Part shown: piece after piece, positions 1 to 64,000 of the stretch
Layout: the number at the start of each line of letters is the position of its first letter
Numbering within the stretch: position 1 is the stretch's first letter
NCBI RefSeq assembly: GCF_013391805.1
Contig: NZ_CP058364.1
Span: forward strand, 2,299,501-2,363,500
Length of the DNA stretch: 64,000 nucleotides
Direction of reading: 5' to 3'
Origin: Galbibacter sp. BG1
GTDB lineage: Bacteria > Bacteroidota > Bacteroidia > Flavobacteriales > Flavobacteriaceae
Position numbers and translations under genes: made by a program
The notes under the pieces: generated by a model
The model's database searches: none
The model's input: only the letters and a program-made list of their open reading frames with translations
Told to the model about the DNA's origin: nothing

Positions 1-837
1 GGCTTTAAGGGCATCGTATTTTCTACTTCGTATTTCTTCGGCATCAAAAGAAGCTGGAGGCTCCATGGCCACCATACACAAAATTTGAAGCAGATGATTT
101 TGAATCATATCCCGAAGTGCTCCTGCACCTTCATAGTAGCCTCCTCGATCTTCCACCCCCACTTCTTCAGCAACCGTAATTTGTACCGAATCGATATAAT
201 TTCGGTTCCAAAGGGGCTCAAAAAGGGTGTTTGCAAAACGAAATGCTAAAATATTCTGTACGGTTTCCTTTCCGAGGTAATGATCGATCCTAAATATTTG
301 TTCTTCATCAAAAGTATTGGTAAGCATTTGGTTGAGCTCTACTGCCGAAGCTTTATCGTATCCAAAAGGCTTTTCCACAATAATTCTATCTTTGGCCTTA
401 TCGCATGCCAGTCCAGAATTTTTAATGTTTGATGTTGAGGTTTCTATAAAACGTGGTGAAACCGATAGGTAAAACAATCTATTGGCTCTAACGCCCCAAG
501 AATCATCGGCGCTTTCTACTTTAGAAAGTAGTTCTTTATAAGAACTTTCGTCATTGATGTTGGAAGTAAAATAATGCAGCGATTCCTTAAATTTATTCCA
601 TTGCGCATCTTCGGGTTTTCCACTTCTGGAAAAATCAGTAAGACCTTCGTGTAGATTTTCTCGGTATTCTTCGTCTGTAAGTTCGGTTCTTCCGAGTCCA
701 TAAATGGCAAACTTATCTGGCATCCAATTTTCTATAAATAAGTTATAGAAAGCTGGGATAAGTTTTCTTTTTGCCAAATCTCCGGTGCCTCCAAATATTA
801 CAATTACCGTAGGGGTTGCCTTTTTATTTGTTTTCAT
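1..837 (-). CDS. zwf: Glucose-6-phosphate 1-dehydrogenase, N-terminal 279 residues (cut by window edge)
   Basis: This enzyme oxidises glucose 6-phosphate to 6-phosphogluconolactone with NAD(P), the entry to the oxidative pentose phosphate pathway in the cytoplasm. Translation of the minus strand from the ATG at 837 gives a nucleotide-binding segment ([16 protein letters not shown], near residues 14-30), the EKPFGYD motif and the active-site motif RIDHYLGKE, in the order usual for the family. The reading frame is open to base 1, so roughly 220 C-terminal residues are expected beyond the window. It follows gnd on the same strand after a gap of about 120 bp and is probably in the same operon as rpiB and gnd. 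The family call is firm. Confidence 0.93.
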
Positions 838-958
838 GTGTTTTTATCTATCGTTTTAGAGGTCACATAGAACATCCATCCTGTAAATTGACTTTTCTTA
901 AAAGATAAATCATTAGATGTTTCCATTTTTAAATTTGTATTGAAAAGAGGTTTGAAAA

Positions 959-2362
959 TTACCATTCAGTATGGAAGATTCCTTCTTTGTCGATACGTTC
1001 GTATGTGTGTGCTCCAAAGTAATCTCTTTGTGCTTGTATAAGGTTGGTTGGTAAAGTTTCGCTTCTGTAGGCATCAAAATAAGAAAGGGTAACTCCGTAA
1101 ACCGACATTGGGATTCCCTTGTCAATTCCAATTTTAACCACTTCCCGCATTGCTTTTTGATGTTTATTTAATCCTTTCGCAAGATTTTTATCCAATAATA
1201 AATTAGGGAGCTCTTTGTTTGCTTTGTATGCATTTCTAAAATCCTCCAATACGGCAGCGCGAATAATGCAACCACCACGCCATATTTTGGCCACTTCCTC
1301 TAAATTTAATCCATAATCGAACTCTTTGGAAGCAATGGTGAGTTGGGCCATCCCTTGCGCATAAATGGTTACCATGGCAAAGTAAAAGGCGTCTTTAAAG
1401 AGTGCCGTAACGTTTTCATTACTTAAGTCTTTAGCATCGCCATTCCATGTATAGGTTTTAGACGCTTGTACTCTTTCTTCTTTGTATTTGGAAATATCAC
1501 GCATGTTCACCGCCAGATCGATGGAAGGGACGGGGGCTTGGATATCCATAGCGTTTTGGGAAGTCCATTTTCCGGTACCTTTAGATTTGGCGGTATCAGA
1601 AATTAAGCTTACCAAGCGTTTTCCTGTAATATCATCATCTTTTTTAAGTATGGCTGCTGTAATCTCAACTAGATACGATTGTAGTTCACCTTGATTCCAA
1701 GATTCGAAAACCTGTTGTAATTCGTCATCTTCAAAATTAAATCCGCGTTTTAAAACGTCGTAGGTTTCTGCGATTAATTGCATAATGGCATACTCAATTC
1801 CATTATGAACCATTTTTACGTAGTTTCCAGCAGAACTACTTCCTAAATAAGTAACACAAGGCTCTCCATTTACTTTGGCCGCGACAGCTTCAAAAATAGG
1901 GCGCAATCTGTCATAAGCATTTTCGTTGCCTCCAGGCATCATGCTGGGGCCAAAACGGGCACCTTTTTCTCCTCCAGAAATCCCCATTCCGAAGTAATTA
2001 ATTCCTTTAGCATTTAATTCTTTCACACGTCTATTGGTGTCTTCGAAATAAGAATTTCCACCGTCTACCATAATATCCCCTTCTTCTAAATAGGGAAGAA
2101 GTGAGTTTATAACGCTATCTACAGGTTTTCCAGCGGGAACCAAAAGCATTATGGCCCTTGGCTTTTTTAAGAGTTGTATAAATTCCTTAGCATCAGTAGT
2201 TCCTTTGATGTCGTGTTTGGCATCGGCCTCTTTTTCCAGGGAAGCAGCTTTTTCTGCGTCGAGATCCAGTCCTGCTACCGAAAAGTCATGATCTGCCATG
2301 TTGAGCAATAGATTTCTACCCATTACTCCAAGTCCTACCATACCAAAGTCAAAATGTCCCAT
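959..2362 (-). CDS. gnd: 6-phosphogluconate dehydrogenase, decarboxylating
   Basis: It converts 6-phosphogluconate to ribulose 5-phosphate and CO2 with reduction of NADP. The 467-residue length is normal for the long (dimeric) form. The N-terminus carries the dinucleotide-binding fold GLGVMGRNLL (residues 10-19). The substrate signature GISGGEKGARFGPSMMPGG lies at about 127-145, followed by the VKMVHNGIEY helix with the catalytic lysine. The C-terminus has the conserved RDYFGAHTYER segment. The gene lies 11 bp after rpiB on the same strand and upstream of zwf, so three pentose-phosphate steps appear to be co-transcribed. Confidence 0.97.
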   Translation of the reverse strand: MGHFDFGMVGLGVMGRNLLLNMADHDFSVAGLDLDAEKAASLEKEADAKHDIKGTTDAKEFIQLLKKPRAIMLLVPAGKPVDSVINSLLPYLEEGDIMVDGGNSYFEDTNRRVKELNAKGINYFGMGISGGEKGARFGPSMMPGGNENAYDRLRPIFEAVAAKVNGEPCVTYLGSSSAGNYVKMVHNGIEYAIMQLIAETYDVLKRGFNFEDDELQQVFESWNQGELQSYLVEITAAILKKDDDITGKRLVSLISDTAKSKGTGKWTSQNAMDIQAPVPSIDLAVNMRDISKYKEERVQASKTYTWNGDAKDLSNENVTALFKDAFYFAMVTIYAQGMAQLTIASKEFDYGLNLEEVAKIWRGGCIIRAAVLEDFRNAYKANKELPNLLLDKNLAKGLNKHQKAMREVVKIGIDKGIPMSVYGVTLSYFDAYRSETLPTNLIQAQRDYFGAHTYERIDKEGIFHTEW

Positions 2363-2373
2363 GTTTACTATTC

Positions 2374-2838
2374 TTAGTTTATATCTTTAAAATTCTTTTT
2401 TTCAATATTTTTCACCTTGTCCAACCTTCGTTTAAACCGCTCTTCATCTTGAAACTCGGCTTTTAAAAAAGTTTCTGTAAGCTCCCAAATAAGCGCAGGC
2501 CCGATGACTCTTCCGCCAAGGCACATTAAATTCATATCGTCGTGTTCCACTCCTTGGTGTGCCGAATAATTTTCCGTGATTAGTGTAGCTCGAACCCCGG
2601 GAAATTTATTGGCTGCTATGGAAACTCCCACGCCACTGCCACAAATGGCAATACCTTTTTTTATTTTTCCTTCGGAAATTGCCTTGGCCAGGGGAACTAT
2701 AATATCAGAATAATCGTCATTTTTATCATAAGAATGTGCTCCAAAATCCTCAAATAGGTATTTGTGATCAGATAGAAGTGCTTTGAGCTCTTCTTTTCTA
2801 TCAAATCCTGCATGGTCTGCTGTAATTCCTATTTTCAC
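2374..2838 (-). CDS. rpiB: Ribose 5-phosphate isomerase B (RpiB/LacA/LacB family)
   Basis: It interconverts ribulose 5-phosphate and ribose 5-phosphate. The 154-residue protein begins MKIGITADHAGF, the family's substrate-binding start. It holds the catalytic-cysteine loop CGSGVGVSIAANK with Cys66, and later ENYSAHQGVEHDDMN followed by LGGRVIG. A LacA/LacB role in tagatose metabolism cannot be excluded from motifs alone, but linkage to gnd and zwf makes the pentose-phosphate role far more likely. It is the first gene of the rpiB-gnd-zwf set; no clear TAnnTTTG box was found just upstream. Confidence 0.92.
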   Translation of the reverse strand: MKIGITADHAGFDRKEELKALLSDHKYLFEDFGAHSYDKNDDYSDIIVPLAKAISEGKIKKGIAICGSGVGVSIAANKFPGVRATLITENYSAHQGVEHDDMNLMCLGGRVIGPALIWELTETFLKAEFQDEERFKRRLDKVKNIEKKNFKDIN

Positions 2839-3057
2839 TGAAAATTGCTTATGAAATTATCGTTGTAAATTGAATGGATAAAATTACGTATTTCTACGTG
2901 ATTTGGGCAATTTTATTTCGTTATATAACGATAGTTTAACCAAATAGTGATTTATGTAAATATCCTTTGCCCACCAAAGGCTAAATATGCCTGACTGTAA
3001 TTTTAGGGTACAAGAGAATAATACATGGTGAAAACTGCCAAAAAACATCCGCTTCCT

Positions 3058-3187
3058 TTTTGGCCTTTTGTATCTTTGAAAGAGTTCTTTCTATGGTAGT
3101 GCTTCGAAATATATTTCGTAGAAAAATATTCATGATAATGGTAGAAGTATCGATGAGAATACCATTGGATGTCGCCAAAGGCCAAAA
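3058..3187. repeat. Structured intergenic element with 11-bp terminal inverted repeats
   Basis: The 409-bp gap between the diverging rpiB and osmC genes contains a perfect 11-bp inverted repeat, TTTTGGCCTTT at 3058-3068 and its complement at 3177-3187. Inside it are a perfect 14-bp palindrome (CGAAATATATTTCG, 3105-3118) and another inverted pair (AATGGTA at 3137-3143 with TACCATT at 3160-3166). Short open frames across it look accidental. No target-site duplication is visible. It could be a miniature mobile element or a structured RNA or DNA site; nothing here decides between them. Confidence 0.5.
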
Positions 3188-3247
3188 TGTTATTATTTGG
3201 ATTTATACACTATTACTTTAAAAAATAAAGGTTAAGCTGAAAACTAA

Positions 3248-3721
3248 ATGGAGAAAAATCACTTTTATAAAATTACTGTTCAATGGACAGGTAATTTAGG
3301 GAAAGGTACTAGAAATTACCGTTCTTATACTAGGGATCATAAAGTTGAAATCGATGGGAAACCCGACATTTTGGGTTCTTCGGATCCAGCTTTTCTTGGG
3401 GATAAAAACCGACACAATCCAGAGGAGTTCTTTCTGGCATCTATTGCTAGCTGCCATATGTTATGGTATTTGCATTTTTGTGCAGTAGAAGGAGTTGTAA
3501 TTACCGATTATAGGGATTTGGCAGAAGGGGTCATGGAGGAGGATAAAAGTGGGAGTGGGAAATTCACCAAAGTTGTTTTAAGGCCTCAGGTAGAAGTTTT
3601 TTCTGCTGATATGAAAGAAGAAGCTATAAAACTACATGCCAAAGCAAATGACTACTGTTTTATAGCTAATTCATTAAATTTTCCGGTAGAACACAAACCT
3701 GTTATTTCAGTCATGCAGTGA
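3248..3721 (+). CDS. OsmC/Ohr-family thiol peroxidase-like protein
   Basis: This family reduces organic hydroperoxides through two redox cysteines. The 157-residue protein has the first cysteine in the segment FFLASIASCHMLWYL (about residues 60-75) and the second in NDYCFIANSLNFPV near the C-terminus, as in OsmC-type proteins. The layout RNYRSYTRDHKVEIDGKP at the start resembles the subgroup often annotated simply as OsmC family peroxiredoxin rather than true Ohr. It is a single cytoplasmic gene divergent from rpiB. The exact substrate is unknown. Confidence 0.88.
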   Translation: MEKNHFYKITVQWTGNLGKGTRNYRSYTRDHKVEIDGKPDILGSSDPAFLGDKNRHNPEEFFLASIASCHMLWYLHFCAVEGVVITDYRDLAEGVMEEDKSGSGKFTKVVLRPQVEVFSADMKEEAIKLHAKANDYCFIANSLNFPVEHKPVISVMQ

Positions 3722-3744
3722 GTTGCAGACAGGTATAAGGTTGT

Positions 3745-4848
3745 TTAATTCTTTTTCAACATTTCTGGGGTGGCTACCGTTCTAAAACCTAGGTGTTCTT
3801 GACCCGAATCTAGAGACGTCGCCATTCTGGCAGAGATGCGATAACTGGCGCAATATGTATCGCTGCATAAAAAAGAACCTCCCTTAATTACCCGCTCATC
3901 AGACAATGGCGTATTCGGGTTGTAAGATGTGGTGGCACCTTCTGGATTTGTAACTTCTCCTTGCTGTAACAATTCACTATAATAATTAACGTTAAACCAA
4001 TCTTTGGTCCATTCCCAGACATTCCCAGACATTTCATAAAGCCCGAAAGAGTTTGGAGGGAAAGATCTTACTGGGGCTTTATTTTCGTAACCATCTTTTT
4101 TATCGTTGCGGGTTGGAAACTCCCCGTCCCAAGTATTTGCCTCATCGTTTAATTTTTCTATATCGTCGCCCCAGGCATACATAGAGTTTTTGGTTCCCCC
4201 GTGTGCGGCCCATTCCCATTCGGCCTCTGTGGGGAGCCTTCTACCTGCCCATTCGCAATATGCAATTGCATCTTCATAAGCGATGTGTACTACGGGGTAA
4301 TCTCCCTTTCCTTCAATGGAGCTCCCTGGACCTTTTGGGTGTTTCCAATTGGCGCCAACTTTCCATTCCCACCATTGAGAGAAGTCATATAAATTTGGGA
4401 CACTGGTTTTTGTTTTCTTGAAAACCAAAGATCCTGGACGTAACAGGGAGTCGTGTGGTTTTGGGGTTCCTGGAGGAACTTGTTTTTTTATGTCTTCCCA
4501 CTCTATTTTCCGTTCGGCCACGGTAACATATCCCGTTTCTTCCACAAACTTTGCATATTCGTCGTTGGTTACTTCTGTTTCATCCATGTAAAAACCATCT
4601 ACTCGAACTGGGTGTGCAGGTTTTTCGTGACTTAGCGCGAATTCATCATTTTCCCTTGCTCCTTGGGTGTAGCTGCCCCCGGGAATCCAAACCATGCCTT
4701 CCGGGGTTTTTATATCCTTGGGTTTTTCAGTTAAAACTTCAGCAGGAGCCTCAGCTTTAATAACTTCAGCGGTAGATTTTTTATCTTGTTTGCACTGTGT
4801 GAAAAAGACGCCCAAAAATATGATGGGAAGTATACGGAATGAATTCAT
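3745..4848 (-). CDS. Formylglycine-generating enzyme (SUMF1/FGE) homologue, lipoprotein
   Basis: FGE oxidises an active-site Cys or Ser of sulfatases to formylglycine. The 367-residue protein has a lipoprotein signal (MNSFRILPIIFLGVFFTQC). The FGE-sulfatase domain runs from GMVWIPGGSYTQGA to the C-terminus and includes GRRLPTEAEWEWAAHGG, GNVWEWTKDWF and VIKGGSF. The last block reads GGSFLCSDTYCASYR: both cysteines equivalent to the catalytic pair of human SUMF1 (Cys336 and Cys341) are kept, at about 328 and 333. Many bacterial FGE-like proteins lack this pair. No sulfatase is encoded in the window, so the partner is unknown. It faces osmC convergently and follows the enolase-family gene on the same strand. 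Confidence 0.88.
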   Translation of the reverse strand: MNSFRILPIIFLGVFFTQCKQDKKSTAEVIKAEAPAEVLTEKPKDIKTPEGMVWIPGGSYTQGARENDEFALSHEKPAHPVRVDGFYMDETEVTNDEYAKFVEETGYVTVAERKIEWEDIKKQVPPGTPKPHDSLLRPGSLVFKKTKTSVPNLYDFSQWWEWKVGANWKHPKGPGSSIEGKGDYPVVHIAYEDAIAYCEWAGRRLPTEAEWEWAAHGGTKNSMYAWGDDIEKLNDEANTWDGEFPTRNDKKDGYENKAPVRSFPPNSFGLYEMSGNVWEWTKDWFNVNYYSELLQQGEVTNPEGATTSYNPNTPLSDERVIKGGSFLCSDTYCASYRISARMATSLDSGQEHLGFRTVATPEMLKKN

Positions 4849-4873
4849 CTTAAATTTTTGATTAGAATAATTC

Positions 4874-4881
4874 CAAACTTA
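4874..4881 (-). promoter_or_regulatory. Predicted -7 box for the FGE-like gene
   Basis: On the minus strand this reads TAAGTTTG, an exact match to the Bacteroidota -7 consensus TAnnTTTG. It lies 25 nt upstream of the ATG at 4848. It would give the FGE-like gene its own transcript separate from the upstream enolase-family gene. Confidence 0.5.
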
Positions 4882-4943
4882 CGAAAGTCTTTTTAAAAAT
4901 TGCAGCTTTCCTATCTTAAAAAACGGTTTGGCCCGCCGTGGTT

Positions 4944-6209
4944 TTAAGAGGATATAATTTTGTGCTTTTTAATAAAATCGGGATCAATTTGTACTCCTGC
5001 ACCATAGCCTGTTGGGATTTTTATTTTTCCATCTTTGGGCACGAGGGTGGAGGTATTACAAGCGAAAGGGATGTTGGTGGAAATACCTTTGAATTCGTGA
5101 TAGGGCCCCGCATTTGGTAATGCCGATACAAATTGCATCATATAAAGGTACCCCAATCCTGTGCCCGAAATATGAGGCGTACAAACCAAGCCACGGGATG
5201 CTGCCATTCTAGCTACTTTCATGCAGCGGATCATTCCGCCAAAATAAAACAAGTCTTGCTGTACCATTTGAATGGATTGGGTAGCGATAAGCCATCGGAA
5301 ATTACGGATACTCACTTCACCTCCCCCAGAACCAATCGGGATTTTTAAATTTTCTGCTACCTTTTTCCAATCTTCATAATAATCGGTGGGAACTGGCTGT
5401 TCAAAGAGGTCTATTTTATTTTCCTCTAAAATCCTGCCTATCCTAATCGCTTCCTTAGCCTCATAACTGCCATTGCAATCCGCATAAATGGTTATAGTGT
5501 CGTCAAAAGTCTTTCGAATCAATGGGATGAGCTTTTCTGTTCTGCCTTCCGGCTGTTCTGGAATGTTTCTTCTTCCGCCTATTTTGAACTTCACCGCTTT
5601 CGCATTGGTTTCCTGCTGAAGGTTTTTGATATTTTCAATACTTTCTTCAGCAGATTTTCCGCGGTTGTTGTTGGCTTGATAAATGGCAATATCTTTGTGT
5701 TCAATTTCCCCAATAAGTTGCCCCATAGTTACTTCAGCGATTTGTCCGAGCATATCTAAAATCGCCATTTCTACTGTTGCCAAGGGAATCCAAAGCGCAT
5801 ATCCTTGATATTTGTAATTGTTTTGATAAAGCAGGACATCCTCGACCAACTGATCCAAGTTCCGGGCATCTTTACCAATAAAAAACGGATTTATTCTTTG
5901 GGTTTGGATAGGGTAGAGATGTGGCATTCTTATATTATGTCCAACGCAAAAACCTTCAGCCCCATCTTTAGAACGAACCTTACAGATATAATTCCCTTGG
6001 TACTCCAAAAGTTCGCAAGCTTCAATAATAACTGGGTTTTTAAACAATTGTTTTTTTAGAACAGGACGATTTAAGGCGTCATCCAGATCGGAGTAGTCCG
6101 GAAATATTTCTTTTTCCTTTCCATTTTTGGTTTGACAAGCATTTAAAACGGAAATTCCCAATCCTGCTGCCAGTCCAGTTTTTACAAAATCCCTACGTTT
6201 GGTACTCAT
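4944..6209 (-). CDS. Mandelate racemase/muconate lactonizing (enolase) superfamily protein, Tat-exported lipoprotein
   Basis: Enolase-superfamily enzymes abstract an alpha proton of a carboxylate with Mg2+ help, for example sugar-acid dehydratases and cycloisomerases. The 421-residue protein starts STKRRDFVKTGLAAG followed by VLNAC, a twin-arginine signal ending in a lipobox. The barrel domain holds a KxK motif (AVKFKIGG), metal ligands in IYADCNGSY and DLFEQPVP, the GSGGGEV segment, and a His in CTPHISGTGLG. The pattern fits the MLE or galactonate-dehydratase type more than true enolase. Export is unusual for this superfamily and suggests a periplasmic substrate. It lies beside FGE and GH5 genes, which hints at polysaccharide use. 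The substrate is not identifiable. Confidence 0.85.
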   Translation of the reverse strand: MSTKRRDFVKTGLAAGLGISVLNACQTKNGKEKEIFPDYSDLDDALNRPVLKKQLFKNPVIIEACELLEYQGNYICKVRSKDGAEGFCVGHNIRMPHLYPIQTQRINPFFIGKDARNLDQLVEDVLLYQNNYKYQGYALWIPLATVEMAILDMLGQIAEVTMGQLIGEIEHKDIAIYQANNNRGKSAEESIENIKNLQQETNAKAVKFKIGGRRNIPEQPEGRTEKLIPLIRKTFDDTITIYADCNGSYEAKEAIRIGRILEENKIDLFEQPVPTDYYEDWKKVAENLKIPIGSGGGEVSIRNFRWLIATQSIQMVQQDLFYFGGMIRCMKVARMAASRGLVCTPHISGTGLGYLYMMQFVSALPNAGPYHEFKGISTNIPFACNTSTLVPKDGKIKIPTGYGAGVQIDPDFIKKHKIISS

Positions 6210-6365
6210 AAATTGGTTGTTGTGGTTAATCTTTTATAAAACTAATCAATATTGTTTAAGATTGAGTTGTATTGATATTTTCTGATAACCAATAGTTAAA
6301 ATATGATAAGGATGTCACTTTCCTTTTTTAATAACTTGCCACCGATGAATTAAGATTTTATACCG

Positions 6366-7466
6366 ATGAAGTTTTTAAAGATTTTTTTAGTAGGAAGTGT
6401 GGTCTTAGGCTTTTTAAGCTGTAAGAAGACAGAAAAAAAGGAAGCTAATACCGAGGCAGAAGTTACTGCTGAGACAACCTATAAAACGCCTGTTTCTTTA
6501 TATGGTGATTTACAAATAGAGGGGGCTCATTTGCAAAGTGAGTGTGGAAAACCTTTACAGTTGGCAGGGATGAGTTTGTTTTGGCATGCTTGGCAAGGAA
6601 AGGAGTTTTGGAATGAGCAAGCATTTAAAAAATTACGGGACGATTGGAAAATACAGTACATACGCGCTCCAATGGGTATCGAATTCCGGGATAATTTTAT
6701 TGAAAGGCCAGAAGAATCTGAAGCGCAAATGCGTACAGCCATAGAAGCAGCTATTGCCACGGGACTCTATATTATTGTAGATTGGCATGCCCATGATGCC
6801 CACCCAGAAATGGCAAAAGATTTCTTTTCTAAAATAGCGAAGGATTATGGTAAGTATCCAAATGTTATTTACGAGATTTTTAATGAACCTACTGGAAGAT
6901 CTTTTACAGATATCGACGAAACTTGGCCAGAACTAAAAGAATATTCAAAAGAACTAATTGCTACCATCAGGGAAATCGATCCCGATAATATTATAATAAT
7001 ACCAACTCCATTCTGGGATCAGCTCACCGATCAAGCAGCTGATGATCCTATTAAGGTGGATGCTAATGGGAATCCTGTTTCCAACATTGCGTACACCTTG
7101 CATTTTTATGCGGGTCAGCACAAGGAAGACGTACGAGACAAAGCTACATACGCAGTTAATAAAGGATTGCCTATTTGGATTACTGAATTGGGCAGGGTAG
7201 GAACCAATTTTGGGAAGTCAAGAGCAGAAAATGCGAACCCAATAGATACGGTGTCTTTTAACAAATGGATGGAATGGGTGAACAAACACAATATTAGTTA
7301 CAGTAAATGGTCTTTAAGCACCAAAGATGAAATGAGTTCTTCATTTTATGAAAGTGCCGACCCTAAGGGTAACTGGACAGATGAAGATCTTACAGATGAA
7401 GGGAAGTGGAATAGAAATTATTTTAGGGAGCGTTATGCGCAAGGATGGTCGGAGGGTTGTAACTAA
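6366..7466 (+). CDS. Glycoside hydrolase family 5 (cellulase-type) lipoprotein
   Basis: GH5 enzymes cleave beta-1,4-glucans or mannans with retention. The 366-residue protein has a lipoprotein signal (MKFLKIFLVGSVVLGFLSC). Its barrel shows VDWHAHDAHP (about 138-147), the acid/base glutamate in IYEIFNEPTGR (Glu174) and the nucleophile in IWITELGRVG (Glu274). This resembles bacterial endo-1,4-beta-glucanases. There is no carbohydrate-binding module or type IX secretion tail. It diverges from the enolase-family gene and is separated from susC-susD only by ftsE on the other strand, so it may supply oligosaccharides to that pair. Confidence 0.9.
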   Translation: MKFLKIFLVGSVVLGFLSCKKTEKKEANTEAEVTAETTYKTPVSLYGDLQIEGAHLQSECGKPLQLAGMSLFWHAWQGKEFWNEQAFKKLRDDWKIQYIRAPMGIEFRDNFIERPEESEAQMRTAIEAAIATGLYIIVDWHAHDAHPEMAKDFFSKIAKDYGKYPNVIYEIFNEPTGRSFTDIDETWPELKEYSKELIATIREIDPDNIIIIPTPFWDQLTDQAADDPIKVDANGNPVSNIAYTLHFYAGQHKEDVRDKATYAVNKGLPIWITELGRVGTNFGKSRAENANPIDTVSFNKWMEWVNKHNISYSKWSLSTKDEMSSSFYESADPKGNWTDEDLTDEGKWNRNYFRERYAQGWSEGCN

Positions 7467-7493
7467 TTACAACCTTTCTTGCTTTTCTACTCT

Positions 7494-8177
7494 TTAAACG
7501 TTTTTTTGAACCACCTCAAAAACTTTGCTTCCGTCACATTTTAAGGTTTTGGAAGGGAATTTTAAAAGGAGTGCGTAATCGTGTGTGGCCATTAAAATGG
7601 TACGGCCATTCTTATTGATGTCCTGTAAAACCTTCATAACTTCTACACTCGTTTGGGGATCGAGGTTTCCAGTAGGCTCATCGGCCAGGATAAGTTCTGG
7701 GTCGTTAAGTAGGGCACGTGCAATGGCGACTCTTTGTTGCTCCCCGCCAGATAACTGATGCGGAAATTTAAAACCTTTAGTGGCCATTCCTACCTTCTTT
7801 AAAACTTCGTCTATTTTAGCAGTAATTTTATCTTTGTCTTTCCATCCTGTTGCCTTCAGCACAAACAACAAATTATCGTTGATGGTTCGGTCTGGAAGCA
7901 ATTTGAAATCTTGAAATACAATTCCCAATTTCCGCCTTAAAAAAGGAATGTCCTTTTCCTTAAGAGTCTTTAAATCGTAATCAACAATAGTTCCAGAGCC
8001 TTGGGTTAGCGGTAAATCGCCGTAAAGAGTTTTCATAAAACTACTTTTTCCACTTCCAGTTTTACCGATTAAGTAAACAAACTCACCTCTGGATATGTCT
8101 AAGTTTATTTCACTCAACACTAAATTTTCCCTTTGGTAAATCGCTACATCTTTCAGCTCTAAAATTATATCGCTCAT
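7494..8177 (-). CDS. ftsE: Cell-division ABC transporter ATP-binding protein FtsE
   Basis: FtsE is the ATPase that with FtsX regulates peptidoglycan hydrolases at the division site. The 227-residue protein has Walker A GKTGSGKS (38-45), the ABC signature [15 protein letters not shown] and Walker B with [12 protein letters not shown], followed by the switch histidine in MATHDY. The start [15 protein letters not shown] matches flavobacterial FtsE. FtsX is not adjacent. It converges with the GH5 gene; the 27-bp gap leaves little room for a terminator. Confidence 0.9.
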
Positions 8178-8200
8178 TGTTTAATTGTATTCTAATAAAA

Positions 8201-8208
8201 CAAATGTA
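8201..8208 (-). promoter_or_regulatory. Predicted -7 box for ftsE
   Basis: The minus strand reads TACATTTG, exact to TAnnTTTG, and ends 23 nt upstream of the ftsE ATG at 8177. Confidence 0.5.
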
Positions 8209-8345
8209 TTTATTTTTTTGTTAGGGAAAGGGCAAATATTGATGTTTTAAAATAGGATTTCAATTTACCACTTCGTAGGGATAAATTACTGCTTGATAAA
8301 ACGATACTACTATAAACTGCAAAGAAATTAGTTATAATCGAGTTA

Positions 8346-8369
8346 ATAATTTAAGATATCTTAAATTAT
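8346..8369. promoter_or_regulatory. 24-bp perfect palindrome upstream of susC
   Basis: The half-site ATAATTTAAGAT is followed without a spacer by its exact reverse complement. The palindrome ends 138 bp before the susC ATG, inside the 330-bp gap between ftsE and susC. It is a good candidate operator for a dimeric regulator of the susC-susD pair. The rest of the gap is AT-rich, and no exact TAnnTTTG box for susC was seen. Confidence 0.5.
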
Positions 8370-8507
8370 CTTATCTTGAAAATACTTCCTTTTTAATATT
8401 AATTAAATAAAAAAATTAAATTATTTAATAATTATTTGCATATATGTCATAAATTTCATTTTTTTAACAAAACATTAAACTTTTTTAACACTTAAATTTT
8501 TTAATCA

Positions 8508-11500
8508 ATGATCAAACAAAATGTTTTCATGTTCGTATGCTTTGTGTTTGCATGTGTTATTCACGTGAGCGCTCAAAGCATTACCGGAACAGTAATTTCG
8601 GATAATGATCAAGTTCCGCTGCCTGGCGTGAATGTTCAAATTAAAGGTGAGTCGGGCAAAGGGACTTCTACCAATTTCGATGGTAAATATTCCATAGAGG
8701 CTTCCCCAAATGATGTTATTGTTTTCTCTTATGTGGGATTTGTAACAAAAGAAATTTCCGTAAACAACCAAACATCTATAGATGTACAATTGCAATTAGA
8801 CACCCAATCTTTGGAAGAGGTTGTAGTGGTAGGTTACGGAACACAATCAAAAAGTGATGTAACTGGAGCGATTTCCAGTGTTTCGGGAGATGAAATCTCA
8901 GAACTCCCAGTGGCTAGTATCGATAACGCTTTACAGGGTAGGGCTTCCGGAGTTTTGGTGAGTACTCCTTCGGGAACTCCCGGAGCTGGTTTGAGCATGC
9001 AGATTAGGGGTAGCACTTCATTATCGGCCAGTAGCGAACCCTTATTTGTAATAGATGGTATACCGATGATCTCCGAAGATCTATCGGGACTCTTTTCAGG
9101 AGGACAGAGTACAAACTCTTTATCAGACATAAGTCCTACGGATATCGAGTCGATAGAGGTTTTAAAAGATGCTTCGGCAACCGCAATTTATGGTTCTAGA
9201 GGTGCCAATGGTGTAGTATTGATTACTACCAAACGAGGTAAGTCTGGAGCTCCAAAAATTGATTTGAATACTTATTACGGTTTCCAAGATCCTACCAATG
9301 TTATCGATATGCAGAGCTCTCAAGAGTTTTTGGAGTTAATGAACGATGCAGCAAGGCAAGATAATAGAGATTTAGGGACTAATTATCCTGAAAACTATGT
9401 GTCTGATCTATGGGGGTACGATCCTAATGATCCAGAACTTCAAAACACAGATTGGTACGACGAAATATTTAATACAGCTCCAATACAAAGTATCGATTTA
9501 TCGGTTTCTGGTGGAAATGAGCGCACGCAGTTTTATACTTCCCTCTCTTATTTCGATCAAGAAGGGGTGCAAACGGGAACTGGTTTTGAGCGATATACAG
9601 GAAGAATTAACCTAGATACCCAAGCTACCGACTGGTTAAAATTTGGTTCCAACTTAATGGTGAGTAGAACGCTTCAAGATAGAACTGTTAACGATAACTC
9701 TTTATATGGTGTGGTAATCAATACCTTAGCTGGAGATCCACTGATGCCTGTGCGGGAAGAAGATGGAAGTTATGCAGATCCGTTCAGCTATTTCGGATGG
9801 TGGATGCTGGATAATCCAGTTTTGATAGCAGAAGAATATTATCGGACTACCAAAACGTCGAGAGCTTTAGGATCTGTTTTTGGTGAAATAGAGTTTAGTG
9901 AAGACTTAAAATTCAGAAGTTCCTTTTCAATTGATTATACCAATCTAGAGGATGAGTCTTACACTCCTATAGTTTCCCGTGAATCTTCCAATGCCGATGC
10001 AAACGGATTGGGTACTTACGGAACTACTGTAGATTATACTTGGCTAACCGAGAATTACCTAACTTATAGCAAAAGGTTGGGCGTTCATAACATAAACGCA
10101 GTTTTAGGAACGTCATACCAAAGGTCGGAAAGAAACTTTTCTGATATTAGCGCACAAGGTTTTCCTAGCGATCAATTTGTAAAACTTTCCACAGCAGCCA
10201 AAGTTACCGAGGGAACTACCTCTGGAACCGAGTGGGGATTGGCTTCTTACTACTTTAGGGCCAATTATGGTTATGACGATAGGTACTTACTAACTTTTAC
10301 GGGGAGAGCAGATGGTTCTTCCAGATTTGGTGAGAACAATCAGTTTGGTTTCTTTCCTTCCGGTTCTTTAGCTTGGAGAGTTAGCAACGAAGAGTTTTTA
10401 AAAGATAATGCAACGCTTTCCAATTTAAAATTAAGAGCTAGTTACGGGGTAACAGGAAATCAAGATGGGATTGGTAATTTTGCTTCCAGGGGGCTTTATG
10501 GAGTGAGTGCATACCGCCAAACACCAACGTTAATACCTACTCAATTGAGCAACTCAAATTTGAGTTGGGAAAGTACAACCCAGTTGGATTTAGGTATTGA
10601 TATAGGTTTCTTTAAAAATCGATTGAACTTAACCGCAGATTACTTTATTAAAAACACCGATGATCTATTGTTAAATCGATTAATTCCTGGAATTTCTGGA
10701 TTCTCGAGTGTTCTAGACAACATAGGGGAGGTAGAAAACCGCGGATTTGAATTCGCACTTCAAGGTGCCATATTCGATGGTGAATTTAAATGGAACTCTT
10801 CCTTCAATATATCCTTTATTGATAACGAAGTTAAAAAACTGGCCGTAGATGAGCAGGTATTAAATGATTCCCACATCCTTGCTGAAGGAAATCCAATAGG
10901 GACTTTCTTCTTGATAGATCAAGATGGGGTAGATCCTCAAACCGGAAATATTATCTGGGATGATTTTAATGGTGATGGTTCTATTAATTCTGGGGACAGA
11001 CAAATTGTAGGGAACGCACAACCTGAATACTTTGGTGGATGGAACAATACCTTTAGATATAAAGGCTTCGACTTATCCTTATTCTTCCAATTTACCGTAG
11101 GAAATGATATTTTCAATCATAGTAGAGCTATTTACGAGAACTTAGGGTGGAGTAGAATTGGTACTGGGTTTCCGTTGCCAGATGGAAATAACTATACAGG
11201 TGCAGAAGATAGATGGAGAGAACCTGGAGATGTTACAGATATTCCAAGAGCTTCCCTCGAAAACGGGAACTGGAGAGAATATTCTTCTAGATGGTTGGAA
11301 GATGGTTCTTTCTTAAGACTTAAAAACCTAAATTTTGGTTATAATTTAAGTAGCAAAGCTGCCGAAAAAGTAGGCTTAAGAAGCCTTCGTATTTACGTTC
11401 AAGGACAAAATCTATTGACATTTACAAATTATACAGGATTTGATCCAGAGGTAAATCAAAACTCGAGAAATCCGCTCGTGGGGGGATCCGATTTTGGTAC

Positions 11501-11549
11501 ACTGCCACAAACCAAAAGTTATACACTAGGATTTAATATTGGACTTTAA
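8508..11549 (+). CDS. susC: SusC/RagA-family TonB-linked outer-membrane transporter
   Basis: It forms the outer-membrane barrel through which a SusD-captured ligand, usually an oligosaccharide or peptide, enters the periplasm. The 1013-residue protein has a signal peptide ending VHVSAQ and a carboxypeptidase-regulatory-like domain (about 24-100: ITGTVISDNDQVPLPGVNVQIKG is the family start). Next come the SusC signature VVVGYGTQ and a plug with SATAIYGSRGANGVVLITTKRG. A long barrel follows and ends in TLGFNIGL. The susD gene follows by a few bases. Ligand unknown; no sigma/anti-sigma or two-component regulator is adjacent. Confidence 0.95.
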   Translation: MIKQNVFMFVCFVFACVIHVSAQSITGTVISDNDQVPLPGVNVQIKGESGKGTSTNFDGKYSIEASPNDVIVFSYVGFVTKEISVNNQTSIDVQLQLDTQSLEEVVVVGYGTQSKSDVTGAISSVSGDEISELPVASIDNALQGRASGVLVSTPSGTPGAGLSMQIRGSTSLSASSEPLFVIDGIPMISEDLSGLFSGGQSTNSLSDISPTDIESIEVLKDASATAIYGSRGANGVVLITTKRGKSGAPKIDLNTYYGFQDPTNVIDMQSSQEFLELMNDAARQDNRDLGTNYPENYVSDLWGYDPNDPELQNTDWYDEIFNTAPIQSIDLSVSGGNERTQFYTSLSYFDQEGVQTGTGFERYTGRINLDTQATDWLKFGSNLMVSRTLQDRTVNDNSLYGVVINTLAGDPLMPVREEDGSYADPFSYFGWWMLDNPVLIAEEYYRTTKTSRALGSVFGEIEFSEDLKFRSSFSIDYTNLEDESYTPIVSRESSNADANGLGTYGTTVDYTWLTENYLTYSKRLGVHNINAVLGTSYQRSERNFSDISAQGFPSDQFVKLSTAAKVTEGTTSGTEWGLASYYFRANYGYDDRYLLTFTGRADGSSRFGENNQFGFFPSGSLAWRVSNEEFLKDNATLSNLKLRASYGVTGNQDGIGNFASRGLYGVSAYRQTPTLIPTQLSNSNLSWESTTQLDLGIDIGFFKNRLNLTADYFIKNTDDLLLNRLIPGISGFSSVLDNIGEVENRGFEFALQGAIFDGEFKWNSSFNISFIDNEVKKLAVDEQVLNDSHILAEGNPIGTFFLIDQDGVDPQTGNIIWDDFNGDGSINSGDRQIVGNAQPEYFGGWNNTFRYKGFDLSLFFQFTVGNDIFNHSRAIYENLGWSRIGTGFPLPDGNNYTGAEDRWREPGDVTDIPRASLENGNWREYSSRWLEDGSFLRLKNLNFGYNLSSKAAEKVGLRSLRIYVQGQNLLTFTNYTGFDPEVNQNSRNPLVGGSDFGTLPQTKSYTLGFNIGL

Positions 11550-11553
11550 AAAA

Positions 11554-12894
11554 ATGAAGATGAAAAGAATATTTTATACAGCACTAACCTTTATAGCCAT
11601 GGCATCTTGCGATGTGCTAGAAACCGAACCGCAAACATCCCTAGAATCGGGTTCAGTTCTCGTAGATGCCGCATCGGCGAATGCTATTTTGCTCGGGGCC
11701 TATTCCGAAATGCAGGACATTAATTATTATGGGGCAGAGTTTATTTTAAATAACGATTTAATAGCGGATAATTCTGTTTATCAGGGATTTTACGATAGTC
11801 AATTGGAAATAGACCAAAAGGCGGTGCCTTATACCAATTTGTGGGTGACCGAATCTTGGGTGGAAATCTATGAAGTTATTAATATTAGTAATTTATTGAT
11901 AACAGGTGTAGACGGTATTGATGATCCGCAGCTGGATAGGGATTTAGTATATGGAGAAGCTCATGCTATAAGAGCCCTGGCTTATTTCGATTTGCTTAGG
12001 TATTTTGGAGAGCATTACAATTTACAATCGGTATATGGATTGCCATTATTATTGGAGCCAATTCCCGATAACGATTTTAATCAAATTCCAAATTTACCTA
12101 GAAGTACTGTACAGGAAACGTACAATCAAATCAATAATGATTTAGCTATTGCCATAGACCTTTTACAAGGAACAAGCGATAGTGGTAGAATGAATTATTG
12201 GGCAGCGCTAAGTTTAAGGGCGCGGGTAAGTTTATATCAAAAAAATTATTCCCAAGCCTTTCAAGATGCCGATATGGTAATTAAAAGTAGTCCTTTTGCA
12301 TTGGAGCCGGTATTGGAGGATATTTATAACACTACCGAGGCTTCTGGTGAATCTATTTTTGAAATAGAATACAATGAACAAGACCAAAGTAGTTTTAATA
12401 CATATACCATACGTCGTGATGAGTATAATGTTGATGAAGACTTATTGGATTTTTTCGATGAGAATGATTTAAGACAAGCTTTTGTTGTTGAAGAAAGAGG
12501 GCGTCTGAGAACTGGAAAATATTTAGATCCGGATAATTCAAATAACGCAAAGATATTTAGGTTGACGGAGCTTTACCTTATAAGATCTGAAGCTGCCGTG
12601 TTTTCTTCAAATGATCCAAATGCAGGTTCAGCCGACCTTAACGAAATAAGGGACCGTGCTGGTCTTGGTTCTGTAGAATCATTTAGTTCTGTAACAGCTT
12701 ATACCGATGCATTACTATATGAAAGAAGGGCAGAATTAAATTACGAAGGGCACAGATTTTTCGACCTTGTTAGGTTCGATAGGATAGATCAAGTTTTGGG
12801 AATGGAAGATTTTAGAAAAGTTTTCCCATTACCACGTAATGAACTCCAAACGTCTGATGCTTTAGAACAAAACCCTGGTTATCCAAGTAGTTAA
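11554..12894 (+). CDS. susD: SusD/RagB-family nutrient-binding outer-membrane lipoprotein
   Basis: It is the surface lid that binds ligand for SusC. I place the start at the ATG four bases after the susC stop (or the ATG six bases on), giving a lipoprotein signal MKRIFYTALTFIAMASC. A longer TTG-started reading would overlap susC and is less likely. The mature part has N-terminal TPR-like helices (AHAIRALAYFDLLRYFG) and the C-terminal SusD motif LTELYLIRSEAAVF with YERRAELNYEGHRFFDLVR. Length is about 446 residues, normal to short for the family. A strong terminator follows, so the operon is just susC-susD. Confidence 0.93.
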   Translation: MKMKRIFYTALTFIAMASCDVLETEPQTSLESGSVLVDAASANAILLGAYSEMQDINYYGAEFILNNDLIADNSVYQGFYDSQLEIDQKAVPYTNLWVTESWVEIYEVINISNLLITGVDGIDDPQLDRDLVYGEAHAIRALAYFDLLRYFGEHYNLQSVYGLPLLLEPIPDNDFNQIPNLPRSTVQETYNQINNDLAIAIDLLQGTSDSGRMNYWAALSLRARVSLYQKNYSQAFQDADMVIKSSPFALEPVLEDIYNTTEASGESIFEIEYNEQDQSSFNTYTIRRDEYNVDEDLLDFFDENDLRQAFVVEERGRLRTGKYLDPDNSNNAKIFRLTELYLIRSEAAVFSSNDPNAGSADLNEIRDRAGLGSVESFSSVTAYTDALLYERRAELNYEGHRFFDLVRFDRIDQVLGMEDFRKVFPLPRNELQTSDALEQNPGYPSS

Positions 12895-12920
12895 TTTTTT
12901 GATGTTTGAATTAGTTTGGA

Positions 12921-12949
12921 ACCTCCGATGTTATGTCGGAGGTTTTTTT
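12921..12949 (+). terminator. Intrinsic terminator after susD
   Basis: The stem ACCTCCGA / TCGGAGGT with a 7-nt loop is followed by a run of T. It ends the susC-susD transcript. Confidence 0.9.
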
Positions 12950-13065
12950 ATGCAGTTTTTTCAGTTTACGGCCACTAAACTAATTTTATCCCTTTAGGAT
13001 AATTATAACAATATTTCCACGTTATAAATACGTTCATTCACTTATTTTTGAATGAAATTATCAGT

Positions 13066-13073
13066 TATCTTTG
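13066..13073 (+). promoter_or_regulatory. Predicted -7 box for the TPR/barrel operon
   Basis: TATCTTTG is an exact TAnnTTTG match, 91 nt upstream of the TPR-protein ATG. A second exact match (TATTTTTG, 13043-13050) lies just upstream. An inverted pair CATTCA/TGAATG (about 13035-13054) overlaps that second box and could be an operator. Confidence 0.5.
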
Positions 13074-13164
13074 GATGAATTTCAGAGATATCGTAGAAAT
13101 AAATAACTAACAACAATCGACTTTAAAACTCGAATAATTAAACAAGTGTATTAAACCAATTTTT

Positions 13165-16100
13165 ATGAATCTAACTCAAAAAGGGGTTGCCGTGCTCATG
13201 GTACTTGGAAGTACTATTTCTTACGCACAAGAATCAAAAATATATACATATCCAGAAAAAGATTTTCAAAAGGCATTAGACCTATATAATAAAAAGCAAT
13301 ACCAGGCTTCCCAGGTTGTTTTTCAGAATGTAAAGAAAAGCACAACAGATGAAGAGGTGGAGGCCAATGCTGCTTATTATATTGCGAATGCAGCTATTAG
13401 AACGAATCAATTGGGGGCAGATCAACTCATGGAAGAATTCGTTGCCAAATATCCAACCTCTACCAAACGTGGGTCGGCTTACCTTGATGTGGCAGACTAT
13501 TACTTCAATCAAGGAAAATATGCCAATGCCCTTAAATGGTACGATAGGGCAGAAGACCGTTCTATGGGCGTTGCAGAGCGTGAAGAATTCAACTTTAAAA
13601 AAGGCTATTCTTTATTTGTTTCTAAAAAATATGGATCTGCCCGCGAATATCTAGAAAGGGTCTCTACCTCTCAAAAATACGGGTCACAAGCCAAATATTA
13701 TATCGGGTATATGGCCTACCAGGGAGACGATTATAATGAGGCCAACCAATATTTCGATCAGGTTTCGGGAAATCAAGAGCTCAATAAAAACCTTTCCTAT
13801 TACCAAGCGGATATGAATTTTAAGCTTGGAAACTTTGATAAGGCAATTGCCCTTGCAAAAGAGCAACTCCCCAACGCGGATCGCAATGAATTATCAGAAC
13901 TCAATAAGATAATTGGGGAAAGTTATTTCAATAAAAAGGAGTATGCAACAGCTATTCCTTACCTAAAGCAATATCAAGGTAAAAACGGAAAGTGGAACAA
14001 CACCGATTTCTATCAGTTGGGATATGCTTATTACAAGCAAGGGGAATACGATTTGGCCATCAATCAATTTAATAAAATTGTAGAAGGTAAAAATTCTGTT
14101 GCTCAAAATGCTTACTATCATTTAGGGGAATGCTATCTAAAAAGCAATAAAAAGCAGGAGGCCTTGAACGCCTTTAGAAATGCTTCTCAAATGCCTTACG
14201 ATGAGCAGATAAAAAAAGACGCTTTTTTAAATTATGCCCGTTTGAGTTACGAAATTGGAAACCCATACCAAAGTGCTCCATTGGTATTGACAAATTATTT
14301 AAAGGAATATCCTAAAAGTGAGAATGCTCAAGAAATACAGGAGCTTTTAGTAGATTCGTACATCACCTCAAAAAACTACGATGCGGCGCTTCAGCTGTTA
14401 GAAAACAACAAGAGCTACAGCACCAAAACCACTTATCAAAAAGTAGCTTTTTACCGTGGCTTGGAACTGTTTAATGAAGAAAAGTATAACGAAGCCAAGG
14501 AATATTTTCAAAAATCAGCTAAAGAACAACAAGATCAGCTTTTTACAGCGAGAGCTACTTTTTGGAATGCAGAAGTAGATTATATTTTAGGGAACTACAA
14601 CGAAGCGGTAATCGGCTATAAGCAATTCGACCAAAATGCGATGGCGCCACAAACGCCAGAATATGCAAATATCGATTACAATTTGGCCTATACTTATTTT
14701 AAGCAAAAACAATACGGCGAGGCATCGGAGCATTTTAAGCAATACATAAATAGTGGTTCAGAAAAAAGCATGGCGCGAACCAAGGATAGTTATTTGCGTC
14801 TAGGGGACAGTCAATTTGCAGAAAGACAATACTGGCCAGCAATGGAAGCTTATAACAGAGCTATTGAAATTGGCGGGGACGATGCCGATTATGCTCATTT
14901 CCAAAAAGCCATTAGCTATGGTTTTGTAGATAGAAACGAAAAGAAAATAGAGGAATTACAGTCCTTTGTAACCAGGTTTCCAAACTCACCGCTTCGAGAC
15001 GATGCTTTCTATGAGTTGGGAAATACCTATATAAATAACAATCAAACACAAAAAGGAATTGATGCTTACGGTAGGTTGGCTCAAGAATACCGAATGAGTT
15101 CTTTTGTGCCAAAAGCCATCCTTAAAGAAGGTTTAGTGTATTACAACGGAGGGCAAAATGAAAAGGCCTTGGCAAAATTCAAAACCGTTGTAAGCAGCTA
15201 CCCAAATACACCTGAAGCGCTGCAGGCAGTTTCTACGGCAAAGCAAGTTTATGTGGATGAAGGTAAGGTAGGGGAGTACGCTTCTTGGGTAAAAGGATTG
15301 GATTTTGTAAATGTAACGGAAACAGAACTGGAAAGTGCAGCTTTTGAATCTGCTGAACGGCAGTATGTACAAAATAAATCTGCCGCGGCAATAAAAGGCT
15401 TCGAAAGCTATTTAAGTCAGTTTCCAAATGGTTCCAACGCACTAAAAGCACACTTTTATTTAGGGCAGCTACATTATAAACAAGGCGACAAAGCAAAAGC
15501 ATTACCGCATTATGAATATATAGTAAATGAAAAGCGCAATGAATTTTCTGAAGAAGCATATGTAAGGGCTGGAGAGATCTATCTTGAAAATAATAACAAC
15601 GAAAAAGCCATCACTGTTTTAAAAACATTGGAGCAGGGAGCCGATTTTCAAGAAAACATCATTTTCGCACAGTCGAATATCATGAAGGCGAGTTACGCCA
15701 TGAAAAACTATCCGCAAACCATTACTTATGCTGAAAAGGTTTTAAAAACCCCAAAAGTAGACGATCGTATCAAAAGCGATGCCTATACTATGATTGCTCG
15801 TTCTGCAATTGCCACAGGGGATGAAGCAAAAGCGAAAAAAGCATATGCTGAAGTTCAAAAAATTGCTACTGGGGCTTTGGCTGCAGAAGCACTTTATTAC
15901 GATGCCTACTTTAAAAATAAAGAAGGCGATTATAAAGCTTCCAACGTTGCAGCACAGCGTTTGGCAAAAGACTATTCGGCCTACAAGGAAACTGGTGCAA
16001 AAGGGTTAATAATTATGGCCAAGAATTTTGCGGCAATGGACGATGCTTTTCAGGCCACTTATATTTTACAAAGTGTTATCGACAATTTCTCCCAATATCC

Positions 16101-16191
16101 AGAAATTATACAAGAAGCAAAAACCCAGCTTTCCATAGTTAAAACTAAAGAATCGCAGCGAAATTCGTCTGTTAACCCAAATCAAAACTAA
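13165..16191 (+). CDS. Large exported tetratricopeptide-repeat protein
   Basis: A 1008-residue protein with a signal peptide (MNLTQKGVAVLMVLGSTISYAQ) and TPR or Sel-like helical repeats over essentially the whole mature length, for example AYYHLGECYLKSNKKQEALN, YLRLGDSQFAERQYWPAMEAY and AHFYLGQLHYKQGDKAKALP. Such solenoids act as protein-docking scaffolds, here in the periplasm. No catalytic domain is visible. The next gene starts about 60 bp later and encodes an outer-membrane barrel protein. The two occur as a pair here and probably work together in the envelope; the actual function is unknown. Confidence 0.9.
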   Translation: MNLTQKGVAVLMVLGSTISYAQESKIYTYPEKDFQKALDLYNKKQYQASQVVFQNVKKSTTDEEVEANAAYYIANAAIRTNQLGADQLMEEFVAKYPTSTKRGSAYLDVADYYFNQGKYANALKWYDRAEDRSMGVAEREEFNFKKGYSLFVSKKYGSAREYLERVSTSQKYGSQAKYYIGYMAYQGDDYNEANQYFDQVSGNQELNKNLSYYQADMNFKLGNFDKAIALAKEQLPNADRNELSELNKIIGESYFNKKEYATAIPYLKQYQGKNGKWNNTDFYQLGYAYYKQGEYDLAINQFNKIVEGKNSVAQNAYYHLGECYLKSNKKQEALNAFRNASQMPYDEQIKKDAFLNYARLSYEIGNPYQSAPLVLTNYLKEYPKSENAQEIQELLVDSYITSKNYDAALQLLENNKSYSTKTTYQKVAFYRGLELFNEEKYNEAKEYFQKSAKEQQDQLFTARATFWNAEVDYILGNYNEAVIGYKQFDQNAMAPQTPEYANIDYNLAYTYFKQKQYGEASEHFKQYINSGSEKSMARTKDSYLRLGDSQFAERQYWPAMEAYNRAIEIGGDDADYAHFQKAISYGFVDRNEKKIEELQSFVTRFPNSPLRDDAFYELGNTYINNNQTQKGIDAYGRLAQEYRMSSFVPKAILKEGLVYYNGGQNEKALAKFKTVVSSYPNTPEALQAVSTAKQVYVDEGKVGEYASWVKGLDFVNVTETELESAAFESAERQYVQNKSAAAIKGFESYLSQFPNGSNALKAHFYLGQLHYKQGDKAKALPHYEYIVNEKRNEFSEEAYVRAGEIYLENNNNEKAITVLKTLEQGADFQENIIFAQSNIMKASYAMKNYPQTITYAEKVLKTPKVDDRIKSDAYTMIARSAIATGDEAKAKKAYAEVQKIATGALAAEALYYDAYFKNKEGDYKASNVAAQRLAKDYSAYKETGAKGLIIMAKNFAAMDDAFQATYILQSVIDNFSQYPEIIQEAKTQLSIVKTKESQRNSSVNPNQN

Positions 16192-16249
16192 GCTTGGTTT
16201 TATGCAAACTATTCAATTTAATAAACAACATACTATAGCTCGATATACA

Positions 16250-18007
16250 ATGCGCAAGAATTTAATTTTAGGTGCACTCTTTATATTTTCAGGAAGTTAT
16301 TTAATAGCTCAAGAAAAAGAAACCGATACAAAAGAAAAGGAAGAAGGATTGGGTACAGAAGTGGTAAATGTGGTTAAACCGTACACCCCGACAATTTCTG
16401 ATGCCAATAAGATTAAGGAAACACCCTCCTTATCCGACTCTATTACAACTTCAAAAAAAGATATTCAATACAATATTTTTTCGGTTCCCGTAGCCTCTAC
16501 GTTTACGCCTGCCAAGGGAAAAGCGACAGGACTTGAAAAGGCGGCCAAGGAGCGTTTGTATAACTCTTATTTATCGTTAGGGGTTGGTAATTACAATACC
16601 GCTAAACTCGATTTTTATACAAGTCGCGATTTCAGCCGGGACGAAAGTTTGGATATTATGCTAAACCATCATTCTTCGCAAGGGGGAATCGACGAAGTGT
16701 TTTTAGATGATAAATTTTATAATACAGGTTTGGAAGCCTATTACCGAAAACGAGATCGCTACATGAGCTGGGGCGTAAATGGAGGTTTTAAACACCAAAT
16801 TTATAATTGGTATGGAATTCCATTGAATGTTTATTCTGAAGATGAGGTCAATAGTATTGATGAAAAGCAAAGCTATTACACAGGTTTTGTGGGTGGAAAT
16901 TTAGAATTTGAAGATTCGTATTTTACAGGTGGTGAAATTTATTACCGCCGCTTTTGGGACGGATTTTCTTCTGGGGAAAATAGAGCAGTTCTAAAACCAA
17001 AGTTTCAATTTCCGGTAGGGCAAGAGTTGGTTAATTTAGACGTGGAAATAGATTATGTAGGAGGGAGTTTTGATAGAACATACACCAATGAAGATGAAAT
17101 TAATTACAGTAATTTGTTTGGAGGGTTCACTCCAAGTATTCAAATTTTAAGTGATAATCTCGTTTTTAATTTAGGGGCTTCCATTTTTTACAATCAAGAC
17201 CTGGAAAATAGCGATGGCGATTTCTTCTTTTATCCTAAAGTAGATGTTTCTTACAATGTGGTAGCAGAATATGTAACTGCTTATGCAGGAGTAAATGGAG
17301 AATTACAGCAGAATTCCTATTATAATTTTGCACAGGAGAATCCGTTTGTATCCCCAACTATTAATGTATTGCCTACCGATCAAAAGTACAATGCATTTGC
17401 AGGGGTTAAGGGACGATTTCTGCCAAATGTTGGGTATAATTTAAAAGGATCCTACAAAGCAACTAACAATCAGTATTTGTACCGTTCGAATTCTTTTTTT
17501 ACGATCGACGACATAGATGATATAAATACAGAAGGATATGCCTATGGAAATTCTTTTGGGGTGGTTTACGATGATATTAAAACAATTTCGGTTTTTGGAG
17601 AGATTAATGTCGACCTCAATAGGGATTTAACCGTAGGGTTGAATGGGGAGTTTTTAGACTATTCCACCGATAATCAAGAAGAAGCGTGGAACCTTCCTTC
17701 CCTAAAAGCGTCCTTGTTTGGGAATTATACCATCGGCAAGTGGTCTGCCGGTCTGCACGCATTTTATATAGGGGAAAGAAAAGACTATATAGGGATTCCC
17801 AATCAACCAAGCTCTACGAGCAGGGAGATCGTAAACATCGACGGATATTTTGATTTAAATGCCAATGTAGACTATAGTATTACAGACCAATGGTCGGCAT
17901 TTATCAAGGCGAGCAATATTACAGGAACGCAATACGATCGTTTGGTGAATTATCCAGTGCAAGGATTCCAAATCTTGGCTGGGGCCGCCTATAAATTTGA
18001 TCTGTAA
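16250..18007 (+). CDS. Outer-membrane beta-barrel (TonB-receptor-like) protein partnered with the TPR protein
   Basis: A protein of about 585 residues. I prefer the ATG at 16250, because it starts a clean signal peptide (MRKNLILGALFIFSGSYLIAQ) whereas an ATG 48 bp upstream adds a polar leader. The mature part opens with a charged stretch and the segment VVNVVKPYTPTISDANKIKE, resembling a TonB-box/periplasmic lead. It continues as alternating amphipathic beta-strands ending in AGAAYKFDL, with the terminal aromatic expected for a barrel. No plug domain is obvious and the length is short for a TonB-dependent receptor. It forms an operon with the TPR gene and ends at a bidirectional terminator. 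Confidence 0.78.
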   Translation: MRKNLILGALFIFSGSYLIAQEKETDTKEKEEGLGTEVVNVVKPYTPTISDANKIKETPSLSDSITTSKKDIQYNIFSVPVASTFTPAKGKATGLEKAAKERLYNSYLSLGVGNYNTAKLDFYTSRDFSRDESLDIMLNHHSSQGGIDEVFLDDKFYNTGLEAYYRKRDRYMSWGVNGGFKHQIYNWYGIPLNVYSEDEVNSIDEKQSYYTGFVGGNLEFEDSYFTGGEIYYRRFWDGFSSGENRAVLKPKFQFPVGQELVNLDVEIDYVGGSFDRTYTNEDEINYSNLFGGFTPSIQILSDNLVFNLGASIFYNQDLENSDGDFFFYPKVDVSYNVVAEYVTAYAGVNGELQQNSYYNFAQENPFVSPTINVLPTDQKYNAFAGVKGRFLPNVGYNLKGSYKATNNQYLYRSNSFFTIDDIDDINTEGYAYGNSFGVVYDDIKTISVFGEINVDLNRDLTVGLNGEFLDYSTDNQEEAWNLPSLKASLFGNYTIGKWSAGLHAFYIGERKDYIGIPNQPSSTSREIVNIDGYFDLNANVDYSITDQWSAFIKASNITGTQYDRLVNYPVQGFQILAGAAYKFDL

Positions 18008-18030
18008 TTAAAATTTAAATAAACTCTTTT

Positions 18031-18075
18031 AAAAAAGCTGAGGTGTTAATGTTTATCATTCACTTCAGCTTTTTT
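18031..18075. terminator. Bidirectional terminator between the barrel gene and the FUSC gene
   Basis: The stem AAAAAAGCTGAGGTG pairs with CACTTCAGCTTTTTT around a loop of about 15 nt. A-run and T-run on either side serve both converging genes. Confidence 0.85.
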
Positions 18076-20287
18076 ATACATATCCTTTAATGGCAGTAAA
18101 TAGATTAAGCGAAAGTTTATAAAGCCATTCCAATTGCTCGGAGATAATGCGAATTTCCTTTAAATATTCCCGCTGTTCCATGCTTATTTCCAGTTTTCCG
18201 GCGTCTATTTCGCGGTCTCTTTCCGCAGAGAGCTCTTCAAAAATCTGTTTTAAATATTTTTTGGAAACTTCTAGGTCTGTTGCCTTTTTAGGTTGAAAGC
18301 TGTTGTCTTCTAATATTTCTAAACAGTTGAAAAGTTCCTGCTCGATGGCATTTATATAATCATCAAAATATTTGGAAGCTTCGGTGGTGTGATGTATCTG
18401 AATATACGTGCCAAGAGAGGCCGTTGCCGATAAAAGCGTGTTTTGTGTTACCACAATTTGGTAGAGCCTATCCAGCTTTTGTTGTTTGCGTTTGGGTTCT
18501 TGTGTCATTCTTTGAAAGCCCGCATGTAAATTTCCGATAGCGATAAAAGCGTGTTTTCGGGAGATTTTATATGAAGTTTGCGTTTTCTCTTTCTTGTGAT
18601 ACAAATTTTTTACTTGCTCCAAATAGTTTTTATTGGTTTTAACAGCTTCCGCAATAAGCGATTTTATATTCTCGCTTTCCCAAGCGGGCCATAAAAGTAA
18701 ATTGGTCATACTCGCTAGGCCGGCTCCAACCAAAGTATCAATAATTCTGTATTGAATAATGCTAAAAGCATCTGGATAAAGCATGGCATATACAAAGATG
18801 ATGGTAAGGGTAATGAATACAGCCGATGCTTTGTAGTTTTGTTGAATAAAAGTAAAAGAGAGCGTCATCGCTATAAAGGTTATAGCAATATAAATGGCAA
18901 TATTATTAGTAAGAAGCACGATACCTACTGCTACAGCCCCTCCAATTAATGTTCCCAAAATACGTTGGCGGGATCTCTCTTTGGTGAGAACATAACCAGG
19001 TCTCATAATCACTACAATGGTAAGTATTATCCAATACGCATTTTGCAAGGAAAAAATAGATCCGATGGCATAGCCCAGCAAAACCGTTACCACGAGCCGT
19101 AAGGAGTGTTTAAAAATAGGCGATTTGAGGGTTAGGTTTTCAACTAAAACCTTAAAGCTGTAACTCTGGTTGGTAATAAATTGCAACCGATCTGCTTTCT
19201 TTAAAATAGAAACTTTAGGGGTGAAGTTATTTTTTATGATATTTTCAATCGCAATTACTTTTTGAGATTGTCTTTCCGTATAATCAAAAAGATTTCTAAG
19301 AATAAGGATGGCATCCCTGTTCTTTTTAATATCTACGTTGCTTTTGAAGCTTTCAATGGCTTTTTCCGATTTTTTAAGGAGTTTTTCAATAGTACGATCA
19401 CTGTTGATAGTTTTATTCTTAAACCGTAGTTCGCTAATTTCCAACAGTCGGTCTGCCACTGCCTCCATGGTTTCTCCTATTTGGAGTGCCACTTTTTGAA
19501 ATTCAGGACTACTGCTATCGTATTTTTTATAGTTGAACGGATTGGCTACCGCAAACTCCAAAATGTCTATGAGTTCTATAAAAATAAGCAATTGCTGGCG
19601 CTTCAGTTTTGTAGAGCCCGAACGTTGGCGTTGTGCTAACAGTAGATTTCTTAAGGCTTCGTGTTTTTCATTCAGTTCGTTTTGTAATTGCAATTGCTGG
19701 TTTAACACGTTTTCCCTATCCGAAGTAGAAAAAAGAGCTACGCGGGTATTTAGATACGCTGCAGTAAGCTCCATGCAGTCGGTAAGAAGTTCGTCGCTGT
19801 ATTGTTTGGTTCTAACGGTTTCAAAAGAAAGGGAAATCAACAAATACCAGAGTCCGCCGCCAAGTATGTAAAACGCATTGTATAAAATTTCCATACCGCT
19901 AAGGGGGTGTGCAAAACTTAGCGCTACCGCGAGCAGTCCGGAAAAAGCTATAAGGGAGGCCCTAAAACCATATACCGAAATATAAGAATTTACAAATACC
20001 AAAATTGCCAATGCTGGGATAAGGAAATAAATGTTTGGAATCGCTAAATGTATAGTGATATAACTGATAATGGCTAAGAAAAGCGAAATAAAAATACCAT
20101 AGATATGGTGTTTTTTGTTGCCGGGGATATCGCTGGTGGATGCCAAAAGTACTCCGAAAGCAGCTCCGGCACCTACGGTCATATTTAAATAAAAATAGCA
20201 AATAGCAATGGCGCTAAAGGCAGAAATACTTATGAGCAGCCCTTTGGTGAAATTATAGCTTTTTAGGAATTGTATGGCTTTTTGCAT
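18074..20287 (-). CDS. FUSC-family inner-membrane protein (YccS/YhfK-like)
   Basis: FUSC-family proteins are aromatic-acid exporter-like membrane proteins. The 737-residue protein shows two clusters of hydrophobic segments, one in residues about 15-160 and one in about 385-520 (LVVTVLLGYAIGSIFSL; YWIILTIVVIMRPGYVLTKER). A charged cytoplasmic part follows each cluster. The motif VVIMRPGY followed by RSRQRILGTLIGGAVAVG is characteristic of the FUSC domain. This duplicated layout matches YccS. Substrate unknown. It is monocistronic, with its own predicted promoter. Confidence 0.85.
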   Translation of the reverse strand: MQKAIQFLKSYNFTKGLLISISAFSAIAICYFYLNMTVGAGAAFGVLLASTSDIPGNKKHHIYGIFISLFLAIISYITIHLAIPNIYFLIPALAILVFVNSYISVYGFRASLIAFSGLLAVALSFAHPLSGMEILYNAFYILGGGLWYLLISLSFETVRTKQYSDELLTDCMELTAAYLNTRVALFSTSDRENVLNQQLQLQNELNEKHEALRNLLLAQRQRSGSTKLKRQQLLIFIELIDILEFAVANPFNYKKYDSSSPEFQKVALQIGETMEAVADRLLEISELRFKNKTINSDRTIEKLLKKSEKAIESFKSNVDIKKNRDAILILRNLFDYTERQSQKVIAIENIIKNNFTPKVSILKKADRLQFITNQSYSFKVLVENLTLKSPIFKHSLRLVVTVLLGYAIGSIFSLQNAYWIILTIVVIMRPGYVLTKERSRQRILGTLIGGAVAVGIVLLTNNIAIYIAITFIAMTLSFTFIQQNYKASAVFITLTIIFVYAMLYPDAFSIIQYRIIDTLVGAGLASMTNLLLWPAWESENIKSLIAEAVKTNKNYLEQVKNLYHKKEKTQTSYKISRKHAFIAIGNLHAGFQRMTQEPKRKQQKLDRLYQIVVTQNTLLSATASLGTYIQIHHTTEASKYFDDYINAIEQELFNCLEILEDNSFQPKKATDLEVSKKYLKQIFEELSAERDREIDAGKLEISMEQREYLKEIRIISEQLEWLYKLSLNLFTAIKGYV

Positions 20288-20309
20288 TATTTGCTAAAAA
20301 ATTTTCATG

Positions 20310-20317
20310 CAAAGGTA
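20310..20317 (-). promoter_or_regulatory. Predicted -7 box for the FUSC gene
   Basis: The minus strand reads TACCTTTG, exact to TAnnTTTG, and ends 22 nt upstream of the ATG at 20287. Confidence 0.5.
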
Positions 20318-20411
20318 CGTTAAGGACTTTGATTTTATGAAATCTTCAAAATAAATATATATTACTTTCCCGATACGTGATTAAAAGAATTAGTTCTAGT
20401 TTTGAAAAACT

Positions 20412-20527
20412 CCTTATCCACAGAATAGTAATCAAAAGCTCCGAAAGCAGGAGCGGAGGTAAGGAGCGACGCGGAGTTTTGATTTCGGTTTTTCGACTTC
20501 ATGGTCGAAAAAATTCCTTGGATAAGG
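20412..20527. repeat. Nested inverted-repeat element upstream of purC
   Basis: The 429-bp gap between the FUSC gene and purC holds a GC-richer block with three nested pairings. CCTTATCC (20412-20419) pairs with GGATAAGG (20520-20527). AATCAAAAGCTCCG (20430-20443) pairs with CGGAGTTTTGATT (20472-20484), with one bulged G. A hairpin TTTTTCGAC / GTCGAAAAA (20489-20512) sits inside. An 83-codon open frame runs through the block (20377-20628); I treat it as accidental. The element may be a dispersed intergenic palindrome or a structured RNA. Confidence 0.55.
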
Positions 20528-20680
20528 CGCCTTTTTCTTTGTTTCGTTTCTTTTGGGCGAGCAAAAGAAATGAAAGAATATTTTATGAATCGACAAATAT
20601 TATATTTACTAATGTAAAACTAAACTAGAACTTAAGCATTTTTAAAGAAGAACGCATTCTTTTCAACCCAAAATATACAT

Positions 20681-20688
20681 TATATTTG
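20681..20688 (+). promoter_or_regulatory. Predicted -7 box for purC
   Basis: TATATTTG matches TAnnTTTG exactly, 28 nt upstream of the purC ATG. Confidence 0.6.
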
Positions 20689-20716
20689 CGGTAGCAATAA
20701 AAGACACAACAATTCC

Positions 20717-21667
20717 ATGAGCAATACAATTACAACTACCGATTTTAATTTTCCGAAGCAAAAAAACGTTTACAAGGGAAAGGTTAGGGAAGTTTATAAT
20801 ATTGATGATGAAATACTGGTTATGATAGCCACCGATAGGCTTTCTGCTTTTGATGTTATTATGCCTAAGGGAATTCCATACAAAGGTCAGATTCTAAATC
20901 AAATTGCCACAAAAATGATGGACGCCACAAAGGATATTGTGCCTAATTGGTTGTTGGCAACCCCAGACCCCAATGTGGCTGTGGGACATTTGTGTGAACC
21001 TTTTAAAGTGGAAATGGTAATCCGCGGTTATTTATCGGGCCATGCTGCTAGGGAATATAAAGCCGGGAAGCGTTTGTTGTGTGGGGTAGGGATGCCCGAA
21101 GGGATGAAAGAGAACGACAAATTTCCTGAACCAATAATTACGCCTTCTACCAAGGCAGATCAAGGCGATCATGATGAGGATATTTCGCGCGAAGCTATTC
21201 TTGAAAAAGGAATAGTTTCTGAAGAAGATTACCTAGTACTGGAAAAATATACTCGTGCATTATTTCAAAGAGGATCCGAAATTGCGGCAGAACGCGGACT
21301 CATACTTGTTGATACCAAATACGAATTTGGAAAAACAAAAGATGGAAAAATTGTGTTGATAGATGAAATCCATACCCCAGATTCTTCAAGATATTTTTAT
21401 GCTGATGGATACCAAGAACGTCAAGATAAAGCCGAGCCACAAAAACAACTTTCTAAGGAATTTGTGCGCCAATGGCTTATAAGTAATGGTTTTCAAGGGA
21501 AAGAGGGACAACAGATTCCCGAAATGGACGACAATTATATTCATTCAGTTTCCGAAAGATACATCGAGCTTTACGAAAAAATCACAGGTGAAAAGTTTGT
21601 AAAAGGAGACGTAAGTAATATTCAAGAGCGCATAGAGAAGAATGTTTTAGAGCATTTAAAAAAATAA
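20717..21667 (+). CDS. purC: Phosphoribosylaminoimidazole-succinocarboxamide synthase (SAICAR synthetase)
   Basis: It joins aspartate to CAIR in purine synthesis, using ATP. The 316-residue length is typical of the longer eukaryote-like/Bacteroidota form. Motifs include [14 protein letters not shown] at the N-terminus, [19 protein letters not shown], the signature [15 protein letters not shown], the [14 protein letters not shown] loop and [18 protein letters not shown]. The gene is alone in its transcription unit, with a promoter box 28 nt upstream. It is followed after 26 bp by a 21-bp repeat array rather than an obvious terminator. Confidence 0.96.
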
Positions 21668-21693
21668 CAGGACAAGAGAGCATGATCCCTTGT

Positions 21694-21944
21694 TGCATAC
21701 TCCACTTACATCACTGCATAAAGCGTTTACAGGGCTGCATAGCCCACTTGCATCACTGCATAAAGCGTCTGCAGGGCTGCATAGCCACTTACATCACTGC
21801 ATAAAGCATTTACACGGCTGCACAACCCACTTACATCACTGCATAAAGCATTTACATGGTTGCACAGCCCACTTACATCGCTGCATAAAGCGTTTACATG
21901 GCTGCATAGCCCACTTACATCGTTGCATAAATTGTTAATAAAAT
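21694..21944 (+). repeat. Array of twelve 21-bp units downstream of purC
   Basis: TGCATA or TGCACA recurs at 21694, 21715, 21736, 21757, 21778, 21798, 21819, 21840, 21861, 21882, 21903 and 21924. Every step is 21 bp except one of 20. Two alternating subtypes exist, one continuing GCCCACTTACATCAC and the other AAGCGTTTACAGGGC, so the higher-order period is 42 bp. An open frame across it (21690-21938) reads as heptapeptides, but the 20-bp unit shifts its phase, so coding is unlikely. The array starts 26 bp after the purC stop. Confidence 0.93.
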
Positions 21945-22294
21945 GTTAAATACACTAATGTTTTAAATAGTTGCACTTGGTGTTAGTAGACTATGCTAGT
22001 CATTTAAATCTATCACTGACGTTTACGCATGATTGTAATTTCTTTGTAGAAAACGGTTTTTATCCATTTTTTCGCTCAATTACGTCGCATAAACTATTAA
22101 CCACAAGTAATCCTCGATGAACTCCGTCGAAATACCTACCATAGATTTTTTTGAGAATCGTATTTGTGCTTTATTTATTGAATTGATTTTCAGTTAAATA
22201 TGCTATTTTCAAGGTATTCAACTAGACGCTAAGTACTTTAAATGCAACGTTTTCGTATTAGGTTGTTTTTATAAAAATAAGTACTTTAGTCAGC
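21945..22294. other. Non-coding gap before acs with an 11-bp direct repeat
   Basis: No gene is seen in these 350 bp. TAAGTACTTTA occurs twice, at 22230-22240 and 22278-22288; its core AAGTACTT is a palindrome. The second copy sits 6 nt before the acs ATG. A short inverted repeat GACTA/TAGTC lies at 21989-22001. The acs promoter must be here, but no exact TAnnTTTG box was found. Confidence 0.5.
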
Positions 22295-24205
22295 ATGAGT
22301 AATTACCACATCAAACACTTAGAGGAGTATTTTCAAGTTTACCGAAAGTCAGTTCGCGACCCAGAAAATTTTTGGGGGGAAGTTGCCGAAGAGCACTTTT
22401 TATGGCGAAAAAAATGGGACAATGTTTTAGAATGGGATTTCACCAAGCCCGAAATTAAATGGTTTCAAGGAGCCAAATTAAACATTACCGAAAATTGCAT
22501 CGATAGGCATTTAAGAACACGCGGCAATAAAACTGCCATCATTTGGGAGCCTAATAGTCCAGACGAAGAGGCGTTGCATATTAGTTACAATGAATTACAT
22601 GAACGGGTTTGCAGGTTTGCAAATGTTTTAAAATCAAAAGGGATTAAAAAGGGAGATCGCGTATGCATTTATCTTCCTATGATTCCAGAATTGGCTGTTT
22701 CCGTTTTGGCTTGTGCCAGAATTGGCGCTATTCATTCCGTAGTTTTTGCAGGATTTTCATCCACAGCGCTTTCCACTAGAATCAATGATGCCGATTGTAA
22801 AATGGTTATCACTGCAGATGGTTCTTTCCGCGGAAGTAAAACCATCGACCTTAAAGGGATTGTAGATGAAGCTTTGGAAGACTGTCCAAGTATTGAATCA
22901 GTTTTGGTTGCCAAGCGTATTGAATCTGATATTAATATGAAGGAGGGGCGTGACGAGTGGTTGCAGCCTTTGTTGGATGATGCAGAACAAACTTGCGAAC
23001 CAGAAATTGTAGATGCTGAAGATCCACTTTTCATTTTGTATACTTCCGGTTCTACGGGAAAACCGAAGGGGATGGTTCACACTTCGGGAGGCTATATGGT
23101 TTATACGGCGTATACTTTTAAAAATATTTTTCAATACCAAGAAAACGATGTGTATTGGTGTACGGCAGATATTGGTTGGATTACCGGGCATAGTTATATT
23201 GTGTACGGACCCCTAGCCAACGGCGCTACTACAGTAATGTTTGAAGGCGTTCCTTCGCACCCTGATTTTGGGAGGTTCTGGGAAATTGTAGATAAACATA
23301 AAGTAAATCAGTTTTATACCGCGCCAACCGCTATTCGAGCGTTGGCAAAGAATAATTTGGACTTTGTCACAAAACACGATTTGTCTTCACTAAAAGTATT
23401 GGGATCTGTAGGAGAGCCCATTAATGAGGAGGCTTGGCACTGGTATAATGACAACGTTGGAAAAAGCCGATGTCCTATTGTAGATACGTGGTGGCAAACA
23501 GAAACAGGAGGGATTATGATATCTCCCATTCCGTACGCTACGCCAACTATTCCAACGTATGCAACTTTACCGTTGCCAGGAATTCAACCCGCTTTAATGG
23601 ATGAAAACGCCAAAGAGATTAAAGGGAATCTTGTGGATGGCCGTTTATGCATTAAATTCCCGTGGCCGTCTATTGCTAGAACCATTTGGGGGAATCATGA
23701 GCGTTATAAAGACACCTATTTTTCAGCCTACGAAAACATGTATTTCACGGGAGATGGGGCGCTTCGTGATGCCGTTGGGTATTATAGAATTACGGGACGT
23801 GTAGATGATGTGGTAATTGTCTCCGGACATAATTTAGGTACAGCGCCTATTGAAGATGCCATCAACGAACATCCTGCTGTGGCGGAATCAGCAATTGTAG
23901 GTTATCCGCATGATGTAAAAGGAAATGCTCTGTACGGATTTGTAATCTTAAAAGAAGTAGGGGAAACCCGTGACCGTGAGAACTTGCGAAAAGAAATCAA
24001 CCAACAGATCACAGAACATATCGGTCCGATTGCTAAATTGGATAAAATTCAGTTCGTAAGCGGATTGCCAAAAACGCGGAGTGGAAAAATTATGCGTAGG
24101 ATTTTACGGAAAATAGCATCCAACGATCTCTCCAATCTAGGAGACACCAGTACGCTATTAAACCCCGATGTAGTCGATGAGGTAATAAAGGAGAAAATTG
24201 ATTAA
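22295..24205 (+). CDS. acs: Acetyl-CoA synthetase (AMP-forming)
   Basis: It activates acetate to acetyl-CoA through acetyl-AMP. The 636-residue protein carries the P-loop-like YTSGSTGKPKGMVHTSGGY (about 249-267), the WWQTETGG motif, TGDGALRD, and the hinge YRITGRVDDVVIVSGHNLGT. The acetylatable lysine segment KTRSGKIMRRILRKIA is near the C-terminus. The N-terminal ACS domain (VYRKSVRDPENFWGEVA) is present. It is a single gene ending at a terminator. The Lys in the SGK motif is a classic sirtuin target, and a sirtuin is encoded 2 kb downstream. Confidence 0.95.
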   Translation: MSNYHIKHLEEYFQVYRKSVRDPENFWGEVAEEHFLWRKKWDNVLEWDFTKPEIKWFQGAKLNITENCIDRHLRTRGNKTAIIWEPNSPDEEALHISYNELHERVCRFANVLKSKGIKKGDRVCIYLPMIPELAVSVLACARIGAIHSVVFAGFSSTALSTRINDADCKMVITADGSFRGSKTIDLKGIVDEALEDCPSIESVLVAKRIESDINMKEGRDEWLQPLLDDAEQTCEPEIVDAEDPLFILYTSGSTGKPKGMVHTSGGYMVYTAYTFKNIFQYQENDVYWCTADIGWITGHSYIVYGPLANGATTVMFEGVPSHPDFGRFWEIVDKHKVNQFYTAPTAIRALAKNNLDFVTKHDLSSLKVLGSVGEPINEEAWHWYNDNVGKSRCPIVDTWWQTETGGIMISPIPYATPTIPTYATLPLPGIQPALMDENAKEIKGNLVDGRLCIKFPWPSIARTIWGNHERYKDTYFSAYENMYFTGDGALRDAVGYYRITGRVDDVVIVSGHNLGTAPIEDAINEHPAVAESAIVGYPHDVKGNALYGFVILKEVGETRDRENLRKEINQQITEHIGPIAKLDKIQFVSGLPKTRSGKIMRRILRKIASNDLSNLGDTSTLLNPDVVDEVIKEKID

Positions 24206-24233
24206 TTTTTTAAACTGAAATTAATAACACCAA

Positions 24234-24265
24234 CCCCAATGACTTTTATGGTCTTTGGGGTTTTT
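24234..24265 (+). terminator. Intrinsic terminator after acs
   Basis: The stem CCCCAATGAC / GTCTTTGGGG (one mismatch) with a 7-nt loop is followed by T5. Confidence 0.85.
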
Positions 24266-24278
24266 AGATTATTTATCA

Positions 24279-24908
24279 ATGAAAATTAAATTAGTAGTAT
24301 CAATAATATTAGTAATATTTTTAGGTCATAACATTTATGCGCAAGTCTCAAAAGATTCACTTTTGAAAAAGGATGTCAAAATGTTAGTGGAAGAAATGCA
24401 ATTTATGTACGGATACGATCAAACGATGCGTGAGTATATTAGTTATAAAACTTTCGATAAATCTGAAACGGATAGTATTGAATCCCTTTCTGAAAGTTTG
24501 AGAGAAAGGGAAATTCTCAAAAGGCAATTTGAATCAGATAATTTTAAAAATTACATATGGATTAATTACATAAACCCAAAAGATGCTGAGCATACCGAAA
24601 GAATGATAGAAATCATAAGAAAATATGGGTTCCCAACCATCGATAGAATTAAAAGATATTATAAAAACGACTTTGTCGATTCAGAATTTAATCCTTTAAT
24701 TATCCTAATCCATTCACCGAGAAAATATTGGGCTGAATTAAAAGAAATTGTTTATAAGGAACATACTTCTGGAAGAATAAATCAATGTGAATATGGATAC
24801 TTATTGTGGCAATTTACGGGAAGGGAGAGTTTTCAGCCAATGCTTGAAAACGGTTACGAAATGGTTCGGGAAAATGGTAATATTACATTGAAGTCAACCT
24901 GTAAATAA
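24279..24908 (+). CDS. Exported protein of unknown function (DUF6624-like)
   Basis: A protein of about 209 residues with signal peptide MKIKLVVSIILVIFLGHNIYAQ. I use the ATG at 24279; a TTG at 24255 would start inside the acs terminator. The C-terminal half (RKYGFPTIDRI, PLIILIHSPRKYWAEL, YGYLLWQFTGR) resembles the small Bacteroidota DUF6624 family in which a histidine-containing helix is followed by a YL-rich segment. That assignment is tentative and the family function is unknown. It stands alone between acs and the next minus-strand gene. Confidence 0.7.
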   Translation: MKIKLVVSIILVIFLGHNIYAQVSKDSLLKKDVKMLVEEMQFMYGYDQTMREYISYKTFDKSETDSIESLSESLREREILKRQFESDNFKNYIWINYINPKDAEHTERMIEIIRKYGFPTIDRIKRYYKNDFVDSEFNPLIILIHSPRKYWAELKEIVYKEHTSGRINQCEYGYLLWQFTGRESFQPMLENGYEMVRENGNITLKSTCK

Positions 24909-24950
24909 ATTAGACTGACTTTTAGCCGCAATTCAAGCCGGGTGGAAAAC

Positions 24951-25505
24951 CTACACTTTCTTTAAAATATGCCTTGCGCGTGCTGTGTAGGCAGCAGAAT
25001 GATTTGGAATGCCGTTGAGCAATGTTTGTTTTAATTCAGGATAAATCCAATTGTATTTTTTTCCAAGAAGAAAAAGGCTGTGCATAGCGTAGGCCTTGGT
25101 AGCTACTTTAACATCGGCAATTAACCAATCGAAATTTATTTCTACTAATTTTTCGAGTTGTTCTTCCTTTAAAAACTGCTTAGTATCCTCATTATTACTT
25201 TTAAAGTAAGCCTCGCATAAAAGTTCACAAACCTTTGCCATGGGACGAATGGAAGATTCATTTCTTAAAGACGGTAATTGTTGAGTAAATTCATTTAAAT
25301 GGGGGTATAGCAAGTCCAATTTACTCTTGCATACATATTCTGTTACCCAACAGGCTTTATGGGCAAGTTCTTCATCGTTGGAAAAGCAATATTTTAGCAG
25401 CTCCGGAAAGTACTCTTGGTGTTCCAGAATAAAATTTGCTGCCTTTTGGCGGTGTTCCCTATAACCGCTTACGTAAGAAAGTTTAGTTGCTAGCTTCTTA
25501 TTCAA
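24951..25505 (-). CDS. Alpha-helical (HEAT-like) protein of unknown function
   Basis: A cytoplasmic 184-residue protein with no signal peptide. It has several amphipathic helix pairs of about 35-40 residues (ELLKYCFSNDEELAHKACWV, LVEINFDWLIADVKVATKAY, AMHSLFLLGKKYNWIYPELK), which look like degenerate HEAT/ARM repeats. Homologues in flavobacteria have, as I recall, sometimes been labelled adenylosuccinate lyase; the sequence has none of the lyase signature motifs, so I do not use that name. No operon partner. Function unknown. Confidence 0.7.
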   Translation of the reverse strand: MNKKLATKLSYVSGYREHRQKAANFILEHQEYFPELLKYCFSNDEELAHKACWVTEYVCKSKLDLLYPHLNEFTQQLPSLRNESSIRPMAKVCELLCEAYFKSNNEDTKQFLKEEQLEKLVEINFDWLIADVKVATKAYAMHSLFLLGKKYNWIYPELKQTLLNGIPNHSAAYTARARHILKKV

Positions 25506-25615
25506 TTTATATTTTCCTTAAATTAGAGCTCTAATAATTATGGACTTAATTTAGTCAAACCTTTTATTTAAAACAAATGGAAGGTGGCTGTAAACAACTT
25601 AGAAACTAACACCCT

Positions 25616-26089
25616 ATGAAGTTATTTAAACGAATTTTATTTTTTTTGTTACTAGTACTTATTGTAATTCAATTTTTTCCTCCTTCCGAAAATAAATCTG
25701 ATACCACACCACCGACAGACCTTCTATTGGTGGAAAATACCCCAGGTAAAGTGGAAGCCATTCTTACCAACGTTTGTTACGACTGCCACTCCAACAACAC
25801 CATTTATCCATGGTATGCAGAAATAGAACCAGTTTCTTATTGGTTAGCGAGCCATATTGAAGAAGGGAAAGAGCATTTAGATTTCTCTCAGTGGGATTTA
25901 TATTCAGCTAAAAAGAAAGCCCATAAACTGGAAGAAGTTGCCGAAGCGGTAACAGAAGGTTGGATGCCGTTGGATTCTTATAAATGGATGCATGGCGATG
26001 CCAATCTTACTGAGGAAGAAAGTAAAGCAGTGGCCGATTGGGCAAACATGCTACGCCTTAAGTATGTAAAAGCCGAGAAACCGCAATAG
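25616..26089 (+). CDS. Membrane-anchored haem-binding (c-type) domain protein
   Basis: A 157-residue protein with one N-terminal membrane segment (ILFFLLLVLIVIQFF) and a periplasmic domain. It contains one c-type haem motif, CYDCH, in the context LTNVCYDCHSNNTIYPWYA, and then EPVSYWLASHIEEGKEHL. This is the layout of the Bacteroidota haem-binding domain family (Haem_bd). An electron-transfer or haem-sensing role is likely but unproven. Its last 32 bp overlap the convergent sirtuin gene. Confidence 0.85.
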   Translation: MKLFKRILFFLLLVLIVIQFFPPSENKSDTTPPTDLLLVENTPGKVEAILTNVCYDCHSNNTIYPWYAEIEPVSYWLASHIEEGKEHLDFSQWDLYSAKKKAHKLEEVAEAVTEGWMPLDSYKWMHGDANLTEEESKAVADWANMLRLKYVKAEKPQ

Positions 26090-26744
26090 GGACACCCACA
26101 GAAGCTTTTTCGGCTATTATTTCGAGTCCGTCGATGGCATTTTCATCAATCGATGGCCTCGGATCTATAAAATAGATGGGCGCTTCATAAGGTTTGTAAT
26201 CTACCAATCCAGCTGCAGGATATACCTGCATGGAGGTACCTATAACCATTACGATATCTGCCTGGGATACTTCTTGGGCAGCAACTTTTATAAGTGGAAC
26301 CGCTTCGCCAAACCATACTATGTGTGGCCTAATTTGGCTATGATGCTCGCAGAGGTCACCGAGCTTTATATCTTCTTTCCAGTCGAAAACCAAGTCTTCG
26401 TCGAAAGTGCTTCTTGCTTTTAAAAGTTCGCCATGGAGATGTATAACATTACTGCTTCCAGCACGTTCGTGTAAATCGTCTACGTTTTGGGTAATTATAG
26501 TAACATTATAATCTTTTTCAAGTTCTGCCAATGCTTTATGCGCTTCATTTGGAGTAACTTCAAGTAGTTGCCTACGTCTCTCGTTGTAAAATTCCAGTAC
26601 CAATTCTTGGTTGTATTCCCAGCCTTTTAAAGAGGCAACTTCCATTACATCATGTCCTTCCCAAAGTCCGTCAGCATCCCTAAAAGTTTTCAATCCGCTT
26701 TCGGCACTTACACCAGCTCCGGTAAGTACAACTATCTTTTTCAT
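26058..26744 (-). CDS. cobB: Sir2-family NAD-dependent protein deacylase, zinc tetrad lost
   Basis: It removes acyl groups from lysines using NAD. The 228-residue protein has GAGVSAESGLKTFRDADGLW (residues 7-26), TQNVDDLHERAG with the NAD-ribose contacts, and the catalytic histidine in HLHGE. The FYNERRRQ segment keeps the Tyr-x-x-Arg pair that in SIRT5 and E. coli CobB binds succinyl or malonyl groups. The region that normally carries four zinc cysteines (between LLKARST and RPHIVWFGE) contains only one Cys. The 3' end overlaps the haem-binding gene by 32 bp on the opposite strand. Confidence 0.92.
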   Translation of the reverse strand: MKKIVVLTGAGVSAESGLKTFRDADGLWEGHDVMEVASLKGWEYNQELVLEFYNERRRQLLEVTPNEAHKALAELEKDYNVTIITQNVDDLHERAGSSNVIHLHGELLKARSTFDEDLVFDWKEDIKLGDLCEHHSQIRPHIVWFGEAVPLIKVAAQEVSQADIVMVIGTSMQVYPAAGLVDYKPYEAPIYFIDPRPSIDENAIDGLEIIAEKASVGVPIAVSRLLHT

Positions 26745-26916
26745 ACAATCAAAATTTGTTATAAAGTTTCATTACTTCGGAAGTTATTGTTTTCTTTATT
26801 CAGAAACAAAACAATCCCATAAAATGTAAATGTTAAAGTAAATGTAACGGCCTAAGTTCAATTCAGTAAGAAAACTTATTTTTACAATTCAATCTAAAAA
26901 ATACTATGAAAATTAT

Positions 26917-28182
26917 ATGAAAGATAGCTATAAAATTGCCATCGTAGGTTTAGGCTATGTTGGTTTGCCCTTGGCAGTGGAATTTGCCAGAAAAGGATTT
27001 TCGGTAATTGGTTTTGATATCAATGAAAAAAGGGTAGGGGAGTTAAATGCTGGTAAAGATGTTACCGATGAGGTAACCAGTGAAGAATTTGAAGATGCCC
27101 AAGGAATTGTTTTTACGGCCAATGAAGAAGATTTGGATGATTGCAATGTTTTAATCATTACCGTGCCAACGCCTGTAGACGATTTTAAACAACCAGATTT
27201 GCGACCTCTGTTGGCCGCAAGTGCTACTGTTGGGCGTCATCTTAAAAAAGGTGATATGGTAATTTACGAATCCACCACCTATCCCGGATGTACCGAAGAT
27301 GATTGTGTTCCAGTTCTTGAAAAGGTAAGCGGACTAACATATAATGAAGACTTTTTCTGCGGATATTCCCCAGAACGTATCAACCCGGGTGATAAGCAAC
27401 GTAGGTTGAGAAATATTATGAAGGTTACCTCGGGAAGTACTCCCGAAAAGGCCGAAGAAATAGACCAACTATACAAAGCTATTATTGAAGCCGGTACTCA
27501 TAAAGCTTCCAGTATTAAAGTGGCGGAGGCTTCTAAAATTATTGAAAACACACAAAGGGATATAAATATTTCTTTGGTGAATGAATTGGCCTTGATTTTT
27601 GATAGAATAGGGGTGGATACTGTAGAGGTTTTAGAAGCTTCTGGAACCAAGTGGAACTTCTTGCCGTTTAGACCTGGTCTGGTGGGAGGACATTGTATTG
27701 GCGTAGATCCCTATTACTTAACCCATAAAGCAGAACGTTTGGGGTACCATCCGCAGGTCATTCTATCTGGTAGACGTATTAACAACAATATGGGGGTTTT
27801 TATTGCCAATAAAGTGGTGAAGTTGATGGTTAGGGATCAATTACCGATAAAGAATGCGAAGGCCTTAGTGCTGGGAATGACTTTTAAAGAAAATTGTCCG
27901 GATGTTAGAAACTCTCGTGTAATTGATGTAATTGATGAATTAAGCGGATTCGGACTGCAAGTGGATACGTATGATCCTTACGCGGATAAGGAAGAGGTTA
28001 AGAAGTATTATGGCGTAGAATTGATCGATGAGCTTAAAGAACGTTATGAGACCATTGTTTTAGCGGTTGGTCATGATAAATTTGCGACCTTGGATTTTGA
28101 AAAATTAAAATCGAGTCCGCGTACGGTAGTTTACGATGTAAAAAGCTTTTTACCGAAAGAACAAGTTACGGATAGACTCTAG
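26917..28182 (+). CDS. UDP-sugar 6-dehydrogenase (nucleotide-sugar dehydrogenase, WbpA/TviB type)
   Basis: It oxidises a UDP-hexose, probably UDP-N-acetyl-galactosamine or -glucosamine, to the uronate for surface polysaccharide. The 421-residue protein has the Rossmann motif VGLGYVGLPLAVEFA (about 10-24). It has PERINPG of the central domain and the catalytic cysteine in GGHCIGVDPYYLTHKAE. The DTYDPYAD segment lies in the C-terminal UDP-binding domain. The sequence is closer to the WbpO/TviB group than to UDP-glucose dehydrogenase. It is the first of three nucleotide-sugar genes on this strand. Confidence 0.9.
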   Translation: MKDSYKIAIVGLGYVGLPLAVEFARKGFSVIGFDINEKRVGELNAGKDVTDEVTSEEFEDAQGIVFTANEEDLDDCNVLIITVPTPVDDFKQPDLRPLLAASATVGRHLKKGDMVIYESTTYPGCTEDDCVPVLEKVSGLTYNEDFFCGYSPERINPGDKQRRLRNIMKVTSGSTPEKAEEIDQLYKAIIEAGTHKASSIKVAEASKIIENTQRDINISLVNELALIFDRIGVDTVEVLEASGTKWNFLPFRPGLVGGHCIGVDPYYLTHKAERLGYHPQVILSGRRINNNMGVFIANKVVKLMVRDQLPIKNAKALVLGMTFKENCPDVRNSRVIDVIDELSGFGLQVDTYDPYADKEEVKKYYGVELIDELKERYETIVLAVGHDKFATLDFEKLKSSPRTVVYDVKSFLPKEQVTDRL

Positions 28183-28184
28183 GG

Positions 28185-28213
28185 ATTTACGAGTTACGAT
28201 TTTTGATTTACGA
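28185..28213. repeat. ATTTACGA short repeats
   Basis: ATTTACGA occurs at 28185-28192 and 28206-28213 with a partial copy (GTTACGAT) between. It is a low-complexity spacer between the dehydrogenase gene and rfbB with no evident role. Confidence 0.4.
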
Positions 28214-28289
28214 ATTTTGAAAGCGTAAAAAATGTTTTTAGGGAATCGCCTCAAAACCTATTTCACAGGTCAAGGGAAACAAGAATAGA

Positions 28290-29360
28290 ATGGTTAATAA
28301 AGATAAAAATAAGTTGAAAGTTTTAATCACTGGTGGTGCCGGTTTCATTGGCTCTCATGTGGTTAGGCTTTTTGTCAATAAATATCCGAATTATGAAATA
28401 GTAAATTTAGATGCCCTAACCTACGCTGGTAACTTGGAAAATCTAAAGGATGTGGAGAATGCCTCCAATTATAGCTTTGTAAAAGGAGATATTACCGACG
28501 CCAGTTTTATACATAAAATATTTAGCGAATATCAATTTAATGGGGTTATTCACTTGGCTGCCGAAAGTCATGTAGACCGTTCTATTGCAGACCCTCTGGC
28601 TTTTGTAAAAACAAATGTAATTGGTACCATGAATTTATTGAATGCTGCCAAGGAAAATTGGAAGGGACAATTTGAAAATAAACTCTTTTATCATATCAGT
28701 ACCGATGAGGTTTATGGCTCCTTAGGTGAAAGTGGTTTGTTTACGGAGGAAACCAATTACGACCCGAATTCTCCTTATGCGGCTTCAAAAGCTAGTTCAG
28801 ATCACTTTGTTCGTGCCTATGGTGAAACTTATGGTTTGCCATATATTATTAGTAACTGCTCCAATAATTACGGTCCGAATCAGTTTCCAGAGAAACTCAT
28901 TCCGCTATTTATCCACAATATCATACAAGAACAGCCGCTACCGGTTTATGGAGATGGAAATTATACCCGGGATTGGCTTTTTGTAATCGATCATGCCCGG
29001 GCCATAGACCTTATTTTTCACAATTCAGAAAAAAATAAAACCTATAACGTAGGAGGATTTAACGAATGGAAGAATATCGATTTGGTTGGGTTGCTATGTA
29101 GAATTATGGATAAAAAGCTTCATCGACAGGAAGGAGCTTCGTCACAATTAATCACATATGTAAAAGATCGCCCAGCTCATGATTTAAGATATGCTATTGA
29201 TGCCTCTAAAATTAATAAGGACTTGGGCTGGAGGCCTTCCGTTACTTTTGAAGAAGGTTTGGAAAAAACGATCGATTGGTATTTGGAAAATCAAAAATGG
29301 TTAAAAAACGTAACTTCGGGAGCTTATCAAGAATATTATAAGGAGCAGTATAAATATTAA
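28290..29360 (+). CDS. rfbB: dTDP-glucose 4,6-dehydratase
   Basis: It converts dTDP-glucose to dTDP-4-keto-6-deoxyglucose, the second step to dTDP-rhamnose and related sugars. The 356-residue protein is an extended SDR with GGAGFIGSHVVRLF (about 15-28). The active site reads HISTDEVYGSLGE followed by the YAASKAS motif with the Tyr-Lys pair, and SNCSNNYGPNQFPEKLIP binds substrate. The GDGNYTRDWLFV segment is typical of RfbB. Its usual partner rfbA follows, but a toxin-antitoxin pair lies between them. Confidence 0.95.
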   Translation: MVNKDKNKLKVLITGGAGFIGSHVVRLFVNKYPNYEIVNLDALTYAGNLENLKDVENASNYSFVKGDITDASFIHKIFSEYQFNGVIHLAAESHVDRSIADPLAFVKTNVIGTMNLLNAAKENWKGQFENKLFYHISTDEVYGSLGESGLFTEETNYDPNSPYAASKASSDHFVRAYGETYGLPYIISNCSNNYGPNQFPEKLIPLFIHNIIQEQPLPVYGDGNYTRDWLFVIDHARAIDLIFHNSEKNKTYNVGGFNEWKNIDLVGLLCRIMDKKLHRQEGASSQLITYVKDRPAHDLRYAIDASKINKDLGWRPSVTFEEGLEKTIDWYLENQKWLKNVTSGAYQEYYKEQYKY

Positions 29361-29454
29361 TTTGTCACAGGGAATATTTTTATTTAAAATTAATAGATAG
29401 CAATTGTTTGTTTAGTCTAAAATAGATGTACTTTCTTTATATACTGAAAAGATA

Positions 29455-29462
29455 TATATTTG
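29455..29462 (+). promoter_or_regulatory. Predicted -7 box for the toxin-antitoxin pair
   Basis: TATATTTG is exact to TAnnTTTG and ends 19 nt before the antitoxin ATG. It would give the pair transcription independent of rfbB. Confidence 0.55.
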
Positions 29463-29481
29463 TGATATAAAATTAACGCTT

Positions 29482-29712
29482 ATGAAAACCGTATCATTAA
29501 AAATAGATGATTCTGTATTTAGCGAGACTGAAAAAATACTTGCTCGAATTAAAAAGCCACGGAACCGATACATCAACGAAGCGATTGAACACTATAATAG
29601 GATTCAAAGAAAAGAGTTTTTGGAAGAAAAATTAAAGATTGAGTCCAGAATGGTTGAGGAAGATTCAATTTCTGTGCTTAGGGACTTTGAAGGGTTGGAC
29701 TATGCGGATTAA
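29482..29712 (+). CDS. Putative antitoxin (ribbon-helix-helix, MazE-like)
   Basis: A 76-residue protein starting MKTVSLKIDDSVFSETEKIL and continuing RIKKPRNRYINEAIEHYN, a typical ribbon-helix-helix DNA-binding layout. The acidic C-terminal tail (VEEDSISVLRDFEGLDYAD) is of the sort that wraps a toxin. Its stop overlaps the toxin start by 11 bp, which suggests translational coupling. RHH antitoxins usually repress their own promoter; a matching box lies just upstream. The exact family is inferred from size and partner. Confidence 0.8.
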   Translation: MKTVSLKIDDSVFSETEKILARIKKPRNRYINEAIEHYNRIQRKEFLEEKLKIESRMVEEDSISVLRDFEGLDYAD

Positions 29713-30052
29713 GCAGTACGAAATTTGGATAGCAGATTTAAATCCTCAGATTGGTACTGAGCCGGGAAAAACAAGACCTGTTTTGGTTGTTCAAACCGAT
29801 TTAATGAACAAAATTCCACATCCATCAACAATCATTTGCCCGATGACGACTAATATAAAAATGGAGTCTGAAATTTTGAGGGTTCATTTAAAAAAGGGAG
29901 TAGCAAATTTACATGAATCATGCGATGTGATGATAGACCAAATACGCGCCATTGATAATAAACGTCTTGTAAAGAGAATAGGGGCTTTGCCAAATGAATT
30001 GATTGAAAAAGTAAAAGAAAATATTCAAGTCGTATTAGATCTAGAATATTAG
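29702..30052 (+). CDS. MazF/PemK-family endoribonuclease toxin
   Basis: MazF-type toxins cleave mRNA at short sequences. I place the start at the ATG at 29702, within the antitoxin's last codons, giving 116 residues. A TTG further upstream would run through the antitoxin gene. The protein begins MRIKQYEIWIADLNPQIGTE followed by PGKTRPVLVVQTD, the PemK core. It continues with PSTIICPMTTN and a C-terminal CDVMIDQIRAIDNKRL, which are the family's structural blocks. The pair splits rfbB from rfbA. Confidence 0.9.
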   Translation: MRIKQYEIWIADLNPQIGTEPGKTRPVLVVQTDLMNKIPHPSTIICPMTTNIKMESEILRVHLKKGVANLHESCDVMIDQIRAIDNKRLVKRIGALPNELIEKVKENIQVVLDLEY

Positions 30053-30104
30053 ATTTCATGTATATCATTAAAGTTCTTAAAAGCATTAAATTACAACCAA
30101 TACA

Positions 30105-30965
30105 ATGAAAGGAATAATTCTCGCTGGCGGCTCTGGTACTAGGTTACACCCTTTAACATTGGCTGTAAGCAAACAGCTCATGCCAATTTACGACAAGCCG
30201 ATGATTTATTACCCGCTTTCAACCTTAATGAGTGCCGGTATCCGCGAAATCCTAATCATTTCCACGCCTAAAGACTTGCCATTGTTTAAAGAACTCTTAG
30301 GAGATGGCAAAAAGTATGGCTGTCTATTTACCTATGCCACCCAAGAGCATCCCAATGGCCTAGCCGAAGCCTTTCTAATTGGAGCAGATTTTATTGGGGA
30401 TGATAAAGTAGCACTAATTTTAGGTGATAATATTTTTTATGGAACCGGATTAAGTGAACTTTTACAAGCCAACAATAATCCAGATGGAGGTATTGTTTAT
30501 GCCTATCATGTCCACGATCCAGAAAGGTACGGGGTTGTGGAATTTAATACCGATGGAAAAGCAATATCCATTGAAGAAAAACCTAAAAGCCCTAAATCTA
30601 ATTTTGCAGTACCAGGGGTTTATTTTTATGATAATGAAGTGGTTTCAATAGCAAAAAATATAAGGCCGAGCAAAAGAGGGGAACTGGAAATAACTGATAT
30701 TAATAAAACTTATTTGGAGAAAGGTAAATTGCAGGTGCGTATTTTAGATAGGGGTACTGCATGGCTCGATACAGGAACTTTTCAATCCTTAATGCAGGCT
30801 TCGCAGTTTGTGGAAGTTTTAGAAGAGCGACAGGGCTTAAAAATAGGATCCATTGAAGCTACTGCCTATGAAATGGGCTATATAACCAAAACCGAATTTA
30901 AAGCGTTGGCTGAACCATTGGTGAAAAGCGGTTATGGAGAGAAACTATTGAGTTTGCTAAAATAA
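30105..30965 (+). CDS. rfbA: Glucose-1-phosphate thymidylyltransferase
   Basis: It makes dTDP-glucose from glucose 1-phosphate and dTTP, the first step of dTDP-6-deoxysugar synthesis. The 286-residue protein has the nucleotidyl-transfer motif [20 protein letters not shown] (residues 6-25), [22 protein letters not shown], and [14 protein letters not shown] with the catalytic lysine. All are diagnostic of RmlA. It follows the toxin gene by about 50 bp. rfbC is 20 kb away and no rfbD is in the window, so the end sugar cannot be stated. Confidence 0.95.
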
Positions 30966-30980
30966 AATAGATAAATCGCA

Positions 30981-31649
30981 GTGCACCAGAATACGAAAAC
31001 ATCCTTGGATTTATTAAACTATTTGGAGGGTTTTATTACTGAAGAAAGAAAACAACGGTTTCTCGATATTTTAGCGGAAAGGACCAATCATTTTACGGTA
31101 GCCATAGAAGATGTTTATCAATTACACAACACCAGTGCCGTTATAAGAAGCTGTGATGCTTTTGGAATTCAAAATGTGCATGTAGTAGAAGAGCAATTTG
31201 GGAAACGACTGGATAAAAATATAGCTATGGGATCCCAAAAATGGGTAGATATAAATCGCTATGGGAATACCTTGGATTGCATAGATGCCCTAAAAGCAAA
31301 AGGCTACAGGGTTGTAGCAACGACTCCGCATACAAACGCTTCCAACCTAAAAGACTTTGATGTAGAAGTCAAATCGGCATTATTTTTTGGTACAGAAAAA
31401 AGCGGGCTCAGTAGAACCGTTTTGGACAATGCAGATGCCTTTTTAAAAATCCCGATGCGTGGCTTTGCTGAAAGTTTAAATATCTCTGTTTCCGCTGCTA
31501 TTATTCTTCAGCATATTACTTCAAAACTAAGGGACACTTCTGTAGATTGGCAGCTTACTTCCGAAGAAATTTTAGAAAAAAGAATTGACTGGTCTAAAAA
31601 GTCGATTCGAAGTATAGACGATGTGCTGAAAGCCTATACTGAAAAATAG
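30981..31649 (+). CDS. trmH: SPOUT-family tRNA/rRNA 2'-O-methyltransferase (TrmH-like)
   Basis: It transfers a methyl group from SAM to a ribose 2'-hydroxyl, in TrmH at G18 of tRNA. The 222-residue protein starts with GTG at 30981, 15 bp after rfbA. It shows HNTSAVIRSCDAFG (motif 1 arginine), then FFGTEKSGLSRTVLD and the knot-forming IPMRGFAESLNISVSAAIIL. The short C-terminal extension fits TrmH rather than RlmB. Which RNA it acts on is inferred from family likeness only. Confidence 0.85.
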   Translation: MHQNTKTSLDLLNYLEGFITEERKQRFLDILAERTNHFTVAIEDVYQLHNTSAVIRSCDAFGIQNVHVVEEQFGKRLDKNIAMGSQKWVDINRYGNTLDCIDALKAKGYRVVATTPHTNASNLKDFDVEVKSALFFGTEKSGLSRTVLDNADAFLKIPMRGFAESLNISVSAAIILQHITSKLRDTSVDWQLTSEEILEKRIDWSKKSIRSIDDVLKAYTEK

Positions 31650-31709
31650 CGGGTCTCTACTATTTTTGAAATAAAATCCGTAAATTTAAGAGTATCAATT
31701 CTTTAGGTT

Positions 31710-32246
31710 ATGGCAACTGCCTTTCTTTACATCCTTGGAGGAATTTTAATCCTTGTAATATTTCTAACCATCATAGCCCCAAAATCGTATATCGTAAGTA
31801 GGAGTATACAAGTGAAAAAACCGCTTCCGGAAGTTTTTGAATATTTAAAATATTTAAAAAATCAACAAGAATGGTCCCCTTGGAGCAAAAAAGATCCTTA
31901 TATGGAGAATAAGATTCTTGGCGTAGATGGTAAAGTTGGTGCGATAAGTTACTGGAAAGGAAATAAAGAAGTTGGAGAAGGTGAGCAGGAAATTGTAGCC
32001 ATAAATGAAAACGAATCGGTGTTAACTGAACTTCGTTTTTTTAAACCATTTAAATCAACTTCCAAAGGATTTATAAAGGTGGAAAAAGTACTTCCCGATG
32101 TTACAACAATTGTTTGGGGATTTTCAGGGGATTATAAATTTCCCATGAATATTCTAATGATTTTTATGAATATGGATAAAACGGTGGGAAAGGATTTTGA
32201 GCAGGGACTTCAAGATCTTAAAAGAAATTTGGAGAGCGATTTTTGA
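31710..32246 (+). CDS. SRPBCC-fold (polyketide cyclase-like) membrane-anchored protein
   Basis: A 178-residue protein with an N-terminal hydrophobic helix (FLYILGGILILVIFLTII) and a START/SRPBCC domain: SRSIQVKKPLPEVFEYLKYL, then WSPWSKKDPYME, and GDYKFPMNILMIFMNMDKTVG. These domains bind hydrophobic ligands. No ligand or partner is evident. A second, different SRPBCC protein is in the carotenoid operon. Confidence 0.8.
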   Translation: MATAFLYILGGILILVIFLTIIAPKSYIVSRSIQVKKPLPEVFEYLKYLKNQQEWSPWSKKDPYMENKILGVDGKVGAISYWKGNKEVGEGEQEIVAINENESVLTELRFFKPFKSTSKGFIKVEKVLPDVTTIVWGFSGDYKFPMNILMIFMNMDKTVGKDFEQGLQDLKRNLESDF

Positions 32247-32320
32247 GTACGTTAATTAATTCTTATAAATTATTTTTTAGTGTTCTTTTTCTCTATATTT
32301 AGAATTAAATTCAATAATAT

Positions 32321-32878
32321 ATGAATTGCTCAAATAATTTATCGGGAAAAGCTCTGTTTACCTTATTGTATTTTTTTGTTGTATCCATTCTTTCTGCACA
32401 AGAGAAGAGAGGGTTTTCCTCTGCTCCTTATTTTCAATTCCATCAACAAGCTATTAGTGAAACTTATCCTAATTTGGGCTATTATGTTTATTATCAAAAT
32501 GCCTTAACCATAAATGTCAACAAATATAGGGCAACTCTAAAGGCAGGCATTGTGGAACAGGGTCTCTATGCGGATGCTGTTTTAAATGGGGTGCCTTTAC
32601 TGCAAAATTATTATGGAGGGGAGATTGAATATTCTTTGGTCGATTGGATGGGGCTATATGCTCAAGGGCAATATGTGAGCGGGCCTTTTAATCAAAAGAA
32701 ACGTGTAAATGGTACTACCATGAATCCTTTATTTGCTCAAAGTGGAATAGGAAGTGGTGTAAGGGGCGAATTTAATTCTTTACAGTTTGATCTAGGGGTT
32801 CATAAATATTTTGATACACAATTTAAGGAATTCGATGCCGATACGAGGGTAAAAGGAAAGGTGAGCTTTGGTTTTTAA
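32321..32878 (+). CDS. Exported protein of unknown function, possibly a small outer-membrane barrel
   Basis: A 185-residue protein with a signal peptide ending SILSAQ. The mature part has alternating beta-strand-like segments with many aromatics (YLNLGYY-like motifs, VDWMGLYAQGQYVSG, VRGEFNSLQFDLGVHKYF) and ends KVSFGF, with the terminal Phe common in outer-membrane beta-barrels. No family is recognised. It converges with the next gene. Confidence 0.7.
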   Translation: MNCSNNLSGKALFTLLYFFVVSILSAQEKRGFSSAPYFQFHQQAISETYPNLGYYVYYQNALTINVNKYRATLKAGIVEQGLYADAVLNGVPLLQNYYGGEIEYSLVDWMGLYAQGQYVSGPFNQKKRVNGTTMNPLFAQSGIGSGVRGEFNSLQFDLGVHKYFDTQFKEFDADTRVKGKVSFGF

Positions 32879-32882
32879 AATG

Positions 32883-33647
32883 CTAATTTCCTCTATTTAA
32901 CACCCGGTATTCCTCGTAGCAATTACTAATAGCATCCAATATTTGAAGATCGTTGGCAGTTTCTATAAAGCTATCGGAATAGTTGCAATTTCTAAGCATA
33001 TCTTCAATATCCACTTTGTCTACTTGCAGAAGGGCCATTAAAGTCTCCCTATCGAATTTGGTAGCCAATAATTCCCTGATTTTATCATCATCCTGCATTT
33101 TTCGCAGCTTTTTCATTTGCTGCGGTTTTTTCCCGAAGAGATTATGCAAAAGATCGGCTGGATTAAAAATAGAGCCCATAACATTGGCAAAAGCACTTGG
33201 GTTTCTGCTTCCCGCCTCATAACCAAGATTGAGTCCGGAAATACTGTAACGAGCGGATTGATTTATGGGGATGTTCTTTGCGTCTATCTCCAAATAACCG
33301 GTAAGCTGAAAAGGCTTAACAACAATTTCTTCCAATGCATATGCCAATTCTGTCAATCCTATTTTTGTATTTTGGAACTTGAGCATGTCGTTAGTAACAC
33401 GCACTTTTATTTCTTTAAAACCAATGTAAGAGAAATATAAGGTGTCGTTTACCCTTGCAGGAATGGTAAATTCCCCATTTTGATCGGTAATGGTACCAAT
33501 AACTTGATTCAAGTTAAGTACATGAACATTGTCAATTGGAGCATCATCGGCAGTATTAAAAACAATACCTTTGAGGTCTTCTGAGTTTTCTTGGGAAAAA
33601 GAAAGCCCGAAGGACACAAAAGCAAGTATCAAAAGAATTTTTTTCAT
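32883..33647 (-). CDS. Exported carboxypeptidase-regulatory-like domain protein
   Basis: A protein of about 254 residues. I choose the ATG at 33647, which opens a clean signal peptide (MKKILLILAFVSFGLSFSQ); an ATG 12 bp upstream is possible. Residues about 25-105 form a CarboxypepD_reg-like beta-sandwich (KGIVFNTADDAPIDNVHVLN, FTIPARVNDTLYFSYIGFKE), the domain found at the front of SusC-type receptors. The rest is helical, with no receptor or enzyme domain. Function unknown, probably in the envelope. Confidence 0.8.
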   Translation of the reverse strand: MKKILLILAFVSFGLSFSQENSEDLKGIVFNTADDAPIDNVHVLNLNQVIGTITDQNGEFTIPARVNDTLYFSYIGFKEIKVRVTNDMLKFQNTKIGLTELAYALEEIVVKPFQLTGYLEIDAKNIPINQSARYSISGLNLGYEAGSRNPSAFANVMGSIFNPADLLHNLFGKKPQQMKKLRKMQDDDKIRELLATKFDRETLMALLQVDKVDIEDMLRNCNYSDSFIETANDLQILDAISNCYEEYRVLNRGN

Positions 33648-33805
33648 CACTTCAAACATACTAAAAAAGTAAGCTGATGTCTAAAAATGTGAAAAGTAAG
33701 TTTAGTAGGTTTCACAAAAGAACGTTTATAACTGTTGTAAATTGGTACATGGTATAAAGTTCCAACATCATTACATATTGCGGCTAAAAATAGTAAACAA
33801 AAGGA

Positions 33806-33831
33806 AAAAATGCGCCAACAGGCGCATTTTT
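33806..33831 (-). terminator. Intrinsic terminator of the DEAD-box gene
   Basis: On the minus strand AAATGCGCC pairs with GGCGCATTT around TGTT and is followed by a T-run. It is nearly symmetric and may work in both directions. Confidence 0.85.
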
Positions 33832-33844
33832 AATTTATTATTAA

Positions 33845-35614
33845 CTAAAACCTTTTTTTAGATCTTCGGTTACCACCGCCAGACTTGTTTCCTTTTCCGC
33901 CTTTTTTACCAAAGCGTTTTTCTCCAAATCCTTTAGAACCTCCACCACTATCGCTTCGTCGGTTTCTTTTACCGCCTCCGCCACCGGAGCGACCGCTACG
34001 GCCACGTGAATTTTCCCTAGAATTTTTAGATACTTCTACATTTATAAAGCGTCCGTCCAATTTAAATTCAGAGAACTTGGCAAGAACAGCATCGGTATGG
34101 TTTGCATCGGTATTAAAGAAAGAAAAACTTTCTTTTACATCTACTTTAAACACGTCGTCTTTGTCTAAATCCAACTGTTCGCGTAGGAAATCCTTTAAAG
34201 TCATCCAATCGTAACCATCTCGGGAACCTACATTAATAAAGTAACGTACTTTTCCTTCTCCAAAAAAATCTTGTGCTCCAGCATCTCCACCAGAAACATT
34301 TAAATCTCCTGCCTTTTTATAGTATTCCGCAAAGCGTCCAAACTCTACAGAAACCATTTTTTTAATCAGTTCTTCACGGTTAATCCCATCCAATACATCA
34401 TTAATAGCAGGCAAATAGTTCTCTACTTCCTTATTGATTTCTGTATTTTTTATTTTGCTAGCAAGGTGATATAGTTGTATTTCGCAAATCTCTTCGGCAC
34501 TAGGCACTTTTTTGGACTCGAACTTCTGCTGAATTTTACGCTCTATTGCGCTTATCTTACGAAGTTCACTTTTGGTAATAATCACCATAGAAATACCAGA
34601 CTTTCCAGCTCTACCGGTACGTCCACTACGGTGGGTATACGTTTCAATTTCGTCTGGAAGTTGATAGTTTATAACGTGGGTTACGTCGTCTACATCGATT
34701 CCCCTTGCGGCAACATCGGTAGCTACCAACATTTGTATTTGTTGGGTCCTAAAAGATTTCATAACCATATCACGTTGGTTCTGACTCAAATCTCCGTGTA
34801 AGGCACCCGCATTATAACCATCTTCAATAAGCTTTTCAGCAATTTTTTGGGTATCGCGTTTGGTTCTACAGAAAACAACCGAAAAAATATCGGGGTTGGT
34901 GTCTGCCAAACGTTTTAATGCTAAATAACGGTCTCTACCACTTACTACATAATATTCATGCTGAACATTGGAAGTAGATGCATTTTTGGTTCCTACAGTT
35001 ACTTCTGTAGGGTTTTTCATAAACTTTTTAGCGATAGTAGCAACCTCTTTAGGCATGGTTGCAGAAAATAACCAAGTGCTTTTTTCTTTAGGTGCATGCG
35101 AAAGAATCTCTGTAATATCTTCGTAAAAGCCCATGTTTAACATTTCATCTGCTTCATCGAGTACACAATACTCAATTTTAGAAATGTCTACCATATTACG
35201 GCTTATCATGTCTTTCATTCGGCCTGGTGTAGCCACTACAATCTGTGTCCCTCTTTTAACCTGTCTTGCTTGGTCTGTAATACTTGCACCGCCATAAATA
35301 GCAGTTACATTAAGAGAGGGTAAATATTTAGAGTATAATTTTAATTCATTAGCAATTTGCAAACAAAGTTCACGTGTTGGGGATAGAATAAGCCCTTGGG
35401 TGGTTCTGTTGTTTACATCTATTTTCTGAATCATAGGAAATCCGAATGCAGCTGTTTTTCCCGTACCTGTCTGTGCCAAAGCAACCATATCGGTATCGTT
35501 GGCGAGTAGGACCGGAATAGCTTTCTCCTGCACCTCAGAAGGTGTCTCAAAGCCCATATCTGTAATGGCTTTAAGTAGCTGTTCGTTCAGTCCTAATTGT
35601 TCAAATTTATTCAT
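33845..35614 (-). CDS. deaD: DEAD-box ATP-dependent RNA helicase (DeaD/CsdA-like)
   Basis: It unwinds RNA duplexes in ribosome assembly and mRNA turnover, often in the cold. The 589-residue protein has the Q motif region, motif I AQTGTGKT, PTREL, motif II DEAD, SAT and the motif VI HRSGRTGRAG. A DbpA/CsdA-type RNA-binding domain follows (YFINVGSRDGYDWMTLKDFL through LDGRFINVEVSKN). A Gly-Arg/Lys-rich tail ends KKRF. Length and order fit CsdA. It is transcribed alone, from a promoter region that also contains a diverging promoter box. Confidence 0.93.
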   Translation of the reverse strand: MNKFEQLGLNEQLLKAITDMGFETPSEVQEKAIPVLLANDTDMVALAQTGTGKTAAFGFPMIQKIDVNNRTTQGLILSPTRELCLQIANELKLYSKYLPSLNVTAIYGGASITDQARQVKRGTQIVVATPGRMKDMISRNMVDISKIEYCVLDEADEMLNMGFYEDITEILSHAPKEKSTWLFSATMPKEVATIAKKFMKNPTEVTVGTKNASTSNVQHEYYVVSGRDRYLALKRLADTNPDIFSVVFCRTKRDTQKIAEKLIEDGYNAGALHGDLSQNQRDMVMKSFRTQQIQMLVATDVAARGIDVDDVTHVINYQLPDEIETYTHRSGRTGRAGKSGISMVIITKSELRKISAIERKIQQKFESKKVPSAEEICEIQLYHLASKIKNTEINKEVENYLPAINDVLDGINREELIKKMVSVEFGRFAEYYKKAGDLNVSGGDAGAQDFFGEGKVRYFINVGSRDGYDWMTLKDFLREQLDLDKDDVFKVDVKESFSFFNTDANHTDAVLAKFSEFKLDGRFINVEVSKNSRENSRGRSGRSGGGGGKRNRRSDSGGGSKGFGEKRFGKKGGKGNKSGGGNRRSKKRF

Positions 35615-35637
35615 ATATGTATTTAAAAATAAGGGCG

Positions 35638-35677
35638 CAAAGGTAATCTTATTAATCGAGATTACACCTTATATTTG
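35638..35677. promoter_or_regulatory. Diverging promoter boxes around an inverted repeat upstream of deaD
   Basis: The minus strand carries TACCTTTG (35638-35645), exact to TAnnTTTG, 23 nt before the deaD ATG. The plus strand carries TATATTTG (35670-35677), also exact. Between them GTAATCT (35643-35649) and AGATTAC (35659-35665) form a 7-bp inverted repeat. The plus-strand box has no coding gene behind it before folP at 36555. Confidence 0.5.
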
Positions 35678-35725
35678 CGTATTTATTTTAAACGCTTCTT
35701 ACTGATAATGAGTTTTTTACTGGAG

Positions 35726-35760
35726 TATTCCCGAGTTATACTATTTTTAGTATCGGAATA
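35726..35760 (+). other. Two-part hairpin downstream of the orphan plus-strand promoter box
   Basis: ATACTA (35738-35743) pairs with TAGTAT (35748-35753) around TTTT. Outer arms TATTCC (35726-35731) and GGAATA (35755-35760) pair across an asymmetric bulge. It could be part of a small RNA started at the box at 35670, but no terminator is seen. The rest of the gap to 35893 holds nothing recognisable. Confidence 0.3.
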
Positions 35761-35893
35761 ATAGCAATTATGGGGTTGTAAAGCTGAAAATTTATCATTT
35801 CGGTAAATCGCTCGACGTTCATCTGTATCACGCTAAAGATGTTGGTAAACAGGAGATAAGAAATAAAAAAAAGATCACTCTAAAGAAAAGGTG

Positions 35894-36430
35894 CTAGTTG
35901 TTTAGATGAATCATGGCAAAAACGGCGTAATTAATCATATCTTGATAGTTGGCGTCAATACCTTCACTCACCAGTGTTTTTCCCTTGTTATCTTCTATTT
36001 GTTTAACACGCAGTATTTTCTGTAGAATTAAATCGGTTAAAGAGCTAACCCGCATATCGCGCCATGCTTCTCCGTAATCATGATTTTTATTCAGCATCAA
36101 TTCTTTGGTAGCTTCCACGTGTTTTGTGTAAAGCTCCACGGCGGCGTCGGTATCGAGGTCGGGTTGGTCTGCAATTCCTTTTTCAATTTGAATGAGCGCC
36201 ATAATGGAGTAATTTACAATACCAATAAACTCAGAAATCTCATCTTCATCCACTTTTCGTACAGCATTTTCCTGCAAGGAACGAATGCGTTGCGCTTTAA
36301 TGAATATTTGATCGGTAAGGGATGGAAGTCTTAAAATGCGCCATGCACTCCCGTAATCTTTCATTTTTTTTTCAAACAAATCCCGACAAACTGTAATGAC
36401 CTCATCGTATTGCTTTTCTGTGTTTTGCAT
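35894..36430 (-). CDS. DUF1599 protein with internal duplication (nucleotide-modification-associated domain)
   Basis: A cytoplasmic 178-residue protein made of two similar halves. KKMKDYGSAWRILRLPSLTDQ, followed by IFIKAQRIRSL in the first half, is echoed by NKNHDYGEAWRDMRVSSLTD with LILQKILRVKQI in the second. Both keep the DYG-AWR and SLTD-I motifs. Pfam's DUF1599 family has been linked to nucleotide modification because of its phage and genome contexts, but no activity is established. It diverges from folP, 124 bp away. Confidence 0.85.
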   Translation of the reverse strand: MQNTEKQYDEVITVCRDLFEKKMKDYGSAWRILRLPSLTDQIFIKAQRIRSLQENAVRKVDEDEISEFIGIVNYSIMALIQIEKGIADQPDLDTDAAVELYTKHVEATKELMLNKNHDYGEAWRDMRVSSLTDLILQKILRVKQIEDNKGKTLVSEGIDANYQDMINYAVFAMIHLNN

Positions 36431-36554
36431 ATGCTCAATGGTATTTGGTGTAAATTTCGCTTAAAAATTTCAAATGTTCAAAGTTCGTTTGGTAAACTTT
36501 AATTTTTGTAACTTTTCACACTCAATTTCCCTAGAATCTAAATGAAATAATTAA

Positions 36555-37394
36555 ATGACTATTAATTGCAACGGTACGCTTATCGACTTATCCCAACCCA
36601 GGGTAATGGGTATTCTTAATGTTACACCCGATTCTTTTTACGATGGCGGAAAGTACTCCAAAGAGAAAGTAATCTTGGATCAAGTAGAGAAAATGCTGGA
36701 AGAAGGAGCTACGTTTATAGACGTTGGGGCGTATAGTTCGCGTCCCGGGGCCAAAGATATAAGTTTAGAAGAAGAGTTGTCCAGAAGCGTGCCCATTACC
36801 AAAGCTATTGTTAAAAAATTCCCTGAAGCCATGGTTTCCATAGATACATTTAGGGCAGAAGTGGCCATCCAGAATGTGGAGGCGGGTGCTTGTATGGTAA
36901 ACGATATTTCTGGGGGTACGCTAGATGAAGACATGCTCCCTACCGTTGGGAAATTAGGGATTCCCTATATTATGATGCATATGAAGGGAACTCCAAAAAC
37001 GATGGAGCAAAAAACCATTTATAGAAATTTTATGCGTGAACTGTTATATTATTTTTCAGAACGGATTGCAGAAGCGCATGCCCATAAAATAAACGATATT
37101 ATCGTAGACCCAGGGTTCGGCTTCGCCAAGACAATGGATCAGAATTATGAGCTATTGGCAAAACTAAATGTGCTTCATATCTTAAACCTTCCTATTCTTG
37201 TAGGTGTCAGCCGAAAATCCATGATCTATAAGTTATTGGATTCAGCCCCTGCCAAAGCACTAAATGGAACAACAAGCCTAAATACATTGGCATTAAGTAA
37301 AGGAGCGAATATTTTGAGGGTTCACGATGTTAAGGAAGCTGTGGAATGTGTAAAAATCCATGAAATGATATTAAAAAATACGACAGACATATAA
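36555..37394 (+). CDS. folP: Dihydropteroate synthase
   Basis: It condenses 4-aminobenzoate with dihydropterin pyrophosphate in folate synthesis and is the sulfonamide target. The 279-residue barrel shows MGILNVTPDSFYDGG (about 17-31), the loop GAYSSRPGAKDIS, SIDTFRAEVA, NDISGG, MHMKGTPKTM and the C-terminal GVSRKSMI with RVHDVKEAVE. The gene cdaA follows after about 50 bp, a pairing I know from flavobacteria and Firmicutes-like neighbourhoods. Confidence 0.95.
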   Translation: MTINCNGTLIDLSQPRVMGILNVTPDSFYDGGKYSKEKVILDQVEKMLEEGATFIDVGAYSSRPGAKDISLEEELSRSVPITKAIVKKFPEAMVSIDTFRAEVAIQNVEAGACMVNDISGGTLDEDMLPTVGKLGIPYIMMHMKGTPKTMEQKTIYRNFMRELLYYFSERIAEAHAHKINDIIVDPGFGFAKTMDQNYELLAKLNVLHILNLPILVGVSRKSMIYKLLDSAPAKALNGTTSLNTLALSKGANILRVHDVKEAVECVKIHEMILKNTTDI

Positions 37395-37446
37395 ATGTCT
37401 TTTAGACTAAGCTAATTTTTATATTTTTACATAAAACCAGAGGGCC

Positions 37447-38229
37447 TTGGAAATTTTCGATTTCGTAGAATTAAAAATAGTAGATATCATCGATATCTTT
37501 TTAGTCGCTTTCCTTTTCTACTACCTCTACAAATTGGTTAAGGGTACAGTAGCCATTAATATTTTTATTGGAATTGTAATTATATACGTAATATACTTGC
37601 TTACGGAGGCCCTTAATATGCGTATTTTAAGCAATATTTTCGGGAAGTTTATAGGTGCTGGATTTTTCGCTTTAATTGTAGTGTTTCAACAGGAAATACG
37701 TAAATTTTTATTAATGGTTGGTTCTACAAATTTCAGTAAACGGGGTATTATGAAACACCTGAGCTTTTTAAAGCACGATGGTATGGGAACCGATACCAAT
37801 GTAGATGCCATTATTTCTGCCTGTGAAAAAATGAGTGCCAAGCATACCGGGGCGCTTATTGTGATTGAACGTAACAATTCGCTGGATTTTGTAAAGCATT
37901 CGGGAGATCATATGAATATTGAGATCAATCAACCCATAATAGAAAGTATTTTTTACAAAAACAGCACACTGCACGACGGGGCTGCTATAATTGAAGGAAA
38001 TAGAATTGTAGCAACACGGGCCATCCTCCCAGTTTCAAACGAACGTAATATTCCATTAAGATTTGGTTTAAGGCACCGTGCCGCAATCGGGGTTACTGAA
38101 AAGACAGATGCCGTGGCCTTGGTGGTTAGTGAGGAAAACGGACAAATTTCTTATATGAAGAATGGGGAATTCGTGCTCTACAACGATTTGGAAGACCTCA
38201 AAAAAATTATCAATCAAGATCTTTCCTAA
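37447..38229 (+). CDS. cdaA: Diadenylate cyclase (CdaA/DisA_N family), c-di-AMP synthase
   Basis: It makes the second messenger c-di-AMP from two ATP at the membrane. The 260-residue protein starts at TTG (37447); no ATG lies near and the sequence EIFDFVELKIVDIID after it matches the usual N-terminus. Three hydrophobic helices (about 13-30, 36-55, 66-82) precede the DAC domain. The domain has DGA at 177-179 (LHDGAAIIEGN) and RHR at 209-211 (FGLRHRAAIG). Both catalytic motifs are intact. It probably shares a transcript with folP. Confidence 0.93.
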   Translation: MEIFDFVELKIVDIIDIFLVAFLFYYLYKLVKGTVAINIFIGIVIIYVIYLLTEALNMRILSNIFGKFIGAGFFALIVVFQQEIRKFLLMVGSTNFSKRGIMKHLSFLKHDGMGTDTNVDAIISACEKMSAKHTGALIVIERNNSLDFVKHSGDHMNIEINQPIIESIFYKNSTLHDGAAIIEGNRIVATRAILPVSNERNIPLRFGLRHRAAIGVTEKTDAVALVVSEENGQISYMKNGEFVLYNDLEDLKKIINQDLS

Positions 38230-38288
38230 AAGATTTTCAAACCTATATTTCCTTGTATTCTTAAGTTCCAAGGTTGCTTTGATGTTTC

Positions 38289-38329
38289 TTGTACATTTTG
38301 AGGCGGCTCGTTTGTACACCCGGTACAAA
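38289..38329. promoter_or_regulatory. Candidate MerR/CarH-like operator upstream of crtI
   Basis: TTGTACA occurs at 38289-38295 and 38312-38318, and the second copy faces GTACAAA at 38323-38329 as an inverted repeat. The element fits the nTnTACAn core described for CarH-type B12 photoreceptor operators, but the 23-bp spacing is not the 11-bp step of that family. It lies about 155 bp upstream of crtI and inside the 255-bp gap after cdaA. Confidence 0.35.
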
Positions 38330-38484
38330 TATTATTAGTATCTTTCTTCAATAAGTTGGCGCCTATTTAAAATCATTATTTCTAAAATGTTTTTAACTAA
38401 TTAAATATTTTGTTTAACTTTATAACGTCAAATATTAAACACTTTATTGTTGTATGCTGAATTTTCAAATTTGTTTTTCATTCT

Positions 38485-39981
38485 ATGGGAAATAAAGTAG
38501 TCATAATTGGTTCCGGTTTCTCCTCCTTAGCAGCGGCCTGCTATTTACAAAAAGCTGGAAAAGACGTATTGGTCTTAGAGAAAAATGAGCAGTTAGGTGG
38601 TCGTGCCTCGGTGTTGGAGGAGAATGGTTTTAAATTCGATATGGGGCCTTCCTGGTATTGGATGCCTGATATTTTTGAACGCTTTTTTAATGACTTCGGA
38701 AAAGAGGTTTCAGACTACTACAAGCTTCAGAAACTTTCTCCTGCTTACAACGTTTTTTTTGGTGAAGGGGATAAAGTGGAAATCCCAGATAATCTTCCGG
38801 CCATTATTAACACTTTTGATGCTATCGACCCAGGAAGTGGTATTAAACTCAAAAAGTTTATAGAGGAAGCCAAAAAGAATTATGGTATCGCCATGGATGA
38901 GCTTGTTTTTAAACCTGGCATTTCCTTATTGGAATTGGTAACTCCAGATACCATAGCCAGGCTCAATCTATTTGTAACCAATATTTCTTCAGAAGTAAAA
39001 AAAATAACCAAAAATAAAAAGCTACAGAGTATTTTAGAGTTTCCAGTTCTTTTTCTGGGAGCCAAACCAGAAAAAACCCCAGCATTTTACAATTTTATGA
39101 ACTATGCCGATTTTGGTGGAGGTACGTGGTACCCAGAAGGCGGAATGAATGAAATAGTAAAGGGAATGGTATCCTTGGGAGAATCCCTAGGGGTAAAATA
39201 CCAGACAGGACAGGAAATTGTGGATATAACAGCTAAGGGGAATAGGGTTCAAGCCGTTCAAACCCTTAACCATACTTATGAGTGCGATTTAGTGGTTTCT
39301 GGAGCCGATTATGCGCATACAGAAAAACTTTTAAAGCCAGAATTACGTAATTATAAAGAAGACTATTGGAACAACAAAACATTTGCTCCATCTGCATTTT
39401 TATATTATATTGGTTTTAAAGGGGATGCAACAGAAGTAGAGCACCACAATTTATTTTTTGATACCGATTTTCAATTGCATGCCGAAGAGATTTACGATAG
39501 GAAGTGCTTACCAAAAGATCCATTGTTTTATGCTAATTTCCCGTCTAAAACAGACCGGTCTTTAGCTCCCGATGGAATGGAAACTGCATTTTTTTTAATT
39601 CCTGTTGCGGTAGATATAGATGATAAAAAAGAGATGCACGATCAATATTTCAACCTTATAATGGAAAGGTTCGAAAATTGTACAGGTTATAATTTAAAAG
39701 ATAAAGTAGTTTATAAAAAATCCTTTGGAGTGAACGATTTTAAAGATCGCTATTATTCCTGTAAAGGAAACGCCTATGGTTTGGCCAATACATTAATGCA
39801 GACTTCAATTTTAAGACCCGGCATACGAAACAAAAAGCTAAAAAACCTTTTTTATACAGGACAGCTTACCGTTCCCGGGCCTGGGGTTCCACCAGCATTG
39901 ATTTCAGGGAAAATTGTAAGCAATTATATAATCAAACATTTTAAATCAACTCAAAAAAAACCTAAAGTGGCTTTGAGTTAG
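38485..39981 (+). CDS. crtI: Phytoene desaturase
   Basis: It desaturates phytoene in four steps to lycopene with FAD. The 498-residue protein has the dinucleotide-binding start VVIIGSGFSSLAAACYLQKA (4-23), EKNEQLGGRASV, FDMGPSWYWMPD, and the C-terminal bacterial-phytoene-desaturase signature GLANTLMQTSILRPG followed by NLFYTGQLTVPGPGVPPALI. It is the first gene of the carotenoid operon; crtB follows after 24 bp. Confidence 0.95.
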   Translation: MGNKVVIIGSGFSSLAAACYLQKAGKDVLVLEKNEQLGGRASVLEENGFKFDMGPSWYWMPDIFERFFNDFGKEVSDYYKLQKLSPAYNVFFGEGDKVEIPDNLPAIINTFDAIDPGSGIKLKKFIEEAKKNYGIAMDELVFKPGISLLELVTPDTIARLNLFVTNISSEVKKITKNKKLQSILEFPVLFLGAKPEKTPAFYNFMNYADFGGGTWYPEGGMNEIVKGMVSLGESLGVKYQTGQEIVDITAKGNRVQAVQTLNHTYECDLVVSGADYAHTEKLLKPELRNYKEDYWNNKTFAPSAFLYYIGFKGDATEVEHHNLFFDTDFQLHAEEIYDRKCLPKDPLFYANFPSKTDRSLAPDGMETAFFLIPVAVDIDDKKEMHDQYFNLIMERFENCTGYNLKDKVVYKKSFGVNDFKDRYYSCKGNAYGLANTLMQTSILRPGIRNKKLKNLFYTGQLTVPGPGVPPALISGKIVSNYIIKHFKSTQKKPKVALS

Positions 39982-40005
39982 TGTACAGAAAGACCTAAAA
40001 AAACT

Positions 40006-40857
40006 ATGACTACCAATTATAATTTATACCAAGATGTGTGTAAGGAAACCAGTAAAATGGTTACCAAGAAATACAGTACGTCTTTTTCCCGATCTATTAT
40101 TTACTTAACCCCAGAAATTCGTGAAAACATTTATAATATTTACGGATTTGTGCGCTTTGCAGACGAAATCGTGGATACTTTTCACGAGCATAATCGTAAG
40201 GTATTGCTAGATCGTTTTGTCGAGGATTATCATTTGGCACTTAATCAGGACATTTCTTTAAACCCTATTTTACAAGCATTTTGCAAAACCCAGAAGCAAT
40301 ATAAAATCCCGCAGCATTTGGTAGATACTTTTATTGAATCGATGTACATGGATCTGGGGGAAATGAAAGATTTGGATTCTGAAGAGTACAAAAAATATAT
40401 TTATGGTTCTGCAGAAGTTGTCGGCCTTATGTGTTTAAATGTTTTCTTAAAAGGGGATAAAGAGGAATATGAAGAGCTGAAACCCTATGCGCAAAGTTTT
40501 GGGGCCGCACTTCAAAAAGTGAATTTCTTAAGGGACATAAGCTCAGATTTTCATCAATTAAACCGTACCTATTTTCCAAATGTGGACTTTAATCAGTTTA
40601 CCTTGGAGGATAAAATGAAGATAGAAGAAGACATCAAAAACGATTTTCACGAAGCAATAAAAGGTATTAAAAAATTACCTTTGTCTTCTCGGTTTGCAGT
40701 GTATCTGGCGTATCTTTATTATACCAGTTTGTTTAAAAAGATCAAAAAAACAGATTCAGAATTGTTGTTTAAAAAGCGAATTCGGGTTAATAATTTTGAA
40801 AAGCTGTTATTGTTTTCAAGAATTTATGTTCAAAAAAGTTTAAAAATACAAATATGA
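40006..40857 (+). CDS. crtB: Phytoene synthase
   Basis: It condenses two geranylgeranyl diphosphates to phytoene. The 283-residue protein has STSFSRSIIYLTPEIRENIY, the first aspartate-rich motif FADEIVDTFHE and the second, LRDISSDFHQ, preceded by AAALQK-like FGAALQKVNF. The YGSAEVVGLMC segment is the usual third block. Its stop overlaps the crtZ start (ATGA), so the two are translationally coupled. Confidence 0.95.
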   Translation: MTTNYNLYQDVCKETSKMVTKKYSTSFSRSIIYLTPEIRENIYNIYGFVRFADEIVDTFHEHNRKVLLDRFVEDYHLALNQDISLNPILQAFCKTQKQYKIPQHLVDTFIESMYMDLGEMKDLDSEEYKKYIYGSAEVVGLMCLNVFLKGDKEEYEELKPYAQSFGAALQKVNFLRDISSDFHQLNRTYFPNVDFNQFTLEDKMKIEEDIKNDFHEAIKGIKKLPLSSRFAVYLAYLYYTSLFKKIKKTDSELLFKKRIRVNNFEKLLLFSRIYVQKSLKIQI

Positions 40858-41303
40858 ATTTCATACTATATCCATTAGTTACAATTTTAGTTTTTTGCGC
40901 TATGGAAGGTGTTACTTGGTTTACACATAAGTACATTATGCATGGATTTATGTGGTATTTTCACGACGACCATCACCAACCTGGCTATCCGCATGTGTTT
41001 GAAAAGAACGACTTCTTTTTCGTGATTTTTGCCATCCCAAGTATTCTGCTTTTCTATTTTGGCGCTGCCAACGGACTCAACGTGCTGTTTTTTATTGGCT
41101 TAGGGATTTTATTCTACGGAATCGCTTATTTCTTGGTGCACGACGTATTGATCCATCAGCGGTTTAAGTGGTTTAAGAGAACTAATAATAAATACTTACG
41201 AGGCCTGAGGAAGGCTCATAAAATTCATCACAAACATTTGGGTAAAGAGGATGGTGAGTGCTTTGGAATGCTTTTCGTTCCCAAGAAATACTTTAACATG
41301 TAG
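40854..41303 (+). CDS. crtZ: Beta-carotene 3-hydroxylase (CrtZ)
   Basis: A non-haem di-iron hydroxylase that turns beta-carotene into zeaxanthin. The 149-residue membrane protein has the three histidine clusters FTHKYIMHG and HDDHHQPG, LVHDVLIHQRFK, and KAHKIHHKH. The first residues form a membrane helix (YPLVTILVFCAMEGV). It overlaps crtB by four bases and crtYcd by one base (TAGTG). The final pigment is therefore predicted to be zeaxanthin unless further genes elsewhere modify it. Confidence 0.94.
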   Translation: MNFILYPLVTILVFCAMEGVTWFTHKYIMHGFMWYFHDDHHQPGYPHVFEKNDFFFVIFAIPSILLFYFGAANGLNVLFFIGLGILFYGIAYFLVHDVLIHQRFKWFKRTNNKYLRGLRKAHKIHHKHLGKEDGECFGMLFVPKKYFNM

Positions 41304-41995
41304 TGGAAAAGTATCTTTATTTAATTCTCGACATTTTCAGTTTTATTGTTCCTTTTGCAGTTAGTTTCGAGCGTAAAAGGTTGCATTTTATTAGGTTTTG
41401 GAAACCCTATTTTTTAGCCATCTTATTGGTGGGTTTATTTTTTATCGCTTGGGATGTTTTTTTTACCATTGAAGATGTTTGGGGATTTAACGACCGATAT
41501 TTAGTGGGATGGGATATTCTACACTTACCTATAGAAGAATGGTTGTTTTTTCTTTTAATACCTTATGCGAGTAATTTTATACACTATTCACTATTGTATC
41601 TCTTTCCAAAACCTAAACTTAGAGACCAGCAAACCATACGTATCGCTGGGGTATTGTTTGTAACGGCGGTTTTAATTGCGGTTGTAAATTTTGAAAGAAT
41701 TTATACGCTTTGCAGTTTTGGTTTGTTTGCCCTGCTCATGTTGCTACAGCTAATTTATAGGTTTAAGGAGCTCAATAGGTATTTGCTATCGTTTCTTATA
41801 ATTTTAGTGCCTTTCTTTATTGTTAATTCTTGGCTTACTGGTTCTTTTACTGAAGAACCCATAGTTTATTACAACGATATGGAAAACTTGGGAATTCGGT
41901 TGGGAACGATTCCGGTTGAAGATATTTTTTACTGTTTTTCACTGCTCTACGGAAGTGTATTGTTATTTGAATATTTTAAAAAGAAAGAATTATGA
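41303..41995 (+). CDS. crtY: Lycopene beta-cyclase, CrtYcd heterodimer-type fused in one chain
   Basis: It cyclises the ends of lycopene to beta-carotene. The 230-residue integral membrane protein starts at GTG overlapping the crtZ stop. Two similar lycopene-cyclase domains are fused. The first carries the motif LPIEEWLFFLLIPY and the second IPVEDIFYCFSLLY, matching the CrtYc and CrtYd PxE(E/D) motifs. About seven hydrophobic helices are visible. This type is unrelated to FAD-dependent CrtY. It overlaps the next gene by four bases. Confidence 0.9.
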   Translation: MEKYLYLILDIFSFIVPFAVSFERKRLHFIRFWKPYFLAILLVGLFFIAWDVFFTIEDVWGFNDRYLVGWDILHLPIEEWLFFLLIPYASNFIHYSLLYLFPKPKLRDQQTIRIAGVLFVTAVLIAVVNFERIYTLCSFGLFALLMLLQLIYRFKELNRYLLSFLIILVPFFIVNSWLTGSFTEEPIVYYNDMENLGIRLGTIPVEDIFYCFSLLYGSVLLFEYFKKKEL

Positions 41996-42474
41996 GTATC
42001 ACATTATCATATCAATCGGGGATTTATCAGTTAAAATCTTCACAAGTAATTGATGCCAGTATTGAAGAGGTATGGGAGTATTTTTCTAAACCAAAGAATT
42101 TAAATTCCCTAACTCCAGAGGATATGGATTTTGAAATAACGTCCTCAATTGTTTCCGAAACATATATTGGTCAAATCATTAGTTATTCCATTTCAATATT
42201 TCCACTTGTTAGATCGCATTGGATTACAGAGATTACCCATGTGAAGAATCAACGAATGTTTATTGATGAACAACGTTTTGGTCCCTATGCCATGTGGCAC
42301 CACGAACATCACTTTGAGACTGCAGAGGGAGGCAAGACCCATATGTATGATATTGTTTCTTACAAACTGCCGCTAGGTTGGCTGGGAAGAATTTTTGCAG
42401 GTAAGTTAATAGGGAACCGTGTAAAAAAAATATTTACCTATCGTGAAAAGGCAGTCGACGCTATTTTTAAATAG
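41992..42474 (+). CDS. SRPBCC-fold protein of the carotenoid operon
   Basis: A soluble 160-residue protein with a START/SRPBCC fold: LKSSQVIDASIEEVWEYFSK, then LNSLTPEDMDFEI, HWITEITHV and the C-terminal LPLGWLGRIFAGKLIG with VKKIFTYRE. It is translationally coupled to crtYcd (ATGA overlap) and is the last gene of the operon, which suggests a role in pigment binding, delivery or regulation. That role is inferred from position only. Homologues are sometimes called cell-division inhibitor, a label I would not use. Confidence 0.8.
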   Translation: MSITLSYQSGIYQLKSSQVIDASIEEVWEYFSKPKNLNSLTPEDMDFEITSSIVSETYIGQIISYSISIFPLVRSHWITEITHVKNQRMFIDEQRFGPYAMWHHEHHFETAEGGKTHMYDIVSYKLPLGWLGRIFAGKLIGNRVKKIFTYREKAVDAIFK

Positions 42475-42488
42475 GATACCTTTTTTAA

Positions 42489-44003
42489 TTACCGCATTGC
42501 TTTATTTAATATACCCATAACCCCCCGTATAAAAGTAGCACTTGTAAGCACCTTTAAAATAGGGTTCATCCGTGTACTTCTTCTGGAGGTAGTCTTGGAA
42601 ACCTTTCTTTGCTGTTCCGCCGCTTTTTGTTGGGCTTCTTCTGTTTGCGATTTTTCGATTTTCTGGTTCAGAAGCTCATAAGCACTTTCCCTATCAATAG
42701 TTTCGTTATATTTTGGAATAAGAGTCGATTGGTTCAATACTTCTGCGATTTCACGATCTGTTAAAATATCCATTCTGCTCATAGGTGCTCTAAGCATCGT
42801 AGCAGCGAGTGGGGTAGGCCTTCCTTTTTCGTCCAAGGCAGAAATTAAAGCTTCCCCAATTCCTAAAGAAGTGAGGACAGCAGCAGTATCATAATAGTGG
42901 GATAAAGGATAGTTTTCTGCGGTCAGCTTTATGGCTTTTCGATCTTTGGCCGTAAAAGCCCGAAGTGCATGCTGAATTTTGAGTCCGAGTTGAGACAATA
43001 CCGCATCGGGCACGTCAGTCGGGTTTTGAGTCACAAAATAGAGTCCGATTCCCTTCGATCGAATGAGTTTTACAATACTTTCTATTTGATCTAGCAAAGC
43101 ATCTGAGGCTTCATTAAAAATTAAATGAGCCTCATCTATAAAAATAACCAATTCTGGCTGGTCGCTATCTCCTTGTTCTGGGAAAGTGGCATAAACTTCC
43201 GCTAGCAAACTCAGCATAAAAGTGGAGAACAGTTTGGGTTTGTCCTGAATATCGGTTAAACGGATGATATTAATGATTCCTTCCCCGTTTTCATTAATTC
43301 GTGTTAGATCATCAACCTCAAAAGACTTTTCCCCAAAGAAGAGATCGGCACCTTGCTGCTCCAATTCAATTATTTTTCTAAGAATGGCACCGGTAGAAGC
43401 CGTGGAAATCCTTCCGTACTCTTTTTGCAATTCTTCTTTACCTTCCGAAGTGGCATATTGTAATATTTTTTTAAAATCTTTTAGATCCAGTAGGGGAAGT
43501 TTATGGTCGTCGCAATATTTAAAAAGCACCGCAACGATACCTTGCTGCGTATCTGTGAGATCTAAAATCCGGGAAAGCAAAACAGGCCCAAATTCAGATA
43601 CTGTAGCCCTTAACCGAACTCCGCTCTGCACCGACAGGGTCAATATTTCAATAGGTGATTTTCTAGCTTTATAAGGAAATCCAATTTTTTCGTGCCGTTC
43701 TATAATTTTAGGATGATTTTCGCCCGCTTGTGCCAAGCCGCTTAAATCCCCTTTTAAATCCATTAACAATACAGGAATCCCTTTTTCTGATAGGTTTTCT
43801 GCCAAAATTTGCAGCGTTTTTGTTTTTCCCGTTCCTGTAGCTCCGGCTATGAGTCCGTGCCTGTTTAAGGTTTTCAGGGGAATCTTAACAAAAGCATTGG
43901 TAAGAGGTTCTCCGTCCAGCATGGCGGCACCCATATTTATGTAGTCACCTTTGGTTTGGTATCCCTCTTCAATATGTTTAACAAAAGCTTCTTTCGAACT
44001 CAT
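42489..44003 (-). CDS. HerA/VirB4-like ATPase (DUF853)
   Basis: A 504-residue cytoplasmic P-loop ATPase of the HerA-FtsK superfamily. Walker A reads GATGTGKTKTLQ (about 53-64) and is followed by LLMDLKGDLSGLAQAG; Walker B is LVIFIDEAHLIF. The C-terminus is basic (KTTSRRSTRMNPILK). E. coli YjgR belongs to the same DUF853 family. No nuclease NurA is next to it, so a repair role cannot be assumed. It converges with the carotenoid operon. Confidence 0.85.
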   Translation of the reverse strand: MSSKEAFVKHIEEGYQTKGDYINMGAAMLDGEPLTNAFVKIPLKTLNRHGLIAGATGTGKTKTLQILAENLSEKGIPVLLMDLKGDLSGLAQAGENHPKIIERHEKIGFPYKARKSPIEILTLSVQSGVRLRATVSEFGPVLLSRILDLTDTQQGIVAVLFKYCDDHKLPLLDLKDFKKILQYATSEGKEELQKEYGRISTASTGAILRKIIELEQQGADLFFGEKSFEVDDLTRINENGEGIINIIRLTDIQDKPKLFSTFMLSLLAEVYATFPEQGDSDQPELVIFIDEAHLIFNEASDALLDQIESIVKLIRSKGIGLYFVTQNPTDVPDAVLSQLGLKIQHALRAFTAKDRKAIKLTAENYPLSHYYDTAAVLTSLGIGEALISALDEKGRPTPLAATMLRAPMSRMDILTDREIAEVLNQSTLIPKYNETIDRESAYELLNQKIEKSQTEEAQQKAAEQQRKVSKTTSRRSTRMNPILKVLTSATFIRGVMGILNKAMR

Positions 44004-44261
44004 AACGAATTAGTTTTCTACTAAAATAGTTGAAAGTTTATTAAGATAAAAACATTGGTTGTGCAGAAAATCAATTAGTTGAAAGAACTGGATGTTCCTA
44101 TTAAATAGAATTATTGCGTTGCTATTTTAATTAAGATGAGATAAGAATGGTTGAAATATAACATAAAGCCTTTAGATTGTTTGGTGATGTAAGTTTTTGC
44201 TGAAAAAATAATACGTAGTTTTACAACTGAAAAGTTCTTTACATACAAATCAATCTAATTA

Positions 44262-44411
44262 CGGTGCTGCCTAAGGTAGAATAATAGGGAATTGTGTGAG
44301 AATCACAAGCTGTCGCGCAACTGTAAGTAACCAAACGAGTTTTTATCAATAAATCCACTGTTTTTTAAAATGGGAAGGAGATAAAAATGTTACAAGCCAG
44401 GAGACCTGCCA
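44262..44411 (+). promoter_or_regulatory. Cobalamin (B12) riboswitch upstream of metE
   Basis: The aptamer core is visible: GGTGCTGCC near 44263, GGGAATTGTGTGAGAATCAC followed by AAGCTGTCGCGCAACTGTAA (44287-44327), and the B12 box AGCCAGGAGACCTGCC (44395-44410). With adenosyl- or other cobalamin bound, it should switch off metE, the B12-independent synthase. The 258 bp before it (44004-44261) show no gene and no exact promoter box. Confidence 0.95.
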
Positions 44412-44419
44412 AAATTAAA

Positions 44420-44503
44420 ATGATGATGCTTTCGCGATTGAAGCAATATTCAAGAATTGGTAGCCAAACACCCTGTGGAGAACTTGGTGAATACTGCTAT
44501 TGA
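44420..44503 (+). CDS. Possible 27-residue leader peptide between riboswitch and metE
   Basis: An open frame begins ATGATGATG right after the riboswitch and encodes about 27 residues (MMMLSRLKQYSRIG at the start, EYCY at the end) before TGA. It lies in the expression platform and could be a leader peptide or an accident of structure. No family is recognised. Confidence 0.25.
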   Translation: MMMLSRLKQYSRIGSQTPCGELGEYCY

Positions 44504-44570
44504 TCATTGTTTTAATCTGAAAGCCTGTTAAAAAAGAGCTTTAATGTTTAACAGATTAAAACAGAACAAA

Positions 44571-46892
44571 ATGATTACACAAAACTTAGGGTACCCGCGC
44601 ATTGGTGCCAAAAGAGAGCTTAAAAAGGCTTGTGAGAAATATTGGTCGGGAACGATCGATATTTCAGAATTACTTCAAGAAGGAGCACAAATTAGAAAAC
44701 AGAACTGGAAGGAGCAGAAGAACGCAGGAATCGATTTGATCCCTACCAACGATTTTTCCTATTACGATCAAGTATTGGATATGACTTTTGCTGTTGGTGC
44801 AATCCCCAACCGTTTTAAAGAGCTTTTTTCAGAAGAAGAAACTCCTTTGGATGTATATTTTGCGTTGGCAAGGGGGTATCAAAAGAATGGCTTCGATATT
44901 ACTGCCATGGAAATGACAAAGTGGTTCGATACCAATTACCATTATATTGTCCCCGAATTTTATAAAAACCAGACGTTTAGACTTTCTTCCACTAAAATAA
45001 TAGATGAATATTTAGAAGCTAAGAAATTAGGTGTCAACGCAAAACCAGTGTTAATTGGTCCCGTTTCTTACTTATTATTGGGAAAAGAAAAGGAAGATGG
45101 TTTTCATCGGTTAGATCTTATAGAAAACTTGCTTCCAGTTTATGAAGCGATTTTGTCTGAACTGCTTGCAAATGGAGCCGAATATATCCAAATGGACGAA
45201 CCGTTTTTGGTAATGGATCTTTCTGAAAAAGAAAAGGAAACAATTAAAAATGTCTACCAAAAGATAGCAGAAAAGTTTCCAGATCTTAAAATTATTTTGG
45301 CGACCTATTTCGATACGTTAGGAAGCAATACTTCCTTGGTAGTGAATTTACCAGTGGCGGTGCTGCATATAGATTTGGTTCGAGGTAGGGATCAACTAAA
45401 AAGCGTTTTGCAAGCGCTACCTTCTTCCTTAAAATTGTCTTTAGGTTTGGTAGACGGAAGGAACATTTGGAAAAACGATTTTAGCGATTCATTGAAAATT
45501 ATGGAACGCGCTAGAAATGTTTTAGGGACAGATCGATTAATGGTGGCTCCATCAAGCTCTTTGTTGCATTGTCCTTTTGATTTGGACAGTGAGAACGACG
45601 AAACCTCACTTCCTAAAGAAATAAAGAACTGGTTGGCATTTTCAAAGCAGAAAATTGAAGAAGTAAGCGTGCTAGCCAAATTAGCTTCAGAAGGGCTAAC
45701 TTCAGAAAAAATGAAAAAAGCACTTCGTGATAATGAAGACGCAATGTTGTCTAAAAAGAGCTCCCATAGAATTCACAATCCTAAAGTTCAAGAAACCGTA
45801 GGTAATATCAGCGAAGTACATTGGAACCGTAAAAGCAGTTTTGTGGATCGCCAATTTTTGCAGAAAGAAAGTTTAAAATTACCTCTATTCCCCACGACTA
45901 CCATTGGTTCTTTTCCGCAAACCAAAGAGGTTCGTGTTTTGCGTTCTCAACTTAAAAAGGGGGGTCTTTCGCCGCAAGAATACGATAAAGCCATAAAAAG
46001 CGAAATTAAAAAAGCCATTCTATGGCAAGAAAATATTGGATTGGATGTACTGGTACATGGAGAGTTTGAGCGTAACGATATGGTAGAATATTTCGGAGAA
46101 CAGCTAGAAGGGGTGGCATTCACTAAATTTGGCTGGGTACAAAGCTACGGCTCCCGTGCAGTAAAACCACCAATTATTTATGGAGATGTTGACAGACTTT
46201 CCCCGATGACGGTAGAATGGACATCCTATGCGCAAAGTTTAACGAATCTACCTGTTAAAGGGATGCTTACCGGCCCCATAACAATTTTGCAATGGTCCTT
46301 TGTTAGGAATGATCAGCCAAGGGAGCAAACAGCAAATCAAATAGCGATGGCCATTAGAAAAGAGGTTCAAGACCTTGAAACTGCCGGGATTAAAATAATT
46401 CAAATTGATGAGCCAGCCATAAGGGAAGGCTTACCCCTTAAAAAATCCCAGTGGGAAGAATATCTAAGATGGGCGGTCAAAGCATTTAGAATAAGTGCTT
46501 CGGGAGTGCAGGATGATACCCAAATCCATACGCATATGTGTTATTCTGAATTCAATGATATCATAAAAAATATTGCAGCCATGGATGCCGATGTTATTAC
46601 CATTGAAACATCCCGCTCACAAATGGAACTTTTAGATGCTTTTGTTGCTTTTAAGTACCCCAATGAAATCGGCCCGGGGGTTTATGACATTCATTCCCCT
46701 AGAGTGCCAAACCAAAAAGAAATGGAAAGTTTATTGGAAAAGGCCGCTTTGTTAATTCCTTTGAAAAATTTATGGGTTAACCCAGATTGCGGACTCAAAA
46801 CAAGAGGTTGGGAAGAAACCCGCGACGCTCTTTTGGCTATGGTAAAAGCAGCAAAATCATTACGGGAGAAATATCAAGTAGAAGTTTCCTAG
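44571..46892 (+). CDS. metE: Cobalamin-independent methionine synthase
   Basis: It transfers the methyl group from 5-methyltetrahydropteroyl-triglutamate to homocysteine using zinc. I place the start at the ATG that opens MITQNLGYPRIGAKREL; an upstream ATG adds nine residues. The 773-residue chain has both halves of the duplicated barrel. Its zinc ligands are visible in IHTHMCYS (His, Cys), the glutamate of IETSRS, and the cysteine of NPDCGLKTR. The B12 riboswitch upstream means the enzyme is made only when cobalamin is short, implying a MetH elsewhere. Confidence 0.96.
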   Translation: MITQNLGYPRIGAKRELKKACEKYWSGTIDISELLQEGAQIRKQNWKEQKNAGIDLIPTNDFSYYDQVLDMTFAVGAIPNRFKELFSEEETPLDVYFALARGYQKNGFDITAMEMTKWFDTNYHYIVPEFYKNQTFRLSSTKIIDEYLEAKKLGVNAKPVLIGPVSYLLLGKEKEDGFHRLDLIENLLPVYEAILSELLANGAEYIQMDEPFLVMDLSEKEKETIKNVYQKIAEKFPDLKIILATYFDTLGSNTSLVVNLPVAVLHIDLVRGRDQLKSVLQALPSSLKLSLGLVDGRNIWKNDFSDSLKIMERARNVLGTDRLMVAPSSSLLHCPFDLDSENDETSLPKEIKNWLAFSKQKIEEVSVLAKLASEGLTSEKMKKALRDNEDAMLSKKSSHRIHNPKVQETVGNISEVHWNRKSSFVDRQFLQKESLKLPLFPTTTIGSFPQTKEVRVLRSQLKKGGLSPQEYDKAIKSEIKKAILWQENIGLDVLVHGEFERNDMVEYFGEQLEGVAFTKFGWVQSYGSRAVKPPIIYGDVDRLSPMTVEWTSYAQSLTNLPVKGMLTGPITILQWSFVRNDQPREQTANQIAMAIRKEVQDLETAGIKIIQIDEPAIREGLPLKKSQWEEYLRWAVKAFRISASGVQDDTQIHTHMCYSEFNDIIKNIAAMDADVITIETSRSQMELLDAFVAFKYPNEIGPGVYDIHSPRVPNQKEMESLLEKAALLIPLKNLWVNPDCGLKTRGWEETRDALLAMVKAAKSLREKYQVEVS

Positions 46893-46961
46893 CCTAAAAA
46901 AAGGATGTTTTAATTGTCTGTCAGAGTTTATTAATACTAAAGATCAATGAAAAAGTATTTA

Positions 46962-46987
46962 CCTGTCCGTCCCTATGGACGGGCAGG
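46962..46987. repeat. GC-rich hairpin between metE and the DUF192 gene
   Basis: CCTGTCCGTCC pairs with GGACGGGCAGG around a CTAT loop, with one G-T wobble. It stands out in AT-rich DNA and resembles dispersed palindromes seen in Flavobacteriaceae intergenic spaces. There is no T-run after it on either strand, so it is not a classic terminator. Confidence 0.6.
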
Positions 46988-47012
46988 CTCTGTACGACAA
47001 ACAGTGTAAGCT

Positions 47013-47507
47013 CTAAATTTTAGAATAGCTAATACGGTCGCCTTCCTGTATCTTGAATTCGTTGGCCATACCGGCGTTCAACTCCAAAACATATTGGGCG
47101 GGCTTTTTGGAAGGCAATGAAGATTCATTACGTGGTTGGGCATTTTTTACCATGCTTACAATCTTCATTTGGGAATCTATGTAAATGATATCCAAAGGAA
47201 TGTCGGTGTTTTTCATATAGAAAAAGCGAGGCTTTTCGTCTGGAAAAACAAACAACATTCCTTGGTTTTTATCCATAGAAGTGCGGTACATAAGTCCAGT
47301 TTGCCTTTCGTACTCGTTATCGGCTATTTCGATATTTATGTTTTCAATAATTGTAGAATCCCCGCGAGAAATACGCAGTTCCCCTTCTTTGTTAAAGGAA
47401 ACTTCTTCCGTAATTACTTCTTTCTTATCGTTATTGGTTTCACAGCTTACCAAGGATAAGCACAGGAGAATTAAAAGGAGTAAAATTCTTACCAAGAAAT
47501 TTATCAT
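47013..47507 (-). CDS. DUF192-family lipoprotein
   Basis: A 164-residue protein with a lipoprotein signal (LLLLILLCLSLVSC) and the DUF192 domain: ADNEYERQTGLMYRTSMDKN, GMLFVFPDEKPRFFYMKNTD, IPLDIIYIDSQ and VLELNAGMANEF. The family is a small conserved beta-rich domain with no proven function. Its start overlaps the lgt stop by four bases (ATGA), so it is the downstream, coupled gene of lgt. Confidence 0.9.
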   Translation of the reverse strand: MINFLVRILLLLILLCLSLVSCETNNDKKEVITEEVSFNKEGELRISRGDSTIIENINIEIADNEYERQTGLMYRTSMDKNQGMLFVFPDEKPRFFYMKNTDIPLDIIYIDSQMKIVSMVKNAQPRNESSLPSKKPAQYVLELNAGMANEFKIQEGDRISYSKI

Positions 47508-48328
47508 GACACTTTTTTTGAAGGTTTAAACATGAGATAAAAACCGATGATTATAAATGGGATACTTAACCATTGTCCGGTGGAAAATAGGCCAAGTTCC
47601 GATTCGAATCCGCCTTGCGATTTTTTATAGAATTCAGCAATAAAACGAACCGTCCACGTTAAAACCAACCATAGACCGAACATAAAGCCTATTTTATCTT
47701 TTTTGTCGGTTTTCCAGTAGGTATAAAGCAAAGCAACAAACACGATTACATAGCCAAAGGCTTCGTATAATTGCGCAGGATGCCTTGGGAAGGTTTCGCC
47801 CAATTGCTTAAAAATAACTCCGTAATCGCTGTTGGTAGGTTTTCCTACAATTTCTGAATTGAAAAAGTTCCCTAACCGCACAAAAACACCGCCAATTGCT
47901 ACGGGAATGGTAATACGGTCCAAAATCCACAGGACAGGTTTTTTAATTACTTTTTTGCTGTAGATAAACATGGCAATAATTACTCCAATTGCTGCCCCAT
48001 GACTGGCAAGACCTCTAAAGCCAGTAAATTCGAATTCTGGGCTAAATTTAAAAGGAAGAAAAATACTCAAAGGATCTTCTAAAAACATGCTGGGCTCATA
48101 GAATATAAAATGTCCCAAACGCGCTCCAATTAAAATGGAAAGCACCATGTAAATAAACAGGGAATCTAAAGACTCTTCTGACTGATTTTCATTTTGGTAA
48201 ATCTTTTTCATGAGAAACCATCCCAGGGAAAAAGCAATGACAAACATTAAACTGTAATACCTCAACTGAAAAAATCCTAAATCTAAAAGAATCCCATCTG
48301 GATTCCAAGTAATACTCAAAAAGTGCAT
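47504..48328 (-). CDS. lgt: Prolipoprotein diacylglyceryl transferase
   Basis: It attaches diacylglycerol from phosphatidylglycerol to the lipobox cysteine of prolipoproteins in the inner membrane. The 274-residue protein has seven hydrophobic segments and the family motifs GARLGHFIFYEP, GFRGLASHGAAIG, the catalytic region IPVAIGGVFVRLGNFFNSEI, and RHPAQLYEAFGY. Many lipoproteins in this window are substrates. It is followed by the DUF192 gene. Upstream, across a 21-bp repeat array, lies yidD on the same strand. Confidence 0.94.
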   Translation of the reverse strand: MHFLSITWNPDGILLDLGFFQLRYYSLMFVIAFSLGWFLMKKIYQNENQSEESLDSLFIYMVLSILIGARLGHFIFYEPSMFLEDPLSIFLPFKFSPEFEFTGFRGLASHGAAIGVIIAMFIYSKKVIKKPVLWILDRITIPVAIGGVFVRLGNFFNSEIVGKPTNSDYGVIFKQLGETFPRHPAQLYEAFGYVIVFVALLYTYWKTDKKDKIGFMFGLWLVLTWTVRFIAEFYKKSQGGFESELGLFSTGQWLSIPFIIIGFYLMFKPSKKVS

Positions 48329-48479
48329 GCTTGTTTATTTTGAGGTAAATATAGGTATTTGAAGTATTACGGTAAAGATAATTTTAAGGAATAAGGCTAA
48401 AGTAGTGTTAAAGGCGATGGCTATAGAATGCAATGGATACACCTTGTTTCATGATGTTTGATGATCGATTTTAACAATT

Positions 48480-48710
48480 TATGCTTTACTCACATTGGTC
48501 TATGCTTTACTCTAGGTGGCTTATGCTGTGCTTCCATTGGTCGATGCTGTCATGCCAACGGCCTGTGCTGTAATTCCAGTTCTCTATGCTGTGGTGTAAA
48601 TGACTTATGCGATGCTTCTATTGGTTTATGTTTTACTTCAAACGCATATTGCTTTAAATAAATCGGTTGATGTTGCAGTGAAAATGGTCAATGCTTTGTT
48701 GGTAGAAGGC
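48480..48710 (+). repeat. Array of eleven 21-bp units between yidD and lgt
   Basis: TATGC or a near match recurs at exactly 21-bp steps from 48480: 48501, 48522, 48543, 48564, 48585, 48606, 48627, 48648, 48669 and 48690. Units are more diverged than in the purC array but keep a TATGC(T)(G/T)T start and often end TTGGTC or TGACT. Read on the minus strand, the array begins 33 bp after the yidD stop. A 67-codon open frame (48458-48661) across it reads as cysteine-rich heptapeptides and is probably a by-product of the 21-bp period. Confidence 0.85.
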
Positions 48711-48743
48711 TTTACCAAGGAAACAAAGTCTGTTTTTATGGAT

Positions 48744-49040
48744 TTATGGAACAGGGTCGTAACCCGAGCCGCCCCAAGGACCGCAGCTAAGAATTCTTTT
48801 TATGGCCAACCAACCTCCTTTAAAAAGACCGTGTTTTTTTAGGGCTTCCAAAGTATACTGGGAACAGGTTGGGGAATACCTGCAAGTCGCTGGCGTAAAA
48901 GGCGAAATAGCCGCTTGGTAGAAACGTACTAGAAATATAAATGGCGCTATGAGGATTTTTTTTAGGATCGTTTTATTTGTTTTTTTACTTGTGAATTTTA
49001 CCAATTGAATTTTTCTTCCCAATCTAATTGCCAAAAGCAT
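48744..49040 (-). CDS. yidD: Membrane protein insertion efficiency factor YidD
   Basis: A small membrane-associated protein that helps YidC-dependent insertion. The core is intact: [35 protein letters not shown] with its three cysteines, and [15 protein letters not shown]. The length from the ATG at 49040 is 98 residues, about 20 more than usual at the N-terminus ([20 protein letters not shown]), so translation may really begin nearer to the KKILIAPF segment at a non-ATG codon. It is followed by a 21-bp repeat array. Confidence 0.88.
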
Positions 49041-49108
49041 TTTAGATAGTCAGGAGTGCATGGTTTTAAAAATTAGTTTCCGCCGTACCTGATTTAACCG
49101 AAATAAAT

Positions 49109-51100
49109 TTATACTTTTTCTTGTAATGATTTTATTTCATCGCGTAAACGGGCAGCTTCCATAAAATCCAATTCTTTGGCTGCTTTTTCCATGGCCTTGC
49201 GTTTGTCCCGAATGATCTTCTCTATTTTTTCCTTCGGAAGGTATTCCAATTCTGGTTCTGCCGCTTGCCGCGCAGCTTCTTTCTCCAATTGATATGTGGA
49301 AATAGAATTTTTGGCCAAAGCGCTATCTAGATTTTTCTTTAAAGCTTGCGGGGTTATATTGTGTTTTTTGTTGTAACTAATTTGCTTTTCACGACGGTAA
49401 TTTGTTTCATCAATAGTTTTTTGCATGCTATCGGTAATTTTATCGGCATACATAATAGCTTTTCCGTTGAGGTTTCTTGCAGCACGTCCCACCGTTTGTG
49501 TCAACGAGCGGTTACTTCTTAAAAAACCTTCTTTATCGGCATCCAAAATAGCTACTAAGGAAACTTCCGGCAAATCCAATCCTTCCCTTAGCAAATTCAC
49601 TCCAATAAGTACATCGAACAAACCTTTACGCAAGTCTTGCATAATTTCCACACGTTCCAGCGTGTCTACATCGCTATGAATGTAGCGGCAACGCACTTGA
49701 ATTCTCGTGAGGTACTTGGTAAGCTCTTCTGCCATTCTTTTGGTTAGCGTGGTTACCAAAATACGCTCGTCCCTTTCTACCCGTTGATGGATTTCTTCCA
49801 CCAAATCGTCTATTTGGTTTTCGCTTGGGCGAACTTCTATGATGGGATCCAAAAGTCCTGTAGGGCGAATTACTTGCTCCACATACACTCCGCCACTTAA
49901 TTGAAGTTCGTAATCTGCAGGTGTGGCAGAAACATACAATACTTGATTTTGCAAGGCTTCAAATTCTTCAAACTTTAACGGTCGGTTGTCCATGGCCGCT
50001 GGGAGTCGGAATCCGTATTCCACCAAATTTTCCTTTCTACTACGGTCCCCACCATACATGGCATGTACCTGTGGGATGGTTACGTGACTTTCATCTACGA
50101 CCATTAAATAATCATCTGGAAAATAATCGAGTAGACAGAAAGGGCGGGTGCCCGGTTGCCTTCCGTCGAGGTAACGGGAATAATTTTCAATTCCACTGCA
50201 GTATCCCAATTCACGAATCATTTCTAAGTCAAAATTGGTGCGCTCTTCCAATCGCTTTGCTTCCAATGGTTTTCCAACCTCACGAAAATAATCAATCTGT
50301 TTTACCAAGTCATCTTGTATTTGGTGAATGACATTTTGCAAAACATCCGGTGAGGTTACAAACATATTGGCAGGGTAGATGTTCAGTCGGTCATACTTCT
50401 CCAAAACTTTATTGGTATTCGGGTCAAAAGCTTCGATTTCTTCAATCTCATCGCCAAAAAAATGAATGCGAAACGCATCATCGGCGTAGCTGGGATATAC
50501 ATCTACCACATCTCCCTTTACCCGAAAACTACCATGAGTAAATTCTGCCGTGGTCCTGGCGTACAAACTCTGTACAAGCCGATGTAGCAATTTGGTTCTG
50601 GAAATTACTTGATCCCTTTGAATGGAAATAACATTTTTTTGGAATTCCATCGGGTTTCCAATACCATATAAGCAGGAAACCGAAGCGACTACCAAAACAT
50701 CCCTACGCCCAGATAGGAGGGAAGAGGTGGCACTCAACCTAAGTTTTTCAATTTCGTCGTTAATGGAGAGGTCTTTTTCAATATAGGTTCCAGTAACCGG
50801 GATATATGCTTCCGGCTGATAGTAATCATAGTACGAAACAAAATATTCTATGGCATTGTCGGGGAAAAATTGCTTAAACTCCGAATACAGCTGTGCCGCC
50901 AAGGTTTTATTATGCGCCAATACCAAAGTAGGGCGCTGTACCTCCTCGATAACATTGGCTACAGTAAAGGTTTTTCCCGATCCTGTAACTCCCAAAAGCG
51001 TTTGGTATTTCTCGTTGGTTTCAACGCCATTGGCCAGTTCCTTAATGGCATTGGGTTGGTCTCCTGTAGGCTTGTAATCTGATTTTATTTTGAATCGCAT
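49109..51100 (-). CDS. uvrB: Excinuclease ABC subunit B
   Basis: UvrB is the damage-verifying helicase-like subunit of nucleotide excision repair. The 663-residue protein begins RFKIKSDYKPTGDQPNAIKE, has Walker A GVTGSGKTFT (about 39-48), the beta-hairpin region YYDYYQPEAYIP, and helicase motifs VDESH and GRAARN. The C-terminal UVR domain is present (AAKELDFMEAARLRDEI). Its predicted promoter box lies only four bases from the start codon. Confidence 0.97.
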   Translation of the reverse strand: MRFKIKSDYKPTGDQPNAIKELANGVETNEKYQTLLGVTGSGKTFTVANVIEEVQRPTLVLAHNKTLAAQLYSEFKQFFPDNAIEYFVSYYDYYQPEAYIPVTGTYIEKDLSINDEIEKLRLSATSSLLSGRRDVLVVASVSCLYGIGNPMEFQKNVISIQRDQVISRTKLLHRLVQSLYARTTAEFTHGSFRVKGDVVDVYPSYADDAFRIHFFGDEIEEIEAFDPNTNKVLEKYDRLNIYPANMFVTSPDVLQNVIHQIQDDLVKQIDYFREVGKPLEAKRLEERTNFDLEMIRELGYCSGIENYSRYLDGRQPGTRPFCLLDYFPDDYLMVVDESHVTIPQVHAMYGGDRSRKENLVEYGFRLPAAMDNRPLKFEEFEALQNQVLYVSATPADYELQLSGGVYVEQVIRPTGLLDPIIEVRPSENQIDDLVEEIHQRVERDERILVTTLTKRMAEELTKYLTRIQVRCRYIHSDVDTLERVEIMQDLRKGLFDVLIGVNLLREGLDLPEVSLVAILDADKEGFLRSNRSLTQTVGRAARNLNGKAIMYADKITDSMQKTIDETNYRREKQISYNKKHNITPQALKKNLDSALAKNSISTYQLEKEAARQAAEPELEYLPKEKIEKIIRDKRKAMEKAAKELDFMEAARLRDEIKSLQEKV

Positions 51101-51104
51101 CCTA

Positions 51105-51112
51105 CAAATTTA
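51105..51112 (-). promoter_or_regulatory. Predicted -7 box of uvrB, implying a leaderless transcript
   Basis: The minus strand reads TAAATTTG, exact to TAnnTTTG, ending 4 nt before the uvrB ATG. With the usual distance to the start site, transcription would begin at or beside the start codon. Confidence 0.5.
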
Positions 51113-51187
51113 ACAAACAATCTGCTAGTTTGTTCTTTATGTTTTGTGAAAGTTTTAAGGGTCAAGCTGTTATTTTTCAATGGTATT

Positions 51188-51739
51188 TTACTTCTGAAAA
51201 AACTCCTTAAATGAAGGGAGAACAAGATCTTTTTCTGAAACGATGTGGGCAGTTTCCGGTAATTCCCAGTCGATATTTAGAGTTTCATCATTGTAAATAA
51301 TGCCTCCCTCTGACTCTTTGTTGTAGAAATTATCGCACTTATAGGCAAACTCCGAAGTATCGCTTAAGGTTATAAAACCATGACCAAACCCTCTGGGAAT
51401 AAACATTTGTTTTTTATTTTCTGCGGAAAGCCTTACCGCAACGTGCTGGCCAAATGTGCTAGAACTTTCCCTTAAATCTACGGCAACATCTAAAACTTCT
51501 CCTTGCAGAACCCTTACCAATTTGGCTTGGGCATATTCATTTTTTTGAAAATGAATGGCACGGATGACCCCTTTTTTAGAAAATGACTGATTGTCTTGCA
51601 CGAAGTTGATGGTCAAACCCGTTTTTTGTTGAAAATCAGCTTGATTAAAGCTTTCAAAAAAATAGCCTCTATCATCGTGAAATACTTTTGGTTCTAAAAT
51701 GAAACAGCCTTGGAGTTTGGTTTCTTGAATTGTCATCAA
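51188..51739 (-). CDS. rfbC: dTDP-4-dehydrorhamnose 3,5-epimerase
   Basis: It epimerises dTDP-4-keto-6-deoxyglucose on the way to dTDP-rhamnose. The 183-residue cupin-like protein has FHDDRGYFFESFNQADF (19-35), NQSFSKKGVIRAIHFQ with the catalytic histidine, VLQGEVLDVAVDLR, and FIPRGFGHGFITLSD. It is typical in length. It is 20 kb from rfbA and rfbB and follows uvrB on the strand, so the dTDP-sugar genes are scattered. Confidence 0.94.
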   Translation of the reverse strand: MMTIQETKLQGCFILEPKVFHDDRGYFFESFNQADFQQKTGLTINFVQDNQSFSKKGVIRAIHFQKNEYAQAKLVRVLQGEVLDVAVDLRESSSTFGQHVAVRLSAENKKQMFIPRGFGHGFITLSDTSEFAYKCDNFYNKESEGGIIYNDETLNIDWELPETAHIVSEKDLVLPSFKEFFQK

Positions 51740-51847
51740 TCAGTTTTAATTATAAAATTGAAAATTGTAAAGTTATAGATAAATCCACAATGTTAAAGTA
51801 TCATTTTAAATACCGTAAAGTTGTTTGTCGCCCATCTTTCGGGACTG

Positions 51848-53083
51848 CTATTCAAACTTAATAGACTTGGCCGGAGAGATTTTTGTAATGATATAGGACG
51901 GAATGAGTAACATAAGCATGCATAACAGCAATACACCTATATTAAGGATTACCACATGCATGGGATTTATATATACCGGAGCTTGGGACACATAATAAGT
52001 AGAGGCGTCCAACGAAATAAAGCCAAATTTTTCTTGTAAGAAAAGAACCCCGAGTCCAATTAAATTCCCCCAAAACAAACCGATAATAATAAGGTAAGCC
52101 GCATTGTACAGGAATATTTTTCTAACACTCCAATTGCTGCTTCCCAGACCTTTTAGGAGCCCGATCATTTGCGTACGTTCCAAAATTAAAACCAACAAAG
52201 CGGTAATCATATTAATACCTCCTACAATTATCATAATCCCAATAATTATTGCAATATTGAAATCGAATAGGGCGAGCCATTCGAAAATGGTGTAATACTT
52301 TTGGGCAATGGTTTGGGAGTCTAATGTGGAAAGTGTTACGCCATAAATTTCCCTGCCTTTTTGCTCAATTTGGTCGAAATCGTCTATAAAAACTTCAAAA
52401 GTTCCTACTTCGTCATCTTCCCATCGATTCATACGTTGAATATGGCGCAAATCTGTAAAAATATAATTGGCATCAAAATCTTGAAAACCACTATCGTAAA
52501 TACCAACAATTTTAAATTTAATTTGGTTCGGGATGTCGCTCACATCTTGTTTTAAGAAAAAAGCCCAAAATTCATCCCCAACTTTAAACTGCAAACGGTT
52601 GGCCAAATATCTGGAAATAAGAACTTCTTCATTTCTTTTTTGGGAATAATCGGGTAGGCGGCCTTCCACTAGAAAATCTTTAAAAGGTTCCCAATTATAG
52701 TCAGCTCCAACACCTTTGGCAATAATCCCTTCAAAAGTATTTTCCGTTCTTATAATTCCCCCTTTTGTGGCAACTGCCTGCACATGGTTTATTCCATCTA
52801 TGGTTTTAAACTCTGGATAGAAATCTTGGTGAATGGAAATAGGATTTACGGAAACATCTGAAGTGTTGTTATCGTAATTGTAAATTTGAATATGACCGTT
52901 AAAAGCGGCAATCTTTTCCCGTATTTTACGTTGTAGGCCAACGCCGGTTGCAATGGCAATCAACATCATAATAACCCCAAGGGCAATTGCAGTAATTGCA
53001 ATTTTTATAATTGGTGCCGATATACTACTTTTATGCTCTTTGCCCTTGATAAGGCGTTTGGCAATAAAATATTCTAAATTCAA
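51848..53083 (-). CDS. LolE/LolC-type ABC transporter permease
   Basis: This family extracts lipoproteins from the inner membrane for transfer to the outer membrane. I use the TTG at 53083, because the following NLEYFIAKRLIKGKEHKSSI is the usual N-terminus and a longer ATG start at 53161 would overlap the divergent gene. The 411-residue protein has an N-terminal membrane helix (AITAIALGVIMMLIAIATG), a long periplasmic domain and three C-terminal helices, ending SPAKSIKFE: the FtsX/LolE layout. No ATPase gene is adjacent. Its start lies 16 bp from that of the DUF1343 gene. Confidence 0.85.
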   Translation of the reverse strand: MNLEYFIAKRLIKGKEHKSSISAPIIKIAITAIALGVIMMLIAIATGVGLQRKIREKIAAFNGHIQIYNYDNNTSDVSVNPISIHQDFYPEFKTIDGINHVQAVATKGGIIRTENTFEGIIAKGVGADYNWEPFKDFLVEGRLPDYSQKRNEEVLISRYLANRLQFKVGDEFWAFFLKQDVSDIPNQIKFKIVGIYDSGFQDFDANYIFTDLRHIQRMNRWEDDEVGTFEVFIDDFDQIEQKGREIYGVTLSTLDSQTIAQKYYTIFEWLALFDFNIAIIIGIMIIVGGINMITALLVLILERTQMIGLLKGLGSSNWSVRKIFLYNAAYLIIIGLFWGNLIGLGVLFLQEKFGFISLDASTYYVSQAPVYINPMHVVILNIGVLLLCMLMLLIPSYIITKISPAKSIKFE

Positions 53084-53099
53084 ACTATTACGATACTTT

Positions 53100-54317
53100 A
53101 TGAGTTTCAAAAATACATTTTTATTATTGTTTTTTGTAGTGATTTCCTGCGGGAATGGCAATCAGCAAAAAAAAGAGTTGGTAACAGAGCCCAAAAATCC
53201 TTCGGAAGAAAAAATTGTGGTAGGCGCCAATAGAGTGGAAAAATATTTGCCTTTATTGAAAAACAAGCGGGTAGGTATTGTGGCAAACCAAACTTCTGTT
53301 ATTTTTAAGAAAGATGGCGGGTTTACCCATCTTGTAGATTCTTTAAAAAATTTAAAAGTAGATATAAAGAAAATATTTTCACCAGAACACGGTTTTCGGG
53401 GGAAAGCTGATGCTGGGGAATTGGTGGAAGGGAATAAAGATGTTAAAACCGGACTCGAAGTAGTATCGCTTTACGGAAAACATAAAAAACCTGCACCGGG
53501 ACAATTAAAGGATCTCGATGTGGTTATATTCGATATTCAAGATGTTGGTGTTCGTTTTTATACTTATACATCTACCTTACATCTTGTAATGGAAGCCTGT
53601 GCAGAAAATAACGTTCCAGTAATAGTTCTGGATCGTCCCAATCCGAATGCAAGCTATATTGACGGTCCCACTTTAGAACTTGCACATGCGAGTTTCTTGG
53701 GCAAAGTACCAATTCCTTTGGTATATGGACTCACCATTGGGGAATATGGAAAGATGTTAAATGGAGAAAAATGGCTGGAAAATGGAGTTCAGTGTAAGCT
53801 TACCGTTATACCCAATAAGAATTACACCCATGAGTCTTCCTATAGTTTGCCCATTAGACCTTCCCCAAATTTGCCTAATAACCAATCGATAGCACTATAT
53901 CCCAGTTTAGGTTTTTTTGAAGGAACCAATATAAATGCGGGGAGAGGGACAGAATTTCAATTTCAAAGATATGGAGCACCTTGGCTGAATAAAGAATTAT
54001 TTACGTTTCAGTATACTCCTAAACCCAATTTTGGATCGAAAGATCCTAAACATAATGGGGAAATTTGTCATGGCGAAGATTTAAGCGGAATTAAGCCCCC
54101 GAAAAAGGTTAATTTAGAATGGCTGATAAAAGGTTACAAAGGGACAAAAGATAAATCTTCCTTTTTTAAGGATGCTTCTTTTACACTGCATGCAGGCACC
54201 GAAAAATTGAGAAAGCAACTAGAAGCGGGGATGACCAGCGAAGAAATCCGTGCAACTTGGAAAAGCGATTTGGATGCCTTCAACAAAATCCGGGAGAAAT
54301 ATCTAATCTACAATTGA
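53100..54317 (+). CDS. DUF1343 (NamZ-like exo-beta-N-acetylmuramidase family) lipoprotein
   Basis: The founding members, B. subtilis NamZ (YbbC) and a Tannerella homologue, release N-acetylmuramic acid from peptidoglycan fragments. The ATG at 53100 gives a lipoprotein signal (MSFKNTFLLLFFVVISC); an upstream in-frame start would read through the divergent permease gene. The 405-residue protein has GIVANQTSV, SPEHGFRG, DVGVRFYTYTSTL, VLDRPNPN, PIRPSPNLPN and EGTNINAGRGTEFQFQ, all typical blocks. It probably recycles cell-wall sugars in the periplasm. Confidence 0.88.
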   Translation: MSFKNTFLLLFFVVISCGNGNQQKKELVTEPKNPSEEKIVVGANRVEKYLPLLKNKRVGIVANQTSVIFKKDGGFTHLVDSLKNLKVDIKKIFSPEHGFRGKADAGELVEGNKDVKTGLEVVSLYGKHKKPAPGQLKDLDVVIFDIQDVGVRFYTYTSTLHLVMEACAENNVPVIVLDRPNPNASYIDGPTLELAHASFLGKVPIPLVYGLTIGEYGKMLNGEKWLENGVQCKLTVIPNKNYTHESSYSLPIRPSPNLPNNQSIALYPSLGFFEGTNINAGRGTEFQFQRYGAPWLNKELFTFQYTPKPNFGSKDPKHNGEICHGEDLSGIKPPKKVNLEWLIKGYKGTKDKSSFFKDASFTLHAGTEKLRKQLEAGMTSEEIRATWKSDLDAFNKIREKYLIYN

Positions 54318-54372
54318 TGGGTTTTTAGCTAAAAGATATTCTGTGAAGCAAAAAGCTTTATTATCAAGGCCA

Positions 54373-55206
54373 CTATTCAAACTTAGCGCCTTTGGGTGCT
54401 CGGTACTCAGAGAAAGGAATTTTTAAAAGTTTTCCAATATGAGTGTTGGAATCAACATCGGGATAGGTATCTACGCCATATTTTAAATCTTCATTTCTCA
54501 TTTTAGAGAAGGTTCCAAAAACACGATCCCAAATGGAAAAAATATTTCCGTAGTTACTATCGGTATATGGTAAAACGTAATGGTGATGTACTTTGTGCAT
54601 GTCTGGGGAAACTATAACCCAACTTAAAATATTGTCAACTGTTTTGGGTAATCTAATGTTGGCGTGGTTAAACTGCGAAAATACAACCGAAAGGGATTGA
54701 TATAGTAAAACAACCCCAATGGGTACGCCCCCAATAAAAACGCCCAAAACTGTAAATACAAACCTTATTACGCTTTCCCCGGGGTGGTGTCTGTTGGCAG
54801 TGGTTGTATCTACATGGTTATCGGTATGATGAATTAAATGAAACATCCAAAGCGGTTTTATTTTGTGTTGAACCCAATGTGCCCACCAAGCTCCAATTAA
54901 ATCCATAATCATTAAGCCTAATAAAATAGCAGCCCAAAGTGGTAAATCGAACCACTGTAGTATTCCAAATTTCTGGGTTACCACCCAATCGCTCGTTTTT
55001 AAAAGTATAAATGCGAGCACGAAATTAACTACAATGGTAGTTAAGGTAAAAAAGATATTGGGCCAAGCATGTTTGAATTTTTTATACTGAAATTTAAATA
55101 GGGGTAAGCCATATTCCAGCAACCAGAAAAAAGTAATTCCCGAAATTAAAATCAAACTTCTGTGCGAAGAAGGAATTGTTTCAAAGTAATTAATTAGTTT
55201 TTCCAT
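54373..55206 (-). CDS. Sterol desaturase/fatty acid hydroxylase superfamily membrane protein
   Basis: A di-iron hydroxylase or desaturase of lipids. I take the ATG at 55206 (MEKLINYFETIPSS); an ATG 15 bp upstream is possible. The 277-residue protein has several membrane helices and the histidine clusters HWVQHK, HLIHHTDNH and HKVHHHYVLPY expected of the family. The substrate, often a hopanoid, sphingolipid or alkylglycerol, is unknown. It is monocistronic and converges with the DUF1343 gene. Confidence 0.85.
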   Translation of the reverse strand: MEKLINYFETIPSSHRSLILISGITFFWLLEYGLPLFKFQYKKFKHAWPNIFFTLTTIVVNFVLAFILLKTSDWVVTQKFGILQWFDLPLWAAILLGLMIMDLIGAWWAHWVQHKIKPLWMFHLIHHTDNHVDTTTANRHHPGESVIRFVFTVLGVFIGGVPIGVVLLYQSLSVVFSQFNHANIRLPKTVDNILSWVIVSPDMHKVHHHYVLPYTDSNYGNIFSIWDRVFGTFSKMRNEDLKYGVDTYPDVDSNTHIGKLLKIPFSEYRAPKGAKFE

Positions 55207-55299
55207 GCCTACAAGATACAAATATTTCGAATTATTTTTTTGGCAATTCGAATTCAGAAATATCTTAAGTAAGGCTTATAAAAAACTTTCGGCCGAATA

Positions 55300-55797
55300 T
55301 TATTTGGGCAATCTCGATTTCATTGCTTCCACAATATTATAAGCTGCGGGACAAATAGCCGTGTTTTTAATGGTAAGATTTCCTATCTGGTGAAATTTTT
55401 TCCTATCGGTATGTGGATATTCCCGGCATGCTTTTGGTCGTACTTCGTAGATTAAACAATAATTATCTTCTGCTAGAAATGTACAGGGTACTTCTTTTAA
55501 AACATGATCGTTGTCCTCATCAACCCTTAGGTAAGTTTCTACAAATTGTTGCGGTTTCATTTTAAAATGCTTGGAAATACGTTCAATATCGGCATTTGTA
55601 AATAAAGGTCCGGTTGTTTTGCAACAGTTGGCGCAAGTGAGGCAATCCGTTTTTTCAAACTCTTCCTCATGGAGTTCCTGCATAACATAATCCAAATCCT
55701 TAGGCGGCTTTTTTCTTAGTTTTGCAAAGTACTTCTTGTTTTCGGCCTTTTTATCGTTGGCCAATTGTGGGAGTTGTTTTAAAAAATCTTCCATCAT
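55300..55797 (-). CDS. YkgJ-family cysteine-cluster protein
   Basis: A 165-residue cytoplasmic protein of the zinc- or iron-chelating YkgJ (CxxCxxCC) family. The cluster is CLTCANCCKTTGPLF at about 56-70, followed by CTFLAEDNYCLIYEVRPKAC and ending NTAICPAAY. The eight cysteines are of the type that bind a metal cluster. Biochemical role unknown. It has its own promoter box and lies head to head with the methyltransferase gene. Confidence 0.85.
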   Translation of the reverse strand: MMEDFLKQLPQLANDKKAENKKYFAKLRKKPPKDLDYVMQELHEEEFEKTDCLTCANCCKTTGPLFTNADIERISKHFKMKPQQFVETYLRVDEDNDHVLKEVPCTFLAEDNYCLIYEVRPKACREYPHTDRKKFHQIGNLTIKNTAICPAAYNIVEAMKSRLPK

Positions 55798-55814
55798 CGC
55801 TGTTTCCTGAAAGG

Positions 55815-55822
55815 CAAAATTA
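55815..55822 (-). promoter_or_regulatory. Predicted -7 box of the YkgJ-family gene
   Basis: The minus strand reads TAATTTTG, exact to TAnnTTTG, 17 nt before the ATG at 55797. Confidence 0.5.
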
Positions 55823-55897
55823 CAAAACCCTAGCTACAGGTTGCTTAAATATCAGTAATAATTGTATTAAACACTCCAACTGCAATAAATTACACAG

Positions 55898-55905
55898 TAA
55901 CTTTG
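55898..55905 (+). promoter_or_regulatory. Predicted -7 box of the methyltransferase gene
   Basis: TAACTTTG is exact to TAnnTTTG, 30 nt before the ATG at 55936. It diverges from the YkgJ promoter box. Confidence 0.5.
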
Positions 55906-55935
55906 CCGCTAGACTAAGAAAAAGGATTGGTATAG

Positions 55936-56637
55936 ATGAAAGATATTTTTGGAAAAGCATTAAGGGATTATTACAATGGAAATTTTTCAGAAGAAATTCT
56001 TACGGAAACCTCCATATCTGAAGAAGATGAGCTGCCGCTCTCGTATCTTTTTCGCGAGTATACCGATATGCCCAAACTGGAAAAAAAGGCACTTCAACTT
56101 GCTAAGGGAAGAATATTGGATGTTGGCTGTGGAGCAGGGAGTCATTCTTTATACCTTCAAAACGAAAAGAAACTGGAGGTAACTGCTCTGGATATTTCTG
56201 AAGGCGCTATCGAGGTCTGTAAAAATCGGGGTATACAAAAAACACTTCAAACCGATGTTTTTCAACTTAAAAATAAAAAATTTGATACCATTTTAATGCT
56301 TATGAATGGCACCGGGATTTTCGGGAATTATAAAGAAGTTCCTGGCAAATTAAAGCACTTGAAACAACTATTAAATGAAAACGGACAAATACTAATAGAC
56401 TCTTCAGATATTATTTACATGTTTGATGATGACGAAGATGGCGGGAAATGGGTGCCCATGGATGGCGACTATTACGGCGAAGTAACTTACACTCTAAAAT
56501 ACAAAGGCGAAACCGAAACGTCTTCGTGGCTCTATTTGGACTTTAACACGTTAAAGAATCTGGCAGAAATGGCTGGATTGCAATGTGAATTGATTGCTGA
56601 AGGCAGCCATTATGATTATTTAGCGAGGCTTACTTAA
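55936..56637 (+). CDS. Class I SAM-dependent methyltransferase
   Basis: A 233-residue soluble protein with the SAM-binding motif I ILDVGCGAGSHSLYLQ (about 54-69), motif II around VTALDISEGAIEVC, and a following LIDSSDIIYM segment. The N-terminus (YNGNFSEEILTETSISEEDE) and the central TLKYKGETETSSWLYLDF resemble small bacterial methyltransferases of unassigned substrate. It has no partner gene. Confidence 0.82.
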   Translation: MKDIFGKALRDYYNGNFSEEILTETSISEEDELPLSYLFREYTDMPKLEKKALQLAKGRILDVGCGAGSHSLYLQNEKKLEVTALDISEGAIEVCKNRGIQKTLQTDVFQLKNKKFDTILMLMNGTGIFGNYKEVPGKLKHLKQLLNENGQILIDSSDIIYMFDDDEDGGKWVPMDGDYYGEVTYTLKYKGETETSSWLYLDFNTLKNLAEMAGLQCELIAEGSHYDYLARLT

Positions 56638-56713
56638 AGCGTGGAAGGCTATTTATTAAAAACTAAATTATTAGAATTCGGTTGAAATGGTTGTTAAAAA
56701 ATGAGAGAAGGTA

Positions 56714-57655
56714 TTACAGATCTGCCACATTTTTTTTTGCCGAATCAAATTCAGAAATTAGATTTTCCACAATTTTTGAGACGGGTAAAATATCGTGTAT
56801 GAGTCCGCTTATTTGACCTATTTCCAATTCCCCTTCTTCCAAATCTCCTTCGAACATTCCTTTTTTTGCCCTTGCTCTGCCTAAAAGTTCCACAAGTTCT
56901 TCTTTCGTTGTTCCTTTTGCGTATAGTGATTGGATATCCTCAAAAAACTTGTTTTTTATAAGACGCACTGGAGCCAATTCTTTTAAGGTGAGTTGGGTGT
57001 CACCCTCTTTTGCATCTACTACTTTTTGTTTAAAATTGATGTGGGAAGAAGCTTCTTCACTGGCTACAAACCTACTGCCTATCTGCACGCCATCTGCACC
57101 GAGTACCATTGTTGCCAGCATTCCCTCGCCAGTAGCAATACCTCCTGCAGCAATGAGGGGAACGGATATTTGTTCCTTAACCATAGGGGTAAGGGTAAGG
57201 GTAGTTGTTTCATCCCGTCCGTTATGCCCACCGGCTTCAAAGCCCTCTGCAACCACGGCATCTACCCCGGCCTCTTGGGCTTTTAATGCAAACTTTACGC
57301 TACTTACCACGTGTACCACAGTAATACCGTGCGATTGCAAATGGGAAGTCCATGTTTTCGGGTTACCGGCGGATGTAAAAACAATTTTAACCCCTTCAGC
57401 AATAATAATGTCCATTACTTTATCGATGTTTGGATAGAGTAGTGGAACGTTTACCCCAAAAGGCTTATCGGTAGCTTTTTTGCATTTCTGAATATGTTCC
57501 CTTAACACCTCGGGATACATAGATCCAGCGCCAATTAAACCAAGAATGCCTGCATTTGAAGCTGCCGAAGCCAATCGCCAACCACTAGCCCAAACCATTC
57601 CTGCTTGTACAATAGGATATTTAATATTGAAAAGTGAGGTTATTTTGTTTTGCAT
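56714..57655 (-). CDS. NAD(P)H-dependent flavin oxidoreductase (nitronate monooxygenase/FabK-like)
   Basis: An FMN-dependent TIM-barrel enzyme. I choose the ATG at 57655 (MQNKITSLFNIKYPIVQAGM); a TTG at 57661 overlaps the promoter box. The protein of about 313 residues has VQAGMVWASGWRLASAASNAG, AVVAEGFEAGGHNGRDE, PLIAAGGIATGEGM and LGADGVQIGSRFVAS, which are the FMN- and substrate-binding blocks. It may oxidise nitronates or act like an enoyl-ACP reductase; the motifs do not decide. Confidence 0.85.
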   Translation of the reverse strand: MQNKITSLFNIKYPIVQAGMVWASGWRLASAASNAGILGLIGAGSMYPEVLREHIQKCKKATDKPFGVNVPLLYPNIDKVMDIIIAEGVKIVFTSAGNPKTWTSHLQSHGITVVHVVSSVKFALKAQEAGVDAVVAEGFEAGGHNGRDETTTLTLTPMVKEQISVPLIAAGGIATGEGMLATMVLGADGVQIGSRFVASEEASSHINFKQKVVDAKEGDTQLTLKELAPVRLIKNKFFEDIQSLYAKGTTKEELVELLGRARAKKGMFEGDLEEGELEIGQISGLIHDILPVSKIVENLISEFDSAKKNVADL

Positions 57656-57658
57656 CCT

Positions 57659-57666
57659 CAAATATA
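57659..57666 (-). promoter_or_regulatory. Predicted -7 box of the flavin oxidoreductase gene, implying a leaderless transcript
   Basis: The minus strand reads TATATTTG, exact to TAnnTTTG, ending 3 nt before the ATG at 57655. As for uvrB, the transcript would start at the start codon. Confidence 0.5.
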
Positions 57667-57838
57667 AAAAAGATTTGCTCTCTATGTGAACTTAAGGTTT
57701 AACAGTTTCTGGTAAGTCGTCTTAGCCAAATTGAAGTGATAAGCAATACAGCTCTAATTATGGATTGAAAAGAATGAGCGGCTTGACCTCCTTACAAAAA
57801 CCAGATTTTTATAAAAGTGTACTTAAGTAATGTTTTAA

Positions 57839-59026
57839 TTATCCAATGACTCCAGAACCTACAAGCTCATCATCTAAATAGAAAGCAACAAATTGTCCTT
57901 CGGTTATGGCACTTTGCGGTTGCTCGAAATCTACATACAACCCGCCTTCAACTTTATGTAGCGTAGCCGATTGTAATGGTTGACGGTATCTTATTCGCGC
58001 CATCACTTCCATAGATTCATCTGCTTTTAGGGCTAAATCTTCGCGTACCCAATGCAATTCATCATTGGTAACAAAAAGTGCTTTACGATATAATCCTGGA
58101 TGATCTTTTCCTTGCCCAGTATAAATAACGTTCTCTTCCACATCGGTTTCTATTACAAACAGTGGCTCTGCAGTACCTCCAACAGCGAGCCCTTTGCGCT
58201 GGCCTTTAGTAAAATAATGCGCTCCTTGATGTTTTCCTACTATTTCACCATCGGTAGTCGCATAGGTGAATTTTTGGGCATTATATGCCAATTCATCCTC
58301 TTTGTTATCAAAGTTGGCCGCTTTTTTCTTTTGCAATACTTTTTCAGCAGCAACTTCGATGATCTTCCCTTCTTTCGGTTTTAATTTTTGTTGAAGGAAC
58401 TCAGGCAGTCGTACTTTTCCTATAAAACATAATCCTTGGGAATCTTTTTTTTCTGCGGTTATCAAATTGTTTTCCGCCGCAATTTTTCTTACTTCAGGTT
58501 TTGTTAGTTCTCCAATGGGGAACAGGGTTTTGCTGAGCTGCTCTTGAGAAAGTTGGCATAAAAAGTAAGATTGATCTTTGTTTTTATCAACTCCAGCCAA
58601 TAAACGATGTACGGCTTTTCCATCTTTTTCAATAGTTTCTTTTCGGCAATAGTGACCAGTGGCCACATAGTCTGCGCCAAGGTCTAATGCAATCTTTAAG
58701 AACACATCAAATTTTATTTCTCGGTTGCAGAGAACGTCTGGATTTGGAGTGCGGCCCCTTTCGTATTCGTTAAACATATAGTCCACAATACGTTCTTTAT
58801 ATTGTTCGCTTAGATCTACAGTTTGGAAAGGAATCCCTAGTTTTTCGGCAACAATTAATGCATCGTTGCTGTCTTCCAGCCAAGGACACTCATTAGATAT
58901 GGTCACAGAATCATCATGCCAGTTCTTCATGAATAGGCCAATAACCTCATAGCCTTGTTCCTTTAAAAGGTAGGCTGTTACACTAGAATCTACTCCTCCA
59001 GATAGACCAACTATTACTCGCTTCAT
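57839..59026 (-). CDS. mnmA: tRNA-specific 2-thiouridylase
   Basis: It puts sulfur on U34 of tRNAs for Lys, Glu and Gln. The 395-residue protein has the PP-loop [15 protein letters not shown] (8-22), and the two catalytic cysteines in [12 protein letters not shown] and in [13 protein letters not shown]. The C-terminal beta-barrel includes [12 protein letters not shown]. The length is a little above the E. coli enzyme. It is monocistronic with a clear promoter box. Confidence 0.96.
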
Positions 59027-59342
59027 ATTATTGACTTATAAAATGCAAAATTACAAAATTCATGGAAGCTTTTAGTCGTCTGTTTAACAGAAGGCTTTCA
59101 GTAGAATCGATGAAAAGTTATTTTTGTTTAATTGTTTAACAATTGTATTAAAATTGATAAACATCATATTTTACCGGAGAATAACTTTGTTTTGACTTTA
59201 AATCCACTGATTATGAATGTTAAAATAAAATTTGAGCATTGTTAAAATAAGTTAATAATTCTTTTTTGTTTAATCTTTAGATTATTTTAGTTCAACAATA
59301 TTTAAACATATTCACTTTATTAACACAAAAAATAATCAAGAA
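59027..59342. other. Divergent promoter gap between mnmA and the first FAS1 gene
   Basis: No gene is seen in these 316 AT-rich bases. TAATTTTG on the minus strand (59046-59053) is the probable mnmA box, 19 nt before its ATG. TAACTTTG on the plus strand (59183-59190) is a probable box for the FAS1 gene and implies a leader of about 150 nt. A palindrome AATTGTT-T-AACAATT (59130-59144) lies between them, 39 bp upstream of the plus-strand box. Confidence 0.5.
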
Positions 59343-61166
59343 ATGAAAACAATCATCCATTTAAAAAAATTTGTTTTTGTCGCATTACTTCTCGTAGGAG
59401 CAGTATCTTGTTCTGATGACGACGATGGTAACATGACACCACCAGATCCTGAATTAACAATTACTGAAACTGCAGCAACAGATCCTGATTTAACAACTTT
59501 AGTAGCTGCATTGTCGCGTACAGGACTGGATGCAACCTTAAACCAAGAAGGAACTTTTACTGTTTTAGCACCTACCAACCAAGCTTTTGTAGATTTGGGA
59601 GTAGATTTAGCCTCCATTTCTGATGCCGATTTGGAAAATATATTATTGAACCATGTATTTGGGGAGGTATTGTTGGCAGCAGATTTAAGTACTTCTTATA
59701 AATCAACATTAGCCATGGGACCCAATGAAACTATGGTGAGTATGTTTATTAACACAGATGATAACGTAGAATTTAATGGTGTTTCGTCGCCAATTGCGAC
59801 TGATATTACCGCTACTAATGGCGTTATTCATAAAGTAGATGGAGTTTTAACTATTCCTTCTGTTAGAGATCATGCGTTGGCAAATCCTAACTTTTCCATT
59901 TTAGTAGAAGCTTTGGAAAGATTTGGAGACCAATATACCGGACTACTTGATGGAACAGAAGGTTCTCCTTTTACCGTATTTGCACCTACTAATGAAGCTT
60001 TTGCGAATCTTTTAGACATGCTAGGAGCAGAGTCTTTAGATGGTATTGATGATGAAACATTGGAAGCCGTTTTAACATACCATGTAGTTGCTGGAGCTAA
60101 TGCCACTTCTGGAGCTTTAACTGATGGACAAATGGTTAGTACTGCATTAGGAGAAGACTTAACCATTGGAACTGCAGATGGAGGGGTTCAAGTTATGGAC
60201 GCTACTGAAGTTGATGCCAATGTTATCGCTGCAGACGTACAAGCTGGAAACGGTGTGATTCATGCCATCGATAAAGTATTATTGCCACAAGTAGTATTGG
60301 ATGCTATGAATCCAACTATTGCCGGTTTCGTATCGATGAATGATGATTACTCTTCTTTACTAGCAGCCGTACAGAAAGCTGGTTTAGTGGAAACATTAAG
60401 TGCGGAAGATGCTGAATTAACAGTATTTGCACCTAATAATGCTGCTTTTGCGGCTTTCTTGGAAGCTAATTCTTTTGCTTCTTTAGACGATGTTCCAGAA
60501 GACGTTTTAACTCAAGTACTTTTAAACCACGTAATCGCAGGGGAAGTAATGTCTGGAGATTTATCAACAATGTATGGCAGTACTATGGCCACTAATGCAG
60601 ATGGAGATAACTTAAGTTTATATATAAATACTGATGATGGGGTAATGTTAAATGGAGTTTCTACCGTTACAGCAGCCGATATCGAGGTTAGTAATGGAAT
60701 TATTCATGCTGTAGATGCCGTTATAGGTTTACCCACAGTAGTGACTTTTGCAACCGCAGATGCTAACTTTTCATCCTTGGTGGATGCATTAGTTGCAGCA
60801 GATACCGATTTTGTAAGTGTTTTATCTGGGACAGAAAATGCACCTTTTACAGTGTTTGCACCTATCAACTCAGCATTCGACGAATTACCCGCAGTGCCAT
60901 CAGAGCCAACATTAAGTGCTGTGTTGAGTCACCACGTAATTGCTAATGCTAATCTTAGATCGTCAGATCTTTCAGATGGAGCAATGGCAACTTCCTTGGA
61001 AGGGGATGATATTACGGTGACAATTCCTGGTGCCGATGATAATATTGCACAATTAACAGATGGTTCTGGAAATACTGGAATTCAAGTAATTGCAGTAGAC
61101 GTACAGGCTACAAATGGAGTTATCCATGCAGTAAACAAAGTATTGATTCCAGATACTACTAATTAG
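59343..61166 (+). CDS. Lipoprotein with four fasciclin (FAS1) domains
   Basis: FAS1 domains mediate adhesion or matrix contacts. The 607-residue protein has a lipoprotein signal (FVFVALLLVGAVSC) followed by an acidic spacer. Four FAS1 repeats follow, each marked by its H1 motif (VLAPTNQAF, VFAPTNEAF, VFAPNNAAF, VFAPINSAF) and H2 motif (VIHKVDGVL, VIHAIDKVL, IIHAVDAVI, VIHAVNKVL). The protein is probably on the outer membrane, acting in adhesion or biofilm. A terminator follows, then a second FAS1 gene. Confidence 0.93.
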   Translation: MKTIIHLKKFVFVALLLVGAVSCSDDDDGNMTPPDPELTITETAATDPDLTTLVAALSRTGLDATLNQEGTFTVLAPTNQAFVDLGVDLASISDADLENILLNHVFGEVLLAADLSTSYKSTLAMGPNETMVSMFINTDDNVEFNGVSSPIATDITATNGVIHKVDGVLTIPSVRDHALANPNFSILVEALERFGDQYTGLLDGTEGSPFTVFAPTNEAFANLLDMLGAESLDGIDDETLEAVLTYHVVAGANATSGALTDGQMVSTALGEDLTIGTADGGVQVMDATEVDANVIAADVQAGNGVIHAIDKVLLPQVVLDAMNPTIAGFVSMNDDYSSLLAAVQKAGLVETLSAEDAELTVFAPNNAAFAAFLEANSFASLDDVPEDVLTQVLLNHVIAGEVMSGDLSTMYGSTMATNADGDNLSLYINTDDGVMLNGVSTVTAADIEVSNGIIHAVDAVIGLPTVVTFATADANFSSLVDALVAADTDFVSVLSGTENAPFTVFAPINSAFDELPAVPSEPTLSAVLSHHVIANANLRSSDLSDGAMATSLEGDDITVTIPGADDNIAQLTDGSGNTGIQVIAVDVQATNGVIHAVNKVLIPDTTN

Positions 61167-61200
61167 TAAGTATACGCTTATTCATTATATCATTGCTTTT

Positions 61201-61233
61201 AAAAGAGCTTTTCATATCGAAAAGCTCTTTTTT
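61201..61233 (+). terminator. Terminator between the two FAS1 genes
   Basis: AAAAGAGCTTTTC pairs perfectly with GAAAAGCTCTTTT around ATATC and runs into T. It is followed closely by the second FAS1 gene, so reduced expression of that gene by partial read-through is possible. Confidence 0.88.
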
Positions 61234-61285
61234 ATTTGATATGTTAAAAAAAAACATATATTTACTGCACCAAATTTTAGAAACC

Positions 61286-62251
61286 ATGTTAAAACAAAAC
61301 CTAAGCTTAAAAGCGCTTGTGCTTTTATGTATGCTAGCTTGCTCCTTAATAGCATGTAGCGATTCTTCCAGTGATGAAGGGGAAGACGGTCAAGACCCAA
61401 TCGTTTCAACAGATGTTAGTCTTTTTACCTATCTAAGTAGTGAAACCAAATACAGTGTATTGGTGGAAGCTATTGAACAAGTGGGCTTTCAAAATGCGCT
61501 CAATGCAGACGGTGCTGGCTCTTATACTTTTTTTGCGCCTACCAACGATGCTTTTAATGCCTATTTAAAGGAGAATAACATCAGTAGTGTTAAGAATATT
61601 CCTACGAACACGCTTACCCAGATTATTTACAACCATATGCTAAGTGGGAAAGAAAAGTTTGCCAATGAAATAGCTGAAGGTTATAACAAAACACAAGCAA
61701 AGCAATTCCCATCACAAGCGAATATCGATCTATTTGTCTCTAAGGCCAATGATGCATTTACTATAAATGATGGTGTTTTGGTTACCAAAGCGAATATCGA
61801 TGTAAACAATGGGATTATCCATGAAGTTAATAAGGTGATTAAGCGTGCTACTTTGGCAACATTCCTAAAGGTCGATCCAGCTTTCGGGCAGCTTTACGAT
61901 GCCTCAAAACAATTTAACGAAGAGATTTACGAAAAAATTAATGATATAACAGCAGAGATCACTTTATTTATCCCTAACGAAAAAGCGTTTGGTGAAATAC
62001 CGTCACTGCCTTTTGCTGAAATGGATCAAACATTACGTTATCACATTATTGATGGTAAAGTAGTAACATCCTCAAAAATTCAAAATAATGCTACTGTAGC
62101 TACTTGGCAGGGCACAAACATTACTACAAATACCGGTAGCAGTGTTACCATAAAAGATGCTAAGGGAGAAACCGCTACTGTGGTTGCAAAAGATTTTGTG
62201 GCTTGGAACGGTGTAGCTCATGTAATAGATAAAGTGCTTTTATATAAGTAA
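61286..62251 (+). CDS. Lipoprotein with two fasciclin (FAS1) domains
   Basis: A protein of about 321 residues. I take the ATG at 61286, which opens a lipoprotein signal (LKALVLLCMLACSLIAC); longer starts would lie in the terminator. Two FAS1 repeats follow: FFAPTNDAF with IIHEVNKVI, and LFIPNEKAF with VAHVIDKVLLYK. It looks like a shortened relative of the preceding four-domain protein, and the two may have arisen by duplication. Confidence 0.9.
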   Translation: MLKQNLSLKALVLLCMLACSLIACSDSSSDEGEDGQDPIVSTDVSLFTYLSSETKYSVLVEAIEQVGFQNALNADGAGSYTFFAPTNDAFNAYLKENNISSVKNIPTNTLTQIIYNHMLSGKEKFANEIAEGYNKTQAKQFPSQANIDLFVSKANDAFTINDGVLVTKANIDVNNGIIHEVNKVIKRATLATFLKVDPAFGQLYDASKQFNEEIYEKINDITAEITLFIPNEKAFGEIPSLPFAEMDQTLRYHIIDGKVVTSSKIQNNATVATWQGTNITTNTGSSVTIKDAKGETATVVAKDFVAWNGVAHVIDKVLLYK

Positions 62252-62276
62252 TACATATCTAAAAAGAATTTTTAAG

Positions 62277-62312
62277 ATGGCCGTTTAAATATTTTTAAGC
62301 GGCCATTTTTTT
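62277..62312. terminator. Terminator between FAS1 and rubredoxin-fusion genes
   Basis: ATGGCCG (62277-62283) pairs with CGGCCAT (62300-62306), with TTAA/TTAA pairing inside the loop and a T-run after. It probably serves both converging genes. Confidence 0.85.
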
Positions 62313-62322
62313 ATAAATAGTT

Positions 62323-63768
62323 TTACCTCACTTCCTTTACCATTGTTTGTTTCTCAAAATTACTTTTCGGGGCCTCACATAAAGAGCAATGGTAGTCAGC
62401 TGGAAGTTGTTCGAATGTTGTATTCTTTGAAATATCTTGAGTAAGATCGCCGTATAGCGGATCGTAGATGGTAAGGCAATCCATACATTGATATACTTCG
62501 GTTTGTACTTCCTTTTTTTGTTCCATGACCTCTTTCTTCGGTTCCTCCTGTTCTTCACCCAAATGTTCAAAATACATTTTGCTAAGCTCCATTAATAACA
62601 CAGGGAGTTCAACTTTATCGATATCTTGAACGTGGGTAATATATTCAAGAGTGTTCGGATCGAAATTTTTGGCATAAAGCAAATTATAGGTATCCCGTAT
62701 TTTAAAATCGCCCGCTACTTCTGGTTTTTTATTTTTTTCAATAACGATGGAAGTAAAATAATAGGCTTTTTTGGTGTAATCGGTTATCCCAAAGGTGAGT
62801 CCGTAAGTACTGATATCATTTTGGTCAAAATTGGAAACCAAGTATTTTTTCAGTTTTAGGGCTTCCTTATTGGCAACAGGCAAATGCCAATTTAATTCTA
62901 GCATGGAGTGGCGAACATTAATTCCTCTCTTGCCGAGGAATTTTTCCCATTTTAATTTGTATTCCGTTTGTATCCCTTTTATTATAAAAGATTTCCAAGG
63001 CGTAATGCAAATTTTTCCAATTTTACATTCCGCACATAAATCGCACATGGCTTTTAAGAAATCAAGATCATATTTGTTATTTCTCCAATACAACCCTAGC
63101 CAATATTTATCAGAACCCATCCTATTCATTCCTTCATAATAGGGAAATGGATGAAAGGGGATTTTTAGCGTACTGTCAACTGTCCTGCAATTAGTGTCGA
63201 TGGCATCGTTAACAAGTTCGAAAACCATTTCCACAGTTTCCGGCTCTTCCTGTAAGATCTGTTCTATGGCCAGAGAGACCTTAGAGATGTCCCAGCTATA
63301 AATTAGCACAGGATAAGTGGTAGAATGGTGCCATTGCGGAAGACGTATATTTAAATACCAGTAATCTTCATAGGAAGAAGCAATAAAATTTAAATGGCCT
63401 GTATACAACGGTACCAATCTTTGTTTGGGATCGGAAATATTTATTTTTAATGTTGGATGATGTCTAAATTGTTCTAAAATATATAAATACCTATCTCCCG
63501 TAAGCCAAGATGTTTTCGGAAAAATATCTGCCGATACATAAGAACATACAATGTTTTCTGTCCCCTTTTCGTTCGGGGCAATCCATTCTAAGTCGTTGAA
63601 ATTGGAAATATCCTCTTTGGCTATTTCTTTTGAGAAAAGAATATCTTGGCGGGATCCAAAACTAATGGTTTTTAATCCAGAATTTTCTGCTGCCATTGCA
63701 ATGGATTTAAGTTCCCCAGGAGACAAAACCCCGCCCTTAACTATAAGTCTATTCAATTCTTTTTTCAT
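62323..63768 (-). CDS. Nitrite/sulfite-reductase-like protein fused to a C-terminal rubredoxin
   Basis: A 481-residue protein. The N-terminus (KGGVLSPGELKSIAMAAENSG) and the segment CDLCAECKIGKICITPWKSF followed by IIKGI resemble the ferredoxin-like halves of nitrite/sulfite reductases and precorrin-3B synthase. The sirohaem-[4Fe-4S] cysteine pattern (CxxxxxC with CxxxC) is not present. A low-complexity Glu/Lys linker (EEQEEPKKEVMEQKKE) leads to a rubredoxin: CMDC near 430 and CSLC near 464, with YDPLYGD and LPADYHC between. It lies 12 bp downstream of a probable nitrate-reductase gene, so an electron-carrier or assembly role in nitrate assimilation is likely. Confidence 0.8.
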   Translation of the reverse strand: MKKELNRLIVKGGVLSPGELKSIAMAAENSGLKTISFGSRQDILFSKEIAKEDISNFNDLEWIAPNEKGTENIVCSYVSADIFPKTSWLTGDRYLYILEQFRHHPTLKINISDPKQRLVPLYTGHLNFIASSYEDYWYLNIRLPQWHHSTTYPVLIYSWDISKVSLAIEQILQEEPETVEMVFELVNDAIDTNCRTVDSTLKIPFHPFPYYEGMNRMGSDKYWLGLYWRNNKYDLDFLKAMCDLCAECKIGKICITPWKSFIIKGIQTEYKLKWEKFLGKRGINVRHSMLELNWHLPVANKEALKLKKYLVSNFDQNDISTYGLTFGITDYTKKAYYFTSIVIEKNKKPEVAGDFKIRDTYNLLYAKNFDPNTLEYITHVQDIDKVELPVLLMELSKMYFEHLGEEQEEPKKEVMEQKKEVQTEVYQCMDCLTIYDPLYGDLTQDISKNTTFEQLPADYHCSLCEAPKSNFEKQTMVKEVR

Positions 63769-63780
63769 ATCAATTCATTT

Positions 63781-64000
63781 TTAGGCAGGAACACTACTGT
63801 TGTTTAAAATTTCCCGAACTTCTGTTTTACAGCTACCACAACCTAATCCGGCCCCAGTTTGTTTGCAGAGCTGTGTAAAGTCACCACAGCCCTGGCTAAT
63901 AGCTTCCTCTATGTTTCCGGCACCCACTTGACTGCAGGAACAAACCAGCTTACCAATTACAGGTTTGGCTTGAGTGCTTCCCCGTAGCAGCGTATTTCTT
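63781..64000 (-). CDS. C-terminus of a probable assimilatory nitrate reductase (BFD-type [2Fe-2S] domain), cut by window edge
   Basis: Only the last 73 residues are visible. They form a BFD-like [2Fe-2S] domain: VIGKLVCSCSQVGAGNIEEA, then QGCGDFTQLCKQTGAGLGCG and SCKTEVREIL. The cysteines sit at CSC and CGSC as expected for the cluster. This domain ends NasA/NarB-type molybdopterin nitrate reductases, and the linked rubredoxin-fusion gene supports that. A separate BFD protein or the middle of a NirB-type enzyme are other options, the latter unlikely because the chain ends here. Confidence 0.7.
   Translation of the reverse strand, partial: RNTLLRGSTQAKPVIGKLVCSCSQVGAGNIEEAISQGCGDFTQLCKQTGAGLGCGSCKTEVREILNNSSVPA

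Follow-up and report, generated by a model that had tools for sequence, protein, structure and literature searches.

What are the 21-bp repeats that lie between yidD and lgt in the genome of Galbibacter sp. BG1, and do they belong to the 3' ends of genes? The window, which is the whole 64,000-nucleotide stretch of DNA that was analysed, is part of a 3.71-Mb single-contig genome and contains two arrays of this kind, one after yidD and one beside purC (Table 1). An earlier note, made from the letters of the window, had proposed that the two are related and had read them as a recurring 3' element, perhaps of an undescribed repeat family, rather than as chance slippage.

Two related arrays in the window

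The units of the yidD/lgt array start at 48479, 48500 and so on to 48689 without an indel, which confirms the eleven units at exact 21-bp steps described previously, and columns 4-6 read TG followed by C or T in all eleven. Lag-21 identity reaches 109 of 189 bases at this array and is higher in the window at the purC array alone (111), with 85 at the next place and a maximum of 86 in 60 windows of 64 kb simulated from a first-order model of the real one. Both offsets given by the earlier note are as it stated, namely 33 bp from the yidD stop and 26 bp from the purC stop, the latter measured from 21667 to the array end at 21694 given by the tandem-repeat finder.

Table 1. Arrays, anchors and adjoining genes in the window (positions are those of the window).
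Feature	Position	Strand	Remark
purC (PF01259)	20717..21667	+	26 bp from far end of purC array
purC/acs array, 11 units	21694..21931	-	alternating 42-bp order; one 20-bp unit
Anchor TTATTAACAATTTATGC	21925..21941	-	start of purC/acs array
acs (acetyl-CoA synthetase; PF00501, PF16177)	22295..24205	+	start faces anchor of purC array
lgt (PF01790)	47504..48328	-	start ~140 bp from anchor end of yidD array
Anchor ATTTTAACAATTTATGC	48468..48484	+	5' start of yidD/lgt array
yidD/lgt array, eleven 21-bp units	48479..48709	+	anchored subtype; between yidD and lgt
yidD (PF01809; 98 aa)	48744..49040	-	stop 33 bp from array far end (48710 to 48744)

The relationship between the two arrays (unit at 48585, TATGCTGTGGTGTAA; purC units, TATGCAGTGATGTAA) is borne out by their 21-column profiles, for which phase 0 on the same strand is the best of 42 alignments, with a similarity better than that of all 5000 column-shuffled controls. 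An array at C1:724 kb matches both of them (0 of 5000 shuffles in each case), and the profile match to units of the sister species G. mesophilus was reached by 0 of 5000 shuffles for the yidD array and by 19 of 5000 for the purC array. A feature that had escaped the earlier note is the start sequence common to both arrays, listed as the anchors in Table 1.

Two side observations concern the neighbourhood of the purC array. Upstream of acs, at 22087-22100 (-), lies TTAATAGTTTATGC, one mismatch from the anchor, and the acs upstream region of G. mesophilus retains CATAAACTATTAACC at the matching position; TTAATAGTTTATGC may be a promoter element or a relative with a single unit. G. mesophilus also has a second, partial purC (last 80 residues) ~1.2 kb from the full gene (L144, L150; G006 C4:198775-201126).

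Distribution of the family and constraint on its unit

The arrays begin, on the TATGC strand, with a common start, TTAACA(A/G)TTTATGC, referred to as the anchor. The exact 14-mer TTAACARTTTATGC occurs three times in the genome of the window, always at the start of an array and nowhere else. The genome of G. mesophilus (G006, eight contigs) has eight exact copies, each followed by a 21-bp array, as well as arrays at one-mismatch anchors (L118, L124 and the three-unit array L125), giving at least 11 anchored arrays, and Joostella atrarenae (G003) has one short anchored array. Over the seven genomes of the genus, 12 of the 13 exact copies start an array, the exception being the copy in G001; six other one-mismatch anchor loci, fetched from three genomes (L126-L131), have no array. 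None is found among the best-scoring candidates of G001, G002, G004 and G005, and array counts are minima, the best candidates of each genome having been scored. Further copies, for which the earlier note had proposed a genome scan, thus exist both in the window's own genome and in the sister species, and the surmise that the family is undescribed agrees with the literature searched, in which no published description of these 21-bp arrays was found.

Searches beyond the genus returned little of this kind. BLAST with the purC array matched one of 149 genomes, which is the window's own. The exact 16-base anchor TTTTAACAGTTTATGC matched four of 397 family genomes, once each and without an array, in a narrow test that misses the three arrays of the window's own genome and whose sample lacks G006. 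A model designated R2 gave matches at E<=1 in at least 82 of 119 genomes, among the matches listed and under strict filters. Sixteen R2 matches were fetched, 13 from outside the genus and three from within it (L204, L207 and L220): GGTTAAT heptamer arrays, a separate kind of repeat, account for three of the 13 (L209, L211, L215) and for L220, a further two of the 13 resemble coding repeats, L218 and L219 have a weak period-21 signal, and the remaining outside-genus matches, with L204 and L207, have no clear array of this kind. At ~1407-1560 of L219 (G011, another genus of the family), four 21-bp units carry GGGTATTGATTT with a weak profile match and may be unrelated. A scan of 84,980 public species genomes for the anchor plus box found 21 stretches, of which eight have arrays (seven in G. 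mesophilus, one in J. atrarenae) and 13, from scattered taxa, have no period-21 array (lag-21 identity 0.22-0.35). The arrays are a dispersed, genus-restricted family in Galbibacter, no relative having been confirmed outside the genus among the genomes and matches examined.

A profile of the anchor plus five units also found a second subtype that lacks the anchor, with at least three arrays in the window's genome (L202, L203, L039) and at least two in G. mesophilus (L205, L206). Its unit is about CTTTGCACGACTYNGAGAWGK, as against YNWTGYWRYRCNNNRAGYGGR in the anchored subtype. When the subtypes were compared all against all, the best alignment was again at phase 0 on the same strand (reached by 3 of 5000 shuffles), a test that is only partly independent because the TTG of the second subtype served to fix its phase. 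The score of the second-subtype arrays of the window's genome against G. mesophilus was reached by 9 of 5000 shuffles, and the match of the G. mesophilus second subtype to the anchored arrays of the window's genome is weak (362 of 5000). At ~1620-1940 of L206, a 13-unit array of the second subtype, open in more than one frame, lies between two genes that by eye resemble the peroxiredoxin family; this array is probably young, since many of its units are nearly identical.

Conservation is concentrated in the same few columns in both subtypes. The anchored subtype, with 144 units in 15 arrays at a profile cut-off of 2 bits, on which the unit count depends and which drops degraded far-end units, retains T4 in 142 units, G5 in 143, A16 in 139, G19 in 128 and G20 in 118; columns 2, 12, 13, 14 and 21 hold 0.05-0.2 bits, 2 and 14 being nearly free. 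The second subtype (48 units, five arrays) has T3, T4 and G5 in all 48 units, A7 and A16 in 47, G17 in 43 and G20 in 42. The 21-bp step was followed through the 144 anchored units with four 1-bp shifts, in a walk that permitted shifts of one base only. By the 2-bit rule the J. atrarenae array has two units, and four are readable by eye. Unit score is highest at the anchor (17.5, unit 1) and falls to 9.1 at the last unit (13 arrays, scored with a profile that leaves out the array's own units), part of the fall being due to the way in which the walk is terminated.

Identity between units averages 0.60 for pairs within one array and 0.51 for pairs from different arrays. T4, G5 and A16 are 93-99% identical both within and between arrays, which argues for long-lived constraint and not recent slippage, although conservation percentages are somewhat inflated because the profile threshold favours well-matching units. 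Column 14 is 34% identical within and 26% between arrays, and column 10 38% and 31%; the gap is larger at columns 3, 7, 12, 13 and 15 (77% and 48% at column 7, 47% and 25% at column 13), so that local duplication has left its trace in columns more alike within than between arrays. By this comparison of units, the arrays are old, with the fixed columns held and local duplication visible.

Gene context, coding and RNA signals

In 19 of 20 cases the array is situated between ORFs of 100 aa or more, ORFs running through the repeat itself (two second-subtype arrays) being set aside; the exception, L039, adjoins a truncated sulfatase ORF. The ends of the anchor-side and far-side genes that face the array were tabulated for 14 anchored loci of two species, with an ORF cut-off of 100 aa, yidD entered separately and the L116 site, of which J. 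atrarenae has a copy, entered once: four are start/end (purC, yidD, L114, L124), four end/start (L113, L115, L120, L125), four end/end (L116-L119) and two start/start (the prfC site in both species). There is no preference of orientation, the eight loci between genes of the same direction being split 4:4 and two loci lying between diverging starts. What the earlier note had set against chance slippage, the relatedness and recurrence of the arrays, holds, whereas its proposal of a recurring 3' element in one orientation does not, since neither gene ends nor orientation govern where the copies lie; a 3' element in fixed orientation to the upstream gene was rejected on the 14 loci. The genes beside the arrays have no evident common function, and, the prfC site aside, only L039 and L124 hint at a common neighbour, each lying upstream of one of two genes that are 45% identical in protein.

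A post-transcriptional role, as a non-coding RNA or a 3'-UTR element transcribed from the upstream gene, which was the direction taken by the earlier note, is improbable. The far ends of the purC and yidD arrays do lie 26-33 bp after a stop, the C/T changes at TGY and AGY would be compatible with G-C/G-U wobble pairing, and the purC minus strand, one of 26 array-strands, folds better than column shuffles (z -2.7); however, the same strand has z 0.2 against dinucleotide shuffles, the remaining 25 array-strands have z values from -1.8 to 1.7 against either kind of shuffle, the split of orientations between tandem genes and the two loci between diverging starts are at odds with a fixed relation to the upstream gene, and at the L116/L122 site a terminator-like hairpin with a T-run, read by eye, precedes the anchor, between the upstream stop and the array. 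A structured RNA element was accordingly rejected, 25 of the 26 array-strands folding no better than shuffles. So was a hairpin of AGYGG with TTGY across unit borders, which is plausible by eye and is not supported by folding against the two kinds of shuffle. The strongest column correlations are mostly between near columns; the cross-unit ones (column 18 with the next 4, z 4.2; column 20 with the next 5, z 3.3) are shifted by one position from the pairings required for the hairpin, which themselves are absent from the top 14 correlations listed. Rfam has no family at the two arrays of the window, where its only match is a cobalamin riboswitch (RF00174) at 44245-44427 (+), directly upstream of a 782-aa ORF that by eye resembles metE.

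It is most improbable that the arrays encode heptapeptide repeats such as LCSDVSG or FARLREV. Twenty-one bp is seven codons, changes at TGY, AGY and GGN are synonymous in one frame, and three of the six frames are open in the purC array, two in L113 and one or more in some second-subtype arrays. Against this, the six frames have 35, 39, 43, 62, 36 and 32 stops over the 144 units, the window's own yidD array has stops in all six, and the four 1-bp shifts inside arrays break any frame; with no frame open across the arrays, a coding heptapeptide repeat was rejected. The arrays as a set have no consistent coding or RNA-fold signal. A CRISPR array was also rejected, the 21-bp units being continuous, with a variable stretch of ~8 bp and no constant repeat.

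Change between species and a putative binding protein

The gap between yidD and lgt is 415 bp with the array in the window's genome and 130, 115 and 96 bp in G. mesophilus, J. atrarenae and G005, the three of six relatives in which lgt was found directly after yidD. Relatives without an array were read at the yidD, L113 and L115 sites, and the array is thus dispensable there. At the prfC site (release factor 3; the G. mesophilus copy has RF3_C in Pfam), the window's genome and G. mesophilus each carry an anchored array; the flanks are 71% and 83% identical, and the units are largely different yet keep the same columns. The divergent long gene opposite prfC has no Pfam match in the copy of the window's genome. 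L116 (G. mesophilus) and L122 (J. atrarenae), a locus that includes a sulfatase gene, are 93-95% identical over ~3.4 kb, compared with 74% at yidD, from which the locus was probably exchanged recently between the species. A count by eye gives a difference of five units between their arrays, and a 14-base stretch, GGCCTTGCAATACA, common to units 2 and 7 of L116, the longer of the two, would allow the deletion. Higher-order duplications are present in the purC array (42 bp) and in L117 (84 bp).

Much of this could be expected of a selfish or neutral minisatellite, in which a seed spreads by recombination or along with adjoining DNA and grows in place by slippage, with no function for the cell: presence is patchy, as the yidD-lgt gap illustrates, higher-order duplications occur, and unit number has changed at L116/L122 between units sharing a sequence. 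Neutral units, however, should drift alike in all columns, whereas T4, G5 and A16 are fixed and several other columns near random, both within and between arrays and in both subtypes, and we regard such a minisatellite as a serious possibility that is nevertheless unlikely. Sites of recombination or maintenance, either iteron-like replication or partition sites or recombinase sites of a lost mobile element, are very unlikely. The anchor of L115 starts immediately at the stop codon of a DUF2461 gene, and the orthologue in the window's genome extends by one further residue and adjoins a different gene, a configuration like that of an insertion junction; the L116/L122 locus appears to have passed between species together with the surrounding DNA; and iterons are phased direct repeats of similar length. 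On the other side, a Pfam scan of 10 proteins from flanking loci (two without a family; flanking genes beyond these were read only) found no replication, initiator, partition or recombinase gene, one array used as query had no match in plasmids, viral contigs yielded one match to the anchor pattern, without period 21 or an array, and none to the second-subtype pattern, and no fixed boundary is seen at the far end of the arrays.

The observations (a fixed period, a common anchor, constrained columns, a position between genes, unit numbers that change between species, and an array that is present in some genomes and absent from others at one site) are best read as those of genus-restricted, dispersed intergenic arrays of tandem DNA sites for a putative binding protein, a reading that we consider about evenly balanced between right and wrong. 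Against it speak the dispensability of the array at the yidD, L113 and L115 sites, the absence of an evident common function among the adjoining genes, the greater likeness of some columns within arrays, and the fact that known AraC/XylS operators have two half-sites and not about eleven. The unit contains two boxes, TTGYW and AG..G (AGYGG), with 12 bp, about one helical turn, between invariant letters, and the 21-bp unit is two turns, so that every box falls on roughly one face of the DNA; the step, the two boxes and the invariant letters together suggest that a protein docks at successive units along the same side of the helix. A sequence-specific protein would read the two boxes of each unit and, if binding is cooperative, would line up in adjacent copies along the array, from the anchor onwards or with the anchor as its boundary, with a possible effect on nearby genes or on chromosome organisation. 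The arrays would shrink and grow by recombination between units and could travel with neighbouring DNA. A broader proposal is that the arrays are anchored, helically phased docking sites distributed over the chromosome, that one oligomerising protein occupies ~6 to 13 loci per genome with a role in chromosome organisation, regulator titration or insulation, that the system arose in one genus of the Flavobacteriaceae, and that the two subtypes are read by one protein or by two paralogues; taken as a whole this is speculative and rather doubtful.

Many bacterial intergenic tandem repeats are near-identical products of slippage. The units described here are far diverged except in two boxes in phase with the helix, and the start sequence is nearly identical in all anchored arrays, a pattern of divergence that amounts to a natural conservation experiment pointing to a putative DNA-binding protein, for which an 11-unit array with point-mutant controls would be a ready bait. 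Plasmid iterons are likewise tandem direct repeats of ~20 bp in register with the helix; unlike them, the arrays of Galbibacter are chromosomal, occupy many loci per genome, have no initiator among the flanking proteins scanned and consist of far more diverged units. MIRU/VNTR-like repeats are intergenic and dispersed and differ in unit number between genomes, as L116 and L122 do, but the present arrays share an anchor at one of their ends, have two boxes that hardly vary in otherwise variable units, and fall into two subtypes whose invariant positions agree.

Direct repeats of the heptamer TAACTGA are also intergenic, lie mostly just upstream of starts in a Beggiatoaceae genome and are reported as well from five Bacteroidetes; they differ from the 21-bp arrays in their 7-bp units, sequence and period (PMC4679880). 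In operators of the AraC/XylS type, as described for XylS (PMC4514859), each half-site has two boxes about a turn apart, the half-sites are direct repeats, and the motif TGCA-N6-GGNTA-N6-TGCA-N6-GGNTA adds up to a 21-bp step, with a first box that the arrays resemble in being TGCA-like. The arrays have the corresponding two-box half-site, TTGYW and AGYGG, directly repeated at ~21 bp. They differ in number and location, the operators having two half-sites at a promoter and the arrays ~3 to 13 units at promoters and convergent gene ends alike, with four of the 14 anchored loci between two gene ends. Of the described geometries that could be cited, that of the XylS operator comes closest to the 21-bp arrays of Galbibacter.
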